Part shown: positions 1 to 64,000 of the stretch, piece after piece
Position numbering within the stretch: the first letter of the stretch is position 1
Layout: each line of letters opens with the position of its first letter
DNA from: Porphyridium purpureum
Taxonomy: Eukaryota > Rhodophyta > Bangiophyceae > Porphyridiales > Porphyridiaceae
NCBI GenBank assembly: GCA_008690995.1
Contig: VRMN01000001.1
Location: 4,464,001 to 4,528,000, forward strand
Reading direction: 5' to 3'
DNA length: 64,000 nucleotides
Notes under the pieces: model-generated
Told to the model about the DNA's origin: nothing
What the model saw: the letters and a program-made list of their open reading frames with translations, nothing else
Databases searched by the model: none
Program-made: the position numbers and the translations under genes

Positions 1-978
1 CCAGGATGCCAAAGCCGCCTCACGCAGCCACATGGCCCGGGTGAGATACTTCTGCTTTCTTCGCAAGCGGCATACGCGTTCGAAGTCGGAAAGGTGTTGA
101 GGCATTTCATTCTGCACACGCGTGCGCTTGCGGCCCTCGGCTTCCGATATCGCCGCAAGGTACGGTCTCCATGTATGCTCGTACCACTCTGCGCGCTCGC
201 GCTCCGCATTCACTCGTAAGTCATGGGCCGCTCTTGCGCTGGTCTGCTCCCTGATCTGCACCTTGCAGTCACGCTCCACCTTCTGAGCGTGGTCGATTTG
301 GGTACGCAACTTTTCACTCAAAGCTGTAGCTGCGCGCAGGCACGCATCCAGGAGCTGCTGACGTCTTCCTTCAAACGACTCTTCTACGCCCGGCGCTATT
401 GCCAAGCAGTCTCTTTGAAAAGGCTGGAGGTCTGCACGGATGCTGCGTTGCGCCTCTGTCTCTGCTTCTCGCTCTCGGCCTGCGCGACGCATGAGTTCGA
501 GCTCCCATTCGCGTGTGCCAGACACGTCTGAATCCGACTCTTCGTGTTCTGGTTCATGCCTCTGCTGCATGAAGACGTTATCTACCGCAGTGCCGGTCCT
601 CTCTTTGCCGATCAAGTTAGTCCTGTCGGTCTGATCGCTGGATTCCACGCCGCGAGCTTTCGCCCACCCCACCGACCTGCCGCCGCCAATTCCATGCACG
701 TCTTTCTTGTGCTGAAAGTCGTGCTGCTGCTCGAATGCAACCCACTTGGCACGCCGCCTTTCCAGTCGGCTCTGCACCGGTAAAGACATGTCGTCTCTGC
801 TATGGTCGTCAGCGTTCAAGCGGTCCCGCACCGTGTGAACAGCATCGTTGGATGGTGACGGACTTCGTGTCCCTGTCTCCGACACGGAATCTTCGTCCGA
901 GTCATTCAGCGTGGGACGCCGCGCCTTGCGAGACGCGCGGCTCGCCAAAGATTTACCATTGAAGGTGCGTTTTCTCAT
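1..978 (-). CDS. Possible GCFC/PAXBP1-like splicing factor, cut by the left edge (326 residues seen)
   Basis: An open frame runs from an ATG at 978 off the left edge with no stop; an in-frame TGA at 994-996 fixes the 5' limit. The protein begins MRKRTF, has an acidic patch (NDSDEDSVSE) near residue 25, then EWELELMRRAG, and from about residue 200 a charged helical stretch likely to be coiled coil. GCFC proteins (PAXBP1 in animals, ILP1 in plants) have a basic N-terminus, acidic patches, a WE-x-EQ-x-RKG motif and a coiled coil before their C-terminal domain. That domain would lie outside the window, so the family call is tentative; the case for a real gene is stronger. Only 101 bp separate it from the divergent deacylase gene, implying a shared promoter. 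Confidence 0.42.
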   Translation of the reverse strand, partial: MRKRTFNGKSLASRASRKARRPTLNDSDEDSVSETGTRSPSPSNDAVHTVRDRLNADDHSRDDMSLPVQSRLERRRAKWVAFEQQHDFQHKKDVHGIGGGRSVGWAKARGVESSDQTDRTNLIGKERTGTAVDNVFMQQRHEPEHEESDSDVSGTREWELELMRRAGREREAETEAQRSIRADLQPFQRDCLAIAPGVEESFEGRRQQLLDACLRAATALSEKLRTQIDHAQKVERDCKVQIREQTSARAAHDLRVNAERERAEWYEHTWRPYLAAISEAEGRKRTRVQNEMPQHLSDFERVCRLRRKQKYLTRAMWLREAALASW

Positions 979-1079
979 CGGCAAACATGTGAATCAAGCC
1001 TTCTCATTCTGTCGCTCAAGTCTCGGGCTTTCCCTCGAAGTGGACGCGGAAAGGCAACCTGCAGGCCGGAATACAGGAA

Positions 1080-1631
1080 ATGCGCCTGGTCGTTCAGCGC
1101 GTGGCGCAGGCGAGCGTCACGTGTCATAATGTGGCGTCGGGGGCTGGCAGTGGCGGCAGTGGTGGCGGGAGAACAGAGAGTATTGCGCACGGCGTGATGT
1201 GCCTAGTCGGCATTGAGAAGGAGGACACTCAAGAAGACGCGGCTTTCTGCGCACAGCGGCTGCTGCAGCTGCGTCTCTTCCACCACAGCGAGCCACAAGC
1301 GCCATCGGTCGACACCGACGTCGGCGACAGCGATGGTGGCGGATCGCCTGTGCGATGGGTAGGCCGGATTGAGGACGTGGAAGGCGAGATACTGTTTGTG
1401 TCACAATTTACGCTGCATGCCGTGTACAAGGGCGGGAGGCCGTCTTTCCACCGAGCCATGCCACCGGCGCAGAGCGAGGCGTTCTTCTACGACTTTGTTG
1501 AGTCTGTCCGTGCAGCGTACGTGCCGCAACGCGTCAAGTGTTGTGTGTTTGGCTCATACATGAACGTGAGCCTTGTGAACAGCGGTCCCGTTACAATGAT
1601 CATTGACTCCAGGAACCCGAAAGGCGGCTAA
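1080..1631 (+). CDS. DTD1: D-aminoacyl-tRNA deacylase (DTD1 family)
   Basis: The 183-residue protein starts MRLVVQRV, the usual DTD N-terminus. It carries both active-site signatures: SQFTL near residue 109 and NSGPVT near residue 167, and it also has GGRPSFHRAM and FGSYMNV. The family removes D-amino acids (and glycine from tRNA-Ala) by RNA-based catalysis in a homodimer. It is longer than the usual 145-150 residues because of two low-complexity insertions, a Gly/Ser-rich one at about residues 20-34 and an Asp/Gly-rich one at about 77-92; both fall between conserved blocks and are probably surface loops. No organelle presequence is visible. It converges with the next gene, with stop codons 55 bp apart. 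Confidence 0.93.
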   Translation: MRLVVQRVAQASVTCHNVASGAGSGGSGGGRTESIAHGVMCLVGIEKEDTQEDAAFCAQRLLQLRLFHHSEPQAPSVDTDVGDSDGGGSPVRWVGRIEDVEGEILFVSQFTLHAVYKGGRPSFHRAMPPAQSEAFFYDFVESVRAAYVPQRVKCCVFGSYMNVSLVNSGPVTMIIDSRNPKGG

Positions 1632-1686
1632 TCCAATCTTGACCGTTATCTTCATAAAAGCAGACGTGAAAACTAAGCTGATCGGT

Positions 1687-2373
1687 CTAGTACTCGCGCG
1701 TCACAACATGGTCAGTGGCCATGGACGGAAACTTTGTGCTGTACTCTGGCAGCTGGAGCGTCTGACGCAATTGGATGATTTTGATCCCGAGCTCATGCGC
1801 AACCTTCTTGCGCACGCGGTCGCTCCCGATACTATCAATAAACTTGGGATAATCCTCCAATGCAGACGTGGCGTCGGCTAGCAGCTGCTCTTTCGGCGGC
1901 CGCGCTTCGCCAAGCCAGCCCGTCGAGTACAAGTTCATCCGCATGGTCCAACGCACAAACTCGGCGTAGTGCGCCGTGATGACCGACGCGTGGCGCGCGG
2001 CGTATGTTTCGGCCATGACCTCCGTCTGCTCGCTTGATGCATCGTCATTGGCAAGCACGAACCGAAACGACTCGAGGATCTTGTCCAAGCCTTCCACGTC
2101 CTCGTCCTCCACCGTTGTCCAATCCGCTTTGTACAGCGTCTCCAGCTGCTCCCTGGCACGCGCACATAAATCTTGTACTCGCGGTGAGCCCGCGCCGGCG
2201 CCCGCCGAGCTCGCGAACCCCGCGCGGTGTGCCACATTCGAACCCACAAGCAACGCGGCGCCGCGCGCTGCGGTCGCCTCGCACGGCTGCCGGTCAAAAG
2301 AGCTTCGCATCATGGACGCCAAAATGATGCGCCGCCCGCTCAGCAGGCGCGCGGTGTGCCGCAATGCTGACAT
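1687..2373 (-). CDS. Unknown protein with a mitochondrial-type presequence (228 aa)
   Basis: I chose the ATG at 2373. The frame stays open up to 2787, but that upstream part begins at a non-ATG codon and reads like untranslated sequence. The first 55 residues are rich in Arg, Ala and Ser and low in acid (MSALRHTARLLSGRRIILAS), and RAGFASS resembles a processing-peptidase site, so import into mitochondria is likely. The mature part is helical with conserved-looking stretches (FVRWTMRMNLYSTGWLG, YPKFIDSIGSDRVRKK). I do not recognise the family; a lineage-specific subunit of a mitochondrial complex would fit the size but is a guess. Confidence 0.6.
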   Translation of the reverse strand: MSALRHTARLLSGRRIILASMMRSSFDRQPCEATAARGAALLVGSNVAHRAGFASSAGAGAGSPRVQDLCARAREQLETLYKADWTTVEDEDVEGLDKILESFRFVLANDDASSEQTEVMAETYAARHASVITAHYAEFVRWTMRMNLYSTGWLGEARPPKEQLLADATSALEDYPKFIDSIGSDRVRKKVAHELGIKIIQLRQTLQLPEYSTKFPSMATDHVVTREY

Positions 2374-2895
2374 GGCGTTACTGTCCGTGTCGCTGTGCGT
2401 CGCTGTCTCTCCGTCACTCAAACAACCCTTCACTTTGCACGGAGCACACGCCTGCCCAGCTTGCCGTTTATGCGATGCGCTCTTCGAACTGTACGTGTAT
2501 GTACTGCTTGAGATGTACCTCAAGGTACAGTTAGCGCTGGGGCGGCTGAACCGTGCGGCCTGTACGTCCTGCACTTCGTTTGAGCCATTACACGGCGTGT
2601 GCGGTTGCGATCCGAGCCAGCGGCGTGTCGCGAAGGAGCGCGCGCGGAGATACGTGTCGCTAGAGGCAGTCGCTGGTAGCACCAACCGGGAGGGTGTGGG
2701 TGTACTGTGTGGCAGGATTCGGAAGAGGTGGTACACGTCGTGCCTTTGCTTATGCTGAGCTATGCTTGGCGTTCTTGTGCCCTCCACGTGCGCTGGTGAA
2801 AACCCCCTTGGCTGAGGCCTGTGCGCGACTCATGATTTTGCGTCATTTTATTTGCAGATTGTTGGCGAGACGCAGGAGTGTACCTATCGAGCAGT
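2374..2895. other. Intergenic region between the presequence gene and the retrotransposon
   Basis: This holds the probable 5' flank of the minus-strand presequence gene. No other convincing gene is seen; the frames here are short or shadows. Confidence 0.5.
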
Positions 2896-2900
2896 GTTTT

Positions 2901-3697
2901 CGTGGAATTTTAGGGTTCCGCCCCGAGAGACGCCGTAGGGTTTTGAGTACAAAACCCTAGAAAGTTCTATGATGAAAGATTGTTCGAGAAGCGTGATGAT
3001 CTCGGACCTGCGAAATGTTTGTCATTGTCGTTTTGTGTGGCCTTGTGCAAAGGTCAAAGGCCGGCCGAAGCTTCTGGATTCGTTCTTGACGCGCCCTCCC
3101 GGCCATTTTCCGGATACGTGGCCGGCTGTGGTTGCGAGTTGTGGAACGAATCAAAACCTGTGGTGGAAATTCGTCCTGTTGGAGAAATTTGTTCTCCCGT
3201 CCTTGCTGGAAAGAGCAAGGACGAAGGGTATAAAAGGACGAAGGGGCAAGCTGGTTCCCAGGAATTTCCAGGTCAAGGTAGAAGAAGAGGTAAGGGCAAA
3301 CAGAATAAAAAGAGAATTGGTTAGTTGGATTGAGGCAGTCGTTGGAAGACTTGGGTTGGATTTGCGGGAGAGGCACGCTAGCGTGTTGTGCGAGCGGATA
3401 TCGGTCTGGAGTGTTTTTAAAAAGGCAGCTGGGGTTTAAAAGTACCTTCCATCACCCTTCACTTGTCAAGACCGGTCCACTCCCTCTCGTAGTCCCCTAT
3501 AAGTTGAATTTTCTGTCCTCTCTTCCTTTCTAGCCACTTTTCTCTGATTGTCCTGCTTGTCCTTCCGTTCGTTTCGGTGTGTCGGTTCGTCATCGGTTTG
3601 TCAGTTTCCGGGGTGTGGTGGTTTCCAGTTCCTGTTATCGGTGAAGCGGTCCGGTTTTGTTGATTCGGTTACAAAGCGGAGAGGGAGAAATTCCAAG
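2901..3697 (+). repeat. 5' LTR (797 bp)
   Basis: It matches 7865-8661 almost base for base. Within it the outer part starts TGGAATTT and ends AAATTCCA, a perfect terminal inverted repeat, flanked by two shared bases on each side. A TATAAAA box lies at 3229-3235, and a palindrome with arms TAGGGTTTTG and CAAAACCCTA lies at 2936-2959. The 139-156 codon frames found in both LTRs are chance frames. Confidence 0.95.
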
Positions 3698-3726
3698 TGG
3701 TATCATCGCCCGGTTGTTTGGAGAGA

Positions 3727-4674
3727 ATGGAAAGCCATGAAATGGAAATGAATGTCCCGCAGGAGAATGCGGCATGGATTGAGGCAGCTAATCAGCTGCA
3801 TGCGCGCATTGCGGGACAGGAGATGATGATGGCACAAGTGCAGGAAGCGAATCGTAACCTCCATGAAATGATGCAAGTTTTGTTGCGCCAGCAGACCGTG
3901 GCGTCTGGGTCTGGTGACAACGATCGTGCCATGGCCGCGTTAATTGGGCGCAGTTTGAGAAAGTTTGATGGTCAGCGTGACAAGCTCGTTGTCAATGAAT
4001 GGCTGATGCGAATGAAGAGCGACCTGGATATCTGCATGCCCGCAGGTGCTTTGGACTCGCAGAAAGTGATTGTTGCAAGTCGCTTTTTCGAGAGGGACGC
4101 AGCGCTGCTTTGGGCAGCTCGTCCGGAGGAGCAGAGAAAGGGCCTTGCAGAGGCCGGATGGGATGCGTTCGCAAACTTCGTGCGCACAGCGTTTGAGCCG
4201 CCGCAGGCGCATTTGACAGCGCGCACCAATCTGTATCAGTTGAAGCAAGGGAAAATGACGGTCGCAGAATTTGAGCAGAATCTCAGGATGACAGCGTTGT
4301 CAGTTGAAGATGTGACAGATGCAGAACTGAACACCATCTTCACGCTGGGCTTGAAGGAGAAACTGCGTATTGAGGTGGCCCGTCAGGACACAAGGACCTT
4401 GGAAGAATCACTGAAAGTTGCGTTGGCAGCTGAGCAGGTTGCAAAGTTCGGAGGAGATATGAGTCAAGTGATCAAGAACTCGTCATCGACTCATAGCAGG
4501 GCGTTCTCGTCGCATTCTGGTAGCGCACCAATGGATTTGGGAGCCATGGACAAGCGGAAGTCTGGCAAGACCAAAGTGAAGTGTTACCATTGTGGAGAAC
4601 GTGGACACATTAAGCCCAAATGCCCTAAATTGAAGGAGCGCTTGGCAGGTGGTCCGCCAGAGCCGGAAAACTAA
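3727..4674 (+). CDS. gag: Retrotransposon Gag protein with CCHC zinc knuckle
   Basis: The 315-residue frame begins at the ATG at 3727. The middle section has the character of the Ty3-type retrotransposon gag domain: LRKFDGQRDKLVVNEWLMRM, then WDAFANFVRTAFEP and YQLKQGKMTVAEFEQNLRM. Near the C-terminus a single zinc knuckle reads CYHCGERGHIKPKC, the nucleic-acid-binding CX2CX4HX4C signature. Gag forms the particle that packages element RNA. The gag type is unusual for an element whose pol is Copia-like. Pol follows after a short gap in another frame. Confidence 0.88.
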   Translation: MESHEMEMNVPQENAAWIEAANQLHARIAGQEMMMAQVQEANRNLHEMMQVLLRQQTVASGSGDNDRAMAALIGRSLRKFDGQRDKLVVNEWLMRMKSDLDICMPAGALDSQKVIVASRFFERDAALLWAARPEEQRKGLAEAGWDAFANFVRTAFEPPQAHLTARTNLYQLKQGKMTVAEFEQNLRMTALSVEDVTDAELNTIFTLGLKEKLRIEVARQDTRTLEESLKVALAAEQVAKFGGDMSQVIKNSSSTHSRAFSSHSGSAPMDLGAMDKRKSGKTKVKCYHCGERGHIKPKCPKLKERLAGGPPEPEN

Positions 4675-4712
4675 GACCTCGAGAGCCAAGACAGGAGGAG
4701 ATCTCGAGGGGA

Positions 4713-7700
4713 ATGGAGCCTCCTGTAATGGGTGTTGTGGAAGGTGTTGCGCACGAGGGTGCGAGGTCAAGGCTCTTCTACAAACATGGGAAAGTGAGTG
4801 GTTCAAAAATCGACTTCTTGATTGACAGTGGAGCGTCGCATAATTTCCTGGGGTCCCGATTCTTGGACGCAAGCGTAAAGTCCAGTTGCGATGAATGCAT
4901 GGTCGAGCTTGCGGGAGGACAGAGAATGAAGGTGCACGGCCCCATTGTGCTTGCGGTGGACCTCGGTTTCTGGATAGGGAACGTCGAGTTTTATATCGGT
5001 CCCATTCGTATGGATGCCATCTTAGGGTGGAAATGGCTCAAGATGGTGAATCCTAAGATTGATTGGCAGAAGGGACTGATGGAAACGAGGCCCGAGGGGA
5101 AGGAAATATGCACGTTGGAAAATGTTGAAGAAGTGGTTCCCGAGCTTGACGGGAAAAATCAGAGCGTGGCTGCTTCGGAACACGAGTTGACTCACATGCC
5201 TATGCAAAGAGACTGTGAGACGTGTGTCGTGGCGAAGATAAAGCGACGCCCGGCCCGAAGGCTGGAGAAAGATGTCAGTGCATTGTCATTCAATGATGAA
5301 GTCGGAATTGACTTGGTGGAGCCTGGGCGAAATGTGAAGTCGGTAGATGGTTCAAAGTTTATTTTGACGCATATCGACAGAGCCACAGGATGGGTGACAT
5401 TGGCGGGGCTACGTGCGAAAACCCACACGGCGGTTGCGGACGCTTGGAAAAGTGTGCAAGCCGGGAGAGGATGGCCGAAGGTTTTGCGAACGGATGATGG
5501 GAATGAGTTCAAGGGAGATGTGGGGAGACTGGTGCGTGAACACCTCATAAAGCACGAGGTGGGGATTCCGTACAGGCCAAACAGTCATGCTGAACAGGAG
5601 CGGTTTCACCACACGCTGAATCAGGGAATCCGTGCGAATCTTGTGCAGGCCGGACTCGGGAAGCGTTGGTTCATGCACGCCGCGCAGCATTTTGCGTTCA
5701 TGACGAATAGACTTCACGTGGGCAGGAAGTCTGGAAAGACGCCGTTTGAATTACGACGTGGTGAAAAATGGTCGCCGAGAAATCTTAGTTTGCCATTCGG
5801 GTGCAAGGTGGTCTACAAAGATGATCAGCCTGACAATAAGTATGCACCGCGAGGAAAAGTTGGCATTCTCGTCGGCGTTGGAGAGCATCCGATGGCAATT
5901 TTGGTGCTTCCTCGGGATGACTGGACGAGTGAGACCCCAAAAGTAATTCGCACTCAGGATTTTAAGGCATTTACCCATGAGTTCCCTTTAAAGGGAATTG
6001 AACGAGAGATGGTGAGCCTGAGCCAGCAGGAAGAGTTGCCAGAAGTGGACGAACCATCCGCGGTTGAAGCGGTGCAGGACTTGGATCGTCGTATCGATGC
6101 TCTCAGAGCTCGAGAAGCGGAGCTTGAGAAAGAGATCGAGGCATTGAAAGTGAGAGTGGTTGACGAGGAACGGGCAGCAGGCACGGGTGGTCCAGTGACG
6201 ATCCCACAGTTGAACTTAACGACTTTGCTGAAAACTGGAGCGGCGTTAGCGTCTGAGCAAGGACGAGCCGCGATGGAAAAAGAAGTCAAATCCATGCTGA
6301 GATTTGGGGTATGGGATGAGAATCCCTTGACGCTGGAGGAGGCCCGGAGGCAACCTGGTGCTCGTTTCGTACGCACACATTTCATTTTCGGTCTGAAATT
6401 TGCTGAGATGCCGGAAGAATTTCGCAAGGTGAAGTGCCGCTTGGTGGCCGGGGGAAACAGGATATGGGGGTCCGATGGAGCTGCGACGAATGACATTTTT
6501 GATTATGAGACGCCTGCTGGTTTGTCAGCTATCCGAATGATAATAGCTGTGGCTGCAATTCTGGGCCTTCAGATTGTTAGCTTCGACATCAGCTCGGCAT
6601 ACCTCCATGCGGACCTGTCTGGGCCACCTACGTTTGCATATTTACCGCGTGAAATTTGTGATTCAAAAGACACAGTAGTCAGGCTGAGAAAGGCGCTGTA
6701 TGGCTTGCCCAGGAGCGGCTCGGATTTCTCACAAGATGCTCGGAGGAGATTGCAAAAGTTCCAGTGGAAGCTCGTGCATGGTGAAAAGAATGTGTACGTC
6801 CGGAGAAATGCTGCAAGTTCGTCAGTTGCGTTGTTGGCTCTGTACGTGGATGATGGTCTATTAGCCTGTCGAGAGGAGGAACGCCCAGGAATCATCGAAG
6901 AATTGAAACAAGAGTTTCTCATAGAAAAAGCACCAGAACTATTGACGGAAGGAGGATCCTTGAGATTCCTGGGGACGAGCATTTCCCTCAAAAATGGGAG
7001 CGTGAGTTTGGCGAATCAAGAGTATCAAGATGTGGTCATTCGGGAATTTGAGCAGGATATTAGACGCGTATTGCGTGCCGTGAAGTCACCATCTGAGAAG
7101 CTAGATGGCGAGGAAGTTCTGAATTATCAAGTCATCTGGAAGACTTTGAAAGTAAGAGAACACGTCGGGAGGCTGATGTGGCTCGCCAGAACGGTTCGAC
7201 CTGATATTGCGTATGCAGTCGGTATGATTGCCCGGTACGTTGACAAGTGGAATGTGGCAGCAGAAAGGCTGCTCGTACGAGTCGTGCAGTATTTGAAAAC
7301 ACCTCGGGAAGCATTGGAGTATCACGTGTTGGGGAATCTCAAGGAAGGCATCAGAGGGGTGAACATTCTTGGATACACGGATGCTGACTTTGCTGGTTGT
7401 CCAGAGAGTCGTGTGTCGACTTCTGGAAGAGCAACGTACTTAGTTGCTGGAGATTACAAGTACCTAGTGGATTGGTCTTCAAGAAAGCAGCGTTTCGTGA
7501 GCTCGTCGACTTCAGAGTCGGAGCTGGTCGCCCTAGAGGAAACTGTGCAACTCTCGTTGTTTCCTGCATTGTCTTTCTTGCGAAGTATACGTGACGGAGA
7601 GTTCTCGGTGATTTTGATGTGTGACAATCAAGCTGTGATGCGAGCAATAGAGATGGGGTACTCGCCAAAGTTGCATCATATGGCGATAACCCGAGCAACA

Positions 7701-7877
7701 GATTTGGCCTGGTTGCATCAGGTGTGCGAAAAGCAGAAACTTGTGAAACTGGCATTTGTGAAGACGGACGAAAATGTGGCGGACTTAATGACCAAGGCCT
7801 TATTTCCGGAGGGCCACATTAAGTGCTGGGAGAAGTTACGCGTCCCTCAGACCGGAAGGAGGAGCGTGGAATTTTAG
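4713..7877 (+). CDS. pol: Retrotransposon Pol polyprotein (protease, integrase, reverse transcriptase, RNase H)
   Basis: The 1,054-residue frame encodes an aspartic protease (LIDSGASHNFLG, then ILGWKWL), a compact integrase zinc motif (HELTHMPMQRDCETC), an integrase core with RTDDGNEF and later PNSHAEQERFHHTLN, a Copia-type reverse transcriptase (FDISSAYLHADL and LYVDDGLLA) and RNase H (GYTDADFAGC, SSSTSESELVAL). This order is diagnostic of Copia. The protease is closer in style to Ty3/chromovirus proteases, so the element looks mosaic. A charged coiled-coil-like linker (near residues 450-490) separates integrase from reverse transcriptase. The stop codon lies a few bases inside the 3' LTR. 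Confidence 0.95.
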   Translation: MEPPVMGVVEGVAHEGARSRLFYKHGKVSGSKIDFLIDSGASHNFLGSRFLDASVKSSCDECMVELAGGQRMKVHGPIVLAVDLGFWIGNVEFYIGPIRMDAILGWKWLKMVNPKIDWQKGLMETRPEGKEICTLENVEEVVPELDGKNQSVAASEHELTHMPMQRDCETCVVAKIKRRPARRLEKDVSALSFNDEVGIDLVEPGRNVKSVDGSKFILTHIDRATGWVTLAGLRAKTHTAVADAWKSVQAGRGWPKVLRTDDGNEFKGDVGRLVREHLIKHEVGIPYRPNSHAEQERFHHTLNQGIRANLVQAGLGKRWFMHAAQHFAFMTNRLHVGRKSGKTPFELRRGEKWSPRNLSLPFGCKVVYKDDQPDNKYAPRGKVGILVGVGEHPMAILVLPRDDWTSETPKVIRTQDFKAFTHEFPLKGIEREMVSLSQQEELPEVDEPSAVEAVQDLDRRIDALRAREAELEKEIEALKVRVVDEERAAGTGGPVTIPQLNLTTLLKTGAALASEQGRAAMEKEVKSMLRFGVWDENPLTLEEARRQPGARFVRTHFIFGLKFAEMPEEFRKVKCRLVAGGNRIWGSDGAATNDIFDYETPAGLSAIRMIIAVAAILGLQIVSFDISSAYLHADLSGPPTFAYLPREICDSKDTVVRLRKALYGLPRSGSDFSQDARRRLQKFQWKLVHGEKNVYVRRNAASSSVALLALYVDDGLLACREEERPGIIEELKQEFLIEKAPELLTEGGSLRFLGTSISLKNGSVSLANQEYQDVVIREFEQDIRRVLRAVKSPSEKLDGEEVLNYQVIWKTLKVREHVGRLMWLARTVRPDIAYAVGMIARYVDKWNVAAERLLVRVVQYLKTPREALEYHVLGNLKEGIRGVNILGYTDADFAGCPESRVSTSGRATYLVAGDYKYLVDWSSRKQRFVSSSTSESELVALEETVQLSLFPALSFLRSIRDGEFSVILMCDNQAVMRAIEMGYSPKLHHMAITRATDLAWLHQVCEKQKLVKLAFVKTDENVADLMTKALFPEGHIKCWEKLRVPQTGRRSVEF

Positions 7878-8661
7878 GGTTCCGCCCCGAGAGACGCCGT
7901 AGGGTTTTGAGTACAAAACCCTAGAAAGTTCTATGATGAAAGATTGTTCGAGAAGCGTGATGATCTCGGACCTGCGAAATGTTTGTCATTGTCGTTTTGT
8001 GTGGCCTTGTGCAAAGGTCAAAGGCCGGCCGAAGCTTCTGGATTCGTTCTTGACGCGCCCTCCCGGCCATTTTCCGGATACGTGGCCGGCTGTGGTTGCG
8101 AGTTGTGGAACGAATCAAAACCTGTGGTGGAAATTCGTCCTGTTGGAGAAATTTGTTCTCCCGTCCTTGCTGGAAAGAGCAAGGACGAAGGGTATAAAAG
8201 GACGAAGGGGCAAGCTGGTTCCCAGGAATTTCCAGGTCAAGGTAGAAGAAGAGGTAAGGGCAAATAGAATAAAAAGAGAATTGGTTAGTTGGATTGAGGC
8301 AGTCGTTGGAAGACTTGGGTTGGATTTGCGGGAGAGGCACGCTAGCGTGTTGTGCGAGCGGATATCGGTCTGGAGTGTTTTTAAAAAGGCAGCTGGGGTT
8401 TAAACGTACCTTCCATCACCCTTCACTTGTCAAGACCGGTCCACTCCCTCTCGTAGTCCCCTATAAGTTGAATTTTCTGTCCTCTCTTCCTTTCTAGCCA
8501 CTTTTCTCTGATTGTCCTGCTTGTCCTTCCGTTCGTTTCGGTGTGTCGGTTCGTCATCGGTTTGTCAGTTTCCGGGGTGTGGTGGTTTCCAGTTCCTGTT
8601 ATCGGTGAAGCGGTCCGGTTTTGTTGATTCGGTTACAAAGCGGAGAGGGAGAAATTCCAAG
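7865..8661 (+). repeat. 3' LTR (797 bp)
   Basis: Same length as the 5' LTR and differing at about two positions, which implies recent insertion. The purine-rich tract GGAAGGAGGAG ends directly before it, and the right-hand GTTTT target copy follows it. Its TATA box points toward the cryptochrome gene. Confidence 0.95.
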
Positions 8662-9475
8662 GTTTTCTTATAATTTTATATGTGAGAGTGTGTGCGTAGT
8701 AGACGGTTGTGCGTTGATGCGCTGCGTGGCGTGATTTCAAGGGGGGACTTTCGAGTGAGCTCCGCGGTTTGATTTCTTTAATGAGGGGGTGGGGCAGGGG
8801 ACCCAGGGCTCGGTTGTATGGAAAGGCCGCATTTTGGGGTTGCATGAATGACACGGCCAAGGTATGTGTGAAACGTGGGCGTTCTGCCAGAGGGATGGAA
8901 CGAGGTAGTAAAATGCGCGCGTTTGGGAGGAGCAAGCGCAAGCTGTCGTTTCATCGCGCCTATTCGTCATGTACGCCTCGTTTCCCCCGCCTCCACAGCC
9001 GTGCGCACAGGCGCCGCTTGCACGCGTGAACAGGTGACCCCCGTTTGACGCCGTTCACATAAAAGAACGGCACAACCAGGTGGCTGCCCTTTGCCATGAC
9101 GGTTCCGCGTACGCCGCAAACAAGCCGCACGCAGCGATACAGAGACAGAGAGGTAGCGAGGGCACGAAGAGCAGAGGGTGACTAGCGCGCGGGGGGGAGA
9201 GACGAGGGGGAGAGACGAGGGGGACAGCGCTTGGGCGTGTGCGGAACGGCGGCAGAGCGGGACGGGGAGAACGCGAGATTGGTCGACGCGCGCGGGAGAT
9301 AGCTGGTCGTGCAAAGAGGGGAAGCGGTCGGAGCGTTGCGGCAAAGGATTTCCGGCGCATCGGAGGATTTGGCGAGGACGTGCGACGCGGAGGGAAACGC
9401 GCGAGGTCGCTTTGCAGAAGCGGTGGAGCGGCGTGTGCGTGCCTGCGCGGACGCGTAAAGCCTTCCCGGCCCATC
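8662..9475. other. 5' flank of the cryptochrome/photolyase gene
   Basis: No gene is seen. Near 9188-9225 there is a short G-rich tandem repeat of a GGGGGAGAGACGA-like unit. A frame in phase with the cryptochrome extends upstream to 9239 but starts at GTG and is Arg/Gly-rich, so I treat it as leader. Confidence 0.5.
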
Positions 9476-12400
9476 ATGGAGGGCCACGGGAGCGGCGGCG
9501 GAGGACCATCTGACGCACCGGCTATTGTGAAAGAGACCGCGCAGCTCGTGCTTCCGCGAGCACAAGAGCAGCATCAGGAGAAAGAGCAGCGCAAGCAACA
9601 ACAAAAACAAGGCGACGCGAAGGAGGCGCGGGCCGAGGCGCGGGCCGCGGCGGCGTCCAGCGGCGAAGGCAGTGGTGACGCCTGTGCAGATAACGTGTCG
9701 GCGGCGTCTAGCTCGCCGCCGTCGGCGTCCACGCCCAACGATGAGGATTCGACCGAGGACGACTTTGGCTCGGGCTCCGCATCGAACGAGGACGCACAGG
9801 CCCGGCCGGGCTCCAACTCTGGTTCTGGGTCGGGCTCTGGAGCCGAAACGGGCTCGGGTTCCGGGTCAGGCTCGGGCAATGGCTCGGGCAAAGGAACGGA
9901 CCCCAACTCCTCGTCAGGGAATGAGCATCATGGCACAAAAGAGACGGGACGGTCGGGTAGCGAAGAAGAAGCGGACCTCGAGCCGATCACCAAAGAAGCA
10001 GGTCGCGACATGCCCGCGCCGCGTTCCACAGGTACAGGAATGAGCCAGTTGAACGCTCTGGTTGACGCTGCGACTCAAGCTCAGTCGAATACCGGGGCAG
10101 ATTACTTGCCTCGTGGTGGTCATGCGCGAGCACATGCGGAAAAGCTTGCTGGGACACATGGCCACAGCACGTCGCAACAGCAGCGCTCGGGCTCTGCAGG
10201 GGAGGGTAAAGAATTTGCGGGGGAAGCGTCTGAGCACTTGTCACATGAAAACCACCATCATCGCCACCAACAACAGCAGCAACATCATCAAGAGGCGCAG
10301 CAATATCATCATCAAGAACACCAGCAGCAGCGAGAAAAGGACGGAAAAGAAGTAGACCAGCAGACTGCCGCGCGCCCTAAATCGGTTGAGCGGACAGACT
10401 CTCAGCTGCATAAGCAGGAAAATGAGGAGGTCACCGCAAAAACAACACCAACAACGCACTCGTCCCCTGCAGCGATAGCGTCGCATTCTCAGCAACGCAC
10501 ACGTGATCATCACCATCATCACCATCACCACCACCACCATCGCAAGCGCGCTGCTGGTAGTCACTCTGACGAGGGGCGCGGCGAATCCTCGTCCAGTGCA
10601 AGTAGAACAACTGGCAGCCGCAAGAAGCAAGAACTTCAGCAGCAGCAGCTTCTGCAGCAACAACGGCAACAGGACAAACTCGACAACAAGGGATCATCAT
10701 CAACTCAAAGGGTCAAACATCGCCGAGCCGATTCAACCACTGCACTGGATGCGCTCAAGGTGCATGGAGACGGTTTGCAGAAATCCAACGCGCGGGGTTC
10801 GTTGCCGGGTCCTGTGTCTGCACCGTCACCGGGCGAGCTTGCGGATGAAGAGAATGGCGCTCAGAAGCGTCGCAAGATCTGGGGAGGAACGAGTACGTCG
10901 ACATTGGAACGCCAAGGGCGACGAATGCATTGGCACCGTAACCCATCCATTGTTTGGTTTCGTGGACATGATCTGCGTCTCGAAGATCACCCGGCTTTGA
11001 TTGCGGCTGCGCAACGAGGTGGGGCAGTGATTCCAGTCTTTGTGTGGTCTCCGGAGGAACAGCATGGTCGTGGGGACACAAGCCGGTGGTGGCTCGCCCA
11101 TTCATTGCATTCCTTGACGCAGGACTTTCTTGCCCTCGGCATCCAATTTATTGTCCGACAAGGTGATGCCATTCAGGAAATCAAGCAAATATTGCGCGAT
11201 ACGGGTGCCGACGCGGTGTTCTGGAACCGGCTTTACGAGCCGGACATTCTCATGCGTGATGAAGAGGTGCGAACTGAGCTGAGTTTATCGGGTGTATTTG
11301 CAGAAAGTTTCAAGGCTGAGGTACTTGTGGAACCCTGGGAATTCAGCCGTCCCGATGGTGTCAAGCACTTTCAGGACTTCAGCTCGTACATGGACGCTTG
11401 GATGGCGTTACCGCCGCCGCCACAACCACTGCCGGTAGCTTCATCGTTGCAACGTTACAAGGGTTTCATCCAGTCAGTGCAGCTGAACAAACTGCTGCCC
11501 GACTTGCATGAGCAGGCGGTGCAGTGCTTGCAGGCAGCGTGGGTGCCTGGGGAGCGTGGGGCGCGCGTTGCTTTGCAGTACTTCTTGGAGCATCTTTTTC
11601 CACTGCACGCTGACCCACGCTTTCGCAAAGATCTTGAACGATCAAGCCGCTTATCACCGTACTTGCGCTTTGGTGAGATTAGTCCGCGTCGATTGTATCA
11701 TGCCGTGCGCATGGCTGTATCGGTACGCGAAGGCGGCGGAGTCCGAAGTGCAAACGGCTCTCTGGTGGATTGTGCGAGAGCCTTTCTGAAAAAGGTGTGT
11801 CTCCGGGACTACTCTTATCATGTGCTCTTTTTCCACCCATATATCGTGGACTTTGCCATGGTTTCAGAGTTCAAGGTATTTCCGGCGCTTGAAGATTCTT
11901 CGAGCTTGCAGCGCTGGCTCACGGGCACGACGGGCTTCCCGATTGTGGACGCAGCCATGCGGCAATTGCGCGTCACGGGTTGGGTGCACAACTCTCTTCG
12001 TACACTACTGGTCACCTTCTTTACCAAGGTGCTGCTGCTTCCGTGGCAGCAGGGGCTACGAGAGTTGCAGATGCTATTGATTGATGGAGACTGGGCGGCA
12101 AACGCTGTGGGGTGGCAATTTGCCAGTGGTATGATTCTGGATGGCATTGGTGTCAATGTATTTCTTAACCCTGTAGAGCTGGGCCGGTCGATGGATCCGG
12201 AAGGCAAGTACATCCGAGAGTGGCTACCGGAATTGTCTGCGCTGCAGATATTTTACCTGCACTCGCCTTGGGCTGCGCCTCCAGATGTACTTCAACGCGC
12301 AAACGTAATACTGGGCAAGACATACCCGGCACCGATGCTGGACCTAGCGCAGGCGCGAGCGCGTTACGGTGATGCGCTGGCAAACGTGAAGAATTATTGG

Positions 12401-13927
12401 ATGAGCAAGGCAGCACTCGGGCATCCTGTTGCGTCATGGATGGGCGTGCTAGATCAGATGATCGATTTGCCGGACATGCAGCAACAGCAGGCAATGCATC
12501 AAGCGCAGCAGGCCGCGCAGCAGGCCGAGCAGCAGTCTCTTCAACCCAATCCGCATGTCAATCCCTTCACGTACAGCAACATCGCCAGCATCAGCCACGC
12601 GCCTGGATTAGGGCTTCCAGGATCGTACTGGAATCCTGGCGCTGCCAGTGGAGTACCGTTGTCAAGACCTCAGCAAGAACAGCAACAACCACACCACCTC
12701 TATCAGCAGCCGCAGCAGCAGCAGCAGCCGCAGCAGGCGGGCGGAAACGGAATGTTTGCGTCTGAGCACGCAGTTCCGCAATCTCGTGATGGACACGGGC
12801 CAGGCATGTCGCCACTGATGAGGATGGCGTCACAGGAGTTTCTTAATCAGGATCAGATGCAGCAGATGCAGCAGCAGCAGCAGCTCGCGGGTCTTCCCGG
12901 GGTGGGAGCTTTTACGGCGCTCACGGGCGAGGGCTCAACAGCGACGGTGTATGGGAACGGCGTACGCAGTGAATTGATGCGCGGGTCCGCAGCGCAGCAA
13001 GGAGCTCTAGCTTCTCAGCAACATCATCTCGTGCGAAATCCTATGGACATGAGTATGATACTGCAAAGCCAACAGCACCATCTGCCGACGTTGGCACCCG
13101 GTACGGCAAACCCGAACAACTTCAACAACGCAAGGCCTGGCAGTAAGGTAACAGATGCTCCGGGAAGTTCTGGAAACACATGGGAGCCCAGCGAGAATCG
13201 AGCAAAGTGTGAGCCGATTTATGATATGTACCATGCTTCTGCCACCAGCATGCCTGTAAAGCCAATCATGCCTGCACCGGAAGCGGGCGCGACACGTGAA
13301 GGAGCGTTTTCTCTCGGTGCGCGTGAAAAGGTTGGTGGAAACGGATCCTACGGTGGCAGGGCTGGGGGGCTGGCGTCGCGCCGGGTCGGCAGCGGAACAA
13401 ACAGCGTAGGACCTGGTAACGGCTCTGGCACGGTGAGCGGGACTTCACGCAGCGTGCTGCAAGGCTTTCGCGACATTGTTGCTCTTGACAAAGTTTTATC
13501 GCTGGAGGATCGTATTCACGTGCTTCAAAGAGTATTGCAGCAACCCACGCATGACTTTTTCTCGTTCATTACGTATTTGAACGAGCACTTTGTCCTGACC
13601 GAGCACACGGATCGGATTCGTTCGAAAGACTACGTACGCCTCTGTACGCTGAAGGATGATTATCACAGCAAATATCCTGCCGACAAGGAGCGCATGAAGA
13701 TTTACAAGATCAAGTCTTTCTTCAGCAGTGTCCTGCAAATGCAGGTTACGGGCGAGTGGGACCGTCATAATCATGGAGGCGTGCGCGGTCCGTACGTTTA
13801 CGGTCTCCGCCTGAAACCCGGAGTCCTATTTGGGAGTGGAAATGGCAATGCGCCCACAAGCTTTACGGGCCGGTCGGGTGACACGAGCATGGGGGAAGCA
13901 AAGGTGGTGAAAAGTACTCCCAAGTAA
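9476..13927 (+). CDS. Cryptochrome/photolyase family protein with very long N- and C-terminal extensions (1,483 aa)
   Basis: I start at the ATG at 9476. Residues 1-485 are low complexity: Ser/Gly repeats, His/Gln runs, about twelve consecutive His near residue 345, and a basic KRRKIWGG stretch that could be a nuclear signal. The photolyase-homology region is at about 488-975, with the antenna-domain start IVWFRGHDLRLEDHPAL, the FAD-domain motif SRLSPYLRFGEISPRRLYH, and TGFPIVDAAMRQLRVTGWVH. The tail DPEGKYIREWLPEL resembles plant cryptochromes and class I photolyases. Where plant cryptochromes have Asp beside flavin N5, this protein has Asn (GDWAANAVGWQ, residue 876), as in photolyases. A Gln-rich stretch follows, then a compact unrecognised domain at about 1335-1452. 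Blue-light receptor is my preferred role; DNA repair cannot be excluded. Confidence 0.9.
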   Translation: MEGHGSGGGGPSDAPAIVKETAQLVLPRAQEQHQEKEQRKQQQKQGDAKEARAEARAAAASSGEGSGDACADNVSAASSSPPSASTPNDEDSTEDDFGSGSASNEDAQARPGSNSGSGSGSGAETGSGSGSGSGNGSGKGTDPNSSSGNEHHGTKETGRSGSEEEADLEPITKEAGRDMPAPRSTGTGMSQLNALVDAATQAQSNTGADYLPRGGHARAHAEKLAGTHGHSTSQQQRSGSAGEGKEFAGEASEHLSHENHHHRHQQQQQHHQEAQQYHHQEHQQQREKDGKEVDQQTAARPKSVERTDSQLHKQENEEVTAKTTPTTHSSPAAIASHSQQRTRDHHHHHHHHHHHRKRAAGSHSDEGRGESSSSASRTTGSRKKQELQQQQLLQQQRQQDKLDNKGSSSTQRVKHRRADSTTALDALKVHGDGLQKSNARGSLPGPVSAPSPGELADEENGAQKRRKIWGGTSTSTLERQGRRMHWHRNPSIVWFRGHDLRLEDHPALIAAAQRGGAVIPVFVWSPEEQHGRGDTSRWWLAHSLHSLTQDFLALGIQFIVRQGDAIQEIKQILRDTGADAVFWNRLYEPDILMRDEEVRTELSLSGVFAESFKAEVLVEPWEFSRPDGVKHFQDFSSYMDAWMALPPPPQPLPVASSLQRYKGFIQSVQLNKLLPDLHEQAVQCLQAAWVPGERGARVALQYFLEHLFPLHADPRFRKDLERSSRLSPYLRFGEISPRRLYHAVRMAVSVREGGGVRSANGSLVDCARAFLKKVCLRDYSYHVLFFHPYIVDFAMVSEFKVFPALEDSSSLQRWLTGTTGFPIVDAAMRQLRVTGWVHNSLRTLLVTFFTKVLLLPWQQGLRELQMLLIDGDWAANAVGWQFASGMILDGIGVNVFLNPVELGRSMDPEGKYIREWLPELSALQIFYLHSPWAAPPDVLQRANVILGKTYPAPMLDLAQARARYGDALANVKNYWMSKAALGHPVASWMGVLDQMIDLPDMQQQQAMHQAQQAAQQAEQQSLQPNPHVNPFTYSNIASISHAPGLGLPGSYWNPGAASGVPLSRPQQEQQQPHHLYQQPQQQQQPQQAGGNGMFASEHAVPQSRDGHGPGMSPLMRMASQEFLNQDQMQQMQQQQQLAGLPGVGAFTALTGEGSTATVYGNGVRSELMRGSAAQQGALASQQHHLVRNPMDMSMILQSQQHHLPTLAPGTANPNNFNNARPGSKVTDAPGSSGNTWEPSENRAKCEPIYDMYHASATSMPVKPIMPAPEAGATREGAFSLGAREKVGGNGSYGGRAGGLASRRVGSGTNSVGPGNGSGTVSGTSRSVLQGFRDIVALDKVLSLEDRIHVLQRVLQQPTHDFFSFITYLNEHFVLTEHTDRIRSKDYVRLCTLKDDYHSKYPADKERMKIYKIKSFFSSVLQMQVTGEWDRHNHGGVRGPYVYGLRLKPGVLFGSGNGNAPTSFTGRSGDTSMGEAKVVKSTPK

Positions 13928-14049
13928 TTCTTATTTTTAAATATGCAAGGCTCATGTGTTCATAGCTTCACGATGAAAATGTAGAACAGTTTACAGAGCA
14001 TATGGTTTCTCACAAGCAACTCATCACACCCATCCTCGACGCCGGCACG

Positions 14050-14088
14050 GGCAGCGGCAGCGGCAGCGGCAGCGGGAGCGGCAGCGGC
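14050..14088. repeat. GGCAGC simple repeat
   Basis: About six imperfect copies of the hexamer GGCAGC, one reading GGGAGC, in the short gap between the convergent cryptochrome and oxygenase genes. It probably lies in 3' untranslated sequence. Confidence 0.85.
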
Positions 14089-14159
14089 CGCGCCTGAATA
14101 CTGAGGAAGAGCAGTTGTCAATCCACATCGTGCAAGTTGAGCTCAGTGTGTCGGCACGC

Positions 14160-15296
14160 TCACGACACGGGGTCCGACGGAGCGAGCTGGATGCTCTCGA
14201 GCTCGCGCAGCACTTGCACTGCGGCCTGCACAGGTGGGTATCTCGAAGCGGCTTCCTCCTGTGCGCAAACTTCAATAGGCTCCAGAACTTGGTCGGAACG
14301 AATATGCCCAAATACCGTCGAGCTCACCCGCCAGCCACACGCGCGATTTTCAGCACATTCGCGGACGACGCGTTGCACCACCTCAGGAAGTGCAATCACC
14401 TCGTGATACCCGCGCTGAATGCGGCCGGCCGTCAGGATTTCGAGCTGTATGCCAGCTTGCAGCAGCACACCACCCGGCGGAACACTCACAGGCACGCGCT
14501 TACCTTCTCGCGTCCATATATACAGCCCTCCATGTGTGCTTTTTCCATGCGCTGTCAGGAAATTCAGGTCATAGTGGAAACCCGCCAATGGCAGCGGACT
14601 GGCGAGTGCTTCATCTTTCCCGAGTTTTGCCATTTTCTGGCCAATTTCGAAAAGGTCCGAGCCGGTAGGAGCGAGCAGATGTGGCCCGCCTTGCAGCATG
14701 CGCTCAAACGTGTCCTGCTCGGCTCCTAGGCCAACGGCAAGCAGCGAAGACACCAGCATCATAGTATCCTGCAGTTTAAATCCCCACTCGTCCATTGTAT
14801 TTCTCCACTCGGCCTCAAATGCCGCAGGCACCACATTATCAGATGCGCCTGGCCGCCAGAAGAAGCGCCACTTGGGATCCAGACCCCTTGTCGCAGCGAC
14901 GGGTCGATCCTCGGCACTGAGCGCAGCAATATACTCCGAATTATCTCGCGCACGTTCCGTGTATTCTGGCGTGACGCCGAGCTGAAAATTGAGCTCCGGG
15001 CGAGCGTCGCGCATCTTGCACTCGGCGCTCTGTGCAAAGTAGCGCTGCATCATATCGCAATACGCGTCGTTCAACTCGGCACGGACGCGCGGGTCCTGCA
15101 CGACCACTGCGCCGCATCGTTCCAGGGAGCGCGCAATCCTCAACCCTGCCTGTTCCCTTCCAGCTCCATCGCCACTCACCACCTCTGTCAAATCCACACA
15201 CTCCATCCCTCGCAGTGTCGCTGTCGTCTCGACCTGCATTCTGTCCTTCACATGGCCAGGACCCTCTGGCACCTGTGCGCATCCATCACGCGCCAT
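14160..15296 (-). CDS. 2-oxoglutarate/Fe(II)-dependent oxygenase, isopenicillin N synthase-like (378 aa)
   Basis: The iron site is visible as H241-Y-D243 (GFHYDLNFLT) and H298 (RGYHEV). R323-V-S325 (WRVSSTVFGHI) supplies the Arg-x-Ser motif that binds 2-oxoglutarate. The N-terminal part, including ERCGAVVVQDPRV, fits the non-haem dioxygenase N-terminal domain. These enzymes couple oxidation of a small molecule to decarboxylation of 2-oxoglutarate; the sequence does not show which substrate. No targeting signal or membrane segment is clear. The ATG at 15296 gives the longest form, and M20 or M31 are possible alternatives. It is divergent from eIF3m across 290 bp. Confidence 0.8.
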   Translation of the reverse strand: MARDGCAQVPEGPGHVKDRMQVETTATLRGMECVDLTEVVSGDGAGREQAGLRIARSLERCGAVVVQDPRVRAELNDAYCDMMQRYFAQSAECKMRDARPELNFQLGVTPEYTERARDNSEYIAALSAEDRPVAATRGLDPKWRFFWRPGASDNVVPAAFEAEWRNTMDEWGFKLQDTMMLVSSLLAVGLGAEQDTFERMLQGGPHLLAPTGSDLFEIGQKMAKLGKDEALASPLPLAGFHYDLNFLTAHGKSTHGGLYIWTREGKRVPVSVPPGGVLLQAGIQLEILTAGRIQRGYHEVIALPEVVQRVVRECAENRACGWRVSSTVFGHIRSDQVLEPIEVCAQEEAASRYPPVQAAVQVLRELESIQLAPSDPVS

Positions 15297-15303
15297 ACCC
15301 GCA

Positions 15304-15351
15304 AACCCTCATTCTAACCGCGCGTGCGAAACCAGAACCCTCAATCTAACC
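15304..15351. promoter_or_regulatory. Two copies of AACCCTC-N3-CTAACC upstream of eIF3m
   Basis: Copies lie at 15304-15319 (AACCCTCATTCTAACC) and 15336-15351 (AACCCTCAATCTAACC), 32 bp apart, in the shared flank of the oxygenase and eIF3m genes. The same motif recurs upstream of NAC-beta. Function is inferred from recurrence only. Confidence 0.45.
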
Positions 15352-15586
15352 CTGCTCCTGTGTGGCGCGCTGCAGGAACCCTAGCGCTTGTCCAAGTGAG
15401 TGCCGACGGCCGGGAGGCTCTGGTGGATGACTAGTCATGGAGCTTGATTTACTAGTCCTTTGCGCAGCGGGTGTGAGGAAGAAGGCGGGCTGCAAAGGGG
15501 AAAGAACTTCTTGGGTTGGGTATTGTGTGAGTGGGTAATCTTGAGACGGCTTGGCGAGGTGTTAGAGCTGGGAAGAGACGGACGCG

Positions 15587-16921
15587 ATGGTGGCGACACG
15601 CGATGTGAACCCGCGCGAGGAGCTGCGTGCCGCAGAGTTTGCGGCGGCGTGTGAGTGGTTGTGCGAGAATGGCGGCGATGAAGCGGCGGCGCTGGCGAAG
15701 CAGGCGAAGGAGCATGCCAGTAGTGTGGGCTCGAAGGAAAAGACGCTGATGCTCGCGGACGCGCTGGGAGCCGCGCTGCGGACGATTCAGATTGAGACCG
15801 CGGCTGACGCCGGAGAAGCGGGGGCTGCGCAGAAGGACGCGACCGCGACGGTAGCGGCGAATGCAGCCGCCGTTCTTCTCGGTAACTCAGTGGCAAAGCA
15901 GCGCAAGACGTCGCTGGAAGGCGTTGCGCAGGTCGCGATGAGCGCGCTGAATACTTATGCGCAGATGGATCAGGAAGCGGTGCGGAAGCTGTCGGCAAAC
16001 GTTTCGGCGAGAAAGGAAGATGGTGCCATACGGCTGCGCATCAACTCGTTGTTGTACAATGCCGTATCGGACGAGACCCCAGAAGGCGCCGCAGTGCGGT
16101 ATGAGATTCTCATGAACATGGTCCGTTCCGCAAAGGATTGCGGCCGTGTGCCCATCATGCGTCCGGTGTTCCTGAAAGTGGACGGATTTATGCAAAAGTG
16201 GAACCTGGATCTTGCCAAACGCAAGGCCTTGTTCGAAGAAATCGCAGACGCTCTACGAAGCCATGCCGCGAATGCTCGGAAACCCGTCAAGGATGAGTAT
16301 CAGGAATTGGCGCTCGAATTTTCTACCAAAGCTCTGGTGGCGTTTGACGCGGAAAAGGCATCCGATACTGATCAGCAGACGGAGCAAGAAAAGGCTGCGA
16401 GTGCGGTGCTGGGCGCCATCATGCTCGAATCGAGATTCCGATTCGATGAATGGCTGGAAATTGAAGCGGTCCGAAAGTTAGAGTCGTCGCATCCGCACTT
16501 GTGGGAGCTGCTGAACATTTTCGTGTGCAAGATTATTGATGACTACATCAAGTTTGCCGAAGAGCATGGCGATTACCTCCAAAATACGCTCCATCTGGAC
16601 CACGAGTACTGTCTTACCAAAATGCGGCTCTTGACTTTCACCTCGTTGGGCATTCAGTGTCAAGAGTTGTCTTATGGCGACGTCGCTAAAGCGCTTCGAG
16701 TTGAGGCAGCAGAAGTCGAGGACTGGATCATCCAGGCCATCAGTTGCGGGCTGGTAGATGCAAAGTTGGACCAGATTCAAGAAAAGGTCATAGTTAATCG
16801 AGCCACGCATCGCGTGTTTTCCAAGGAGCAATGGCAACCGCTGTCGGCGCGGATCAACGCCTGGAAAGTCAACCTGGACGATCTGCTTGACGTTCTGCAC
16901 AGAAGATCCCAAATGTCCTGA
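15587..16921 (+). CDS. EIF3M: Translation initiation factor eIF3 subunit M (PCI domain)
   Basis: The 444-residue protein is helical throughout and ends in a PCI/winged-helix module at about residues 230-410. The block KMRLLTFTSLGIQCQELSYG followed by VAKALRVEAAEVEDWIIQAI, and then SCGLVDAKLDQIQEKVIV, is typical of eIF3m and separates it from the related COP9 subunit CSN7. eIF3m is one of the PCI subunits of the octameric eIF3 core, which recruits mRNA to the 40S ribosome. The first 150 residues are Ala-rich. The gene ends tail to tail with GRWD1, stop codons 193 bp apart. Confidence 0.9.
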   Translation: MVATRDVNPREELRAAEFAAACEWLCENGGDEAAALAKQAKEHASSVGSKEKTLMLADALGAALRTIQIETAADAGEAGAAQKDATATVAANAAAVLLGNSVAKQRKTSLEGVAQVAMSALNTYAQMDQEAVRKLSANVSARKEDGAIRLRINSLLYNAVSDETPEGAAVRYEILMNMVRSAKDCGRVPIMRPVFLKVDGFMQKWNLDLAKRKALFEEIADALRSHAANARKPVKDEYQELALEFSTKALVAFDAEKASDTDQQTEQEKAASAVLGAIMLESRFRFDEWLEIEAVRKLESSHPHLWELLNIFVCKIIDDYIKFAEEHGDYLQNTLHLDHEYCLTKMRLLTFTSLGIQCQELSYGDVAKALRVEAAEVEDWIIQAISCGLVDAKLDQIQEKVIVNRATHRVFSKEQWQPLSARINAWKVNLDDLLDVLHRRSQMS

Positions 16922-17114
16922 GAAGAATAGTTTCGCGATCGGACTTCATCGAGGGCACAAAGTGTGAAACGCAAGCGCAGAGCTGCCGTGGTCAGTTCCA
17001 TGACTGCAGAACCTTCGGAGTTGGCGCTTCGAAATGCTCGAACAGGCGAAGCTTCTGCTGTGTATATAGGCCGACTCTTTAGTCTTTTTGACGGTAGCTT
17101 TCGAGTCGGGAACA

Positions 17115-18941
17115 TTAAAAGATATCTGCGACGCGTAAGACGTTAAAGTTGAGGGCCGAGCTGCCGAGTATCGAGGTGTACACTGGATGCCAGCGGATTT
17201 CTTTGACGTCTGTCTGCCCAAGGTGCACAAACAATAGTTGAGGCGGGATGTCTATCGCGCTTGCGACAAGATCCTTGTTGCGCATACCACCAGCGAGGCG
17301 TAACTCTTCTTCAGGGTCACGCTCCACAGACAGATCCCAAATGCTGACGCTGTTATCCTCTGAGCTGGCCGCAAGCATGGACGGTTCTGACGGGTGCCAG
17401 CAAACCGCAGTGATTGGCGCTGTATGGTATTCGAGGCGAGCGACTGGCGCCGCATCACCGCTCTTAGCCGCCCGCAGATCCCAAACACACAGCATCCCGT
17501 CGTCTCCTCCGGACAACAACAAGTGGTTTTCTCTCGCATTCCAGCTTAGCACGTTGACGTCCGACTTGTGCGAGTTGGGCAAAACCAAGGCGGCCTTGTC
17601 CCGCTGCTGCTGGCGAATGTCAAAGAAGCAAATGGACCGATCTACACCGCAGCTCGCAAAAACCGTGGATTCGGAGGGACTCCACTGGATGTCTTCCACG
17701 CTCGTGCCTTCTTGGTGTCCCGAATACTTCGCAGGCTGCTCAGCTACGGTCCCATCTGGCAACAGATTCCACTGCAGGATGGCGCCCGTGACGTCGCCGC
17801 TTGCAGCGCACCCTGCCACATTGGGACTCCAGTCCAACGCGTAACCTTCGGCCTGGTGATCCAGAATGACCGCTTGTGTTTTCGATTTCACCGCCTTTAC
17901 GGCATTGGGCATACTCATACGTATGTCTTTGCCCTGAGCACGATTAAGTACCTCGTAGCGCGACGAAAGGTCGTTGATGTAAACATTTCCGACGTCCGAC
18001 CAAGACGCAACCACGGCACATTTCTGAGGCATGACGCGCAATCGATTGACACAACCCTTGTGCTTCACTTTCTGATATTCGATTACAGGTTTCCGCGAAG
18101 GCCCCAAAGCATCACCGTCTTCGTCGTCATCGTCGTCGTCCATGTCGCTACCGCTAGTGCTATTCTCACTGCTATCATCGTCCTCGTCCTCCTGCTCATC
18201 CGACATGTCCCGGCGCCGCACGCGCCGCCTCCGGGTTTTTCTCAGGCGCGACAGTCTCAACACCACGAGCTCATTCAGGCTGGACTCCACCGCTTGCGTA
18301 CCCATCACAAGACTGACGGTGAGCGGGTAGGCCAGTGCCGAGGTTGCCGGTACCGGGGGAGGATGATCATTTTCCGCAAGCGATGGAAGAAACTCGAATG
18401 ACAATGCGGGCCACTCGACTTGAAATTGATGAATCATTTCATATGCCGACGGATCATACACCAACTCTTCGCCATCCTGCAGGCGGTCCCTATTGTGCTT
18501 GTACACCTTAGTCACCACTCTGCTGTGTTCGGATACTTGGGTCTTCCCCTTGCTTGCCTCGCTCACATCGGCATTAATCTGCATGCCGTCTGTGGCTGCG
18601 CCCTGGTCGTCGTCAGCTTCCGTCTCGCCTTCCACCACACTGTGCTCGGATTCGTACTCATCCTCGAAGTCGTCTTCAAATACCAGCTCGCTGTCTTCTT
18701 CACTATCCTCTTGCTGTTTCGACTCGACTTCTGCACGTTTGCGCGCTCGCTTGGCGCTCTCTTTGCTGGCAGCTTGTGCACGTACTTGTCGTTCTAGCGT
18801 TTGTCGCTTCTCCTGCTCCTGCTTCGTCTGCTCCACTGCCAGGCGCGCAGCGGCCATACGCGCGGCCAACGGCGGCTGGCCGGACGCCGACCGCCGCGCA
18901 GACGTGGCCCTGCCACCGCGCGCACCTTTGGGAGGGGCCAT
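17115..18941 (-). CDS. GRWD1: Glutamate-rich WD-repeat protein GRWD1/Rrb1 (ribosome assembly)
   Basis: The 608-residue protein has a basic N-terminus, an acidic block at about 60-125, the histone-binding-type helix motif YDPSAYEMIHQFQVEWPALS near 160-180, and a seven-bladed WD40 propeller. Repeats are clear, for example CGVDRSICFFDIR, GGDDGMLCVWDLR and SSEDNSVSIWDLS, and the C-terminal block VKEIRWHPVYTSILGSSAL is typical of GRWD1. An insertion of basic then Asp/Glu-rich residues (about 230-280) sits early in the propeller. Yeast Rrb1 is the chaperone of ribosomal protein L3, so a role in 60S assembly in the nucleolus is likely. Confidence 0.92.
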   Translation of the reverse strand: MAPPKGARGGRATSARRSASGQPPLAARMAAARLAVEQTKQEQEKRQTLERQVRAQAASKESAKRARKRAEVESKQQEDSEEDSELVFEDDFEDEYESEHSVVEGETEADDDQGAATDGMQINADVSEASKGKTQVSEHSRVVTKVYKHNRDRLQDGEELVYDPSAYEMIHQFQVEWPALSFEFLPSLAENDHPPPVPATSALAYPLTVSLVMGTQAVESSLNELVVLRLSRLRKTRRRRVRRRDMSDEQEDEDDDSSENSTSGSDMDDDDDDEDGDALGPSRKPVIEYQKVKHKGCVNRLRVMPQKCAVVASWSDVGNVYINDLSSRYEVLNRAQGKDIRMSMPNAVKAVKSKTQAVILDHQAEGYALDWSPNVAGCAASGDVTGAILQWNLLPDGTVAEQPAKYSGHQEGTSVEDIQWSPSESTVFASCGVDRSICFFDIRQQQRDKAALVLPNSHKSDVNVLSWNARENHLLLSGGDDGMLCVWDLRAAKSGDAAPVARLEYHTAPITAVCWHPSEPSMLAASSEDNSVSIWDLSVERDPEEELRLAGGMRNKDLVASAIDIPPQLLFVHLGQTDVKEIRWHPVYTSILGSSALNFNVLRVADIF

Positions 18942-19265
18942 ACTGTGTGAATGTTCTCGGACAAAGCGTACAAGCCGAAGAATTTCTGATACTCAAAGCC
19001 GTCCTGACCTCGCCGTGCGACGATGCCGGTCGAACGTCGGCGGTTTGCAAGAGACGATGAAGAAAGGTGGAGAGCTAATGACGAGCAAGGAGCAGAGAGC
19101 AAGGGAAGGGTGCTCTTCTTCGCCAGAGTTATCGTTCCGCTGCGCTTTCGATAGAGTTTTCGAGATTCCTTTTTGAAAATGCCTAGATACAGTACGAGAA
19201 TGTGCTTGAACGATATAAGGACGACAAGGCAGGACTCACCGCCCACTACGTCTAAAGAAGGGCAG
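18942..19265. other. Intergenic region between GRWD1 and NAC-beta
   Basis: 5' flank of GRWD1 and 3' flank of NAC-beta, both minus strand. No gene or clear repeat is seen. Confidence 0.5.
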
Positions 19266-19805
19266 CTACTCTGCTGCGGCGGTAGCTGCTTCTGTTTCTG
19301 CAGGCTTCTCGGCCTGGTCAAAGCTTTCACCCACGAGATCTGGGACGCCCTCGTCATCACCGGCGGCCGCGCCTTCGCTGTCCCTCAGCCCTGAAAGGCT
19401 ACCCTCAGCCTGGAGCTTGGCCATGAGCTCCTGGAGTTGCTGCATGTTTCCACCGCTCAGCTGTGACAAAAGCTCGGGCGAGACGAGGTCCGCAACCTCC
19501 TTGACTTCGTGGTTACCCGCCAGCGAAAATGTGTTTGCCGAGATCGAGCCGAGCAGCTTGGGATTGCTAAAGACCATCACCTTGCCGTCCTCGCGGAACA
19601 GATGCGCCTCCTCGCAGTTCGGGATGGGCGACAGCCCCAGCTTCTTGAGCGTGCTCTGCACCTTCTTGTCATCTGTGGGAGCCGCCTTGTGCACGGCCTT
19701 TTTCTTTCTTCGCACCGTGCCCTTGCCGCCCGTCCGCGCCATCGCCGCCATCTTCTCCAGCTTGGCCAGCTTCTCCGTGTTTGTCTTTACCCCGCCATCC
19801 TCCAT
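19266..19805 (-). CDS. BTF3: Nascent polypeptide-associated complex subunit beta (BTF3)
   Basis: I start at the ATG at 19805, giving 179 residues (MEDGGVKTNTEKLAKLEKMA), which matches the usual NAC-beta beginning; the frame upstream starts at GTG. The ribosome-binding motif appears as TVRRKKKAV, and the NAC domain includes DDKKVQSTLKKLGLSPIPN and SISANTFSLAGNHEVKEVA. The C-terminus is acidic and Ala/Glu-rich. NAC-beta pairs with NAC-alpha at the ribosome exit tunnel to shield new chains. It is divergent from the next gene, and the 400-bp gap carries two copies of the AACCCTC promoter motif. Confidence 0.94.
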   Translation of the reverse strand: MEDGGVKTNTEKLAKLEKMAAMARTGGKGTVRRKKKAVHKAAPTDDKKVQSTLKKLGLSPIPNCEEAHLFREDGKVMVFSNPKLLGSISANTFSLAGNHEVKEVADLVSPELLSQLSGGNMQQLQELMAKLQAEGSLSGLRDSEGAAAGDDEGVPDLVGESFDQAEKPAETEAATAAAE

Positions 19806-20087
19806 CTTGACCGACGCGCCCGGGTCGTCTCCTACTTCCCGCCCCCGAAACCCACCCACTTCGATTCCCTCCACTTATCTTGCGCGCTCAACAACCTCAA
19901 GAATCGCCCGCTTGGTTTCTCTACAACACCGCCACCGACCGCGACACCCTTGCGCGCCCCTCCTTCGCATCTGCTACCAAAACAGACTCGTTTACTCAGG
20001 AAAGCGCAGGCACAGACGCAAGAGACGACGGCTTCAGCTGTACATCGCGCTGTACTCTGTCATGCCGCATTGCACAGCTCCGTGCAG

Positions 20088-20126
20088 AACCCTCGACCTA
20101 ACCGGCTCTGTCAGTTAGGTTGAGGG
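20088..20126. promoter_or_regulatory. Inverted pair of AACCCTC-type motifs between NAC-beta and the TGA-containing gene
   Basis: A forward copy lies at 20088-20103 (AACCCTCGACCTAACC) and an inverted copy at 20114-20126 (GTTAGGTTGAGGG). It is the same motif that occurs twice beside eIF3m at 15304-15351. It may be a shared control element for translation genes; this rests on recurrence alone. Confidence 0.45.
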
Positions 20127-20205
20127 CGGGCATTCATCTGTTGGGTAGCTGGTGCGCCGCTGGTGGCGAAGACAGAGAGGCGTGGGTGTGCGCAGCAGCG
20201 GCAGC

Positions 20206-20862
20206 ATGGAGGCCGGCCCGGCGCTGAGGGCGCGGGTGCGTGGCATTGCCACGCGCCGTCTGGTTGCCGCATTTGCCGTGGCGACCATATTACCTGTGCT
20301 TGTGGTTGTGAGCTTACGCGTGAACTTGCCGGCCAGCGCGGCGGTGGCTTCGTTGGCGGCGTCAGGCAGCCCCGTGGCCTCGGCGTCGGGCAGCGAGAAC
20401 ACCACGCAGGACGTTTTGGAACACAATCGCGATGGTATACTAGTCCGTATCCCGCAGGATGCGAGCAAGAAGCCAGCGGTTCGCGCACTGCTGGAAGGGC
20501 CGTCGGGATGACAAATGGGGAGCCAAGCTCCCGAAATGAAGAAGTTTTGGACCGCGAGCTCGCGTGAGTTTAAAATTCGGCACGTCGCGCCGCGCGTGCG
20601 AGGTAGGTTTCAGATAGTTCTCATCGACGAGGAAGACGCAGTCGTCAAAGTAGTTCCTCTGAATGGTGCTGACACCAGACACCGGCCGGTGTCGGCACAG
20701 GACATGGAGAGATTGCTGGACGAGCACGGCCTTAGACTTTCTGAGGGCGAACTGAAGGCAATGGCGGACTCTGCGCGGACTGCGATGGAAATGAGACGAG
20801 TCAAGCTGAGTGATCTTCGCATCAAGTCACCGCGAACTGCCATCGTGCGACCAGCCATTTGA
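20206..20862 (+). CDS. Candidate selenoprotein or read-through protein: one frame with a single in-frame TGA at codon 102
   Basis: From the ATG at 20206 the frame codes 101 residues, meets TGA at 20509-20511, and continues in the same phase through CAA and an ATG at 20515 for 115 more residues to TGA at 20860. The first half has one membrane segment (LVAAFAVATILPVLVVVSL, about residues 18-36) after a basic N-terminus, then a Ser/Ala-rich stretch. The second half mixes strands and helices (RFQIVLIDEEDAVVKVVPL, AQDMERLLDEHGL). The codon lies in a flexible context (EGPSG-TGA-QMGS). No cysteine is encoded and no family is recognised. A SECIS-like fold lies at 20875-20951. Other readings are stop read-through, two proteins by reinitiation, or a strain-specific nonsense change. 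The codes on both sides look equally coding. Confidence 0.55.
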
Positions 20863-20874
20863 TGAACTCGATGA

Positions 20875-20951
20875 GTGGGCACAATGACTATGACGACTCG
20901 TTCCGTAAAAGTTGAAAAGGCTGGGAGCGAGTCCGAAACTTTTGCGCCCGT
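20875..20951 (+). other. SECIS-like RNA fold in the 3' flank of the TGA-containing gene
   Basis: The lower helix pairs 20875-20884 with 20942-20951, including GGGC with GCCC, two G-U pairs and one A-C mismatch. An internal loop follows, then the core AUGA at 20890-20893 opposite GA at 20935-20936, giving tandem G-A pairs. The upper helix pairs 20895-20904 (GACTCGTTCC) with 20924-20933 (GGAGCGAGTC), ten pairs with one wobble. The apical loop starts GTAAAA, so AA falls 13 bases after the UGA core. These are the parts and spacing of a eukaryotic SECIS element. It begins 13 bases after the second stop. Confidence 0.55.
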
Positions 20952-21721
20952 GTTTGCGTTTGTGTTCGAATCTTTCTGTTGAATGGGAGGGAAGAAAACA
21001 CCAAAGAACGGAAAAAAAAGAAAAAAATGAAAAATGAAAAGAAGAAAGAGAGTCTCTTTTCTTTTGTACGTGTGTGCGCGGCGATGTACGCGGAGACTGC
21101 GGATTTTGCGGAGACTACAGGCGCAGAGGGGCTTCGAGATCATGCTTGCAGTCGTTGTCCACATGTGTGAGTTTCAGTTCGAGCCTCTTTGCTCGTCGCT
21201 CCGTATTTCTCCAAACAAGAGCAAGTTGGAGACGCCGCTCTCGTTTGATTTGTCTGGTGGACGTACGGCCACACATTATATGAAGACTAACGTCAGAGGG
21301 GCGAGCAGAAGTGAGCATATGGTCACTCAGTCTTGGAATCCTGTACAATAAAGGCCGGGGCTACGATAACGGACCAAAACGAGCTCCGAGCTGGACGCGG
21401 TCGACGTTCTGCTTTGGTGCTTCAGGGAACATGTTCGAGGTGCACGATGCCATGTCGCAGCATACCACGTCCGGGATCCACTTGCACACTTTCCGGGAAA
21501 CGACAAAATCTAGTTTATGTTCTCAACAGGTTGTGAAGTAGCGGAGCAGCGGGTGCCCACCCACAGAGGCATTGTGTGAATTGCACGGACTCTGTTCGAC
21601 GGAGGAACCCCAAAAGGCAGCGTCACCACACGAAACGATCGATCCGCTGTCGCAAACCCACACACACACCGACACAGAGTTAGACGAGCAGCGCTTTGCC
21701 TTGCATGTGATGAATGATGCC
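20952..21721. other. Intergenic region downstream of the candidate selenoprotein
   Basis: No gene is seen. A long A/G-rich run lies at about 20990-21055, probably untranslated. The right part is the 3' flank of the minus-strand TM9SF gene, and CA-rich sequence lies near 21655-21675. Confidence 0.45.
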
Positions 21722-23668
21722 TTAATCCACTCGCACGGCAGCAAAGATCCGCCGCACAAAAATTAAACTGCTCTGGAAGCCAACAAAGCCACACATGAGA
21801 CTGAATGCAAACGAAACCAGGGTCATGTACGCCAAGTAAGTGATTGTACTGACCACGTGACTGCCGAGCTTCGCGACGCCGACGGTCTGGAAAAGGAATA
21901 CAATCGAGTACAAATACACATACACGCCGCTAGACGCACAGCATCCGAACGCGTTCCACCACCAGTGATAATTCTCGCTCGAGAGGCTCATGTAAACAAA
22001 CACTATGCCGACTTCTGCACAAGTCACGATCAGCAGAACGAGCACAACAAACAGAAGACCGAACATGTAGTAGATTTGGCTCCTCCAAAAGGAATTGAGA
22101 ATGAACGCCAGTTCTACAAAGACCACACCATACGGAATGAGACCAGATAACAGCGCATAGTATTTGTAGGCAATGCCAAACGGTGGGGGAGGGATCTCGC
22201 GCGGAATGTGATTGGTTCTCGTCGGAAACTCGACTGGCTTTCCCCGGAAGCCCAAATATGCCCCAAGGACATTCATGGGCACCGAAAGACCGAACCACAG
22301 GAAGGTCAGAAAGACCAGAGTTAGGAACGGTATCGCCGACGTCGAGCGCTTGATTGTCATAAAAAGATTCAGACAGATCATGAGCGCGAATGCGACACCC
22401 GGAAACAATAGTGCCGATGCCAGTGTCACGTGCTTGTTGCTGGAGCCCTGAAGCATGGCGTAGGTGCGTGCCGCCATATATCCGCAGATCGCTGAGCTAA
22501 ATACCCACGAGTACAGCATGGCCGAAAGCAGCCCGCCGCGGTTCGCCGGTGATAGGAAGCCGAGCGCTGCAAACACGAGCACAGTACTTGTGACGAACAA
22601 AAGTTGCGCACCGGAACCAACCATCACCGATAGCGCTTCCTTGTGGACTGGCGGTCTGAACACATCGCCGTGCACCAGCTTCCAGCCGCTGTCATCCTGT
22701 ATTTCGTCGTCTTCTTCTAGGCGGTTGTAGCGCACAAAGTCCTGATAGATTGTGCGCAGAATGATAAACGCCACCATGGCGGTCAAGAACAGGCCCATAA
22801 AAATGGAGTTGATGATCGAGAACCACAAAACGCCACGCTGCTCATCCGACGCCTTCAGAAGCGGATCCCACCTCGTCGCCCAGCGGATCGGACTTTCCTC
22901 AAAGCTCACCGAGTAGGTCGTGAAAACTTTGGCGCCAACCTTAACTTCCTGAAGTAGTTGGTCGCGTGTGAACTCACACGGCTTGTCCGCATTGTGCGCA
23001 ACGGACGCTGGGACCACATGGAAGCCCACAACACGATACACAGGCTTATTGCCGGATGCCAAGAATGACTGCGTGACGTGTGACGGGACGTGATACAGTA
23101 CCTTAAACGCAAGATGATTGAACAGGAAAAACTTGCCATCCTTCTCGGCCCCGAGACGATATCCGAGAGAGTAAGCGCTCTGCTCGCCGTCCTTGCCCAC
23201 AATGGTGTGCTCCATTACGACCGGCATGTTGTCCATGTTGAGCCGAACACTGTAGCTGTCCTTGATGCGTGAAATGAGCCGCTTTGTCATTTTCTCGTCC
23301 AAGACGGTGGGCTTGTCACACAGCAGCTTGCACTTCTCCTCGACCAGCATGGCGATCTGGAACTGCGTAGGGCTGACCATTTCGCCAGACAGGATCTGCC
23401 CCAGGTTACGATGCTTTGACTTTGGGCGCTTTTCCGGCTGGCAGAAGGGCAGCGAGTAATAATTGAAGGGCACCTTGTTCACGGGCGACGTCAGCCGATT
23501 TGCAAACACTTCCAGCTTGAAGCCAGCCTCATAATCGATCGGTGCGATGCCAGGCAAATAGAACGCGTGCGCGCTGTTCACCAACACGATTGCCAGAGTG
23601 ACCACCACGGCCCATACCACCACACCACATCGCAACTTCCCGGGCGGATCCATCGCCCCCGTTCGCAT
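21722..23668 (-). CDS. TM9SF/nonaspanin (EMP70) nine-transmembrane protein
   Basis: The 648-residue protein has a cleavable-type signal near residues 14-35 and a lumenal domain to about 290 with family motifs (FYLPGIAPIDYEAG, VNKVPFNYYSLPFC, NLGQILSGE). Nine hydrophobic spans follow. The C-terminal half includes LFPGVAFALMICLNLF, the cytoplasmic loop EFPTRTNHIPREIPP and YSIVFLFQTVGVAKLG, all typical of TM9SF. The protein ends AAVRVD, an Arg version of the Lys-x-Asp tail that holds these proteins in the Golgi by binding COPI. Roles in sorting other membrane proteins are known for the family. It is divergent from starch synthase across about 1 kb. Confidence 0.93.
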   Translation of the reverse strand: MRTGAMDPPGKLRCGVVVWAVVVTLAIVLVNSAHAFYLPGIAPIDYEAGFKLEVFANRLTSPVNKVPFNYYSLPFCQPEKRPKSKHRNLGQILSGEMVSPTQFQIAMLVEEKCKLLCDKPTVLDEKMTKRLISRIKDSYSVRLNMDNMPVVMEHTIVGKDGEQSAYSLGYRLGAEKDGKFFLFNHLAFKVLYHVPSHVTQSFLASGNKPVYRVVGFHVVPASVAHNADKPCEFTRDQLLQEVKVGAKVFTTYSVSFEESPIRWATRWDPLLKASDEQRGVLWFSIINSIFMGLFLTAMVAFIILRTIYQDFVRYNRLEEDDEIQDDSGWKLVHGDVFRPPVHKEALSVMVGSGAQLLFVTSTVLVFAALGFLSPANRGGLLSAMLYSWVFSSAICGYMAARTYAMLQGSSNKHVTLASALLFPGVAFALMICLNLFMTIKRSTSAIPFLTLVFLTFLWFGLSVPMNVLGAYLGFRGKPVEFPTRTNHIPREIPPPPFGIAYKYYALLSGLIPYGVVFVELAFILNSFWRSQIYYMFGLLFVVLVLLIVTCAEVGIVFVYMSLSSENYHWWWNAFGCCASSGVYVYLYSIVFLFQTVGVAKLGSHVVSTITYLAYMTLVSFAFSLMCGFVGFQSSLIFVRRIFAAVRVD

Positions 23669-24661
23669 GCTCCTCTGCTCCGTGCGGCCCTCCCTCGACG
23701 CCGTGCACGAGCCCGGTCACCCTGTTCTCCCCTTCCGCTCTCCCGTATTTCCTTTCCCGACTCTTGTCCCCTCTCTCCGCGACATCCGCCCTCCTTTGTA
23801 ACCCTCAAAATACAAGCACAAGCACCAGCACAAACACCCACCCACGCGCCCTGCCACCATTGGGCACGGACAGCCACCACGACCTTGCTTTCTGAAACGT
23901 CAAATCGTGCCCCTCAGCAATGACAAACAAATGCCGCATTCTCTCCAATCATGACAAAAGCATTGTGCATTTCAAATGATCATGACAAAAGAATGGAGCT
24001 GGCGTCATGCACCATGACAAACGAATGGGGGAACACAGAACAGGCACATTTGCAAGATGACAAAAGAATGGGTGCAGCAACGCACGAACGACCTTATTTT
24101 TCTGCAGTGGGTGATTGTGTTCCACCAGACGTTTGGAGAAGGGGGCGGGGGTCTTCGCCTTCACTGTACACCATGCGTGTCAACACGATTTCCGCGGAAC
24201 CCCCCCCCCACCAAACATACCGATTCTGGTTTATTTATGCGACTGCTGCGAGGTGTGGAACGAGCGAGTTGTTTGTTTTGTTTTGGTGGTGCGTTGCAAG
24301 AGAGCCACACAGCACGCGGCCACATGCGATGCGGGCCGCACATTCGACGATGGATTAGGGTTTCAGATTGAAAACGCACGTGATCTGCGATCTGCATGGG
24401 CGTCACCAGAAAACAGTTGGGGACGGAGAACGCCACACATTTGCGGCACGCTGCACATCACCTACCTGAACAGCCAGGCGATGGGGAAAGGGTGAGGGTG
24501 CACGACGTGGGACGCACGGACCGAATTGAGCGAGTGGGACTCTGCGCAGGTGAGACTCGTCGCAGAAGGGACAGAAGAGAGCGAGCGAGCTCGGAAAGAA
24601 GGCTTGGCCCCAGTTGTCCTGGTTCTTGCCGCGCCTCCGTGGTGATTGCTGCTGTATCACG
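23669..24661. other. Divergent promoter region of TM9SF and starch synthase
   Basis: About 1 kb without a convincing gene. It contains the five-copy ATGACAAA-type repeat at 23920-24071 and short C-runs near 24200. An in-phase TTG upstream extension of the starch synthase frame from 24614 is not supported. Confidence 0.5.
23920..24071. repeat. Five phased copies of ATGACAAA(A/C)GAATGG
   Basis: Copies start at 23920, 23951, 23982, 24014 and 24057, so steps are 31, 31, 32 and 43 bp. The best copies read ATGACAAAAGAATGG (23982, 24057) and ATGACAAACGAATGG (24014); the sequence between them is not clearly conserved. Constant phase at about three helical turns suggests binding sites or a worn minisatellite. 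Confidence 0.7.
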
Positions 24662-26323
24662 ATGAGTCCGGCGGTCAAGCTGTCCGAGTTGTCGGGGAAA
24701 GAAGTCGCGGCTAAAAGGTACCAAATTGTGTTTGTGTCTGCGGAATGTGCACCGTGGTCGCAGACGGGAGGGCTGGGCGCCGTGGCGGACGGACTGCCTA
24801 TCCAGCTCGCAAAGATGGGCCACCGTGTGATGTCCATTACTCCACGGTATGATCAGTACTCGGACGCGTGGGATACGTCTTTCTCGGCGCATTGCACTCT
24901 GGGCGACAAGGGCAGAACAAAGGTCGGTTTCTTTCACACGTACAAGCAAAAGGTCGACCGCGTGTTCGTCGACCATCCGCTATTTCTGGAAAAGGTGTGG
25001 GGGGTGACCAAGGACAAGCTGTACGGCCCGAAATGGGGCATTGACTTTGAGGACAACCAGTTGCGCTTCAGTATTTTCTGCCAGGGTGCCCTCGCCGCGA
25101 TAAAGGGTCTGCCTCTGGGTGGCATACCGTACGGTGAGGATGTCATCATCATGTGCAATGACTGGCAGACTTCCCTGCTCCCGATTTACCTCAAGTTGGA
25201 ACGCCAGGCAGATCCCTCCATGTGGAGGAACACAAAGACAGTATTTGTTAGTCACAACATGGTATATCAGGGTCGCTTTCCGCTCAGCACAGACCACGCC
25301 GCTCTGCTCAACGTGCCACAGAGCGTGGTGGACGACATGTCTTGCTTCATGCCCTTGAAAGTGGGCAAGAAGCACCCGCGCACCTCTGTACTCAACTGGA
25401 TGATGGGTGGCTTCAAGTATGCGGACAAGCTGGCGACTGTGTCGCCCCGCTACGCAGAGGAGATTGGCACTTGTGAAGAAAAGGGTGTCGAGCTTGAGGA
25501 AATTGCTCTCGCGAAAGGCGGTGTGGTTGGTATTTTGAACGGGCTGAAGGATAATGTGGACCCCATGAACGAAGACCTCAAGCTGAAAGGTGGACTGGCC
25601 GCTTCGTTTGGACCAGAGACCCTTGAGAAGAAGCTCTTGTGCAAGGCGGCACTGCAGAAGAAGTTCAAGCTGCCGCTGGACCCCAAGGTGCCTTTGTTTT
25701 GCTTCTTGGGACGTCTGGACGTGCAGAAGGGCGTGGACGTGATGCTCGAGTCCCTTGAAGGCCTCCTTGAGAGCGAGTTCCTGCAAGTGGTGATCATGGG
25801 CGGTGGAAATGAGGAGATGGTTGCCAAGGTGCAGAAATTGAAGAAAGCGTATCCAACCAAGTGCGCCGCTGTGATCGCGTTTCAGGGTGCCGAGAAGTAC
25901 CAGGTGTACGCAGGGGCAGATTTTGCGCTCATGCCGAGTCGATATGAGCCATGCGGTCTCGTACAGATGGAGTCGATGCGCTTTGCCACCATTCCGATGG
26001 TCTCTCCGACCGGGGGCCTCAAAGACACTGTTATCGACATGGAGACGGGCATTGTGCTGGAGTCCGAGTTGGACCCGGAAGCTGACGTGCTCCCTGAGGA
26101 CGTGGCCAAGATCGCGGATGGGATCACCCGCTGCGTCAAGCTGTATGAATCCCCCGCCGAGGTCAGCAGAATTCGAGAGAACTGCATGACGTATGCATTC
26201 AGCCTCACATGGACGGCATCGGCCAAAAATTGGGAGAATCTCATCACGATGATGGGTACACCAGACATCTCGACGCACCTGTGCACGACTGCAAAAATGG
26301 AACACGCGTCGGAAGTGGTCTAG
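24662..26323 (+). CDS. Starch synthase, GT5 family, granule-bound type (553 aa)
   Basis: The protein is a complete GT5 glycosyltransferase. Residues 20-40 hold the N-terminal nucleotide-sugar loop (SAECAPWSQTGGLGAVADGL), later come NDWQTSLLPIYLK and FVSHNMVYQGRF, and the C-terminal domain has FLGRLDVQKGVDV, MPSRYEPCGLVQMESMRF and the second loop SPTGGLKDTV. The first loop has Gln34 where ADP-glucose enzymes normally have Lys (KTGGL). The usual starch synthase loses no other motif that I can see. There is no transit peptide, since the domain begins about 20 residues in, so it should act in the cytosol where red algae keep floridean starch. A preference for UDP-glucose is plausible. Confidence 0.93.
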   Translation: MSPAVKLSELSGKEVAAKRYQIVFVSAECAPWSQTGGLGAVADGLPIQLAKMGHRVMSITPRYDQYSDAWDTSFSAHCTLGDKGRTKVGFFHTYKQKVDRVFVDHPLFLEKVWGVTKDKLYGPKWGIDFEDNQLRFSIFCQGALAAIKGLPLGGIPYGEDVIIMCNDWQTSLLPIYLKLERQADPSMWRNTKTVFVSHNMVYQGRFPLSTDHAALLNVPQSVVDDMSCFMPLKVGKKHPRTSVLNWMMGGFKYADKLATVSPRYAEEIGTCEEKGVELEEIALAKGGVVGILNGLKDNVDPMNEDLKLKGGLAASFGPETLEKKLLCKAALQKKFKLPLDPKVPLFCFLGRLDVQKGVDVMLESLEGLLESEFLQVVIMGGGNEEMVAKVQKLKKAYPTKCAAVIAFQGAEKYQVYAGADFALMPSRYEPCGLVQMESMRFATIPMVSPTGGLKDTVIDMETGIVLESELDPEADVLPEDVAKIADGITRCVKLYESPAEVSRIRENCMTYAFSLTWTASAKNWENLITMMGTPDISTHLCTTAKMEHASEVV

Positions 26324-26624
26324 AAAGGGTGTCCTCGCACTTCTTTTTTTGCCTCTGGCAAAAGTATGTAATGCTCTAAACCGTGTGGTTGAGGGTCATT
26401 TACGTTTGCGTGATTCTCCTTTTTCTTCTTTGCCCATGCCCACATAAAGCGGGGGTGCTGGTGAGTCGTCTTCAAGCTGAGCCTTGCATGCCGCGGGCGT
26501 GACTGCGCCTGTGCTGATTGGACTGCTTGGCTTTCGCTTATAATTGCTCCATGTCCCTGAATCATGTTGAATGAATATTGTACTTTTAAAGCCACTGCAG
26601 GTCGTGCCTCGCGTGAATCAGTCA
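26324..26624. other. Short gap between starch synthase and DHHC genes
   Basis: The two genes converge here, so this is 3' flank on both sides. No gene or regulatory element stands out. Confidence 0.5.
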
Positions 26625-27776
26625 TCAGCGCATGCGCCTAGAGCCCCTGCGAATCGGAGTCGGAACCAACCACAGTAGCGGGTTCGGGCCCAGCAAATGC
26701 TTCAGGTTGGTAATCGTAGAGCGCGTGTCGTACGGATTGGTTTTCATGGATCCTGTGAGCAGCTTGAAATGCTCAACACTGGACAAATTGCGGGCAGCTA
26801 AGTATAGCTGCCAGCCGAGCAACATCATGCATCCAATGAAGGAGCCTATTGTCACAGGGGCTGCGAGCGCAATCAGAGCAATCATAACACCGAGCCGCTC
26901 TGCGGCAAACTCGACCGCGACGTCTGATCCACTAGCTAACAAGAAGTGGATGAGAAAACGGACCTTGATCGCCAAGGCGTATGCCGTCGCTAGGACAGTG
27001 TAAAACAGGAATTGAATGAAGACCTTGTGGTTGCGGTAACCAATGCACCTGACGACCCATACACAGTGGTGGTCCATGCGAAGTACGCACGAATTGCAGA
27101 TTCGGCAGTGGTGGACACGCGGCGGTTTCGGTCTCGTACAATGACTGCATGCGCGTGTCGTCACCCGTACAGTCCCAGACTGAGGCTCCTCTTCATCACC
27201 ACCGGCGTATCCGAATCCACTCCCTATTGAGACGCAGTCAGGGCGGTACTCGTCCCAATCGTCCAGGCCGCCAGCTGGTGTGCACACAGTGACGTTGTAA
27301 CACACTAAGACAAGTATGATATTTCCTAAGAACAGCCCAAAATGTAGGCGGTTTGTCCGCAGCTGAGGAACTCTCCACAAACTAGGCAAAGCCACTGCGC
27401 TTTCACGAATTTTGGACTTCTTCTCGCGTCTGGTCTCTTCTATGTCTTCATCACCAGCTCTTCTCCGGAAGCGGTGGGAGAAGAATGACTGTGAACTTTT
27501 CATGTTGGAATGCGCCGCTTCGCGTGCCACTGCCGCTTTCCGAACCGACGACATGGACAATACCCGACGAGCTACACTGTATGGCAGACTTGGGTGCTCT
27601 TGCTTCTCACTTGGTCGTGCTCCGCCAGAGAATTCGCCGCTGCTTTGCTGGCTCCGAGCTGAGGAGAAAGCTGACATCTCACTCATGTCGTTCGCCAAGA
27701 CCAGCAATGAAACCATTGCCGCGTATATCACGAGCACATGCACAAGGACCACGAAAAAGACGCGCTTGCCGTCCAT
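26625..27776 (-). CDS. DHHC-type palmitoyltransferase (383 aa)
   Basis: The cysteine-rich zinc domain at about 205-255 contains CSHCTRPKPPRVHHCRICNS and the catalytic D235-H-H-C238, followed by VWVVRCIGYRNHK. The residue after DHHC is usually Pro and is Val here. Four hydrophobic spans are seen, at about 6-28, 146-166, 255-278 and 293-330, so the active site faces the cytosol. A TTxE-like tail is replaced by KTNPYDT (TNPYD is common in the family). The enzyme transfers palmitate to cysteines of other proteins in Golgi, ER or plasma membranes. The start is only 138 bp from the divergent THOC5 start. Confidence 0.93.
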   Translation of the reverse strand: MDGKRVFFVVLVHVLVIYAAMVSLLVLANDMSEMSAFSSARSQQSSGEFSGGARPSEKQEHPSLPYSVARRVLSMSSVRKAAVAREAAHSNMKSSQSFFSHRFRRRAGDEDIEETRREKKSKIRESAVALPSLWRVPQLRTNRLHFGLFLGNIILVLVCYNVTVCTPAGGLDDWDEYRPDCVSIGSGFGYAGGDEEEPQSGTVRVTTRACSHCTRPKPPRVHHCRICNSCVLRMDHHCVWVVRCIGYRNHKVFIQFLFYTVLATAYALAIKVRFLIHFLLASGSDVAVEFAAERLGVMIALIALAAPVTIGSFIGCMMLLGWQLYLAARNLSSVEHFKLLTGSMKTNPYDTRSTITNLKHLLGPNPLLWLVPTPIRRGSRRMR

Positions 27777-27914
27777 GATTTTCCCGGGGATTCAACGCGA
27801 ATACAAAGTGAACCGAAGCCCACCTGCCGAGACCTCTGTTCCATTTCTGCCCTCTGTTTGCACAATCGGTGCTGCCGACTGCCACATGCAGGAACGGCAA
27901 ATAGGAGCGAGAGG

Positions 27915-29477
27915 ATGGCGGGAGTAGATACCGAGTGGGAGGAGGGGCTGCGGCGGGCGCTTCAAGATGGTGACCTTGCCCAGATCATGCAATGGACGGA
28001 GCTAAGCATGCTGCACCGGCAGAGTATTGCGTGCGAGACCGAGAAAAGGCGACAAGCTCTTGCTCACAGCCAGCGGAAAAGGCTCGACACGGCGGCTGAA
28101 CTCCGCGAGAAACTCCACGCTGAAGCACAGTACGGGTTTCTCGCCCAGAAGCTTGCTGCATACAAACCTCTTCATGAGCATTTGCTCGCTCGTATGGATG
28201 GTCACAAGGTCGACGAGCAAGCGCTGGAATCGGTCACGGAGCAGTTGCAGTCCGAGGAGGCAGAGAGAGCAGGTGCCGCATCCTACGCGAATGCACGCAA
28301 GGAAGCGGTCCGTGACTTGGAAGCACAAAGTCGTGTCCTCAGAGCAAAGCTAGATCAGCTAAGGCAGATGGTGATCGATGTGACGAAAACACTGTGCGCG
28401 GGGTCGGGGAATCAGGGCACGCCCGTTGACCAGGATCCATTCTTTGGGCTTGCAGAAAGCCTACCGTCTCCGTTGTTTGGACTCTCTGCAGTGGCATTCG
28501 AGTACGTACGCGCCGTCGACGCCTTATGCAAAGTATCTGTTGAAAGGATTGAACAAGGCACATTCAGTGAACACAAGCAGTATGAGCTACATCCTGTGCG
28601 GTTAAATATTGTTGTGCAGGACGCGCAAGTTCCTGAGGAGCTTCTCTATGGTTCAGGCAACCTGTCGTGTGGATATGACATTGCCTCCCGGGCGGGGCCG
28701 CTGGAATTTTCGCTGGCGTATGCCCCGGCGTTGGACGTAATTGTGGTCGTTTCAAATGCTATGTCGTGCCTGACACGGTTATTTCCCGGTGACGAGGGGC
28801 TCCTTTTCCCGAGGCTGACGCAAAAGGACTTTCTGCAAGCGGACTCTCATGAAAACTTTGAGCTAGGTAAGTTCGGCGATCTCAAGCAGACGCGTCTGTT
28901 CTGCTGGGCTCAGGCGCTGTGCTTCAAGCACTTTTTGACGCCAGAGCAGTTGTACATGGCTCACCAGAACCACGGTAGTGCGCCCATGACATCATCATCG
29001 ATGTGGAAATTTCCAGCGGCCAATTCGCTTCGATTTGGCGGTCTTATGCGCCGCATACGAGCTTGCCTCGGCACTTACAGGGTACTGAAGCACATTATGG
29101 AGATGGACATTCCGCGCTGGAAACTGTCCCGCGTCGAAGCCAGTGAATCTGACGTTGGACACGATGCATCTGGCTGTGCTCCTTGGATGCGACTGGAAGC
29201 TTCCTTCAGCCCCAGCTCTCCCAAGAAGGGCGCATTCCGCGCGCGGATCGTGATTCCGTCAAGCTACCCGTTCACGATGCCGGAATGGAAGGTGCTCACC
29301 TTTCCAACCGATGGAGATCCGCGTGCCATCGCCAGCGGCGAAGACACAACGCGCGACGACTTTGTGTACCACTTGCTTCTTCGCTCCCGCGACTGGTACG
29401 CGCATGCGAGCCACGATGCACGCAACATGCTGCTGCGCAAACAACTCGATCTCGCCGCGCATTTGCTCGCGCACTAA
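27915..29477 (+). CDS. THOC5: THO complex subunit 5 homolog (THOC5)
   Basis: I use the ATG at 27915 (MAGVDTEWEEGL), giving 520 residues; the frame upstream overlaps the DHHC start and is unlike coding sequence. Residues 40-165 are coiled coil. The block PLFGLSAVAFEYVRA, then YELHPVRLNIVVQD and the strand-rich LSAYAPALDV-like segment ending in LTRLFPGDEGLLFP, corresponds to conserved THOC5 features. A C-terminal part resembles the RWD-like module. THOC5 belongs to THO, which packages nascent mRNA and aids export with TREX. The match is scattered and rests on recall, so it is good rather than certain. Confidence 0.75.
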   Translation: MAGVDTEWEEGLRRALQDGDLAQIMQWTELSMLHRQSIACETEKRRQALAHSQRKRLDTAAELREKLHAEAQYGFLAQKLAAYKPLHEHLLARMDGHKVDEQALESVTEQLQSEEAERAGAASYANARKEAVRDLEAQSRVLRAKLDQLRQMVIDVTKTLCAGSGNQGTPVDQDPFFGLAESLPSPLFGLSAVAFEYVRAVDALCKVSVERIEQGTFSEHKQYELHPVRLNIVVQDAQVPEELLYGSGNLSCGYDIASRAGPLEFSLAYAPALDVIVVVSNAMSCLTRLFPGDEGLLFPRLTQKDFLQADSHENFELGKFGDLKQTRLFCWAQALCFKHFLTPEQLYMAHQNHGSAPMTSSSMWKFPAANSLRFGGLMRRIRACLGTYRVLKHIMEMDIPRWKLSRVEASESDVGHDASGCAPWMRLEASFSPSSPKKGAFRARIVIPSSYPFTMPEWKVLTFPTDGDPRAIASGEDTTRDDFVYHLLLRSRDWYAHASHDARNMLLRKQLDLAAHLLAH

Positions 29478-29821
29478 ACCGGTGTGCTGCCTCGTCAGAA
29501 CCGCGCCACCGTGCTGCGGACCGTGTGCCACACCCCCCACCGCCTCATGTCCACTGCACGTCGTGTATTCAATCAAGACCGGTTTTACAATGTGCATAGT
29601 CAGGCACTATGGAATTCATAGCAAGCTTGGGCGGGTCGCGTGATGGCGACCCGCGGCCAAGTTGGCTGCTGCGGCGCGCCAAGATGCGAGTAGCCGGTGT
29701 AGGGTTGCCTGGAGCGTGAGAGCGGGTGGGGGGTAACGGACGGAGGGAAGGAAGGAGGGCGACGCGAGAGGGTGGCAGGCCGGTGGGAAGAGGAGCGCAC
29801 AGTCTGATCTGGCGTGGCATC
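29478..29821. other. Intergenic gap between THOC5 and the calcium pump
   Basis: Both genes run rightward. The in-phase frame from 29726 begins with GTG and is Gly/Arg-rich, so I read it as the pump's leader. Nothing else is seen. Confidence 0.5.
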
Positions 29822-32800
29822 ATGGAAGTCCAGGAGCCGTGGACAAAACCGGTCGCGGAGGTGCTGGCGGCATTTGGGCATGCCGAGCATCCGCTGCTCG
29901 GGTTGACGCAGGACCAGGTGCATGCGCAGCGCGACAAGTACGGCTCGAACGCGCTGCCGAAAGAAAAGGGAACGTCGCTGTGGGAACTCATTCTGGAGCA
30001 GTTCAAGGACCAGCTCGTTATTATTTTATTGGTGGCCGCCGCAGTGTCCTTTGTGCTCGCCCTCACCTCGCCGTCGGAAGATCGCCTGGCCGACCTGTTT
30101 GAACCGCTCGTAATCCTGCTGATTCTCATTGCAAATGCTGTGGTCGGGGTCATGCAAGAGCAAAATGCTGAGAGCGCGCTGGAAGCGCTCAAATCTCATC
30201 AGCCGGATTTCGCTACGGTTGTTCGCAACCACGGCGAGCGCGCGGCCATCCCTGCGGAGGAACTCGTTCCGGGCGATATTATTGAAATTGCGTCGGGGGA
30301 CAAGGTACCGGCAGACGCCCGCATTGTAGCGATCGAGTCAGCGGTCTTGCTGGTGGACCAAAGCATTGCGACGGGCGAGTCTGAGGCGGTGTCAAAGCGA
30401 CCGGAGCCCGTTGAACAGCAACAATGCGTGTTGCAGGATAAGATCAATATGATCTTTGGCGGAACTACAGTTTCACGAGGCAAGGCATGGGCCGTCGTGA
30501 CCTCGACAGGCACCAGCACGGAAATAGGCAAGATTCACGCGGTGATTAGTTCCGAAGAGGAGTCGGTGTCGCCGCTCAAGCGCAAGCTTGATGACTTTGG
30601 AGAGCTTCTCAGCAAAATAATCCTTGTGATTTGCATTCTGGTGTGGCTCGTGAACGTGAATAACTTTCAGCAGCACGGCGGCTGGGTGGCCGGCGCCATT
30701 TACTACTTTAAAATCGCAGTTGCGTTGGCCGTCGCTGCGATCCCGGAGGGACTGCCGGCAGTCGTCACGACGTGCTTGGCGCTGGGTACGCGCCGTATGT
30801 CAGCAAGAAATGCAATTGTGCGGCACTTGCCCGCGGTTGAGTCGCTTGGATGCACTACAGTTATTTGCTCGGATAAGACGGGCACACTGACCACAAACAA
30901 CATGACTGTGCTAAAGCTTGCGTACGTGGGGCGGAATGGCCGCATGAGCACGTACAATGTGCACGGAACCGACTTGACGCCTGCGGGCGCGTTCACCTCG
31001 GAGGGAGACGGCATCTCTTCGTCGAGCTACGAATTGCCAGCACTATCGCTTCCCGATGCATCAGACCGCGGCATGATGGATCTCTGCGGCATGGTAGCCA
31101 CCCTCTGCAACGACAGCAGCTTGTCTTACAATGAAGAAAAGGCGGTTTACGAAAAACACGGCGAAGGTACGGAGGCTGCTCTGGCTGTTTTAGCGGAGAA
31201 GATCGGTTGCCAGACAGACGGCGGTATGATGACAAGTGCCAAATTGAGTAGCATTGCTCCTAAAGCACGCGCCACTGCAGTGCGTGACAGTCACTTGTCA
31301 AGATGGCATAAGGCGCAAACGTTAGAGTTTACCCGTGACCGTAAGAGTATGAGCGTACTTGTGGAGCCAGTTCAAGCAGTCAGTGGCTCGGGACGCGCAG
31401 CTTCAAAGTCTGCAGGAAAAGACGCCATGCTGCTCGTAAAAGGAGCGCCCGAAACGGTGTTGGCGCGATGTTCGCACACGTGCATCGGCGACGCAGCTGA
31501 AGTGGTCGTGCTCCAGGACGAAACGCGGACCGCTATTATGGACGCAGTCGTCCAATGGTCATCCGAGCGTGCGTTGCGGTGTCTGGCGCTCGCAATGCGC
31601 CCGGGAAATGCGATTGAGGAGCAGTTGCAGGTCATTGACGTTTCTGACTCTGCGAGTGTGATGCAGTTGGAATCGGGATTGACGTTTGTGGGTGTCGTCG
31701 GCATGCTGGACCCGCCGCGTGAGGAGGTGAAGGACTCAATTATGAAGTGCAGGGATGCCGGGGTGCGTGTGATTGTGATTACGGGGGACAACAAGCTGAC
31801 TGCGGCGTCGATCTGCCGCATGATTGGCGTTTTCGAGAAGGACGAAAGTTTAGAGGGCAAAGTATACACTGGCGCCGAGCTGGACCAAATGACTTTGGCG
31901 GAAAGACAAACTGCCGTGGTAGAGGCAAGCCTTTTTGCGCGGGTGGAGCCGTCACACAAGATCATGTTGGTGGAGCTTTTGCAGGCCATATCAGGCGAAG
32001 TGGTCGCCATGACAGGCGACGGTGTCAACGACGCGCCGGCGCTTAAGCGCGCAGACATTGGGATCGCTATGGGCTCCGGTACGGCGGTGGCACGCGAGGT
32101 GAGCTCCATGGTGCTGGCAGACGATAATTTTGCAACGATCGTGGCCGCGATCGAGGAAGGGCGCGCAATCTATGCCAACATGAAGCAGTTCATCCGCTAC
32201 ATGATTTCAAGTAACATTGGTGAGGTGGTATGCATTTTTTTGGGGGCGCTCTGTGGTATGCCGGAGGCTCTTATCCCGGTGCAGCTGCTATGGGTGAACC
32301 TCGTGACCGATGGCCTACCGGCCACCGCGCTTTCATTCAATCCAGCAGAAGATGATGTCATGGAGCAAGCTCCGCGCGGAATGGACGACCCGGTGGTGGA
32401 TGCGTGGCAGTTCTTCCGCTACATGGTCATTGGTATGTACGTCGGGCTCGCGACAGTGGGTGGTTTTGTGTGGTGGTTCCTCTATTATGAGCTAGGGCCT
32501 ATGATGACGTGGTCTGATCTGGTGAACTTCACAAAATGCTCAGACACCAGCAGTAGCCACGAGTGGGCCTGCACCATCTTCCATGATTACCGTCCGAGCA
32601 CGGTGGCGCTGACGATTCTGGTGACGATTGAGATGTTCAATGCTCTCAACTCGGTCAGCGATAGTCATAGCATGCTGACATTCAGCCCGCTGCGTAATCC
32701 GCTGCTCATTGGCGCGATCTTCACTTCGTTTGCGCTGCACTTTGTGATTCTTTACGTGCCCTTCTTCAACCGCATTTTCCAGACCGCGCCGCTGACCTTC

Positions 32801-32929
32801 ACGGAGTGGTGCGCGGTGATTTGGTTCTCGTTCCCCGTCATTCTGATCGACGAGGTGCTCAAGTTTGCCTCGCGCATGCGCGGCGGCGCAGCCAGGCGCC
32901 GTGTGGTGGTCAAGTCGAAGAGCCAGTAG
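29822..32929 (+). CDS. SERCA-type calcium-transporting P2A ATPase (1,035 aa)
   Basis: The pump domains are complete: the actuator loop T184-G-E-S, the phosphorylation site D351-KTGTLT (the same number as in animal SERCA1), the ATP-site motif KGAPETVL near residue 541, and TGDGVNDAPALK from residue 731. The transmembrane calcium site shows as IPEGLPAVVTTC in helix 4, and NIGEVVCIFLG and LVTDGLPATAL further on. SQFKDQLVIILLVAAAVSFV-like sequence in helix 1-2 is SERCA-specific. There is no plasma-membrane-type autoinhibitory tail; it ends KSKSQ. It should load calcium into the ER. The start at ATG 29822 (MEVQEPW) matches family length. Confidence 0.96.
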   Translation: MEVQEPWTKPVAEVLAAFGHAEHPLLGLTQDQVHAQRDKYGSNALPKEKGTSLWELILEQFKDQLVIILLVAAAVSFVLALTSPSEDRLADLFEPLVILLILIANAVVGVMQEQNAESALEALKSHQPDFATVVRNHGERAAIPAEELVPGDIIEIASGDKVPADARIVAIESAVLLVDQSIATGESEAVSKRPEPVEQQQCVLQDKINMIFGGTTVSRGKAWAVVTSTGTSTEIGKIHAVISSEEESVSPLKRKLDDFGELLSKIILVICILVWLVNVNNFQQHGGWVAGAIYYFKIAVALAVAAIPEGLPAVVTTCLALGTRRMSARNAIVRHLPAVESLGCTTVICSDKTGTLTTNNMTVLKLAYVGRNGRMSTYNVHGTDLTPAGAFTSEGDGISSSSYELPALSLPDASDRGMMDLCGMVATLCNDSSLSYNEEKAVYEKHGEGTEAALAVLAEKIGCQTDGGMMTSAKLSSIAPKARATAVRDSHLSRWHKAQTLEFTRDRKSMSVLVEPVQAVSGSGRAASKSAGKDAMLLVKGAPETVLARCSHTCIGDAAEVVVLQDETRTAIMDAVVQWSSERALRCLALAMRPGNAIEEQLQVIDVSDSASVMQLESGLTFVGVVGMLDPPREEVKDSIMKCRDAGVRVIVITGDNKLTAASICRMIGVFEKDESLEGKVYTGAELDQMTLAERQTAVVEASLFARVEPSHKIMLVELLQAISGEVVAMTGDGVNDAPALKRADIGIAMGSGTAVAREVSSMVLADDNFATIVAAIEEGRAIYANMKQFIRYMISSNIGEVVCIFLGALCGMPEALIPVQLLWVNLVTDGLPATALSFNPAEDDVMEQAPRGMDDPVVDAWQFFRYMVIGMYVGLATVGGFVWWFLYYELGPMMTWSDLVNFTKCSDTSSSHEWACTIFHDYRPSTVALTILVTIEMFNALNSVSDSHSMLTFSPLRNPLLIGAIFTSFALHFVILYVPFFNRIFQTAPLTFTEWCAVIWFSFPVILIDEVLKFASRMRGGAARRRVVVKSKSQ

Positions 32930-33041
32930 GACATCACTGAGCAAGCGCCTGGCCTGTGTGTTTTTTTTAATTTTTGTTTTAACATGAAGCTGCTATTTTT
33001 TCACAGGAATATTTAAGATTCGTCGTGTACAGGTGTCGAAA

Positions 33042-34496
33042 ATGTACAGTGATCCCCGGAGCCGCGTGTGGCGGGTGTTCAGTTGCAGCGCGTGTGAGAT
33101 TCCAACTAGCGCAGCCCGTGCCCGAGTTGTGGTGGTGATGTGTTTGGCGGAAGGATTGCCATCGTATGTCTTGCCGCGAACCGCGTGCCCGCCCTGTGAG
33201 CGTGACAGAGGCAGACCCTGTCCCTTCGACGGCGCAAGTCGATTGCGCCCTCCTAGGAAACTCTACACCAGCATGTTTGTGTCTGCACCGCTCGCCGCAA
33301 TATCAGCTGGGCGGGACGGCCGGGGTGTCGCGGTCGCGGATGCCATCCCGCGGGTGAAGCAGTTTGGAGCCGCTCCGCGATTGGTCAAGGGCGTGGTATG
33401 GAATCAAAAGGGAGGCCCGAACGCAGCGGCGCGCTGCAGACGCCACGCCCTTCGCGCAGCAGTAGATGAGCTTCAAGATCACAAGGACCGGTTGAACGCC
33501 AAGCGAGAAAACAACGCCTCCGCGCCGCTTAATTTCAAGAATCAGCGGAGTCTGTCGGACACAAAGGCATTGCGCGAAGCTGATGCCTCGCGGATAGCGG
33601 ATCTCGCCGCCCAGGCAAGTGCTTTGCTTACTGGATTGGTCGTGTGCATTCTTGCATACTGGGCCGTCGCCCCTGACGTGGCGAGCGCGGTTGCGGGCTC
33701 ACTAGGTGGTCATGATGCCCCTGTGACCGAGTCGCTGGGTATGCATGCGCAAATATCTGCGTGGGCGCAGCACACTGCGCTCGCCGCTGAACAGGCACAG
33801 GAACAGGTCAAGGAAATCCTCAGTCTTCGCAGCATTGACGACCTGAATGACTTTGTGTCAGGGATGGGATGGACAGGTTTGGTACTGTACGGTCTTGTTT
33901 ACTTTGTTCTGGAGCTCGTCGCCGTGCCGTCCCTGCCGCTGACGGTGACGTGCGGATACTTGTTCGGGCCTGTGAAGGGCTTTATGGTGATTTCATTGGC
34001 TTCTACGTCGGCTGCAGCGAGCGCGTTTCTTATTTCGCGTTACGCCTTGCGGGATCTCGTCAGTAAGTGGGCAGGAGAGCGGGATAATTTCCGCAAAATT
34101 GATCGCGCGATTGGGCGCGAAGGGTTCAAAATCGTCCTTCTTCTTCGGCTGTCGCCGCTTTTGCCCTTTGCCCTGAGCAATTATCTTTACGGGCTGACCT
34201 CTGTCAAGTTTCTGCCGTATGTATTTGCCAGTCAGCTCGGCATGGTTCCAGGTACGCTTGCATTCGTGATTGCGGGCTCGGCAGGCAAGGAGATGACGCA
34301 CAATCAGAACCCGTTCTTAATCGGCCTGGCAGTGCTTGGAACTATCGGTGCTGTTTCTCTCATCGGGCGGGTCGCCTCCGACGCCATGAAAGACGACTTG
34401 AGTGAGACGACCGACGTGGAAGACTCGGATTCGCCACGTACCTTGCCTCAACACCCGCCTTCACATACCCGGCAACATCAGGAAACAGAACGTTGA
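33042..34496 (+). CDS. TVP38/TMEM64 (SNARE-associated, DedA/VTT) membrane protein, probably plastid-targeted
   Basis: The VTT/DedA domain is in the C-terminal half: PSLPLTVTCGYLFGPVKGF, the re-entrant-loop block FLISRYALRDLVSKW, and LLLRLSPLLPFALSNYLYGL followed by YVFASQLGMVPGTLAFVIAG. Such proteins act as lipid scramblases or phospholipid transporters. A long Arg/Ala-rich N-terminus suggests targeting. The start is uncertain: ATGs lie at 33042 (484 aa, used here), 33138 and 33273. The last (MFVSAPLAAIS) would make a good plastid transit peptide, and an AT-rich ATATTTAA at 33008 may be the promoter, favouring the later starts. Confidence 0.85.
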   Translation: MYSDPRSRVWRVFSCSACEIPTSAARARVVVVMCLAEGLPSYVLPRTACPPCERDRGRPCPFDGASRLRPPRKLYTSMFVSAPLAAISAGRDGRGVAVADAIPRVKQFGAAPRLVKGVVWNQKGGPNAAARCRRHALRAAVDELQDHKDRLNAKRENNASAPLNFKNQRSLSDTKALREADASRIADLAAQASALLTGLVVCILAYWAVAPDVASAVAGSLGGHDAPVTESLGMHAQISAWAQHTALAAEQAQEQVKEILSLRSIDDLNDFVSGMGWTGLVLYGLVYFVLELVAVPSLPLTVTCGYLFGPVKGFMVISLASTSAAASAFLISRYALRDLVSKWAGERDNFRKIDRAIGREGFKIVLLLRLSPLLPFALSNYLYGLTSVKFLPYVFASQLGMVPGTLAFVIAGSAGKEMTHNQNPFLIGLAVLGTIGAVSLIGRVASDAMKDDLSETTDVEDSDSPRTLPQHPPSHTRQHQETER

Positions 34497-34920
34497 TGAC
34501 ATAAAATGACGGACGTATGCTTCCGATGTGATTGAATCGGACAAAATGTCCTTGGTACTTATGATTCTTATGAAATGCACAGCACGCGAGACGTACCTTC
34601 ACATTGGATTGAGACCTAGAGTAGCCCATGTCAGCGAAACCGTGCGCAAATACGGCCTCCCTCAGTCTGAATCTCGGTCGTTTTGGGCACAACCTCAGAC
34701 ATCGACTCGAAATTTGAACAGCTTCTGCACAGCTTTGTCAGAAGCAGCCTTCCAACTTGCCCCGTTTCTGTCTGAAGTAGAGTTTGCGAAAAAGCCGCGC
34801 GTGTGCATGATGTATCGTTCCCTGTGGCTTTGGAAATCTCCCGGGAAAGGAAAACGAGGAGGAAACGAGGGAGGAAACGAGGGAGGATAACAAAGCAATT
34901 CTCACAAGACGCAATGATAT
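34497..34920. other. Convergent gap between TVP38-like and DEP genes
   Basis: 3' flank of both genes. Near 34858-34887 a 12-bp GGAGGAAACGAG unit is repeated about two and a half times. No gene is seen. Confidence 0.5.
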
Positions 34921-35829
34921 TTAGTTTTTCGACGTGTATCTGTAAAACAATTTCTCGTCTTTGAAAGTGTGGTCATAGCACACGTGGTGGAAGAGACCCT
35001 GCTCGCAAAGCGCGGCACCTATTGCCACGGCGTGCTTCCTTGACTGTGCCATACCTTTCTGAAGCATGATGTCAACGGCGTCCGAGCCGACAAACACATC
35101 TTTGTACTCCTTCAGGTGGTACAGGCGGTTATGAGTCGTCACATAGTCGGAAAATTTTTCCTTTAGCTCTTCGAGCTCAGCACCTTGCGGCACTTGGAAC
35201 TCAACTTGATCGATATGAAACTGGTAGAACATCTTCTTATCTGCGCGAAAATCAACTTCGTCTACCACGTGAAAGATGAGCCCGGCGTTCACCAGCAGAT
35301 TACCCAGATACACCGCCTCTTGTGCGTCACTGCAAAGACCGCAGTCGACCATCCACTGCGCGGCTTCGTGCCCGATAAAGCAGTCCGGGTACCGCTTGGC
35401 ACCGTACAAGCGCGACTTGACCTCGACACTGGCCCTCATTCGCGTGGCAACCTGAAACAGGTCAATCTGCTTAAATATTTTTTCCATTTCGCGCTCCGTC
35501 TTTGCCCCGTGTCCCGCGCTATTAATACCAGCGCTGGAGGTGGCGAGACTCACCACAGTGCTCCCGACCGACTTGACCGCGCCCGCTACCACGGACGTGT
35601 TGCGCGACGACCCGGGTGTCGCCTCCCCGACAATACCCGACCCGGCGCGCTTGCTCCCCAGCGGGGAGCTCGTCGAGTTCGTGTCGGTCATGCCGCTGCC
35701 GTTACTTACCGAGCTAAACGAAAACGAACGATCGTCGTGAGACGACTCCCCCGGACTTCCCCGACTACTCTTGCTCCTAGACTTCTTCGCTTTCAGCTTT
35801 TCTACTGCGTTCGAATACCGGATATCCAT
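34921..35829 (-). CDS. Tandem DEP-domain protein (302 aa)
   Basis: After a Ser-rich disordered N-terminus (residues 10-105), two DEP domains follow. The first, about 117-205, includes RLYGAKRYPDCFIGHEAAQW and ADKKMFYQF; the second, about 217-299, includes HLKEYKDVFVGSDAVDIML and FKDEKLFYRYTSKN. DEP modules bind membranes and GPCR tails and are named after Dishevelled, Egl-10 and Pleckstrin. No catalytic or GTPase-regulating domain is attached, so the protein is probably an adaptor. The ATG at 35829 is the first in frame. Confidence 0.88.
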   Translation of the reverse strand: MDIRYSNAVEKLKAKKSRSKSSRGSPGESSHDDRSFSFSSVSNGSGMTDTNSTSSPLGSKRAGSGIVGEATPGSSRNTSVVAGAVKSVGSTVVSLATSSAGINSAGHGAKTEREMEKIFKQIDLFQVATRMRASVEVKSRLYGAKRYPDCFIGHEAAQWMVDCGLCSDAQEAVYLGNLLVNAGLIFHVVDEVDFRADKKMFYQFHIDQVEFQVPQGAELEELKEKFSDYVTTHNRLYHLKEYKDVFVGSDAVDIMLQKGMAQSRKHAVAIGAALCEQGLFHHVCYDHTFKDEKLFYRYTSKN

Positions 35830-38340
35830 CCTTTACGAGGTACACTCACGAAAAAGAAAAAAAACCACGCAAAAGACTTATAGTACTCAGCAAGCCGCGC
35901 GAAGTCTTCTTCTTTTTGACACGCTGGCGTCGCACACGAGGCAAAGCCCTTTTCGGCTGCCGCGGGAGACCGGGCCACCGCGATCTTCTCCGACTCCGTT
36001 CGCCACGCGGTGTGCAGCAGCGGCCTCCTCCTTCGTCAGGCTTGCGAAGCTGTCAACCTACTTCACAACCTTCGGGGTTTCGCAGAGCGGCGAGCGGCGC
36101 AGGCGTCAGATTGAAAGTGAGGGTTTAGTCCGTATAAGTAGTCGTGCCCGACCAACACGCGACGGTTTCGCGCTGGTTTCTCGCCGTAGCTCATCATGTG
36201 CTGAACCCTCGGTACATGCAAAACGGCCTCAATTACACCGATGCCAGACAAAAAGCGGTTGAGGCGTCGAAACTTCGACTGAATTTCAAGCAACACAGAG
36301 CAATTTCTATCACACTTTCTTCATCATCCAAATACTACTCTACGCAACTTCTCCTCCCGCTTCTTCCGCTTATTCCTCCTACTCCGCAAGCGCTGTACTC
36401 CACAAATTCTACAAGTACCTTCTCCGTTCAAAATTTGGGCAACGCCGGTCGAGAGTTCTCCTCGCACGAGCGCACACGAATGTGTCGATACATTGGGCGC
36501 GAAGCGGACGAATTCAGCCTGTCGTGGATTTTGACGATGCCAAGTAAGATCAGCCAGTCCGGCGCGAGCGCTGGCCGTGGTTTAAGATTACGGCGTGCAC
36601 CGTTCCGTGCGTTTTTTTTTCTTTACAAATCTGGCGTCCATGTGCGTCTCCACACAGCACTAAATACACGCGTGCCAACATTGCCTGTCGACCGTTGCTG
36701 CCGGTATTTTCTGTGATCTCACTCTTCCCGACGTAGCCTGGACGCACGAACCCTCCAGCAAATCCATGGAAAAGTACACCGACCCTTGGAACTTTCCTCA
36801 CGGCTCGTGTCAAACGCGTTCTACGCGCAAATGTGATTCGCTTTCCTACAAAAAGTGCCGTCAGCTAATCTTTGAATTCAGCCAACGCGCGCTCGGGGAA
36901 GCACGTAACTTCACATAGTCTCTGCGTAGAAAGTTGGGCAATCAGTGCTCGTTCTAAATACGTAGCCGCGTGCTAGGCCTGTTTGTGAACCGACCTTGCA
37001 GGCTTCCAAGCACAGGCGTTCATCCCTTCGATGGTCTGTTGGGCTGCGCGTAAAGAAGACAGATTTCGTCGAGCGGCCATCACCATGCCACTCGTGCGTT
37101 TTCTGCGCTTTTACTCGTACAACAAGAGTTCTAAATTCTGAATCAGCCAGGTCAAAGCTCTGAGCACAGCACGTGCTCTCCCAATCATCCACACATCACC
37201 AAATCTGAAACAACAGAATCCAGCTGCCACGTATCAGCTGCTAGAAGGGTATCGACGCCAGCAATTGTTGACGCGGGACTCCGTGAGGACACTCGTTTCG
37301 GCGTTTGATGATGCGAGATTACGCAGGAGCGAATTCATGTGCTGAATCGTGTTTCTCACAACAAGCCTTGCGTTGACCTTCTTCACGCTGGTCTCTTTTC
37401 CGTGGATCGGAAGGAATCCTGCTCAAAAGATGTCAAAGCCACAGGAAACGGTCAGGGTGGCGAGGTCACCGCTGCCCGTTGCATCAGATAGATAATCTGC
37501 TTGACGGACCAACGGGATCGACGCGGCATGTCAGATGACACGTCCAACGCGCAGGTATGGCTGTCGGCGTCGACTTGGTTTGCCATGCGTGCATCAGCAA
37601 CAACGAAATGGTAGTCATGCTGGCAAGCTTTCAGAGCCGGACAGAACATGTAGCAAGTCCGGCGTGGTCACAACCCCGCCTCGATGGCCTCAACGGCCCA
37701 TGAGATCCTTTGGTTACTTGGCGAGAGGCGCGGGTGCGTCAGAACAATACGTCGATTGGCTCATCGGATGTGGCTGTAAGTGTGTGCAACTCGCCTGGGA
37801 CACAAATCCAGCGTTCCTTGTGCTTGGTCCTCGCTCCCCTCGAAAACCGATGTACACTTACTCCATTCGAGGCACCACACCCAATCCGGAATCGTTGCCG
37901 CTTTTCAGTTTACAGTGCCTCTTACAACCGTATGGAGTCCATGGCAACTCACAGGATCGGTCCTACGAGGACACACTCTGGCCCCAACCAACACGGAATA
38001 TGCGTGGGTGATCTTGACCGGGAGGACTGATTTGGGTTTGCCGTGCGCCGATTGGTGATTCGCTGGTGTCGGCATGTTTTACAGAAAGTATCCCGGCAAT
38101 AACGCCGCGTGCGGTCGATCTTCTGCAAACCCCGAGAGTGAGTTACACAGAAGATTTCGCTGTGCGCATTCCGCGCACAACGCAGATTGCATGGCGGGCA
38201 AAGCCCTTCCCCTTTCGGACGTCAGCAGCTCGCTTATAAAGCGACATCATGAGAGCATCTCGCTGCGAGGGAGGAGGTCGGGAGTGAAATGCGTAGGCCT
38301 TCGCAAAGGCAAGCAAGCTAGACTGGGGGATCTGTGAACG
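35830..38340. other. 2.5-kb gene-poor region left of the Myb pair
   Basis: I see no supportable gene on either strand. The longest frames (190 codons at 36144, 158 at 37535) have non-ATG starts or no coding character, and no tRNA or known small RNA was recognised. It may hold a noncoding transcript or decayed sequence. Confidence 0.5.
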
Positions 38341-39519
38341 ATGGAAATCCATGCTCACGAAGCGTCCGTAGGCGTGCCGTACAGGCAGCCGCCGCATGCG
38401 GAGAAGATTCATGTGTTGGGCAAACATGCCTGCTTCGCAGGCGAACCGAACCGGCGTATGGCGCCACTAGAGCTGTTGGTCCCGCAGAGAGGTTTCCTAC
38501 AATCCAGTCGGGTGCCTCACAAAGAAACGCCAGGTGGGACTGGACGCAACGTGATGTCCCTGGAGTATATCTTAAATGACAGCGAGCAGGGACGGCAATG
38601 TTCCTTGCCCGCTGTCGCACCAAGGCAGAATGTGCCTGGGCATGATGGGCCCGATAGCGCTCCGTGCTTTGGCACGGATATTGTCCAGATGCATAACGCG
38701 CAACGTCTTCCATCTCTGTTGAACCATTTTCCATACAGCTTGGCGCTGCCTGTTGAGCGGGACAGTCATGGCGCCGGCCTTCTGGGTTGCGGCGAAGCGA
38801 CACCAGGATATAACAGGACCGCCTTGCTTCCTGGCGAAGGCAGCTGTGGCGCGAAGCCGAGAGGTGACGCGAAGCTTAATTCAGGTCCCTCGTTGATGGC
38901 TAGCTCTTTTGCGTGCGGCTCAGACTCGCGTTTTACCACGGTGGGCTCGTTCAAGCAATGCGTGGAGCCTTTTTCGCTGCCTCCACCTAATGCTGACCGG
39001 TCTTTAGACTCGCACGCGAATAATTTGCCTAGCCTACCGAAGCCCGGCTCAAAACCTGCGCCAGGGGTCCTTGTATCATCGTCTGCTTCAGGCTTTGACT
39101 CGAGCGAAGGACCGAGTGCGCCCTTTGTGGGTACTAGAAAGCGGACGGACCATGTGATACGGCGACGCTGGTCACCGCGTGAAGATGAAATCTTGAAGCA
39201 GGCAGTTGCGGAGAACGGCGCGCGCGACTGGAACCGGCTTGCGAGACAGTACCTGCCCCGTCGGACAGCAAAACAGCTGCGGGCTCGCTGGGTGTACTAT
39301 CTGCAGGAACCCGACCGCGTACCTGCCGAGTTCTCGCAAGAGCAGGACCAGATGATCTTCAAACTTGCGGCAGAACGCGTGCAGCCCATCGATTGGTGCC
39401 TCATCGCGCGCAACATTGGTGGTCAGCACAACAGTCAGGAGGTCAAGTTCCGCTTCCGGAAGCTGGTGCGTATTAGTGAAAAGGGCGGCGTCACGGTGCA
39501 GCCTTGTGTCTACGCGTAG
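38341..39519 (+). CDS. Two-repeat Myb/SANT transcription factor, copy 1 (392 aa)
   Basis: Two SANT/Myb repeats lie at about 274-323 (RRRWSPREDEILKQAVAENG, then GARDWNRLARQYLP and KQLRARWVYYL) and 329-378 (FSQEQDQMIFKLA, then WCLIARNIGGQHNSQEVKFR). The final helices carry the basic surface that should read DNA. Residues 1-70 may not be translated: M72 (38554) directly precedes SLEYILND, and the neighbouring paralog also has Met directly before SLDFILN. The region between is Pro/Ser-rich and disordered. The target genes are unknown. It lies head to tail with copy 2. Confidence 0.85.
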   Translation: MEIHAHEASVGVPYRQPPHAEKIHVLGKHACFAGEPNRRMAPLELLVPQRGFLQSSRVPHKETPGGTGRNVMSLEYILNDSEQGRQCSLPAVAPRQNVPGHDGPDSAPCFGTDIVQMHNAQRLPSLLNHFPYSLALPVERDSHGAGLLGCGEATPGYNRTALLPGEGSCGAKPRGDAKLNSGPSLMASSFACGSDSRFTTVGSFKQCVEPFSLPPPNADRSLDSHANNLPSLPKPGSKPAPGVLVSSSASGFDSSEGPSAPFVGTRKRTDHVIRRRWSPREDEILKQAVAENGARDWNRLARQYLPRRTAKQLRARWVYYLQEPDRVPAEFSQEQDQMIFKLAAERVQPIDWCLIARNIGGQHNSQEVKFRFRKLVRISEKGGVTVQPCVYA

Positions 39520-40845
39520 TATGGAAAGCAGTTCAAGAATACACTGTCAGATGATTGTATACCTGGTCCATCCATTGGTGCCGCGTTGCTCGCTGTGTTG
39601 CCAGCAAGCGCGTGCGGCAGACGGTCAACGTTCGGTCGCGCGTGCCCGGACGGAGCACCTCGAGGAGCGACACGTCCACGCAGTATCCTCTTCGCATGCA
39701 AGAACCGAAAACGGCAGAGTCGTAACTGGGCCCGCCGAAGATTCTATCACCCTTGACCAAGATGCCAGGTAAGCGTGCCCATCAGCGGCTCGCGTCATTC
39801 ACGCACGTGGGCACATCACCGTCCGTGATCATCTTGGACGTCCTAAACGCTTCCTGGCGACGTTGAGGCTTACCAGATCGATGATGGCCTGGAGCGGATT
39901 GGGTTCGACAGCAGAGGTAATCGCTTGCACCTTGAGTTGAAAGAGGGCCGTGTGGGCACGGAACAAGCTCGAGTCGGATTACACCCTTCCTCCGCTCGCT
40001 TCGTAGATTTTGCGCGACCCAGATCGCGCGATACGGATTTTCGGTGCTATCGGTGCGTCGAGGTGCTTCCTACTCACATGGACGCTTTTAGGCGGCGGGG
40101 TCATCATCACCATGATCGCAGCTTTGCACCCCTACCGGCGTGGCCGAATTAAATCGGATGATTTTTCGCAGGACGCTTTTCGAACGAGATGACGCAAGTA
40201 GAATGTACCGGCCGGGGCACACACAAACGTGGCATGCTCTCACGCACGCGAGAAACGCACAAGTCGTTGAGGACAAAAAAGGCCAAAGGTGCCTGCTCGC
40301 GTGCTGACTCGGATCCGCGGCGCGTGTTTCTTTTTGGTTTTCGACTGCGCGGCGAAGCAGGCTTGCGTGTTGCTGCTATGTTTGGAAATGGTGCGTACGG
40401 CGCAGAGCAGAACATGTGCCTTTAGTTTCGTCGGTCTGGATGAGAGGATTGGATCGGCACTGTAAAATCTGATTGGGGGCGCACAATCAAGGGTTGGGTG
40501 ATCATCGGGTGGAGAGACAAATTAACATCGCAGCCCATCGGTCGGTTTGCAACAAAGTGATCCGCGCGACGCCTCGAGCATGTTGGACACACGGATGGGC
40601 ACTCTCACACGTTACGCACGTCCACCAAGATCCCCTTCAGCGCAAGGAGCGTATTTAAGTGCGAGCACGCGCTTGGCGAAGCGCGTGCGCCGGCATGCGG
40701 CGACGTGGAGCCTTCGACGGGTGCCCTCCGAGCGACAGTATGTCAAAGCCGCAAGCAAGTTGCCAGCGTGTCAACATAGGAACATTTTTGGGTTTGCATC
40801 CGTGGTGACGCCCGCGCGGCCTGGACATTCGGGCAAGTTGCGTCA
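39520..40845. other. 1.3-kb spacer between the two Myb paralogs
   Basis: No gene with coding character is seen on either strand. It presumably contains the terminator of copy 1 and the promoter of copy 2; the frames present are short. Confidence 0.5.
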
Positions 40846-41775
40846 ATGTTCCTGCACAGGTGCTGCGCCATGGATCGTGACTTTCGCGACCGGCCGCGGC
40901 AGCTTGGTGACCCCAGAAACCCGCCGCTGTCGCCGCCGCAAAAACTGCCGGGGCAGAGACAGCAGCTGCCTCCTCAGCCGCTGGAGCAGCGGCACCAGCT
41001 GCCGCATCTGCAACCGCCGCCGCCGCCGCCGCCGCTCCAGCAGAGTCACGAATGGCATCAAGCAGAGCCTGCGCCGGCAGAAGCTGTACTGAACAAAATG
41101 TCCCTTGATTTTATTTTGAACCCGAGTCGTGCAACACCCTCGGCACAGTCGTCGATGGTGCCGACGAGTGTACCAATAGGAGACACAGCGCCAGCGACCT
41201 CTGAACGAGCGACTCCATCCGGCAAGTTTGACTGGTCAGAGCCAGCGCCGGACAGTGTCCGAAGCGGCAAAGAATCAGAAGGCACATGTGGCTCCGGCTC
41301 CCTCTCCGAGTCTTCGCCGTCCAAGAATAGGAGCGGTGACAATGCAAGTGGAGAGCGCACCATCCGGCGGCGATGGACCGCGGACGAGGACGAGCTACTG
41401 CGACGCGCGGTCGCGGAGCACGGCGCGCGCGACTGGGTATCTCTTGCGCACCGCTACTTTCCGGCGCGAACCTCGAAGCAATTGCGTGCGCGATGGGTTT
41501 ACTATTTGCAGGACCCGGACCGCAAGCAAGCGCCGTTTACTGATGAGCAGGACCGCATCATTTTGTCGCTTGCCGCGCAGCTGGGCTACAACCAGGGCCA
41601 TCCCGTCAAATGGAACCTCATTGCGCAGCGCATCGGAGGCACCCACAACAGCCAAGAAGTCAAGTTCCGCTTTCACAAGCTCGTGCGCCGCATCTCGGAT
41701 AAAAACACACAACAGGCCACGGAGCAACAGCTCCCTCAAATCGAAGAAAAGCCGGGGCCTGCCGAACGTAAATAG
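40846..41775 (+). CDS. Two-repeat Myb/SANT transcription factor, copy 2 (309 aa)
   Basis: Repeat 1 at about 174-223 (RRRWTADEDELLRRAVAEHG, GARDWVSLAHRYFP, KQLRARWVYYL) and repeat 2 at about 229-282 (FTDEQDRIILSLA, WNLIAQRIGGTHNSQEVKFR) are near copies of the neighbour's, with a small insertion in repeat 2. The first 84 residues are Pro/Gln-rich, including seven consecutive Pro. The ATG at 41098 gives MSLDFILNPSR, matching the neighbour's MSLEYILN, so it is a rival start. The pair arose by tandem duplication. Confidence 0.87.
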   Translation: MFLHRCCAMDRDFRDRPRQLGDPRNPPLSPPQKLPGQRQQLPPQPLEQRHQLPHLQPPPPPPPLQQSHEWHQAEPAPAEAVLNKMSLDFILNPSRATPSAQSSMVPTSVPIGDTAPATSERATPSGKFDWSEPAPDSVRSGKESEGTCGSGSLSESSPSKNRSGDNASGERTIRRRWTADEDELLRRAVAEHGARDWVSLAHRYFPARTSKQLRARWVYYLQDPDRKQAPFTDEQDRIILSLAAQLGYNQGHPVKWNLIAQRIGGTHNSQEVKFRFHKLVRRISDKNTQQATEQQLPQIEEKPGPAERK

Positions 41776-42580
41776 GACTAATTAAATGTGACAGAGAACA
41801 GACGCAGACATATTTCAGGGAGTAGAGAGCTCTTGGAAGGCGTTTGCCCGTTTTCCGCGCACAGGTGATCGTTCGCAGACAGTGTGGAACACGCAAACAT
41901 CAAGCGCGGCATGTGCTGATACTCTGCTCCATCTGATGCCAGGTGCACAGCATGGTCTGAAGTTGAGCCTTTTCGCATCAAAAATTGGCTGAGCTGCACC
42001 ATGGAGATAGGTTGCGGCTGGTGCAATATACCGACAGTGGCAAACTTCTCTGTCTCTGTCAAATTTCGCCGCGTTTTTGTCTCCTGTGTGCCAGTCACCC
42101 AACAGAGGCGACAAATATCCGTTAGGCCCGCTTTGGGCGAAGCACTGTCGCATAATGATGCCGTTGCGCCGCGTGGACGGAGTGAAGCAGACCAAGCAGA
42201 CCAAGCAGACCAAGCAGACAGTTTCAGATACTACGCGCGGCTGCGGCGAGCAGGTGGCTAGCGCCAGCGCAGATCAGCATCGACATCGACATCGGTGACA
42301 GAAGTCGCAGGTGTACAAATAGCCGGCTTGACGCGCAGATTCATCTCATCTCTTCCTTTTCCGTTCGTTTCTTTCTATTTCCGTTCTTTTCAAGCATTGC
42401 ACGATACAGCTTCGGCTCTGCCTTGTCCCACGTCCTTGGCACGAACACGCACACCAACTGAACATCCTCCTGAATCTGCGATGTCGCAGGCGGAACGGAA
42501 TGTTGAGGCCTCTATTTCCGTCGGTCAGCAGACGTTGTGGCTGGTGGACGTGATCGTGGGCCGCAAGGAGTCGAGAGAGA
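41776..42580. other. Flank upstream of succinyl-CoA ligase beta
   Basis: No separate gene is supported. It holds the 9-bp repeat at 42187-42219 and a 63-codon upstream frame that starts at 42481 and overlaps the main start. Confidence 0.5.
42187..42219. repeat. Tandem 9-bp repeat GCAGACCAA, 3.7 copies
   Basis: Three perfect units (42187-42195, 42196-42204, 42205-42213) and a partial fourth. It lies about 360 bp before the succinyl-CoA ligase start. Confidence 0.9.
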
Positions 42581-42672
42581 ATGGCGGCGCTCGGACGAAC
42601 GGCGTCGTTGGTGGCGAGGGGCGGGACGGCGACTGGTTGCGGAGGAAAGCGGCTGCCATGGCGCTTGGGTAG
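42481..42672 (+). other. Overlapping upstream frame (63 codons) at the succinyl-CoA ligase start
   Basis: It begins at an ATG (MSQAERNVEAS) 100 bp before the main ATG at 42581, is in another frame, and ends at TAG 92 bp inside the main gene. If the transcript includes it, it would lower initiation at the main start. Whether transcription starts upstream of 42481 is not visible. Confidence 0.35.
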
Positions 42673-43918
42673 CAGGGCGCAGGTGCGCGCGCTCAGTCTG
42701 CATGAGTATCAGTCGCAAGGGATCATGAAGGAGATGGGGATAGCCGTGCCCAAGGGCGAGGCCGTCACGACCAAGGAAGACGCGCTCAGGGTTGCGCAGC
42801 AGTTGGGAACGAATGATATCGTGGTCAAGGCGCAAGTGCTGGCCGGCGGGCGCGGGCTGGGCTCGTTCGCAAACGGGTTCAAGTCGGGCGTGCACGTGTG
42901 CTTCACGCCGGAGGATGCGGCGAATAAAGCCGGTAAGATGTTGGGTCAGCGGCTTATTACCAAGCAGACGGGCGCGGCGGGGCGTCCGTGCGCTAAAGTG
43001 CTCATCACGGAGCGATTGTACATGCGTCGGGAAATGTATCTTGCGTTTCTGTACGATCGGGAGTCGCAGGGGCCGGTGATTGTGGCGTCGAGCCGCGGCG
43101 GCACCTCTATTGAGGATATTGCACGTGATGATCCAGATGCGATTGTGAAGATCCCGATGTCGATCGAAACAGGTATGACGGAGAAGATTGCACAGGACAC
43201 CGCCGAGGCCCTGGGTCTCGAGGGCGCCGTAGGCCAGGCTGCGGCGGAGCAGGTCAAGTTGCTGTACACGCTTTTCATCGAAAAGGATGCCACGATGGTG
43301 GAGGTGAATCCGCTGGTGGAAACACCGGATGGGAAAGTGGTGTGCGTCGACGCGAAAATCAATTTTGACGACAACGCAGCGTTCAGGCAACAGGAGATCC
43401 ATGCGCTTCGCGATACAACGCAAGAGGATCCACGCGAAGTGCGCGCCGCCAAGGCGGATCTCAACTATATTGGATTGGACGGGAATATTGGCTGCCTGGT
43501 GAACGGCGCCGGGCTGGCAATGGCGACCATGGATATCATCAAACTGCACGGCGGCAGCCCTGCAAACTTCTTAGACGTCGGCGGCAGCGCGAACGAGCAG
43601 CAGGTAACGGAGGCATTCACAATCTTGAACGAAGACCCCAAGGTGGAGGCGATTCTCGTCAACATTTTTGGCGGGATCATGCGTTGCGACGTGATCGCGC
43701 AGGGGATCATCAACGCAGCGTCGGTGCTTAACATGCGCGTCCCGCTCGTTGTGCGCCTGCAGGGTAACAAGATGAAGGAAGCAAAGCAACTAATCGAGCA
43801 ATCCGGGCTCCGGATCATAGCCGCAGACGACCTCGACCTGGCAGCGAGTCGCGCATGCAAGCTGGCAGAGATTACGCATCTTGCCAACGAGGCGGACGTG
43901 GATGTTTTCTTCAAGTAA
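42581..43918 (+). CDS. Succinyl-CoA ligase (ADP-forming) beta subunit, mitochondrial
   Basis: The 445-residue protein starts with an Arg/Ala-rich presequence (MAALGRTASLVARGG), and the mature part begins near SLHEYQSQGIM, matching the bacterial SucC start LHEYQ. It has an ATP-grasp fold to about 260, the signature VEVNPLVETPDGKVVCVDAK, and a ligase half with CLVNGAGLAMATMD, the loop NIFGGIMRCDVIA and EAKQLIEQSGL. It works with an alpha subunit in the TCA cycle, making ATP or GTP from succinyl-CoA. I did not assign nucleotide specificity firmly. It is convergent with the kinase gene, with 87 bp between stops. Confidence 0.95.
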   Translation: MAALGRTASLVARGGTATGCGGKRLPWRLGSRAQVRALSLHEYQSQGIMKEMGIAVPKGEAVTTKEDALRVAQQLGTNDIVVKAQVLAGGRGLGSFANGFKSGVHVCFTPEDAANKAGKMLGQRLITKQTGAAGRPCAKVLITERLYMRREMYLAFLYDRESQGPVIVASSRGGTSIEDIARDDPDAIVKIPMSIETGMTEKIAQDTAEALGLEGAVGQAAAEQVKLLYTLFIEKDATMVEVNPLVETPDGKVVCVDAKINFDDNAAFRQQEIHALRDTTQEDPREVRAAKADLNYIGLDGNIGCLVNGAGLAMATMDIIKLHGGSPANFLDVGGSANEQQVTEAFTILNEDPKVEAILVNIFGGIMRCDVIAQGIINAASVLNMRVPLVVRLQGNKMKEAKQLIEQSGLRIIAADDLDLAASRACKLAEITHLANEADVDVFFK

Positions 43919-44005
43919 TTTCACAATTTAATTACAGGCGGTAATGTATTTCCCCGCGATATCCCCTATACAGCCAACTGTGCGTGACTATCTTCTGCTT
44001 CTCTT

Positions 44006-45349
44006 CTACAAATCGGTCGCGGGCTTCTCTGCCGCGACAGGCGCCGACGCGAGCCATTCATGCTCCAGTGCTTCTTCTGCACTGAGGCGCTCTTTCGGAT
44101 CAAAATTCAGTAGTTCTCCTACAAACTGCTTGGCAGCATCACTCACGAGCAACCACTCGTCACCCTCCATCGGCTCGATCGTACGGCTCTCTAGGCGCGC
44201 GAAAAGCTCCTCCTTGCTTTCGCCCGTGACCGGATACAACCCGCCCGACAACAAGGTATATGTGATGACCCCAACGCTCCACAGGTCTGCCGAATGCGTG
44301 TATGGTTTGCCAGCAATAACTTCCGGTGCGATGAAGCGCGGCGAACCCACGCAAGACATCATCAAAGCATCCATATCACTGTGCTTCGAAAGGCCAAAAT
44401 CAATGAGCTTCACAAGGTCCGACGGCAGTTTGAGCTCGCAGTGGCCCTTGCCATCTGAATCGGCGCTCGGAGCGTCCAGGTCTAGCAGTACATTTGTTAG
44501 TTTCAGGTCGCGATGACACACTTTCATTCTGTGCAGGTACTGCACGCCGCGCAGAATTTGGCGCACGACTTCCTTGACGGCCGACTCGGGCAAATCGCAT
44601 GAAACGTAGTCCTTGAGTGCGCCGCCGCGCGCGTGCTCGAAGACCATATGGACTTGGCCGTTCTCGAGGTCGATGAACAAATCCTTCAGCTCCACGATGT
44701 TCTCGTGGTGCACGCTCAGGGAAATCGCAAGCTCATTCTGGAGCTCGCGCGGAATACTAGCCGAGCCTCGGCTAAACTTCACAGTCTTCACTGCAAAACG
44801 CTGTTTGGAAAGCCTGTCCTTGCACAGGCGTACTTGCGCGTATGCACCAGAACCCAGCACAGCACCGATTTCGTAATGTTTTTCGAAAACATACTCGGTG
44901 CCCACCAGCAGCGCCTCGTACCACTCCTGGCACGTCATCTTGCTGTCGAAATAGAGAGCTAGGCCCCGCCTGAACGCATCCCGGTGGGTGTGGCCAGTCG
45001 AGCGCCCCTCGCGTTCGGGTGGCAATATCGCCAAAACTCCCTGTGTGAGGTCCGCTTCTATTTGCATGCCCAGTAGTTTGACGCGCTCCTTCAGCCGACT
45101 CCCGTCTTTCTCGTCCACAAAAACGCTCAAGACGCCATGCTCCAGCACCGCATATCTGCGGACGCGGAAACAACTGGAGAAAAAGTTTGTACACGACGCG
45201 AAGGGAACGCATCGCCTCGAGCGTTCGTCTTCGTCATCGCTCAAAGTTCCACGCACAGCGGCGCTGGACGTGAGCCGCCGCACTTCGACAAGCCCTCCTT
45301 GGTCTAGCCAACCGCCATGCGCCAGCAACTGCGAGCCGCCCTTCTCCAT
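44006..45349 (-). CDS. Protein kinase with an N-terminal PH-like domain, CAMK-like (447 aa)
   Basis: I start at the ATG at 45349 (MEKGGSQLLAHGG); the frame upstream starts at GTG and has a stop 7 codons before. Residues 8-152 look like a PH domain (HGGWLDQGGL, FRVRRYAVLEHGVLSVF, CQEWYEALL). The kinase follows: G-loop GSGAYAQV at 166-173, Lys188 (FAVK), Glu206, HRD at 279-281 (CHRDLKLTNVLLD), DFG at 317-319 and APE at 341-343. The full set of catalytic residues suggests an active enzyme. The style (GSPRFIAPEVIAGKPYTHSA) is CAMK-like. The PH domain probably brings it to membranes. Confidence 0.9.
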   Translation of the reverse strand: MEKGGSQLLAHGGWLDQGGLVEVRRLTSSAAVRGTLSDDEDERSRRCVPFASCTNFFSSCFRVRRYAVLEHGVLSVFVDEKDGSRLKERVKLLGMQIEADLTQGVLAILPPEREGRSTGHTHRDAFRRGLALYFDSKMTCQEWYEALLVGTEYVFEKHYEIGAVLGSGAYAQVRLCKDRLSKQRFAVKTVKFSRGSASIPRELQNELAISLSVHHENIVELKDLFIDLENGQVHMVFEHARGGALKDYVSCDLPESAVKEVVRQILRGVQYLHRMKVCHRDLKLTNVLLDLDAPSADSDGKGHCELKLPSDLVKLIDFGLSKHSDMDALMMSCVGSPRFIAPEVIAGKPYTHSADLWSVGVITYTLLSGGLYPVTGESKEELFARLESRTIEPMEGDEWLLVSDAAKQFVGELLNFDPKERLSAEEALEHEWLASAPVAAEKPATDL

Positions 45350-47500
45350 GACCGCACAAACACGAACAGCGTCTTCCTCGCCACCTATGGCAAGCACTCT
45401 CGAGACTGTGGCTTAACTCAATTCCCTTTCTGCCGCCGCCTGCGAATATGACCGACGCGCGGTCGCTCTTATACAATTCACACACGATCGCTTTTTGTTT
45501 CGGGTGACGCCAAACGCCCGTTAATCCACTGGGCTAGCCTTTGTGGCCGGTCGCACGTCTATTTCCGCACGCGGGGATCTGCAAAGTCCGTTTCGCGACT
45601 TGCTGTTCCTCCACTTGGCACGCACACACACGAATTGTGCTTTATAAGGCTTACGGCTTGGCGTGCGCAGCCACAGTGGCCGGCCCGCAACTTGCGTTTA
45701 TCTTGCGGTCTGTTTGCTGCGCGCGCAGGTTTCTCGATCATGCTCTGCGTACCCGACGCGCGTGCGACAGCGCCTGCCCTTCCAAAAGCAGTGCCATTTG
45801 GACGCCCATGTGGAGTTTCTCTCGCACTCACCCAGCATTTTGGCGCCGCGCCCGCACGCTCAGCGTGCCGCGTGGGCTAGCTAGCAGCCGGTCGTGCGTG
45901 CAACTGGATTCGTCCTCGCCCCGCACCATAATCGAATTGATGCGGCGGAAGTGCTTTGTGAAATGGGGCCCTGCCTTCCACTCATCGCGGCGTCTTTCAT
46001 ACTAAATTGGACGCGGTTTAGCGTGGCCACGCTCAGTGCTTGAAGTATGCACGAATGGCCACGTGTGTTTTCCTATGACTGATGGCTCAATTTATGTGGG
46101 ACGGCTAACGGTTCATCGGCACATCCCGCGATTGTGCGCTGGAACCGGGCTGGAGGACGCCGTGCATCGGGCTTGGGAGACATGGAGTATGGGCTCGTCC
46201 GACGTGACGGCCGTTTCCCTCCGTTCGGATCAACGCTTCAAGCTAGTCCAATCTAGGCAATCGCAAAACACTCGCGCCGCAAGAACCGGACGTAGGTTCG
46301 TGCAGCATTCCCGCGTCGAAGGCGCAGCTGTACTCATCCGATTGTGACGGAACGCTCGCTGTTGCTCTCCTGCGCTGGGTCGAGCGGCGACAGCCTCTGC
46401 TCCGGCGGTGTGGAAGAAGGCACATTTCGCGCGAGATCAACTGTGAAAGCCTCCGACGCGGCTCGGCCCGGAAAGCGACGTTGCGCTTCAATACTGCATG
46501 CATGGTTTCGACATCTGTCCCTTCCCTGTTCACGCGCGCGAGTGCGTTTGCCATGTGAGCAGAGAACATCCTAGTCCAACATGGAAGTCATCTGTTCATA
46601 ATAAAGCACGCCCTTTTATCGGGATAAAAAGACACATAAAATAGGGTCGTTTATTCACAACGCAGAAAGTGCCAGGCAGCTCGTGTTTGGTTCTTGTTGG
46701 ACCCGCACGCCGGGACTCGCAGGATGGCGGCTCATTCGCGGAAGTACAGTTTCAATCCCTTGCTGTACTTTAACCCAGGCACAATCGGTCACGCGAGGTG
46801 CGTGTTTGAGTAGGTGAGCCGTATGCAGTGGCAAAAGGCAGGGATGTGCGGCTCGTTAGGGACGAACAAGTTTGTGAGACAGAAAGAGATACGCGTGCCG
46901 CATGCGCGGGAGTCGATTAGTTGAGAAACTGTCAAGGTTTCACAACGTAATCTGCTTCTTGTCCTTGTCACCGACCGGCAGCACCCGGCGTTCCATCGAA
47001 GGGACGGTGGCGTGAATCGCGCGAGTGCAAGCCTCGCATCGGGAGGTTCTGTCTTCATTTGTGAATCTCCCGCCTGGGGCCTCTCGGACTCTCGCGCCTG
47101 CGCCGTTGAGGCCGCACGCTGGGCTGAGACGGACGCAGTGAGCGGGTCCCATCACTCACCAACTAAGCACCTATGCTATGTTGCGAGAAAGGAATGGCCG
47201 AAACCTCCTAATCGCAGTGTTCATCCGCGTTTACTTATCCAGCTTCGAGCACAAGAAAACATAGAACAACATACACATACACACATACACACGTACACAA
47301 GCAACGAGCTACGCAGGCACCGAAACGAAACTGCTTTGGCGAAAAGGTACACGACACTTCCACTTATTTCAAGGGACCTATGTGGCTTTCCCTCGGTGGT
47401 CTTTCTCAGACAGAGCGTTCTCTCAGCCTATTTAGCCCAAACATGAAGCTTTGTGACCATCATGAATTGAACGAGCAACAGCCTTTCGCCAAAGTGCCCA
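45350..47500. other. 2.15-kb gene-poor region left of the bZIP array
   Basis: No supportable gene; all frames are short. A 7-bp perfect inverted repeat, TTTTATC-GG-GATAAAA, lies near 46614-46629, after AATAAAG at 46600. CA-rich sequence lies at about 47265-47300. Its left end is the kinase promoter. Confidence 0.5.
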
Positions 47501-48187
47501 TCACTCCTCACCCTTCAGCGAAACATCTGGATTTTGGAGTCCAAATACAACAGCGACTGACTTTTTCAGTTCCTCATTTTGCAAACGGAGCTCCAGACTC
47601 TGTTGAGTCGCCGCCTCACACCTGATCCGGAGTTGTTGCGCTTCCCGTGACATATTGCGCATCTGCTCCTTTAGCCCGTGAATGGTCTGAAGGCGTTTGG
47701 CGCGCGATCGCTTCGCGCTTTCGCGGTTTCTGAGCTTACGTTTCATCAGCATTACAGACCGCTCTTCGGCAGACATGCGCCGAGCGGCTCTCGCGGTGGA
47801 TCCGCTGAGGTCCTTGACTGTCTTCGGATCCACATGGAATAGCTGCCCGCCGACCTTTATCTTCACGCTGTCGGCGTTTGAGTCCAATTCGCTTCCATCG
47901 TCGCCTGAACAACAGGAAGCGCCTTGGTCGCCTTCGTTGCCACACTCTTCTCCAACCGCGCCTGTATGGAAAGAATCTAAATGCTGGTTTGTTGCGGGCG
48001 TTCCATCCACACACGTCACGTGTTGCCGCGACTCGGACTCAGGCTCGCGCTCGAGCTCGGCGTCGGGGGGAGACTGCGCGTCGAAAAGCGGCTGGAAGAG
48101 ATCCAGGTTTTCAAAATTCGGGACAGCCTGCAGTGCACGGCCTGCGCCCCCGTCAAACTCGATAGCGTACGAGTCCACCGGGTCCAT
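47501..48187 (-). CDS. bZIP transcription factor, copy 1 of a tandem array (228 aa)
   Basis: I start at the ATG at 48187 (MDPVDSYAIEFDGG). The basic region has the N-x7-R signature (NRESAKRSRAKR) followed by a Leu/Ile zipper (LKEQMRNMS, LRIRCEAA, LRLQNEELK). Upstream of it is the array's conserved block, here GQLFHVDPKTVKDLSGSTAR followed by AARRMSAEERSVMLMKRK. The N-terminus carries an acidic-hydrophobic motif (VPNFENLDLFQPL). It is the most divergent copy (SGSTARAA instead of SGCTASVA). bZIPs bind DNA as dimers; likely partners are the other copies. Confidence 0.92.
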   Translation of the reverse strand: MDPVDSYAIEFDGGAGRALQAVPNFENLDLFQPLFDAQSPPDAELEREPESESRQHVTCVDGTPATNQHLDSFHTGAVGEECGNEGDQGASCCSGDDGSELDSNADSVKIKVGGQLFHVDPKTVKDLSGSTARAARRMSAEERSVMLMKRKLRNRESAKRSRAKRLQTIHGLKEQMRNMSREAQQLRIRCEAATQQSLELRLQNEELKKSVAVVFGLQNPDVSLKGEE

Positions 48188-49647
48188 CTTGTCCTCCCTG
48201 ATGTCTAGCTTTAGTCTTTCTCTGCCCAAAAGTTCCCGTGTACACAGCCTGGACAAATCGTCGTCTCAGCGTCGTCGACCTTGAGCTCAGACGGCCCTTG
48301 TCCGGTGCGCACGGGGGCGCGTGTCTTATACCGTGCCTGGCGTGCCTTTCGCTTGTGCCAGCGAAGGCCCGCGTTACGGCATGACTCTGCCACAGCTGTT
48401 GCTGCAGGGCGGCGGATTTTAACGCCGATCCCTGACACGCATGCATTCCCACACACGCGACCGTGCGAGAAACCCTTGATTTCTATCCAATGATCTTAAC
48501 GCGTCAAGCCTTTGCATGTGCCCCGTTCTCACGGAGAAAATCCTGGCCCGCGAGTCCGCCGCTTTCTTCGGGGGCGTGAATCTATGTTTTCGGGATTCTA
48601 CGTTTTCGCGGCGCATCGGATTTGCCTGCGAGGGGCTTCGTTCGCGCGACTGCGGCCATTTTTGGACGTGGCAACGTGGCAGCAGCAGACTCTGTCTCAA
48701 GGGAGCGCCAAGCGGGGCACGCTAAAATTATACTATGCGCTCGCTTGCATCTCGGTCATTGAAATGCGTTCCGCGGAGCGGCTTTGCTGGTCTGGCACTC
48801 GTCGCGCATGGGCGCCTACGCTTGCCTTCGGAAGATTTGTATGCACGCCCGGACCAGGTGCACGGTACAAGATCGTGCGCGCACGCCGCTTGCGGCGGCA
48901 AGAGACCGATGATCACACTGGCCGCTCCGGTCTGGAGATCTTGAAGGCATCGGCCCGCGCTCGTTTGGGCTGAAAGGCATGTTTTCATGACCACTTCACG
49001 TAATTTTTTTCTGATGCAATTGGCCTCGTACAGAGGGGCACGGACCGAGCAGTGCGCCAGCCAGGCGGTGGTGGCGGTCATTCCCGGGTGCACCAGCTGG
49101 TAAGCATGGCCCGGGCAAGCCTTTTCGTCTGTTGCAGACACAGTGCTTGGTCGCTTCTCCAAGGAAGGCTTGGTCATGGCGGACGGGAATGGCCAGGACG
49201 ACAGAAGAGTTTTGCAGAGAGTCCCATCTGTAAGACCCCTCGAACACCAGTCAAGAACTCGCGCTGAGGCGGCCGCTGACATCGCATTGTTGCGAAGTCC
49301 GTTCTGGTCGCAAGCTCTACGCTCGCGCTCAAGCATTTTGACTTGAAGCTTTATGGCCCGCTTGGCCCGTGGTGTCGTACTCGGATCCGAGGGCGAAGCG
49401 CGAAGACCTGTTTGAAATGGTTCTATAAAAAACCTGCACAACCCATCCGCGAATATGCACTGCGTTCTCGACGAGCTCTCTCGAGCCGTCTTGACCGCCA
49501 AATCGAATGAGAAGCCATAATGCCGCTCCCAGTTTCAGAAATCAAACGAGGTGTGCTGGCATTTGTTGCATCGTGCCGGTAATTTTGTTTCTTGAGCGCC
49601 TGGGTGAGGCATCATGTCGTGCGCGAAGAGCATCTTTACATTTCATT
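48188..49647. other. 1.46-kb spacer between bZIP copies 1 and 2
   Basis: No gene I can support. A minus-strand frame of 257 codons at 48728-49501 starts at TTG and does not align convincingly to the bZIPs. Its flanks serve the neighbouring bZIP copies. Confidence 0.45.
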
Positions 49648-50262
49648 CTAGATTACAAAGTTCCGGGAAGCTTGCGCCTCGTTCAGCGCCTGCGTCAGTC
49701 CATGATTCTGGCTTACCAAGACCACATTTTGTCGTTTTACGGCGTCACATTTCTGCTGTAGCTGCTCGGTTGAGCGCGCCAAGGCGTGTAGCTGATCTTG
49801 AAGCACGTCAATGGTCTCTATGCGCTTTGCGCGCGAGCGCTTGGCGCTCTCACGATTCCTCAGCTTTCGCTTCATCAACATAATGGCACGATCTTCAGGC
49901 GACATGCGCCGCGCAACACTCGCCGTACATCCACTCAGATCCCTCAGCGACTTCACGTCCACCAGAACGTTGTACCCTTCACTTGTCACCTGAACAGCGT
50001 CCTGACCGCTCGAGAAGGTAGAATTAGAAGTCTGTTCTGAACTCGGCGAAGTCTTCTCCACACGCTGGAATTCTCCTTCAAAGACTCGTTTGCCGCTGGC
50101 TTGCTTTGAAGGCTCCAAGTGCGCAAGCGATGGAACAATGCCGTTCCGTGGGTCTGTGTCCGACTGATCCATGGACCCAAAAAGTGATGGGATTTCAAAA
50201 CTTGGTAGATCCGACAGCATAAAGTATGTGCCAGAATCCAGTTCGTCGACGAAAGCCTCCAT
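49648..50262 (-). CDS. bZIP transcription factor, copy 2 (204 aa)
   Basis: The start is the ATG at 50262 (MEAFVDELDSGTYFML); the upstream frame begins GTG. N-terminal motif: LSDLPSFEIPSLFG. The conserved block before the basic region reads LVDVKSLRDLSGCTASVARR then MSPEDRAIMLMKRKLRNRES, followed by AKRSRAKRIETIDVLQDQL. The zipper has regular hydrophobics (LARSTEQLQQKCDAV, NVVLVSQNHGL). No other domain is present, so it is probably a small nuclear regulator that dimerises. It sits in the same orientation as all copies. Confidence 0.93.
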   Translation of the reverse strand: MEAFVDELDSGTYFMLSDLPSFEIPSLFGSMDQSDTDPRNGIVPSLAHLEPSKQASGKRVFEGEFQRVEKTSPSSEQTSNSTFSSGQDAVQVTSEGYNVLVDVKSLRDLSGCTASVARRMSPEDRAIMLMKRKLRNRESAKRSRAKRIETIDVLQDQLHALARSTEQLQQKCDAVKRQNVVLVSQNHGLTQALNEAQASRNFVI

Positions 50263-51166
50263 TTGATCCGCCCTTTGCCTCGTGCCAATTTCTCCACGTC
50301 TATCCTGCTCACGCCCGTCCAGTCTTATTCGAATCACTCTGTCAGCTCGTTCACAAGTGCTTCTTTAGTCCTACCCTTCGCCTTCTCGCCTCCCCGTTGC
50401 GCAGCGGTCCTTTTTATACTCTCAGCGGCTCATGCCTTCAAAGCAATCGAGGCCCCAATGAGCGCGCACTACCGCTGGTAAAGATGCGGCGGCTTGTTTT
50501 CAAGCTAATGCATGCGCCATGCCCCATGCTTTTCACTTCCGCCTTTCACGGTCTAATCGCCTTTCAAATTTGTCGACTCTTGTATCGAAACTCCGCACAC
50601 TTATGCTGGAGTCAGTTTTCTTCACTGTTTTCTTCTCATGATATCATTTAGAAACGCAACAGATTTCTTTCAGTTGCAAGTACCGAGAGGCGGAAGATAT
50701 TTTTGGGAAAGGCGATACACATCGTGCATGATGCGCAAGGGACGTCTGTTGTAAAAGGCACGTGCATACGTACACGAAATCCCCGCAAGCCCCAGTGTGG
50801 TGAGCCTAAGGTGCCGAGGTTTCTCTACTTTCTTCAACGATACGACGACAGAATATCCGATGACATTGCACAAGCGTGTTTTGAACGCTGCCGGGAGCGG
50901 CGGGTGCGTTGCTAGATACGTAGAAAGGCATGACGGGTTGATGAATACCGAGGAAGGGCACTGAAGGTGTGTTGAAAATGGATTGGTACGAGGGTGCTGT
51001 TGCATCATGTGCGACAAGTGCAAGGCGCATTACGCTTCCAGGGTCTCTCCTTTGGGGTCGTCGATCCTTATCGTCAGACCTCACAATTGAGCCACCGGCT
51101 ATGCTCCCATCCCCAGGAGCTTTCCGCTTATTCCATTCGATGTGCAATATTACCGTACGATATTTA
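50263..51166. other. Spacer between bZIP copies 2 and 3
   Basis: 5' flank of copy 2 and 3' flank of copy 3. I see no gene or repeat. Confidence 0.5.
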
Positions 51167-51793
51167 TTAGACGACAAAGTTATGCGACGCGCGCGCAGTG
51201 GCAAGCGCATTCGTCAGTCCGACATTTTGCCGGCGCAGCTCTGTATTCTTTAGTACCACGGCCTCGCACCTTTGCCTCAGTTCCTCAGCCTCCCGTGACA
51301 TTCTTCTTACCTGATCTTGAAGGACGTCGACAGTCTGCATACGCTTGGCGCGCGAGCGCTTAGCACTCTCACGATTCCTAAGCTTGCGCTTCATCAGCAT
51401 AACGGCGCGATCTTCGGGCGACATGCGCCGCGCAACACTCGCCGTGCATCCACTCAAGTCCTCCAGAGCCCTCGGGTCCACTTTGATGTGTTGGCCGTTG
51501 ATCGACATCTGCAGGTTGCTCGTGCGCGTCGGCGAGTCGTCCGTACGAACAGACTTACCTGAGTTGTGTGATATTTCCGAGCTCGTCACCCCGCTTGCAA
51601 AGCTGCTGCAGTGGTCCTGGTTTTCGGCTGGGACAGAAGTGAGCGAGCCATCCTCGCAATCGACGTGCTGCGCGACCGGTTCGGAGGCGCGCACGTGCTC
51701 AGGAAATAGAAGGTCGTCAAAGCTCGGCAGTGTCGGCAGCGCCAACATATCCCCTGAGTTCATATCGTCCATAAACACGTCCATGGGGTCCAT
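51167..51793 (-). CDS. bZIP transcription factor, copy 3 (208 aa)
   Basis: Starts at the ATG at 51793 (MDPMDVFMDDMNSGD). N-terminal motif LPTLPSFDDLLFPE. The conserved block reads INGQHIKVDPRALEDLSGCT then ASVARRMSPEDRAVMLMKRK, and the basic region is NRESAKRSRAKRMQTVD. It is the closest relative of copy 4, including the zipper (VRRMSREAEELRQRCEAV) and the 3' flank. The stop reads TAATAAA, so the poly(A)-type signal overlaps it. Tandem placement and similarity point to a recent duplication. Confidence 0.94.
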   Translation of the reverse strand: MDPMDVFMDDMNSGDMLALPTLPSFDDLLFPEHVRASEPVAQHVDCEDGSLTSVPAENQDHCSSFASGVTSSEISHNSGKSVRTDDSPTRTSNLQMSINGQHIKVDPRALEDLSGCTASVARRMSPEDRAVMLMKRKLRNRESAKRSRAKRMQTVDVLQDQVRRMSREAEELRQRCEAVVLKNTELRRQNVGLTNALATARASHNFVV

Positions 51794-52820
51794 CGTTCCT
51801 CAAATCAGTATGTCCACGTTGATCACCCCACGACTCGGCTTGTGAAGCAAGTGCGCCCTGTTCTTCTCTACCGTGTTCGACCTTTTACTCTCTTCTCCCC
51901 TTCTTCTCTTGCCTAGGCACCTCTCTCCCGCACTTCCAAACAAGTGCATGTTCCCCAGTCGCATTTTATAGGCACGCATTTGCTGCCCTTCCAGATGTCC
52001 ATGCGCGCACCGGAGAGCGCTTCGCGCAACGTTCCGTCGCAGCAGCGGAAACGACGAGAGGCTGTTTGCTTGACGCTTCGGCGTGCGACGATCTGATTGG
52101 CCAGCGCGCCGTGTCGACCGCTTCCCACTCCCTGACAAACGTGCGGCGGATCAGGCCGGATCGCTTCCGATTCGCTCCACGTACGACGCGTCCGAAATTC
52201 TCGCCAGAAAACGCGCACGCTTGTGGCCGTTAAAGCGGTCACGTGTGGCCGCTGGCTGGAGGTCATCGGCAGAGAGCAGGTGCACTAGTAGAAATTGAGT
52301 ATTTCAGAAGATCATGTTTCAGTACTCGGTAGAAAATTCTGCGGCACTGCCAAATGCTCACTGCGGCTCAGTATGGGCACGAGTGGCTCGGTACCCACGT
52401 TCCGGTGCCCCCTAGCGGCCGCGCCTTGTTCCCCGCCGGGCCGTTTACTCGTCCCGGCACCCGTCCACGTCTACACCACCAAATGCTTCTGCGTCAGAAC
52501 AGGCCAGCAACCTCGTCAGCCGCCGGTCAGTCATCCTCCGTACGTGCCGGTAACCACGCCGAAGCAGCGAGACATGCACTCAGTCCTTCAATAAGCCGGC
52601 ACGAATATGTAGTACAATGGGAGTTGAATTCGCTAATCTACGTACTACGACGATTCGGCCAGGCTTCCCGGGTGGTCGTTGAAACGCTGTATTCGATCCA
52701 CCGCGGAGCAGAAGGCACTGCGTCCGAAAGCAACACTCGACATACCCTTCCCTCGTCTGCATTTTCCATTGACGACTCTTTTCGATGCAACAAGTTCATT
52801 TACACAGGATCTGAAGCAAT
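51794..52820. other. Spacer between bZIP copy 3 and the decayed copy
   Basis: 5' flank of copy 3. A minus-strand CCAAT box (GATTGGCC, 52095-52102) lies about 300 bp upstream of the copy 3 start, as does a similar box before copy 4. No other gene is seen. Confidence 0.5.
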
Positions 52821-53165
52821 TAAATTCTGCGCAGTGTGCACGAGCGCCGGCGCTTTCGGCAGTCCACTACTTTGCTATACCAACTGGGCATTTTGTCGCA
52901 CGACGAGCTCGCACAGTTGCCGCAGTTTCTCTGCAGCACGCGGCACGGGGGTCCATTTGATTCTGGAGCGTGTGGATCGCCTGCTCGCATTTTTCGCTTG
53001 GGCGCTTGTCTGTCTAAAGATTGCGTTGCTTGTGCTTCATCTGCGTGACAGTACGGTACTCAGAAGACATGCGATGTATGGCTTGGGCAGGCACGCTCCG
53101 AGGACATCGAGCTCCTTGCGCTCCACCATGATCGGGATTCCTTTGATCGACACCGATTGACTGTC
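52821..53165 (-). pseudogene. Decayed bZIP copy
   Basis: Read on the minus strand, fragments in three frames align in order with the active copies: SVSIKGIPIMVERKELDVLG (before the basic region, from 53165), then RMSSEYRTVTQMKHKQRN (basic region, about 53070-53017), and RAAEKLRQLCELVVRQNAQL (zipper, about 52940-52880). In-frame stops interrupt the basic region and the zipper, and the frame shifts twice. It is a host gene relic of the same array, closest to copy 5 in the zipper. Its N-terminal part may extend toward 53527 but is not recognisable. Confidence 0.8.
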
Positions 53166-54429
53166 TTCTACCATTGAGGAGAAAACGGCACCCACGAGCG
53201 TGCTGAGCCTGAACTTCAAATTCGCTAGCTCACGAGCCATGCTGTCGAGCATGGTCCTAAGGGATATCCAATCAGAACTCGGTGTACCGATGCTGCGCTT
53301 GCCTCTGTGTTGCACCAGGGTCGCACGGTATGCCAGCAAATCATTGTCTGGTGAGCCCCGTTCTTTGTGACCGACTCCCAAGCGTCTGAGGGCTCTGCGA
53401 CGAACGGATCATCTAGGACTAGCATCGTCTTCTGCGCGAAAACTGCACGCGGGCGTTGCTCTTCAATGAAAGCTCCTCCTCGATCCATGAAATCTATCTT
53501 GACTCTACACTGTCGCTCTTCATCCAAACGATCGTCTCCACCTCCACTGGTCCTGCCGGCTGATCGGGTCTAGATCAGAGTGCGTCCTGTCCTTTCCCGT
53601 CAATGTGTTTATCAAACTCTGTTGCCTGCTTGTGTCCACCTGTTCCTGCCATGGCGGAGCTATCGGCGCAGCACTTTATCATGGACGCAGTCAGAACGAC
53701 CCCTCAGGCTTGATCCCTGCCAATGCGCCTTCTGGATGGCTGCGCGGTTTGCGAATGACGCACCTGGTTTCAGCTCTTGCGGGTCTCATCGGTGAATGAA
53801 AGTGCGTTGGCAATCCGTGCCTCTGCCGTCCGGCATTCACGGCGTTCCTTTCGTTCGCTCAGCGCTTTCGAAGACCAGCCGGAACATCTACCTGCGTAAA
53901 CGTTCGATCGATCCCGCCGTTTCGCTGCTCGGTGCCCCGCATCATTTCGGATTCACATGGCATGCTGAGTTCTCGCACACCCAACCTCACCAAACACAGA
54001 CGCGACAGGACGACGCTCGCTCGTCATTCTTAGTGCGTCGAGCCGGCGCCGGGTCGCGTAGGGACTCGCTGAGCCGCTAGAGCGCGGTCGTCTGTTGGTT
54101 CGCGCGTGGGACACAGCGGCTCCTTGCCCTTTCGCTCGCCTCGCACGGTGGCCAAGCACGCCGTGAGGGGCAACCGGCGCCAACTCGTGGCGTCTGCTCA
54201 CTGGCGCAACGTGCAGAAGCAACGTACTTGTCTGTGTGTGTGCGCGTGGGTGTAGGTGGGTGAGCATCGGCACCGGTAGTTTTGCAAGCTGCTATCAGGC
54301 CGGTTTCTCTTCTTCCCGATCTGTGTCACTGCCAAGCTGGGCGCCAGAAGTGGGCGGCCGGTGTTACTCCCATTTCCAAATGTTTTCGGCTCATTCAATT
54401 CGATGTGCAATATTACCGTACGACATTTA
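53166..54429. other. Spacer upstream of the decayed bZIP copy
   Basis: About 1.3 kb with no supportable gene. A 100-codon minus frame at 53225-53527 could be the remains of the relic's N-terminus; this is weak. Confidence 0.4.
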
Positions 54430-55056
54430 TTAGACTACAAAGTTATGCGACTCATGTGCAGTGGCAAGCGCATTCGTCAGCCCGACATTTTGCCGGCGCA
54501 GCTCTGCGTTCTGTAGAGCCACCGCCTCGCACCTTTGCCTCAATTCTTCAGCTTCCCGTGACATTCTTCTTACCTGATCCTGAAGGACGTCGACCGTCTG
54601 CATACGCTTGGCGCGCGAGCGCTTGGCACTCTCGCGATTCCTAAGCTTGCGCTTCATCAGCATAACGGCGCGATCCTCGGGCGACATGCGCCGCGCGGCA
54701 CTCGCCGTGCATCCACTCAGGTCCTCCAGAGCCTTCGGATCTACCTTGATGTGTTGACCGTTGACCGACACCTGCAGATTACTCGCGGGCGGCGACGAGT
54801 CGTCCGAATGAATCGAATCCTTGGATGTGTTTGAAATTTCCGAGCTTGTCACCCCGCTAGCAAAGCTTCTGCAGTGGTCCTGATCCTTAACTAAAGTAGA
54901 AGCGAGCGAGCCATCCTCGCAATCGACGTGCTGCACGACCGGTTCGGACTCGCGCGCGGGCTCAGGAAATAGAAAGTCATCAAAGCTTGGCAGTGTAGGC
55001 AGTCCCAACATGTCGCCCGAATTCCATTCGTTCGAGGCAAAGTTCATTGCATCCAT
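54430..55056 (-). CDS. bZIP transcription factor, copy 4 (208 aa)
   Basis: Starts at the ATG at 55056 (MDAMNFASNEWNSGDM). N-terminal motif LPTLPSFDDFLFPEP, the conserved block VNGQHIKVDPKALEDLSGCT then ASAARRMSPEDRAVMLMKRK, basic region NRESAKRSRAKRMQTVD and a zipper nearly identical to copy 3. It shares with copy 3 its length (208 residues), its ending (HNFVV), a TAATAAA stop and a similar 3' flank. Differences concentrate in residues 60-110. A GATTGGCT box on the flank lies about 260 bp upstream. Confidence 0.94.
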   Translation of the reverse strand: MDAMNFASNEWNSGDMLGLPTLPSFDDFLFPEPARESEPVVQHVDCEDGSLASTLVKDQDHCRSFASGVTSSEISNTSKDSIHSDDSSPPASNLQVSVNGQHIKVDPKALEDLSGCTASAARRMSPEDRAVMLMKRKLRNRESAKRSRAKRMQTVDVLQDQVRRMSREAEELRQRCEAVALQNAELRRQNVGLTNALATAHESHNFVV

Positions 55057-55861
55057 ATTTTCAGCTTTCAGACTCTTGCCAGTTTCGGTCCACTTGACTC
55101 TGCTGCTCCTTCTCCTTTCACACCTTCAATCCCACTAACAGCCGCCACTGGTTGCCGCTTCGCACTCCGTCTTATACACAGTTCGTCGGCGCCGACACCA
55201 GCACATGTTCGTCCCACCCGGGCAAACCGTTGGTCGAGCGTGCCGTACGGACCCGCCCCGGGACGAGCCAGTGCGACCCCTGCCGATTGCGTGTTGAGCG
55301 CACGAACAGCCGCTTTGATTGGCTGTGCCGCACGCGCGAGACGCAGGCGTCCAGCCGCGGTTCTATTAATCACCCACGTAGAAAAGTAGAAAAAAAGACA
55401 ACAAAATTGGCGACGATGAAAGCGGCCACAAAGCACGATCTCGTCGAACATCGGACCGTGCCGCTGCGCGCTCGTATTCGGCGTGCGGTGGCTGGCGTAT
55501 TCGGTGGCACGCAGGGCAGCGGGGCGCGACGCAATCCACCGCGAAGGCCGCATGTCCTTCGCAAGATGCTGCGCTGGGCGCGTGTCGCTTCTCAGCGACA
55601 TTCTATTCTTAGCCTTGCCAAATTTGTCGTCAGGTGCCCCTTCGCCCCTTCGCATCTTCGCATGCCGGAAGGGCTATATACTGCTCGCTTTCACTCACTG
55701 CCTCACCGCACGGCTACATATCACGACGGTCGACAGCGCGACGGTTCGCGCAAATTCGTGATGGTTGTTGCCGGTTTGTATTTGAAGGATTTTTACGAGT
55801 ACATTGTTTACGAATCATCCACGCGAACAAAAGACTGAATCGCGGTCAGTCAGACGCCTTT
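55057..55861. other. Spacer between bZIP copies 4 and 5
   Basis: 5' flank of copy 4 with a CCAAT-type box (TTTGATTGGCTG, near 55315). I see no gene. Confidence 0.5.
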
Positions 55862-56485
55862 TCACATAGCCAGTGGTTGCGACCCATGCGCCACGGCGAG
55901 CGCCTCACCTAGCGACTGATTCTGCTGCACCAGCTCCATGTTTTGACGCACTACAAGGTCACACTTTCGCCTCAGCTCTTCTGTCGCACGAGACATGACG
56001 TGCAGCTGCTCTTCCAGAACGTCTATCGTTTGAAGACGCTTGACACGTGAGCGCTTCGCACTTTCACGGTTCCTGAGCTTGCGCTTCATCAGCATGATCG
56101 CGCGGTCCTCCGGTGACATGCGCCTCGCGACGCTGGCCGTACACCCGCTCAGGTCTTCGAGCACCTTTGGATCCACCTTGACTCGCTTGCCATTGATGGA
56201 TACCTGCAAGTTGTCTGTGTGCGTGGACCAGTCCCCGGACTCTGCTGAAACGGCGGAGCCTTGCGAACAGTTCGGGCTCGTCACTTTACTTCCAGAGCGG
56301 CTGCTCATCTCCTGCTCTGGGAACGCTCGAGACACATTTGCGCCGCAGTCCTCATCACATTCTGCTGGAATCCCAGCCTGGGTATCTACACCGTGCGCCG
56401 GAAAAAGATCAAGCACTTCAAGGCTCGCCAAAGTCGGCAGCGAAGCGCCAACCTCGGTGTCGCTTGTGTTCAGAATCCCGTCCAT
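55862..56485 (-). CDS. bZIP transcription factor, copy 5 (207 aa)
   Basis: Starts at the ATG at 56485 (MDGILNTSDTEVGAS). The N-terminal motif is LPTLASLEVLDLFPAH. The conserved block is INGKRVKVDPKVLEDLSGCT then ASVARRMSPEDRAIMLMKRK, with basic region NRESAKRSRVKRLQTID. The zipper (LEEQLHVMSRATEELRRKC, then NMELVQQNQSLGEAL) resembles the decayed copy's. It is the rightmost member; the block before the basic region is again far more conserved than the rest. Confidence 0.94.
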   Translation of the reverse strand: MDGILNTSDTEVGASLPTLASLEVLDLFPAHGVDTQAGIPAECDEDCGANVSRAFPEQEMSSRSGSKVTSPNCSQGSAVSAESGDWSTHTDNLQVSINGKRVKVDPKVLEDLSGCTASVARRMSPEDRAIMLMKRKLRNRESAKRSRVKRLQTIDVLEEQLHVMSRATEELRRKCDLVVRQNMELVQQNQSLGEALAVAHGSQPLAM

Positions 56486-56812
56486 TCCAACCGCTGCGTT
56501 TGAGTTCGCTTGTCGAGACTCGGCAAACGTTTTTCATCGTTCTTGCCTGCCACTCCTGCTCGGCGAGCGAAACGTCGTACCACTTTCACGTATTTATACC
56601 GTCATGAAGACTCAAAATGGCGGAACCGGTGGATGAAATAAAATTCTGGTACCGTTCCGGCTTCGAATCGGCGCGAGCTCCAATTGGATTCTCGCGCGGG
56701 ATTCGTCGTGTCCAAGAAATTTCTACGCCTCTCCACAACGGAGGCAAAATAAACTGGTCCTCCTGTACTCACGTTCTGAAACAAAAAAACATTCTACGCA
56801 GAATTTCGGTGT
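56486..56812. other. Gap between bZIP copy 5 and the lectin gene
   Basis: 5' flank of copy 5 and 3' flank of the lectin gene, both minus strand. No gene is seen. Confidence 0.5.
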
Positions 56813-58327
56813 CTAAAAGGGGATCCCGCCGGCTTTGCGTGACGCTCCTGGTAACGAGAACAGGAGCCCTTGCTGGGTTCGCTTGTAATAGAGCAACAGC
56901 AAAGCCAGGCAGCATTGCGTGAGAGTTACAAAAACCACGATGGGGGCGCGGCCGATCGTGCGCGATGACTCATGCTTCTCGGTCGTCAGGCGGAGATGCG
57001 TGACGGTGCCGTGCAAATCGCTGTTCGCCGCTTGCAGCGAGCGCATGAGTTCCTTGACCTCGCCCATGCGCATGTGGAGCGCCTCAAACTCGTCCTGCAG
57101 CTCGTCGTGGATACTACCCACATCATGCATGACCCCGTCCACCGTCCGACCAAGCCTGCTCACTGTGCGAAGCGACTTGGATCCGGCCGAAGTTTCCATG
57201 AAGATCGAGCTAAGCATTTTGCGAAGATTGTTGACCCGATCCAGCGTGTCACCCGTGAGCCCCAACGCCAGCATATCCAGGTCAACCTCAACCTCTTTCT
57301 CCATCTTGTTGATCGTCTCGGACAGCTCATCCAACTCCTCCTCCGAGACGCGAGCTCCTCCCAGGCCGCCGCCTTGTACATCATCCTCCTCAATCACGTC
57401 CTTGTACGCCCGTTCCGCGTCCAAATTCTCCTGCGATGCGACCCTGTTCGGTTTCTCCGCGGGGGCGAGCACTTTCATGTTCTTATCAGTGCGCTGATTG
57501 ATGCTGAGCTTCGACACCACGTGCTCGGCACTAAATGTGCCCGTGGAGGCAGACACGGCAAACACACCTCCATCGCCTTCAAAGAAGGGTAAGTCAAAAT
57601 TATCGATCGTAAAGCAATCCTTCCATGCGTAAAAATGCCCCACCGAAAACGCAACCTTCAAGGTTCCTTTCTTGTACTGTATGAAGACACGGGTTGGCAA
57701 ATCCAGACGCACTCTGTCAATTTCGCACCCGGGTGCTAGCTCGACGCCGTGTCCATCGGAAGCGTCATCCCACTCCACAGTACCGTCGTTCAACCATGCA
57801 AAAACGTAGGGATGCTTGTGGCGCTGCGAATTCGAGTACGTGTCGATAATGACGCCCAGACCGGTAAACTTCTCATTGATGCCATACACCGGCCCCACGA
57901 ACGGCGTGTCCTTGAGGAACCAGAACGCCAATCCGTCAGCACGTGGAGACCCATCCGCGACGGTCTTGCGTATCTCTACATCGATGATTGCGTCAAACTC
58001 GAGAGAGCTCGCCTGCCACACACCCGTGATCAAGCCGCGGTTTGATTTGCGATCCGCTGTCAACACGACCACGTCCCTTACATCCCCGCGCACATCCTGC
58101 TTGGACACGGTCGCGCTCCCGTGCAAATTAAAGTGCTTAATCGGGCTGCTGATTCCGTCGGGTTCAAATGGGTGCTGAAAGGTCCTGCGGACATCGCCGT
58201 CGGTCATCACCGGGAAAATCGTCTTGCGCCCGCCGGCGAGAACGACCGTCGCGTGCCTCTGCACCAGCAGCACGCACAGCACCATCAGCACAGCGCTCGC
58301 GCGCAGCGCTTCCCGCCGTCTCTCCAT
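56813..58327 (-). CDS. L-type lectin cargo receptor, ERGIC-53/VIP36 family (504 aa)
   Basis: A signal peptide (about residues 9-31) precedes the lectin domain, which has HPFEPDGISSPIKHFNLHGS, DGLAFWFLKDTPFVGPVYG and GLGVIIDTYSNSQR; the Asp and Asn in the last are the calcium/sugar-binding positions. Coiled coil with KMEKEVEVDLDML and a VGSIHDELQDEF-type stretch follows at about 340-460, then one membrane span near 467-488 and a short tail with KRTQQGLLF ending in GGIPF. Such receptors carry glycoproteins from ER to Golgi. The tail lacks the classic KKFF retrieval motif of ERGIC-53. It is divergent from the nibrin-like gene across 303 bp. Confidence 0.92.
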   Translation of the reverse strand: MERRREALRASAVLMVLCVLLVQRHATVVLAGGRKTIFPVMTDGDVRRTFQHPFEPDGISSPIKHFNLHGSATVSKQDVRGDVRDVVVLTADRKSNRGLITGVWQASSLEFDAIIDVEIRKTVADGSPRADGLAFWFLKDTPFVGPVYGINEKFTGLGVIIDTYSNSQRHKHPYVFAWLNDGTVEWDDASDGHGVELAPGCEIDRVRLDLPTRVFIQYKKGTLKVAFSVGHFYAWKDCFTIDNFDLPFFEGDGGVFAVSASTGTFSAEHVVSKLSINQRTDKNMKVLAPAEKPNRVASQENLDAERAYKDVIEEDDVQGGGLGGARVSEEELDELSETINKMEKEVEVDLDMLALGLTGDTLDRVNNLRKMLSSIFMETSAGSKSLRTVSRLGRTVDGVMHDVGSIHDELQDEFEALHMRMGEVKELMRSLQAANSDLHGTVTHLRLTTEKHESSRTIGRAPIVVFVTLTQCCLALLLLYYKRTQQGLLFSLPGASRKAGGIPF

Positions 58328-58447
58328 CTTCCGCCCCGCCCCTTCGCCACTTGGGCCGCACCGCCAGCCGCCTGTCCTTCCTCGCTCTTAGCACAGTCCC
58401 CCATGGTAACATGTGCGCTGCTGCGCTTGCCACGTTGATTGATCACG

Positions 58448-58523
58448 GGGTGTACCGTTCGGGTGTACCGTTCGGGTGTACCGTTCGGGTGTACCGTTCG
58501 GGTGTACCGTTCGGGTGTACCGT
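58448..58523. repeat. 13-bp tandem repeat GGGTGTACCGTTC, about 5.8 copies
   Basis: Five perfect units at 58448-58512 and a partial sixth to 58523. It sits centrally in the 303-bp space between the divergent lectin and nibrin-like genes, about 110 bp from each start. Perfect identity means it is young or kept by selection. Confidence 0.95.
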
Positions 58524-58630
58524 AGCTGTACTAAACCGCTGCTTGGGTACCGATGATGGTTCGCGCGTGACGTCCAAGAGCACGGACATCCGCGTTCCGC
58601 GCGAAGAGTTCGCCTTCCGACGGCGCGGGA

Positions 58631-60403
58631 ATGTGGTACCTGGAGGGTGCCTGGAGGGCCGGACCAGACCGTGCACGGCCTGTGGCTGGCGATGGCGGAT
58701 CAAACGCACAGGAGCACCCAGGAGAGGTGCCAGTCAAGTACTTTGTGCTGGGGCCTTCCGGGCTGCCGCGGAGTGTGGGCAGGAGCGGCTGCGACATTAA
58801 CATCGCGCGCACAACAGTGTCACGCTCGCACGCGAGTTTTAAATGTTTCAGCCGCAATGAGGTCGGCGAGCCGCTCGCGCAAATTCTGCCCTCCGTCCCG
58901 AACACGCAGAGCGAGCATGCTGACCAAGAGCGGCAAGGAGCCATTGAGCACCGGCACCATTCGGTGTCGCACTTTGCACTGGCCATGAAAGATCAATCTT
59001 CATACGGTACCTTCTATCGAGTCCCAGGTGGACAAAAGAACGAACGTGCGATCCGCGGCAGCTGGACAGAAGTACCTGAAAACTCGATTATCTTCATTGG
59101 GGACAGGTCCAGCTCCGCCGACCAGTGGCGCGTAGGTCGCCTCCCGTTCCGAGTCTACTTGCCATTGTGTGTGCCATACGCGCAGCGAGAGAGCTTGAAG
59201 AGTACGTGCCTGTACAAGGGCATGGAGTATGTTTTCTGTGAGACGGGATCACCACACACTCTGCTCGAGTCGCCGCCAAAATGCACCCACATGGTTCTCA
59301 ACATGCTGACTTTCGAGGACTTGTTCCACAATAGCCGGGAAGCACTCATTGCATGCGCACAGGGCATTCAGCTTGTTCAGCCATCATGGGTGGAGGAAGT
59401 CTGTCAAATGGCTTCCAAGTCTTGCATCAATATCGCCCGGGCGACACATGCAAGCGCAGCTCAGCAGGCGAGTGACTTGCCTGCAGAACAGTCTCACGCG
59501 CCAAAGATTGAAGAGCAACTTCAGCAACTCTTTGCAGAACTCCTCGCCATCGATTTCACAGAGGTAACATATGAGCGAACCGTGGGTCAGTTCGGCTCGA
59601 AGCGGGTATTGACGGAGTTGCTTGCTGGGCTTGAGTTCAATATAGACTGTTTTCCGGCCTCCATGTCCCGCGAAGCACAGAGCTTAGAAGCGGCTCTTCT
59701 TCATTTCGGAGCGGCACGGGTTCAAGTGCAGTACACGGAAGGGGCAGATAATTCTACCGACCTGGCTCGACGCGCAGTCAAAGTCAGGTTCTTGAGCCAT
59801 GCAGGTGCGGCGGATGACCCATGGATGCAAGTGAGCGAAAGAATTCTGTGCGCGTCTCTTGTCATGAAAGGCCGTGAGGTTCTGGAAGAGTCCTTACGCC
59901 CTGTCATAGCTCGCTCTGATTTTGCCGTAGAAAGTGATGCTGAAACAGACGAGCCTACGTCTGACAGAGACCATGGCAGTCCTGCTGGTGTTCCCGGGGA
60001 TGGAAAGATTCCCATGCAAAGGAAAGACCTCTCCGGTGCGCAAGAGCAAGACGGTCGATCGCACCGGCTCAAGTTTTCACAGAAGGTGCCGTTTGAGAGA
60101 TCGGAACCACACAACAGTGTGAGTCTTTTGAACTGTGATGGACCAGAATCGCGAATAGACCCACTTCCAAGCAGCCCCAGAGTCCCCGCTGTCTCTGGCA
60201 AAGGTTGGAGACAAGTGATTGGAAAGCCTGTGGTATCTACGCCGACAAATCCGGTCATATATCGTCCTCCTGGAGCAAATGACTTCCAGAGTGAGAGTGG
60301 TGTGAATTGGCAAGCTCACCACGAGCAGCAGCAGAAGCGACTACGCGCCTCGTTTCACCTTCAGAAAAGCGTTCGCTTTCGCCAGAGGGACACGCATTCG
60401 TAG
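58631..60403 (+). CDS. Nibrin/NBS1-like FHA-BRCT protein (590 aa)
   Basis: The protein starts MWYLEG, echoing the MWKLL start of nibrin. An FHA domain (about 35-170) shows GRSGCDINIARTTVSRSHAS and LAMKDQSSYGTF. A BRCT-like segment follows (about 190-265: CTHMVLNMLTFEDLFHNSRE, IQLVQPSWVEEV), and a second may lie at 310-440. The rest is disordered and phospho-site-rich. Nibrin is the NBS1 subunit of the MRE11-RAD50 double-strand-break complex; FHA-BRCT-BRCT in this order is nearly unique to it. The C-terminal MRE11-binding motif is not clearly seen, so other FHA/BRCT adaptors remain possible. It is convergent with the DUF1415 gene. Confidence 0.68.
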   Translation: MWYLEGAWRAGPDRARPVAGDGGSNAQEHPGEVPVKYFVLGPSGLPRSVGRSGCDINIARTTVSRSHASFKCFSRNEVGEPLAQILPSVPNTQSEHADQERQGAIEHRHHSVSHFALAMKDQSSYGTFYRVPGGQKNERAIRGSWTEVPENSIIFIGDRSSSADQWRVGRLPFRVYLPLCVPYAQRESLKSTCLYKGMEYVFCETGSPHTLLESPPKCTHMVLNMLTFEDLFHNSREALIACAQGIQLVQPSWVEEVCQMASKSCINIARATHASAAQQASDLPAEQSHAPKIEEQLQQLFAELLAIDFTEVTYERTVGQFGSKRVLTELLAGLEFNIDCFPASMSREAQSLEAALLHFGAARVQVQYTEGADNSTDLARRAVKVRFLSHAGAADDPWMQVSERILCASLVMKGREVLEESLRPVIARSDFAVESDAETDEPTSDRDHGSPAGVPGDGKIPMQRKDLSGAQEQDGRSHRLKFSQKVPFERSEPHNSVSLLNCDGPESRIDPLPSSPRVPAVSGKGWRQVIGKPVVSTPTNPVIYRPPGANDFQSESGVNWQAHHEQQQKRLRASFHLQKSVRFRQRDTHS

Positions 60404-60546
60404 GGCGAACAACGAAAAGAAAGTTCACGACCATCTCAAGTTGCTTGTAGATGTGCTTCTCGACTTGGCCCTGCGTCGAGATGAGGTGGTCTTCTGCATC
60501 TTCGTCGTGTTGAAAGATTGTGAATAGAAGAAAGGAAAAAGGTTTG

Positions 60547-61287
60547 TTATTCGGAAAGGTATATGGATTGGTGGAGCGCGCGCAGCTGTTCAAAGCCTGT
60601 GTTTCCAAGAATCGTTTGGTTGTCTTCAAGAATGGTTTGCGTGAGGCCCAGTGCCGCAAGCCTGTCCACCTGTGGGGTTCTCAGAAAGTTGCAAATAGGA
60701 TATGGTGCTCTCCGATCGAAATTGACGGGATCTGTGGGATCCAGGCCATACCACTGATGATTTGGATGGAAGAAGACTGGCATGACTAATTCAGACATGA
60801 CAGGATCCCGCTCGATCCGTTCTTCGAATTCAGCAGCAAATTCAGCGAAAACCTCGAAGGGCTGCGCATCCAAGAAAGAGCCTGGCGGCACCACGAGCAA
60901 ATATGTCGATACGTGCTGCATGTCTGGCGCCACAAACTTCCCCATCTCGCGCTCGATGATTTCGCTCAGTTTATCGAAGCTTGTCACACTTTCGAGCACG
61001 CGCACGAGCATCTTCCCTTCACGCAGCTCCCGTTCTGCAAAGGGACACAACCCAAGTCCAATAACAATGTCTCTGACCCACTTCATCACGCGTTGCTGCA
61101 CCTTAAGGTCAGGCAACTCTCCAGAACTGACGCAACAGGAGGCAACTGCGCGACGCGCACGACATGTCCGGTCCCCAGAAACGCACTTAGGTTTTCCATA
61201 CGAGACCTGCGACAAGTTCTGTGCCGGCCACGGTACCGCGTCCCGCCAGCGTGTGCCGGTGTACGTAAACGCAAGGTTGCTCATCAT
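60547..61287 (-). CDS. DUF1415 protein (246 aa)
   Basis: I start at the ATG at 61287 (MMSNLAFTYTGT). The family signature is WVRDIVIGLGLCPFAERELR near residue 78. FHPNHQWYGLDPTDPVNFDR and RAPYPICNFLRTPQVDRLA follow near 180-210, corresponding to the bacterial DUF1415 blocks for FHPxxxF and NRSPYP. The biochemical role is unknown. The first 60 residues are an extension with Arg and Ser that may be a targeting peptide. The family is best known from bacteria, so transfer or organelle origin should be considered. Confidence 0.85.
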   Translation of the reverse strand: MMSNLAFTYTGTRWRDAVPWPAQNLSQVSYGKPKCVSGDRTCRARRAVASCCVSSGELPDLKVQQRVMKWVRDIVIGLGLCPFAERELREGKMLVRVLESVTSFDKLSEIIEREMGKFVAPDMQHVSTYLLVVPPGSFLDAQPFEVFAEFAAEFEERIERDPVMSELVMPVFFHPNHQWYGLDPTDPVNFDRRAPYPICNFLRTPQVDRLAALGLTQTILEDNQTILGNTGFEQLRALHQSIYLSE

Positions 61288-61537
61288 GCCCCTCGTCACC
61301 TGTTCGTGCACCCTGAAATTTCAGCGACGCGAAAACGGACGACCTGACTCGCGGATGTGCGACTAGCCTGCAAATCCTGTAAATTCGCAGCGCGATTCTA
61401 CTTCAGGGCGATGCACAGACAACCGACGTGCATGGGCCGCGTACTAGGATGGGTCTCGCGGGACTTTCAGCGAAGCGCAGCCGAGTCCTTGCAGCGGCGG
61501 CAGAGGCTAGAACTGGAGGAGATAAGTGAGGTGCAGA
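61288..61537. other. Divergent promoter of the DUF1415 gene and a membrane protein gene
   Basis: No gene is supported; short frames only. It separates the two starts by 250 bp. Confidence 0.5.
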
Positions 61538-61990
61538 ATGGCGCCGTTGGTGTTTGCTATCTCGGGAGAGTTGTCCCCGGCACATGACATTGGAAATGCC
61601 TTCCTCGCGCCCGAACTGCTGTGCGTAGTGGCGGTGGTCGTTTCGCAGCTCTCGATTTTGGCCGTGCGCTTGATGGATCCGGACGGAAGGAGCGACCCGC
61701 AAGGTATGTTGCTGGACGTCACCAAGTTCCTGGCTTCTGTGGGCGGTTGTTCGGCTTCATTTGTGCTAGGACACTGGCAGGGTCTTCATTTACCAGGCGC
61801 TCAGTGGCTGTGCCAGATGTACTACTGGTTGGCAATCATGTCTGCCGCTGTCGCCATTGTCATCCTTGCGTACGCGTGGCATCCATGGACCGTTTTGGTC
61901 GATGTTTTCTCGTGCGTGAAGCAAGCGATTCACGAGACCGAAAGCATTACAGAAGGCAGCTCGCACCGTAGCCGAGAGCCTGAGCACTGA
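61538..61990 (+). CDS. Small unknown membrane protein (150 aa)
   Basis: The ATG at 61538 gives MAPLVFAISGELSP. About three hydrophobic spans are visible: LLCVVAVVVSQLSILAVRL (about 28-46), SVGGCSASFVLGHW (about 70-83) and IMSAAVAIVILAYAW (about 102-118), with a charged tail ending SHRSREPEH. The stretch LLDVTKFLASVGG resembles, weakly, the D-x-SKQ motif of STIMATE/TMEM110-type proteins that act in the ER. I do not claim that identity. Length and open frame support a real gene; the function is unknown. Confidence 0.5.
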   Translation: MAPLVFAISGELSPAHDIGNAFLAPELLCVVAVVVSQLSILAVRLMDPDGRSDPQGMLLDVTKFLASVGGCSASFVLGHWQGLHLPGAQWLCQMYYWLAIMSAAVAIVILAYAWHPWTVLVDVFSCVKQAIHETESITEGSSHRSREPEH

Positions 61991-62249
61991 TCACGTATTG
62001 TGTGTGAGTCAGCCGAGAAATATAAATTCTCTTTGTTGTGAAAAATCTATCGTTTACGAAAACTTTCCTTGTAAGACTTGGTCCGAAAAGAGAGTTGCAC
62101 AAGGAGTAAGTAAAGGCCACGACTCTATGCCTGTCAGTCAAGCGGCTGAGAGCGATGGAGAGTGCTATGCATTGAGCGAAAGAACACAATTCAGTCCACT
62201 CAAAGGGTTTCGTCCCCACTTCACAGGCATACACGTACGATATGCATCA
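61991..62249. other. Convergent gap between the two small membrane proteins
   Basis: 3' flanks of both genes. No other element is seen. Confidence 0.5.
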
Positions 62250-62735
62250 TCAGTCCCCGACTTCTTTTGCCGAGGCGATGGTGCCGACGAGGAAAAGGAC
62301 AAAGTTGCCGAAATTCAACGAGATAATCGCCGCGCGTTCTGAGTCCCGAGGGAAGTCGCCTTGTGCCGGCACTGCGTACACGGCGATCACAATGGCCCCA
62401 GCAAGCCACCAAATCGTTCCCATACCCTGGAAGACTGTTCCAATGATGTTTGGAATCTTGCCACAACAGCAGGTTGCACACTGCACAAGAAAGACGATGA
62501 AGGATGCGAGGATTGAGAACGCCCCCAGCGCAAACGCATATTCACAGATGGACTCGTTTGCAGTCCCATCTCTCCCATCTAGCAGGCAGGCGTAGTAGAC
62601 TCCGTTCACGCGCTCCTGGTACATGTATTCTCCGACCAACACCATCACGGCGATCGCAACGCCCCACTCGAGCAGCGACACAATCGCCGCAAGAATTCCC
62701 GCACAGCCGCCTCCCTTCCCTGCTCCCTTGCCCAT
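62250..62735 (-). CDS. Four-span membrane protein, MARVEL/tetraspan-like (161 aa)
   Basis: I start at the ATG at 62735 (MGKGAGKGGGCAGIL); the upstream frame starts at GTG. Four hydrophobic spans are seen: AAIVSLLEWGVAIAVMVLV (about 16-34), FALGAFSILASFIVFLVQ (about 66-83), GTIWWLAGAIVIAVYAV (about 105-121) and LNFGNFVLFLVGTIAS (about 140-155). The first loop carries ACLLDGRDGTANESIC. The topology fits MARVEL-type proteins such as physins. No catalytic motif is present. Its specific role is not predictable. Confidence 0.75.
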   Translation of the reverse strand: MGKGAGKGGGCAGILAAIVSLLEWGVAIAVMVLVGEYMYQERVNGVYYACLLDGRDGTANESICEYAFALGAFSILASFIVFLVQCATCCCGKIPNIIGTVFQGMGTIWWLAGAIVIAVYAVPAQGDFPRDSERAAIISLNFGNFVLFLVGTIASAKEVGD

Positions 62736-63787
62736 CTTGGCTTTCCAATCGATGCGAACCTCGTCTGGCTCGCTCGCTCTCTCCGCTTCCCCACCTGCTG
62801 CCGTACGCAGGCAGAGTATCCGCCCTCCCCTCACGTGCCCCGTCTCCCTTCTAGTAGTCGCACTCTTTATTCCAGCTATCCGCACACCGGACTCACGTCG
62901 ATTCCGGGAGCTCTGGGAGCGATGTCAACAGAATATCCCCTTTCCAAAAATAGAGAAAATGACGAGTAATTTATCAGAGGGTTGCCGGAATAGGAGCCCA
63001 CATACGGAACATGGCCAAGCGTCGCAAGTGGCATTCCGGCGGCTCCATGCCACCGAAGCTGGTGATTGCGTTGGGGATTTCCAAGTCCACTGGGGTGAGA
63101 CGCTCCAGCACAGCGGTCCGCATGAGCCCGCCCCAGATTCCACGTGTCCATCGATCCTGTCGATTCGGAAGGGGCGAGCAGACGGGCAAATCAGGCGTTC
63201 GAGGTTTGCGCTCATCGGGCGGCAGCGATACAAGGTTAGCAGGTTTGATATGCGACTTGTTCCATGAAAGCACTGAACGTTCTATCCCTCTGCTGCAGAA
63301 CACTGGGCCTAAATTTAGATTGCAGACTACCGCCGGCACTCCGTGGAAGCTGGCGCGGGACTGAAAGGGTTTTTTGTTTTGTTTTTGCTCACCACGACTT
63401 TTCTCCCTTTCATCGCTGCTCGCGCTCCGCACGTCTGACTTGGAAAGACAAACGACTTCATGCCGGCCACTGTGAGTCCGACGAACGGCCGAACGGCCAA
63501 AATTTCCTCGACATCCACCTCGGTACACGCCCGCACAGAGCCCTTCCGTGCATCAACTGCGCGCTCCGCCGAGAGAGAAGCTCGGCTTCAGGCGCCTGCA
63601 CGGAACCAACGCGCGAGCATCGCGCCCGCTTCGTGTTTCCGCTTCGTGGTACCGCTTCCACAGGCCCGTCCTGGACGCGTATAATAAAATGAGCATCGTT
63701 ATCAGGGGTTCGAAGTGTTAGCGCGTAAGACACTGCGATGTTCGTGTCAATCTAGATCCGCACTTTCCTTCCGAGTCGACTGTGCAC
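62736..63787. other. 1.05-kb region without a supported gene
   Basis: 5' flank of the four-span protein and probably the promoter of the right-edge gene. The 142-codon and 214-codon frames have no coding character. Nothing else is recognised. Confidence 0.45.
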
Positions 63788-64000
63788 ATGACAGCGTCCG
63801 CGTGCGCGCTGTCCCAGCCCAGCAAACTGCTAGACGGCCTTCCAGAGCGCGGCTTCAATTCGTCGGCGCTAAACCGCCTCGCTCAAGCACTCTGCGCCGA
63901 ACTTCTTCCAGACTGGATGGAACGATCATCGCGCAAGTATTTCGGTATTTCGATGCCGCTTGGGATGACCAACATGTTGAAGCCTTGGAGCGAGTCGGGC
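63788..64000 (+). CDS. Start of a gene cut by the right edge (71 codons seen)
   Basis: An ATG at 63788 opens a frame that runs to the window end with no stop (MTASACALSQPSKLLDGLPE, then MERSSRKYFGISMPL). Codon choice looks like its neighbours. The length is too short for a family call. Confidence 0.4.
   Translation, partial: MTASACALSQPSKLLDGLPERGFNSSALNRLAQALCAELLPDWMERSSRKYFGISMPLGMTNMLKPWSESG

Follow-up and report, generated by a model that had tools for sequence, protein, structure and literature searches.

Does the single TGA that interrupts an otherwise open frame of the red alga Porphyridium purpureum end a protein, or is it read as selenocysteine (Sec)? The frame lies in the window, i.e. 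the whole 64,000-nt stretch of DNA that was analysed. An earlier note had raised it as a possible selenoprotein gene, with four observations: one in-frame TGA in a 218-codon frame, coding character on both sides of this TGA, no encoded cysteine and a SECIS-like fold downstream. All four observations were reproduced (Table 1). The selenoprotein reading itself gained a Sec-type selenophosphate synthetase (SPS), a Sec synthase (SecS), a likely tRNA-Sec and a SECIS_1 alignment below cut-off, with Sec decoding of TGA 20509 still a step that we infer.

Table 1. Coordinates of the candidate frame, its neighbours and the SECIS-like element in the window
Feature	Position	Strand	Basis
N half of candidate frame, codons 1–101	20206..20508	+	open frame, codon score 0.178
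In-frame TGA, codon 102, proposed Sec	20509..20511	+	sequence
C half of candidate frame, terminal TGA 20860–20862	20512..20862	+	codon score 0.129
Hydrophobic segment, residues 19–37, predicted signal anchor or signal peptide	20260..20316	+	mean Kyte–Doolittle 2.73 over 19 residues; topology inferred
Divergent neighbour, NAC-domain gene	19266..19874	-	PF01849, E 5.7e-16
Convergent neighbour, EMP70 family gene	21722..23668	-	PF02990, E 1.8e-172
SECIS-like element	20877..20949	+	fold and letters; Rfam SECIS_1 aligns 20882–20952
Helix I	20877–20884 with 20942–20949	+	GGGC(A)CAA with UUG(C)GCCC
AUGA core	20890–20893	+	faces CGAA
Quartet	20891–20894 with 20934–20937	+	tandem G.A/A.G pairs
Helix II	20895–20904 with 20924–20933	+	10 uninterrupted pairs
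Apical loop	20905–20923, AAAA at 20907–20910	+	19 nt

Layout and coding character of the split frame

The candidate frame runs from the ATG at 20206 to 20862 and comprises 218 codons with the TGA counted; one plus-strand frame lies in the 1.85 kb gap between the NAC-domain gene and the EMP70 gene. The nearest in-frame stop upstream of the ATG is a TAG ending at 20148, and the start context is strong (A at -3, G at +4). Cysteine was absent from the whole translation, which is weak evidence: when long ORFs were cut into 165 pieces of 218 aa, 14 of these were Cys-free as well. No CxxU-type motif was present.

Two further features of the window were noted away from this locus. A frame for an RVT_2 (Copia-type) polymerase (4713–7877) lies between two frames of equal length (2969–3439 and 7933–8403); the whole (2969–8403) may be a retrotransposon with these two as its long terminal repeats. 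In addition, a region of strong hairpins on the minus strand (40938–41057) weakly matched several unrelated families of microRNA and sRNA, in each case below the cut-off.

Coding character was scored, in bits per codon, by a codon model whose training set was 55 long ORFs (41,306 codons). The scores of 0.178 for the N half and 0.129 for the C half were exceeded by only 0.52 and 0.73 %, respectively, of off-frame chunks of equal length; an earlier model trained on ten ORFs of the window had given 0.206 and 0.131. The weakest part was the 34 codons immediately after TGA 20509 (0.077, exceeded by 6.7 % of off-frame chunks). The candidate was compared with all frames in 264 kb of the genome that a single stop divides into two parts of at least 80 codons each. 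Of these 109 split frames (66 TGA, 27 TAG and 16 TAA), the candidate ranked first when ordered by the codon score of the weaker half. It was also the only one of the 66 TGA-split frames in which both halves exceeded 0.1, as they did in two of the 16 TAA-split frames, each over long gene-like runs. Codon statistics, rather than homology, thus place this in-frame TGA inside a coding frame.

Selenocysteine machinery of the genome

The genome (22.16 Mb, 46 contigs) encodes an SPS (TIGR00476, E 1.2e-55; L019:1147-2517, in G000 C18 around 60887–61645) whose frame continues upstream through a TGA (L019 1300–1302), giving LTNFSKLKG-U-ACKLPQEEL. This TGA lies at the active-site position, which is Sec in SPS2; in human selenide, water dikinase 1 (PDB 3fd5), the aligned residue is the Thr of LTRFTELKGTGCKVPQD. 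From this alignment, the SPS with its TGA counts as a firm selenoprotein of P. purpureum and, judged by homology, TGA is read as Sec elsewhere in this genome.

A SecS gene was found in the same genome (E 3.2e-100; L004, from about 1626 on). One intron probably interrupts this gene (GTAAGC...TTCTTCAG), the genome itself being described as intron-poor. A tRNA-Sec candidate (L002:1501-1587) has a UCA anticodon and CUUCAAA in the anticodon loop, and fell short of the Rfam cut-off (37.1 vs 47 bits; E 8e-5 genome-wide), with several non-standard pairs in the alignment. ARAGORN did not report it; the tRNA-Sec of Cyanidioschyzon merolae was likewise missed by ARAGORN, according to the available text of PMC2375036. 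We consider this locus a probable tRNA-Sec. The eEFSec domain PF21131 had no match in the genome, nor in any of the control genomes.

The other selenoprotein families searched for in the genome were GPx, Rdx and TGR. None of the three GPx matches had an internal stop and one was read as Cys, the single Rdx match carried Cys (CPGC), and the TGR profile had 11 matches, the two best of which ended without a GCUG tail.

The SECIS-like element and the SPS 3' UTR

The stem that follows the candidate frame has the anatomy of a SECIS element (AUGA/GA core, helix II, AAAA loop and helix I), with uninterrupted pairing in helix II and seven pairs in helix I. It begins 14 nt beyond the end of the frame, and its AUGA core is 378 nt past TGA 20509. 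In a search of 1.2 kb, Rfam SECIS_1 aligned with it at 16.6 bits against a gathering cut-off of 35; the E value of 6.6 spans 4227 families and therefore corresponds to about 0.0016 for SECIS_1 alone in 1.2 kb. The element was not listed in a genome-wide SECIS_1 search with E up to 10, in which the only match listed (23.7 bits) lay elsewhere with no evident selenoprotein, and about 28 chance matches would be expected genome-wide at 16.6 bits by extrapolation. It was also not listed in an Rfam scan of the whole window with E up to 10, appearing only when a short stretch was searched. Taken alone, and by Rfam score genome-wide, the element is not significant.

The fold was not more stable than its shuffled versions (z -1.06 and -0.89), and its support therefore comes from anatomy and place, not from energy. 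When the 859-nt 3' region was simulated as 20000 Markov versions, 61 contained an element of the candidate's grade, and 22 contained one with a helix II as strong. In real DNA (528 kb of strand), the SECIS descriptor found two places of this grade, the candidate included, and a similar rule gave 187 matches in 80 Mb of strand of random DNA. When both strands of the window were scanned, six of 16 loose matches passed the strict rule, and the candidate had the strongest helix II. The other good match, which lies in the 200-kb sample 394 nt past a TPR-like frame, was put down to chance, no split frame being seen upstream of it.

The SPS gene resembles the candidate in having one in-frame TGA and a 3' UTR AUGA...AAAA element with a similar 5' arm; it differs in belonging to a known enzyme family and in its less clean SECIS, and no sequence relation between the two was seen. 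The SPS 3' UTR carries CTATGACGAGCGCGATCTGCAAAA 146 nt past the stop codon, and the candidate carries CTATGACGACTCGTTCCGTAAAA. The motif CTATGACGA-N(8-13)-AAAA occurs at four places genome-wide, including these two; the others are inside a 475-codon ORF and at a site without a fold. The shared motif is only suggestive, since a reversed-motif control also gave four matches and the pattern was defined after both sites had been seen. The SPS 3' element failed the strict stem tests, was no better than shuffles (z +1.06) and was not listed by Rfam up to E 10. Either SECIS_1 may be insensitive here or the true SPS SECIS may be located elsewhere, and its value as an in-genome yardstick is uncertain.

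The 5' arm of the candidate was compared with that of SPS across ATGA sites. Among 1935 others, 14 were as similar to the SPS arm as the candidate's arm or more so; with AAA at apical distance, none of 165 reached the candidate's likeness (maximum 6 vs 7). This likeness lends weak support. The wider pattern TATGACG-N(10-13)-AAAA gave 21 rows genome-wide vs 23 for its reversed control. Twenty places were folded (16 pattern sites, L041, L042, SPS and the candidate), among which the candidate had the lowest stem energy (-15.5) and the SPS site did not pass. The near misses (L046, -14.3; L056, -14.2; L047, -12.3) were rejected, with GA 58–82 nt away and branched folds. L046, in the spacer past a kinase-like frame, was judged an inverted repeat and not a SECIS because its own ATGA is paired in the free fold. 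A long inverted repeat that mimics a SECIS motif, with its own ATGA paired, lies on the reverse strand near 2027 of L060 (G000 C1:865300-867500).

Relatives and readings of the candidate gene

No homologue of the read-through protein was found among 5.8 billion proteins up to E 1, in collections that seem to hold few algae, so that these searches say little about other red algae. The C half, searched up to E 10, retrieved only a 108-aa prediction, identical to a piece of it. No second copy was found in the genome, and six exact peptide patterns and tblastn found no occurrence in viral or bacterial/archaeal contigs. Searches of the locus against Pfam, NCBIfam, PDB sequences and, at gathering score, Rfam gave nothing above cut-off, and no Pfam or NCBIfam profile matched either half or the whole protein above cut-off; a PDB thioredoxin (3qdn, E 0.53) was dismissed as not significant. 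Modelled by AlphaFold2 without an alignment, the full-length protein reached a pLDDT of 47.3 and its C half one of 48.7, values too low to justify a fold search. Neither Sec/Cys conservation at codon 102 nor any of the outcomes that the earlier note had named as refuting (orthologues with an ordinary sense codon at 102 or an end at the TGA, transcripts spliced around it) was seen, no orthologue having been found in which they could show.

Among known selenoproteins, SELENOK and SELENOS are small and carry a single Sec and, N-terminally, one hydrophobic segment. The candidate shares the N-terminal hydrophobic segment and the (putative) single Sec; it differs in that the Sec would be mid-protein and not near the C-terminus, and no Pfam match was obtained at cut-off for either half or the whole. 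The membrane selenoprotein (MSP) of Ostreococcus is similar in its narrow distribution and predicted membrane location, and differs in having two Sec residues where the candidate has one in-frame TGA; hypothetical selenoproteins 1–3 of Ostreococcus, also eukaryotic selenoproteins of narrow distribution, are comparable to the candidate in this respect (all as described in the available text of PMC2375036).

The best single explanation, to which we assign a probability of roughly 0.6, is that the gene encodes a lineage-restricted, membrane-anchored selenoprotein of a new orphan family with Sec102 as its sole Cys/Sec residue; several modest lines agree on it, together with the use of Sec in this genome. 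One intronless gene would give rise to a 218-residue protein that is N-terminally membrane-anchored or secreted, as predicted from its hydrophobic segment. The SECIS in the 3' UTR would recruit SBP2 and the Sec elongation factor with Sec-tRNA(UCA), and the ribosome would insert Sec at 20509 and continue to 20862; without Sec, the product would be a 101-residue membrane stub. The protein would have no thiol or selenol besides Sec102 and hence may act as a one-selenol redox centre, with recycling by an external thiol (e.g. glutathione).

The main rival, rather unlikely in our estimation, is a recent nonsense mutation, a null allele that segregates or a wrong base in the assembly, in an ordinary orphan gene that had a sense codon at 102 until recently and has a coincidental SECIS-like stem. 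Gene-like codon usage on both sides of the TGA is what this would predict, a conserved TGA was seen in no relative and the SECIS score is modest; against it stand the rarity of SECIS-grade stems in the Markov versions of the 3' region (61 of 20000) and the decoding of Sec by the genome.

It is improbable that the locus makes two products, a 101-residue protein ending at 20509 and a second that starts no earlier than the ATG at 20515, through reinitiation or under a promoter of its own. This ATG is two codons after the TGA, and the 108-aa database prediction covers the C half alone, but the two parts are in the same frame with one codon between the stop and the ATG, the start context (C at -3) is poorer than at 20206 and the SECIS is unexplained. 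The last point also weighs against plain read-through at TGA-CAA, which would yield a short anchored protein and, rarely, a Sec-free extended one and which we rate a shade lower still: the extension is coding and the nucleotide after the TGA is C, but to our knowledge the context TGACAAATG matches no strong read-through motif.

Least probable of all is a spliceosomal intron that removes the TGA (e.g. GTGAGC 20308 to TTTCAG 20613): 223 frame-keeping GT–AG pairs of at least 50 nt span it and introns do exist in the genome, as in SecS, but the removed stretch looks strongly coding (codons 35–101 score 0.184, exceeded by 0.58 % of off-frame chunks), the best donors have five of six matches, no listed acceptor has more than nine of 12 pyrimidines, the SecS intron has better splice sites, and only 235 introns are reported for P. 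purpureum (PMC10866757, citing Bhattacharya et al. 2013, in the available passage).

The selenoprotein reading fits into a literature in which red algae have very small selenoproteomes and P. purpureum is among seven algae with one to 10 selenoproteins (PMC7539508, available text); the candidate may be among those counted there. Complete Sec machinery is described in some red algae outside the Bangiophyceae–Florideophyceae (PMC6627142), Porphyridium not being named in the main text as available. Titles and abstract openings among the matches listed for selenoproteins of Porphyridium purpureum, Porphyridium and red algae (SECIS, SPS2, lineage-specific) did not point to the candidate gene. For C. 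merolae, Sec machinery was reported with no selenoprotein found, and lineage-specific selenoproteins without database homologues were given as one possible reason (PMC2375036, available text).

The candidate offers a concrete case of this homologue-less class in another red alga, and genes of such a class would escape homology-led pipelines. If the reading is true, the kind of gene is one already known and the mode of decoding is not new, and the protein would be a test case for a selenoprotein without a cysteine partner of its own. With odds only slightly better than even, it would found a new lineage-restricted family that has no known Cys form and a lone Sec as its only Cys/Sec residue, and would be among the very few selenoproteins of a red alga; the Sec machinery and a Sec-type SPS would then have been retained in part on its account.
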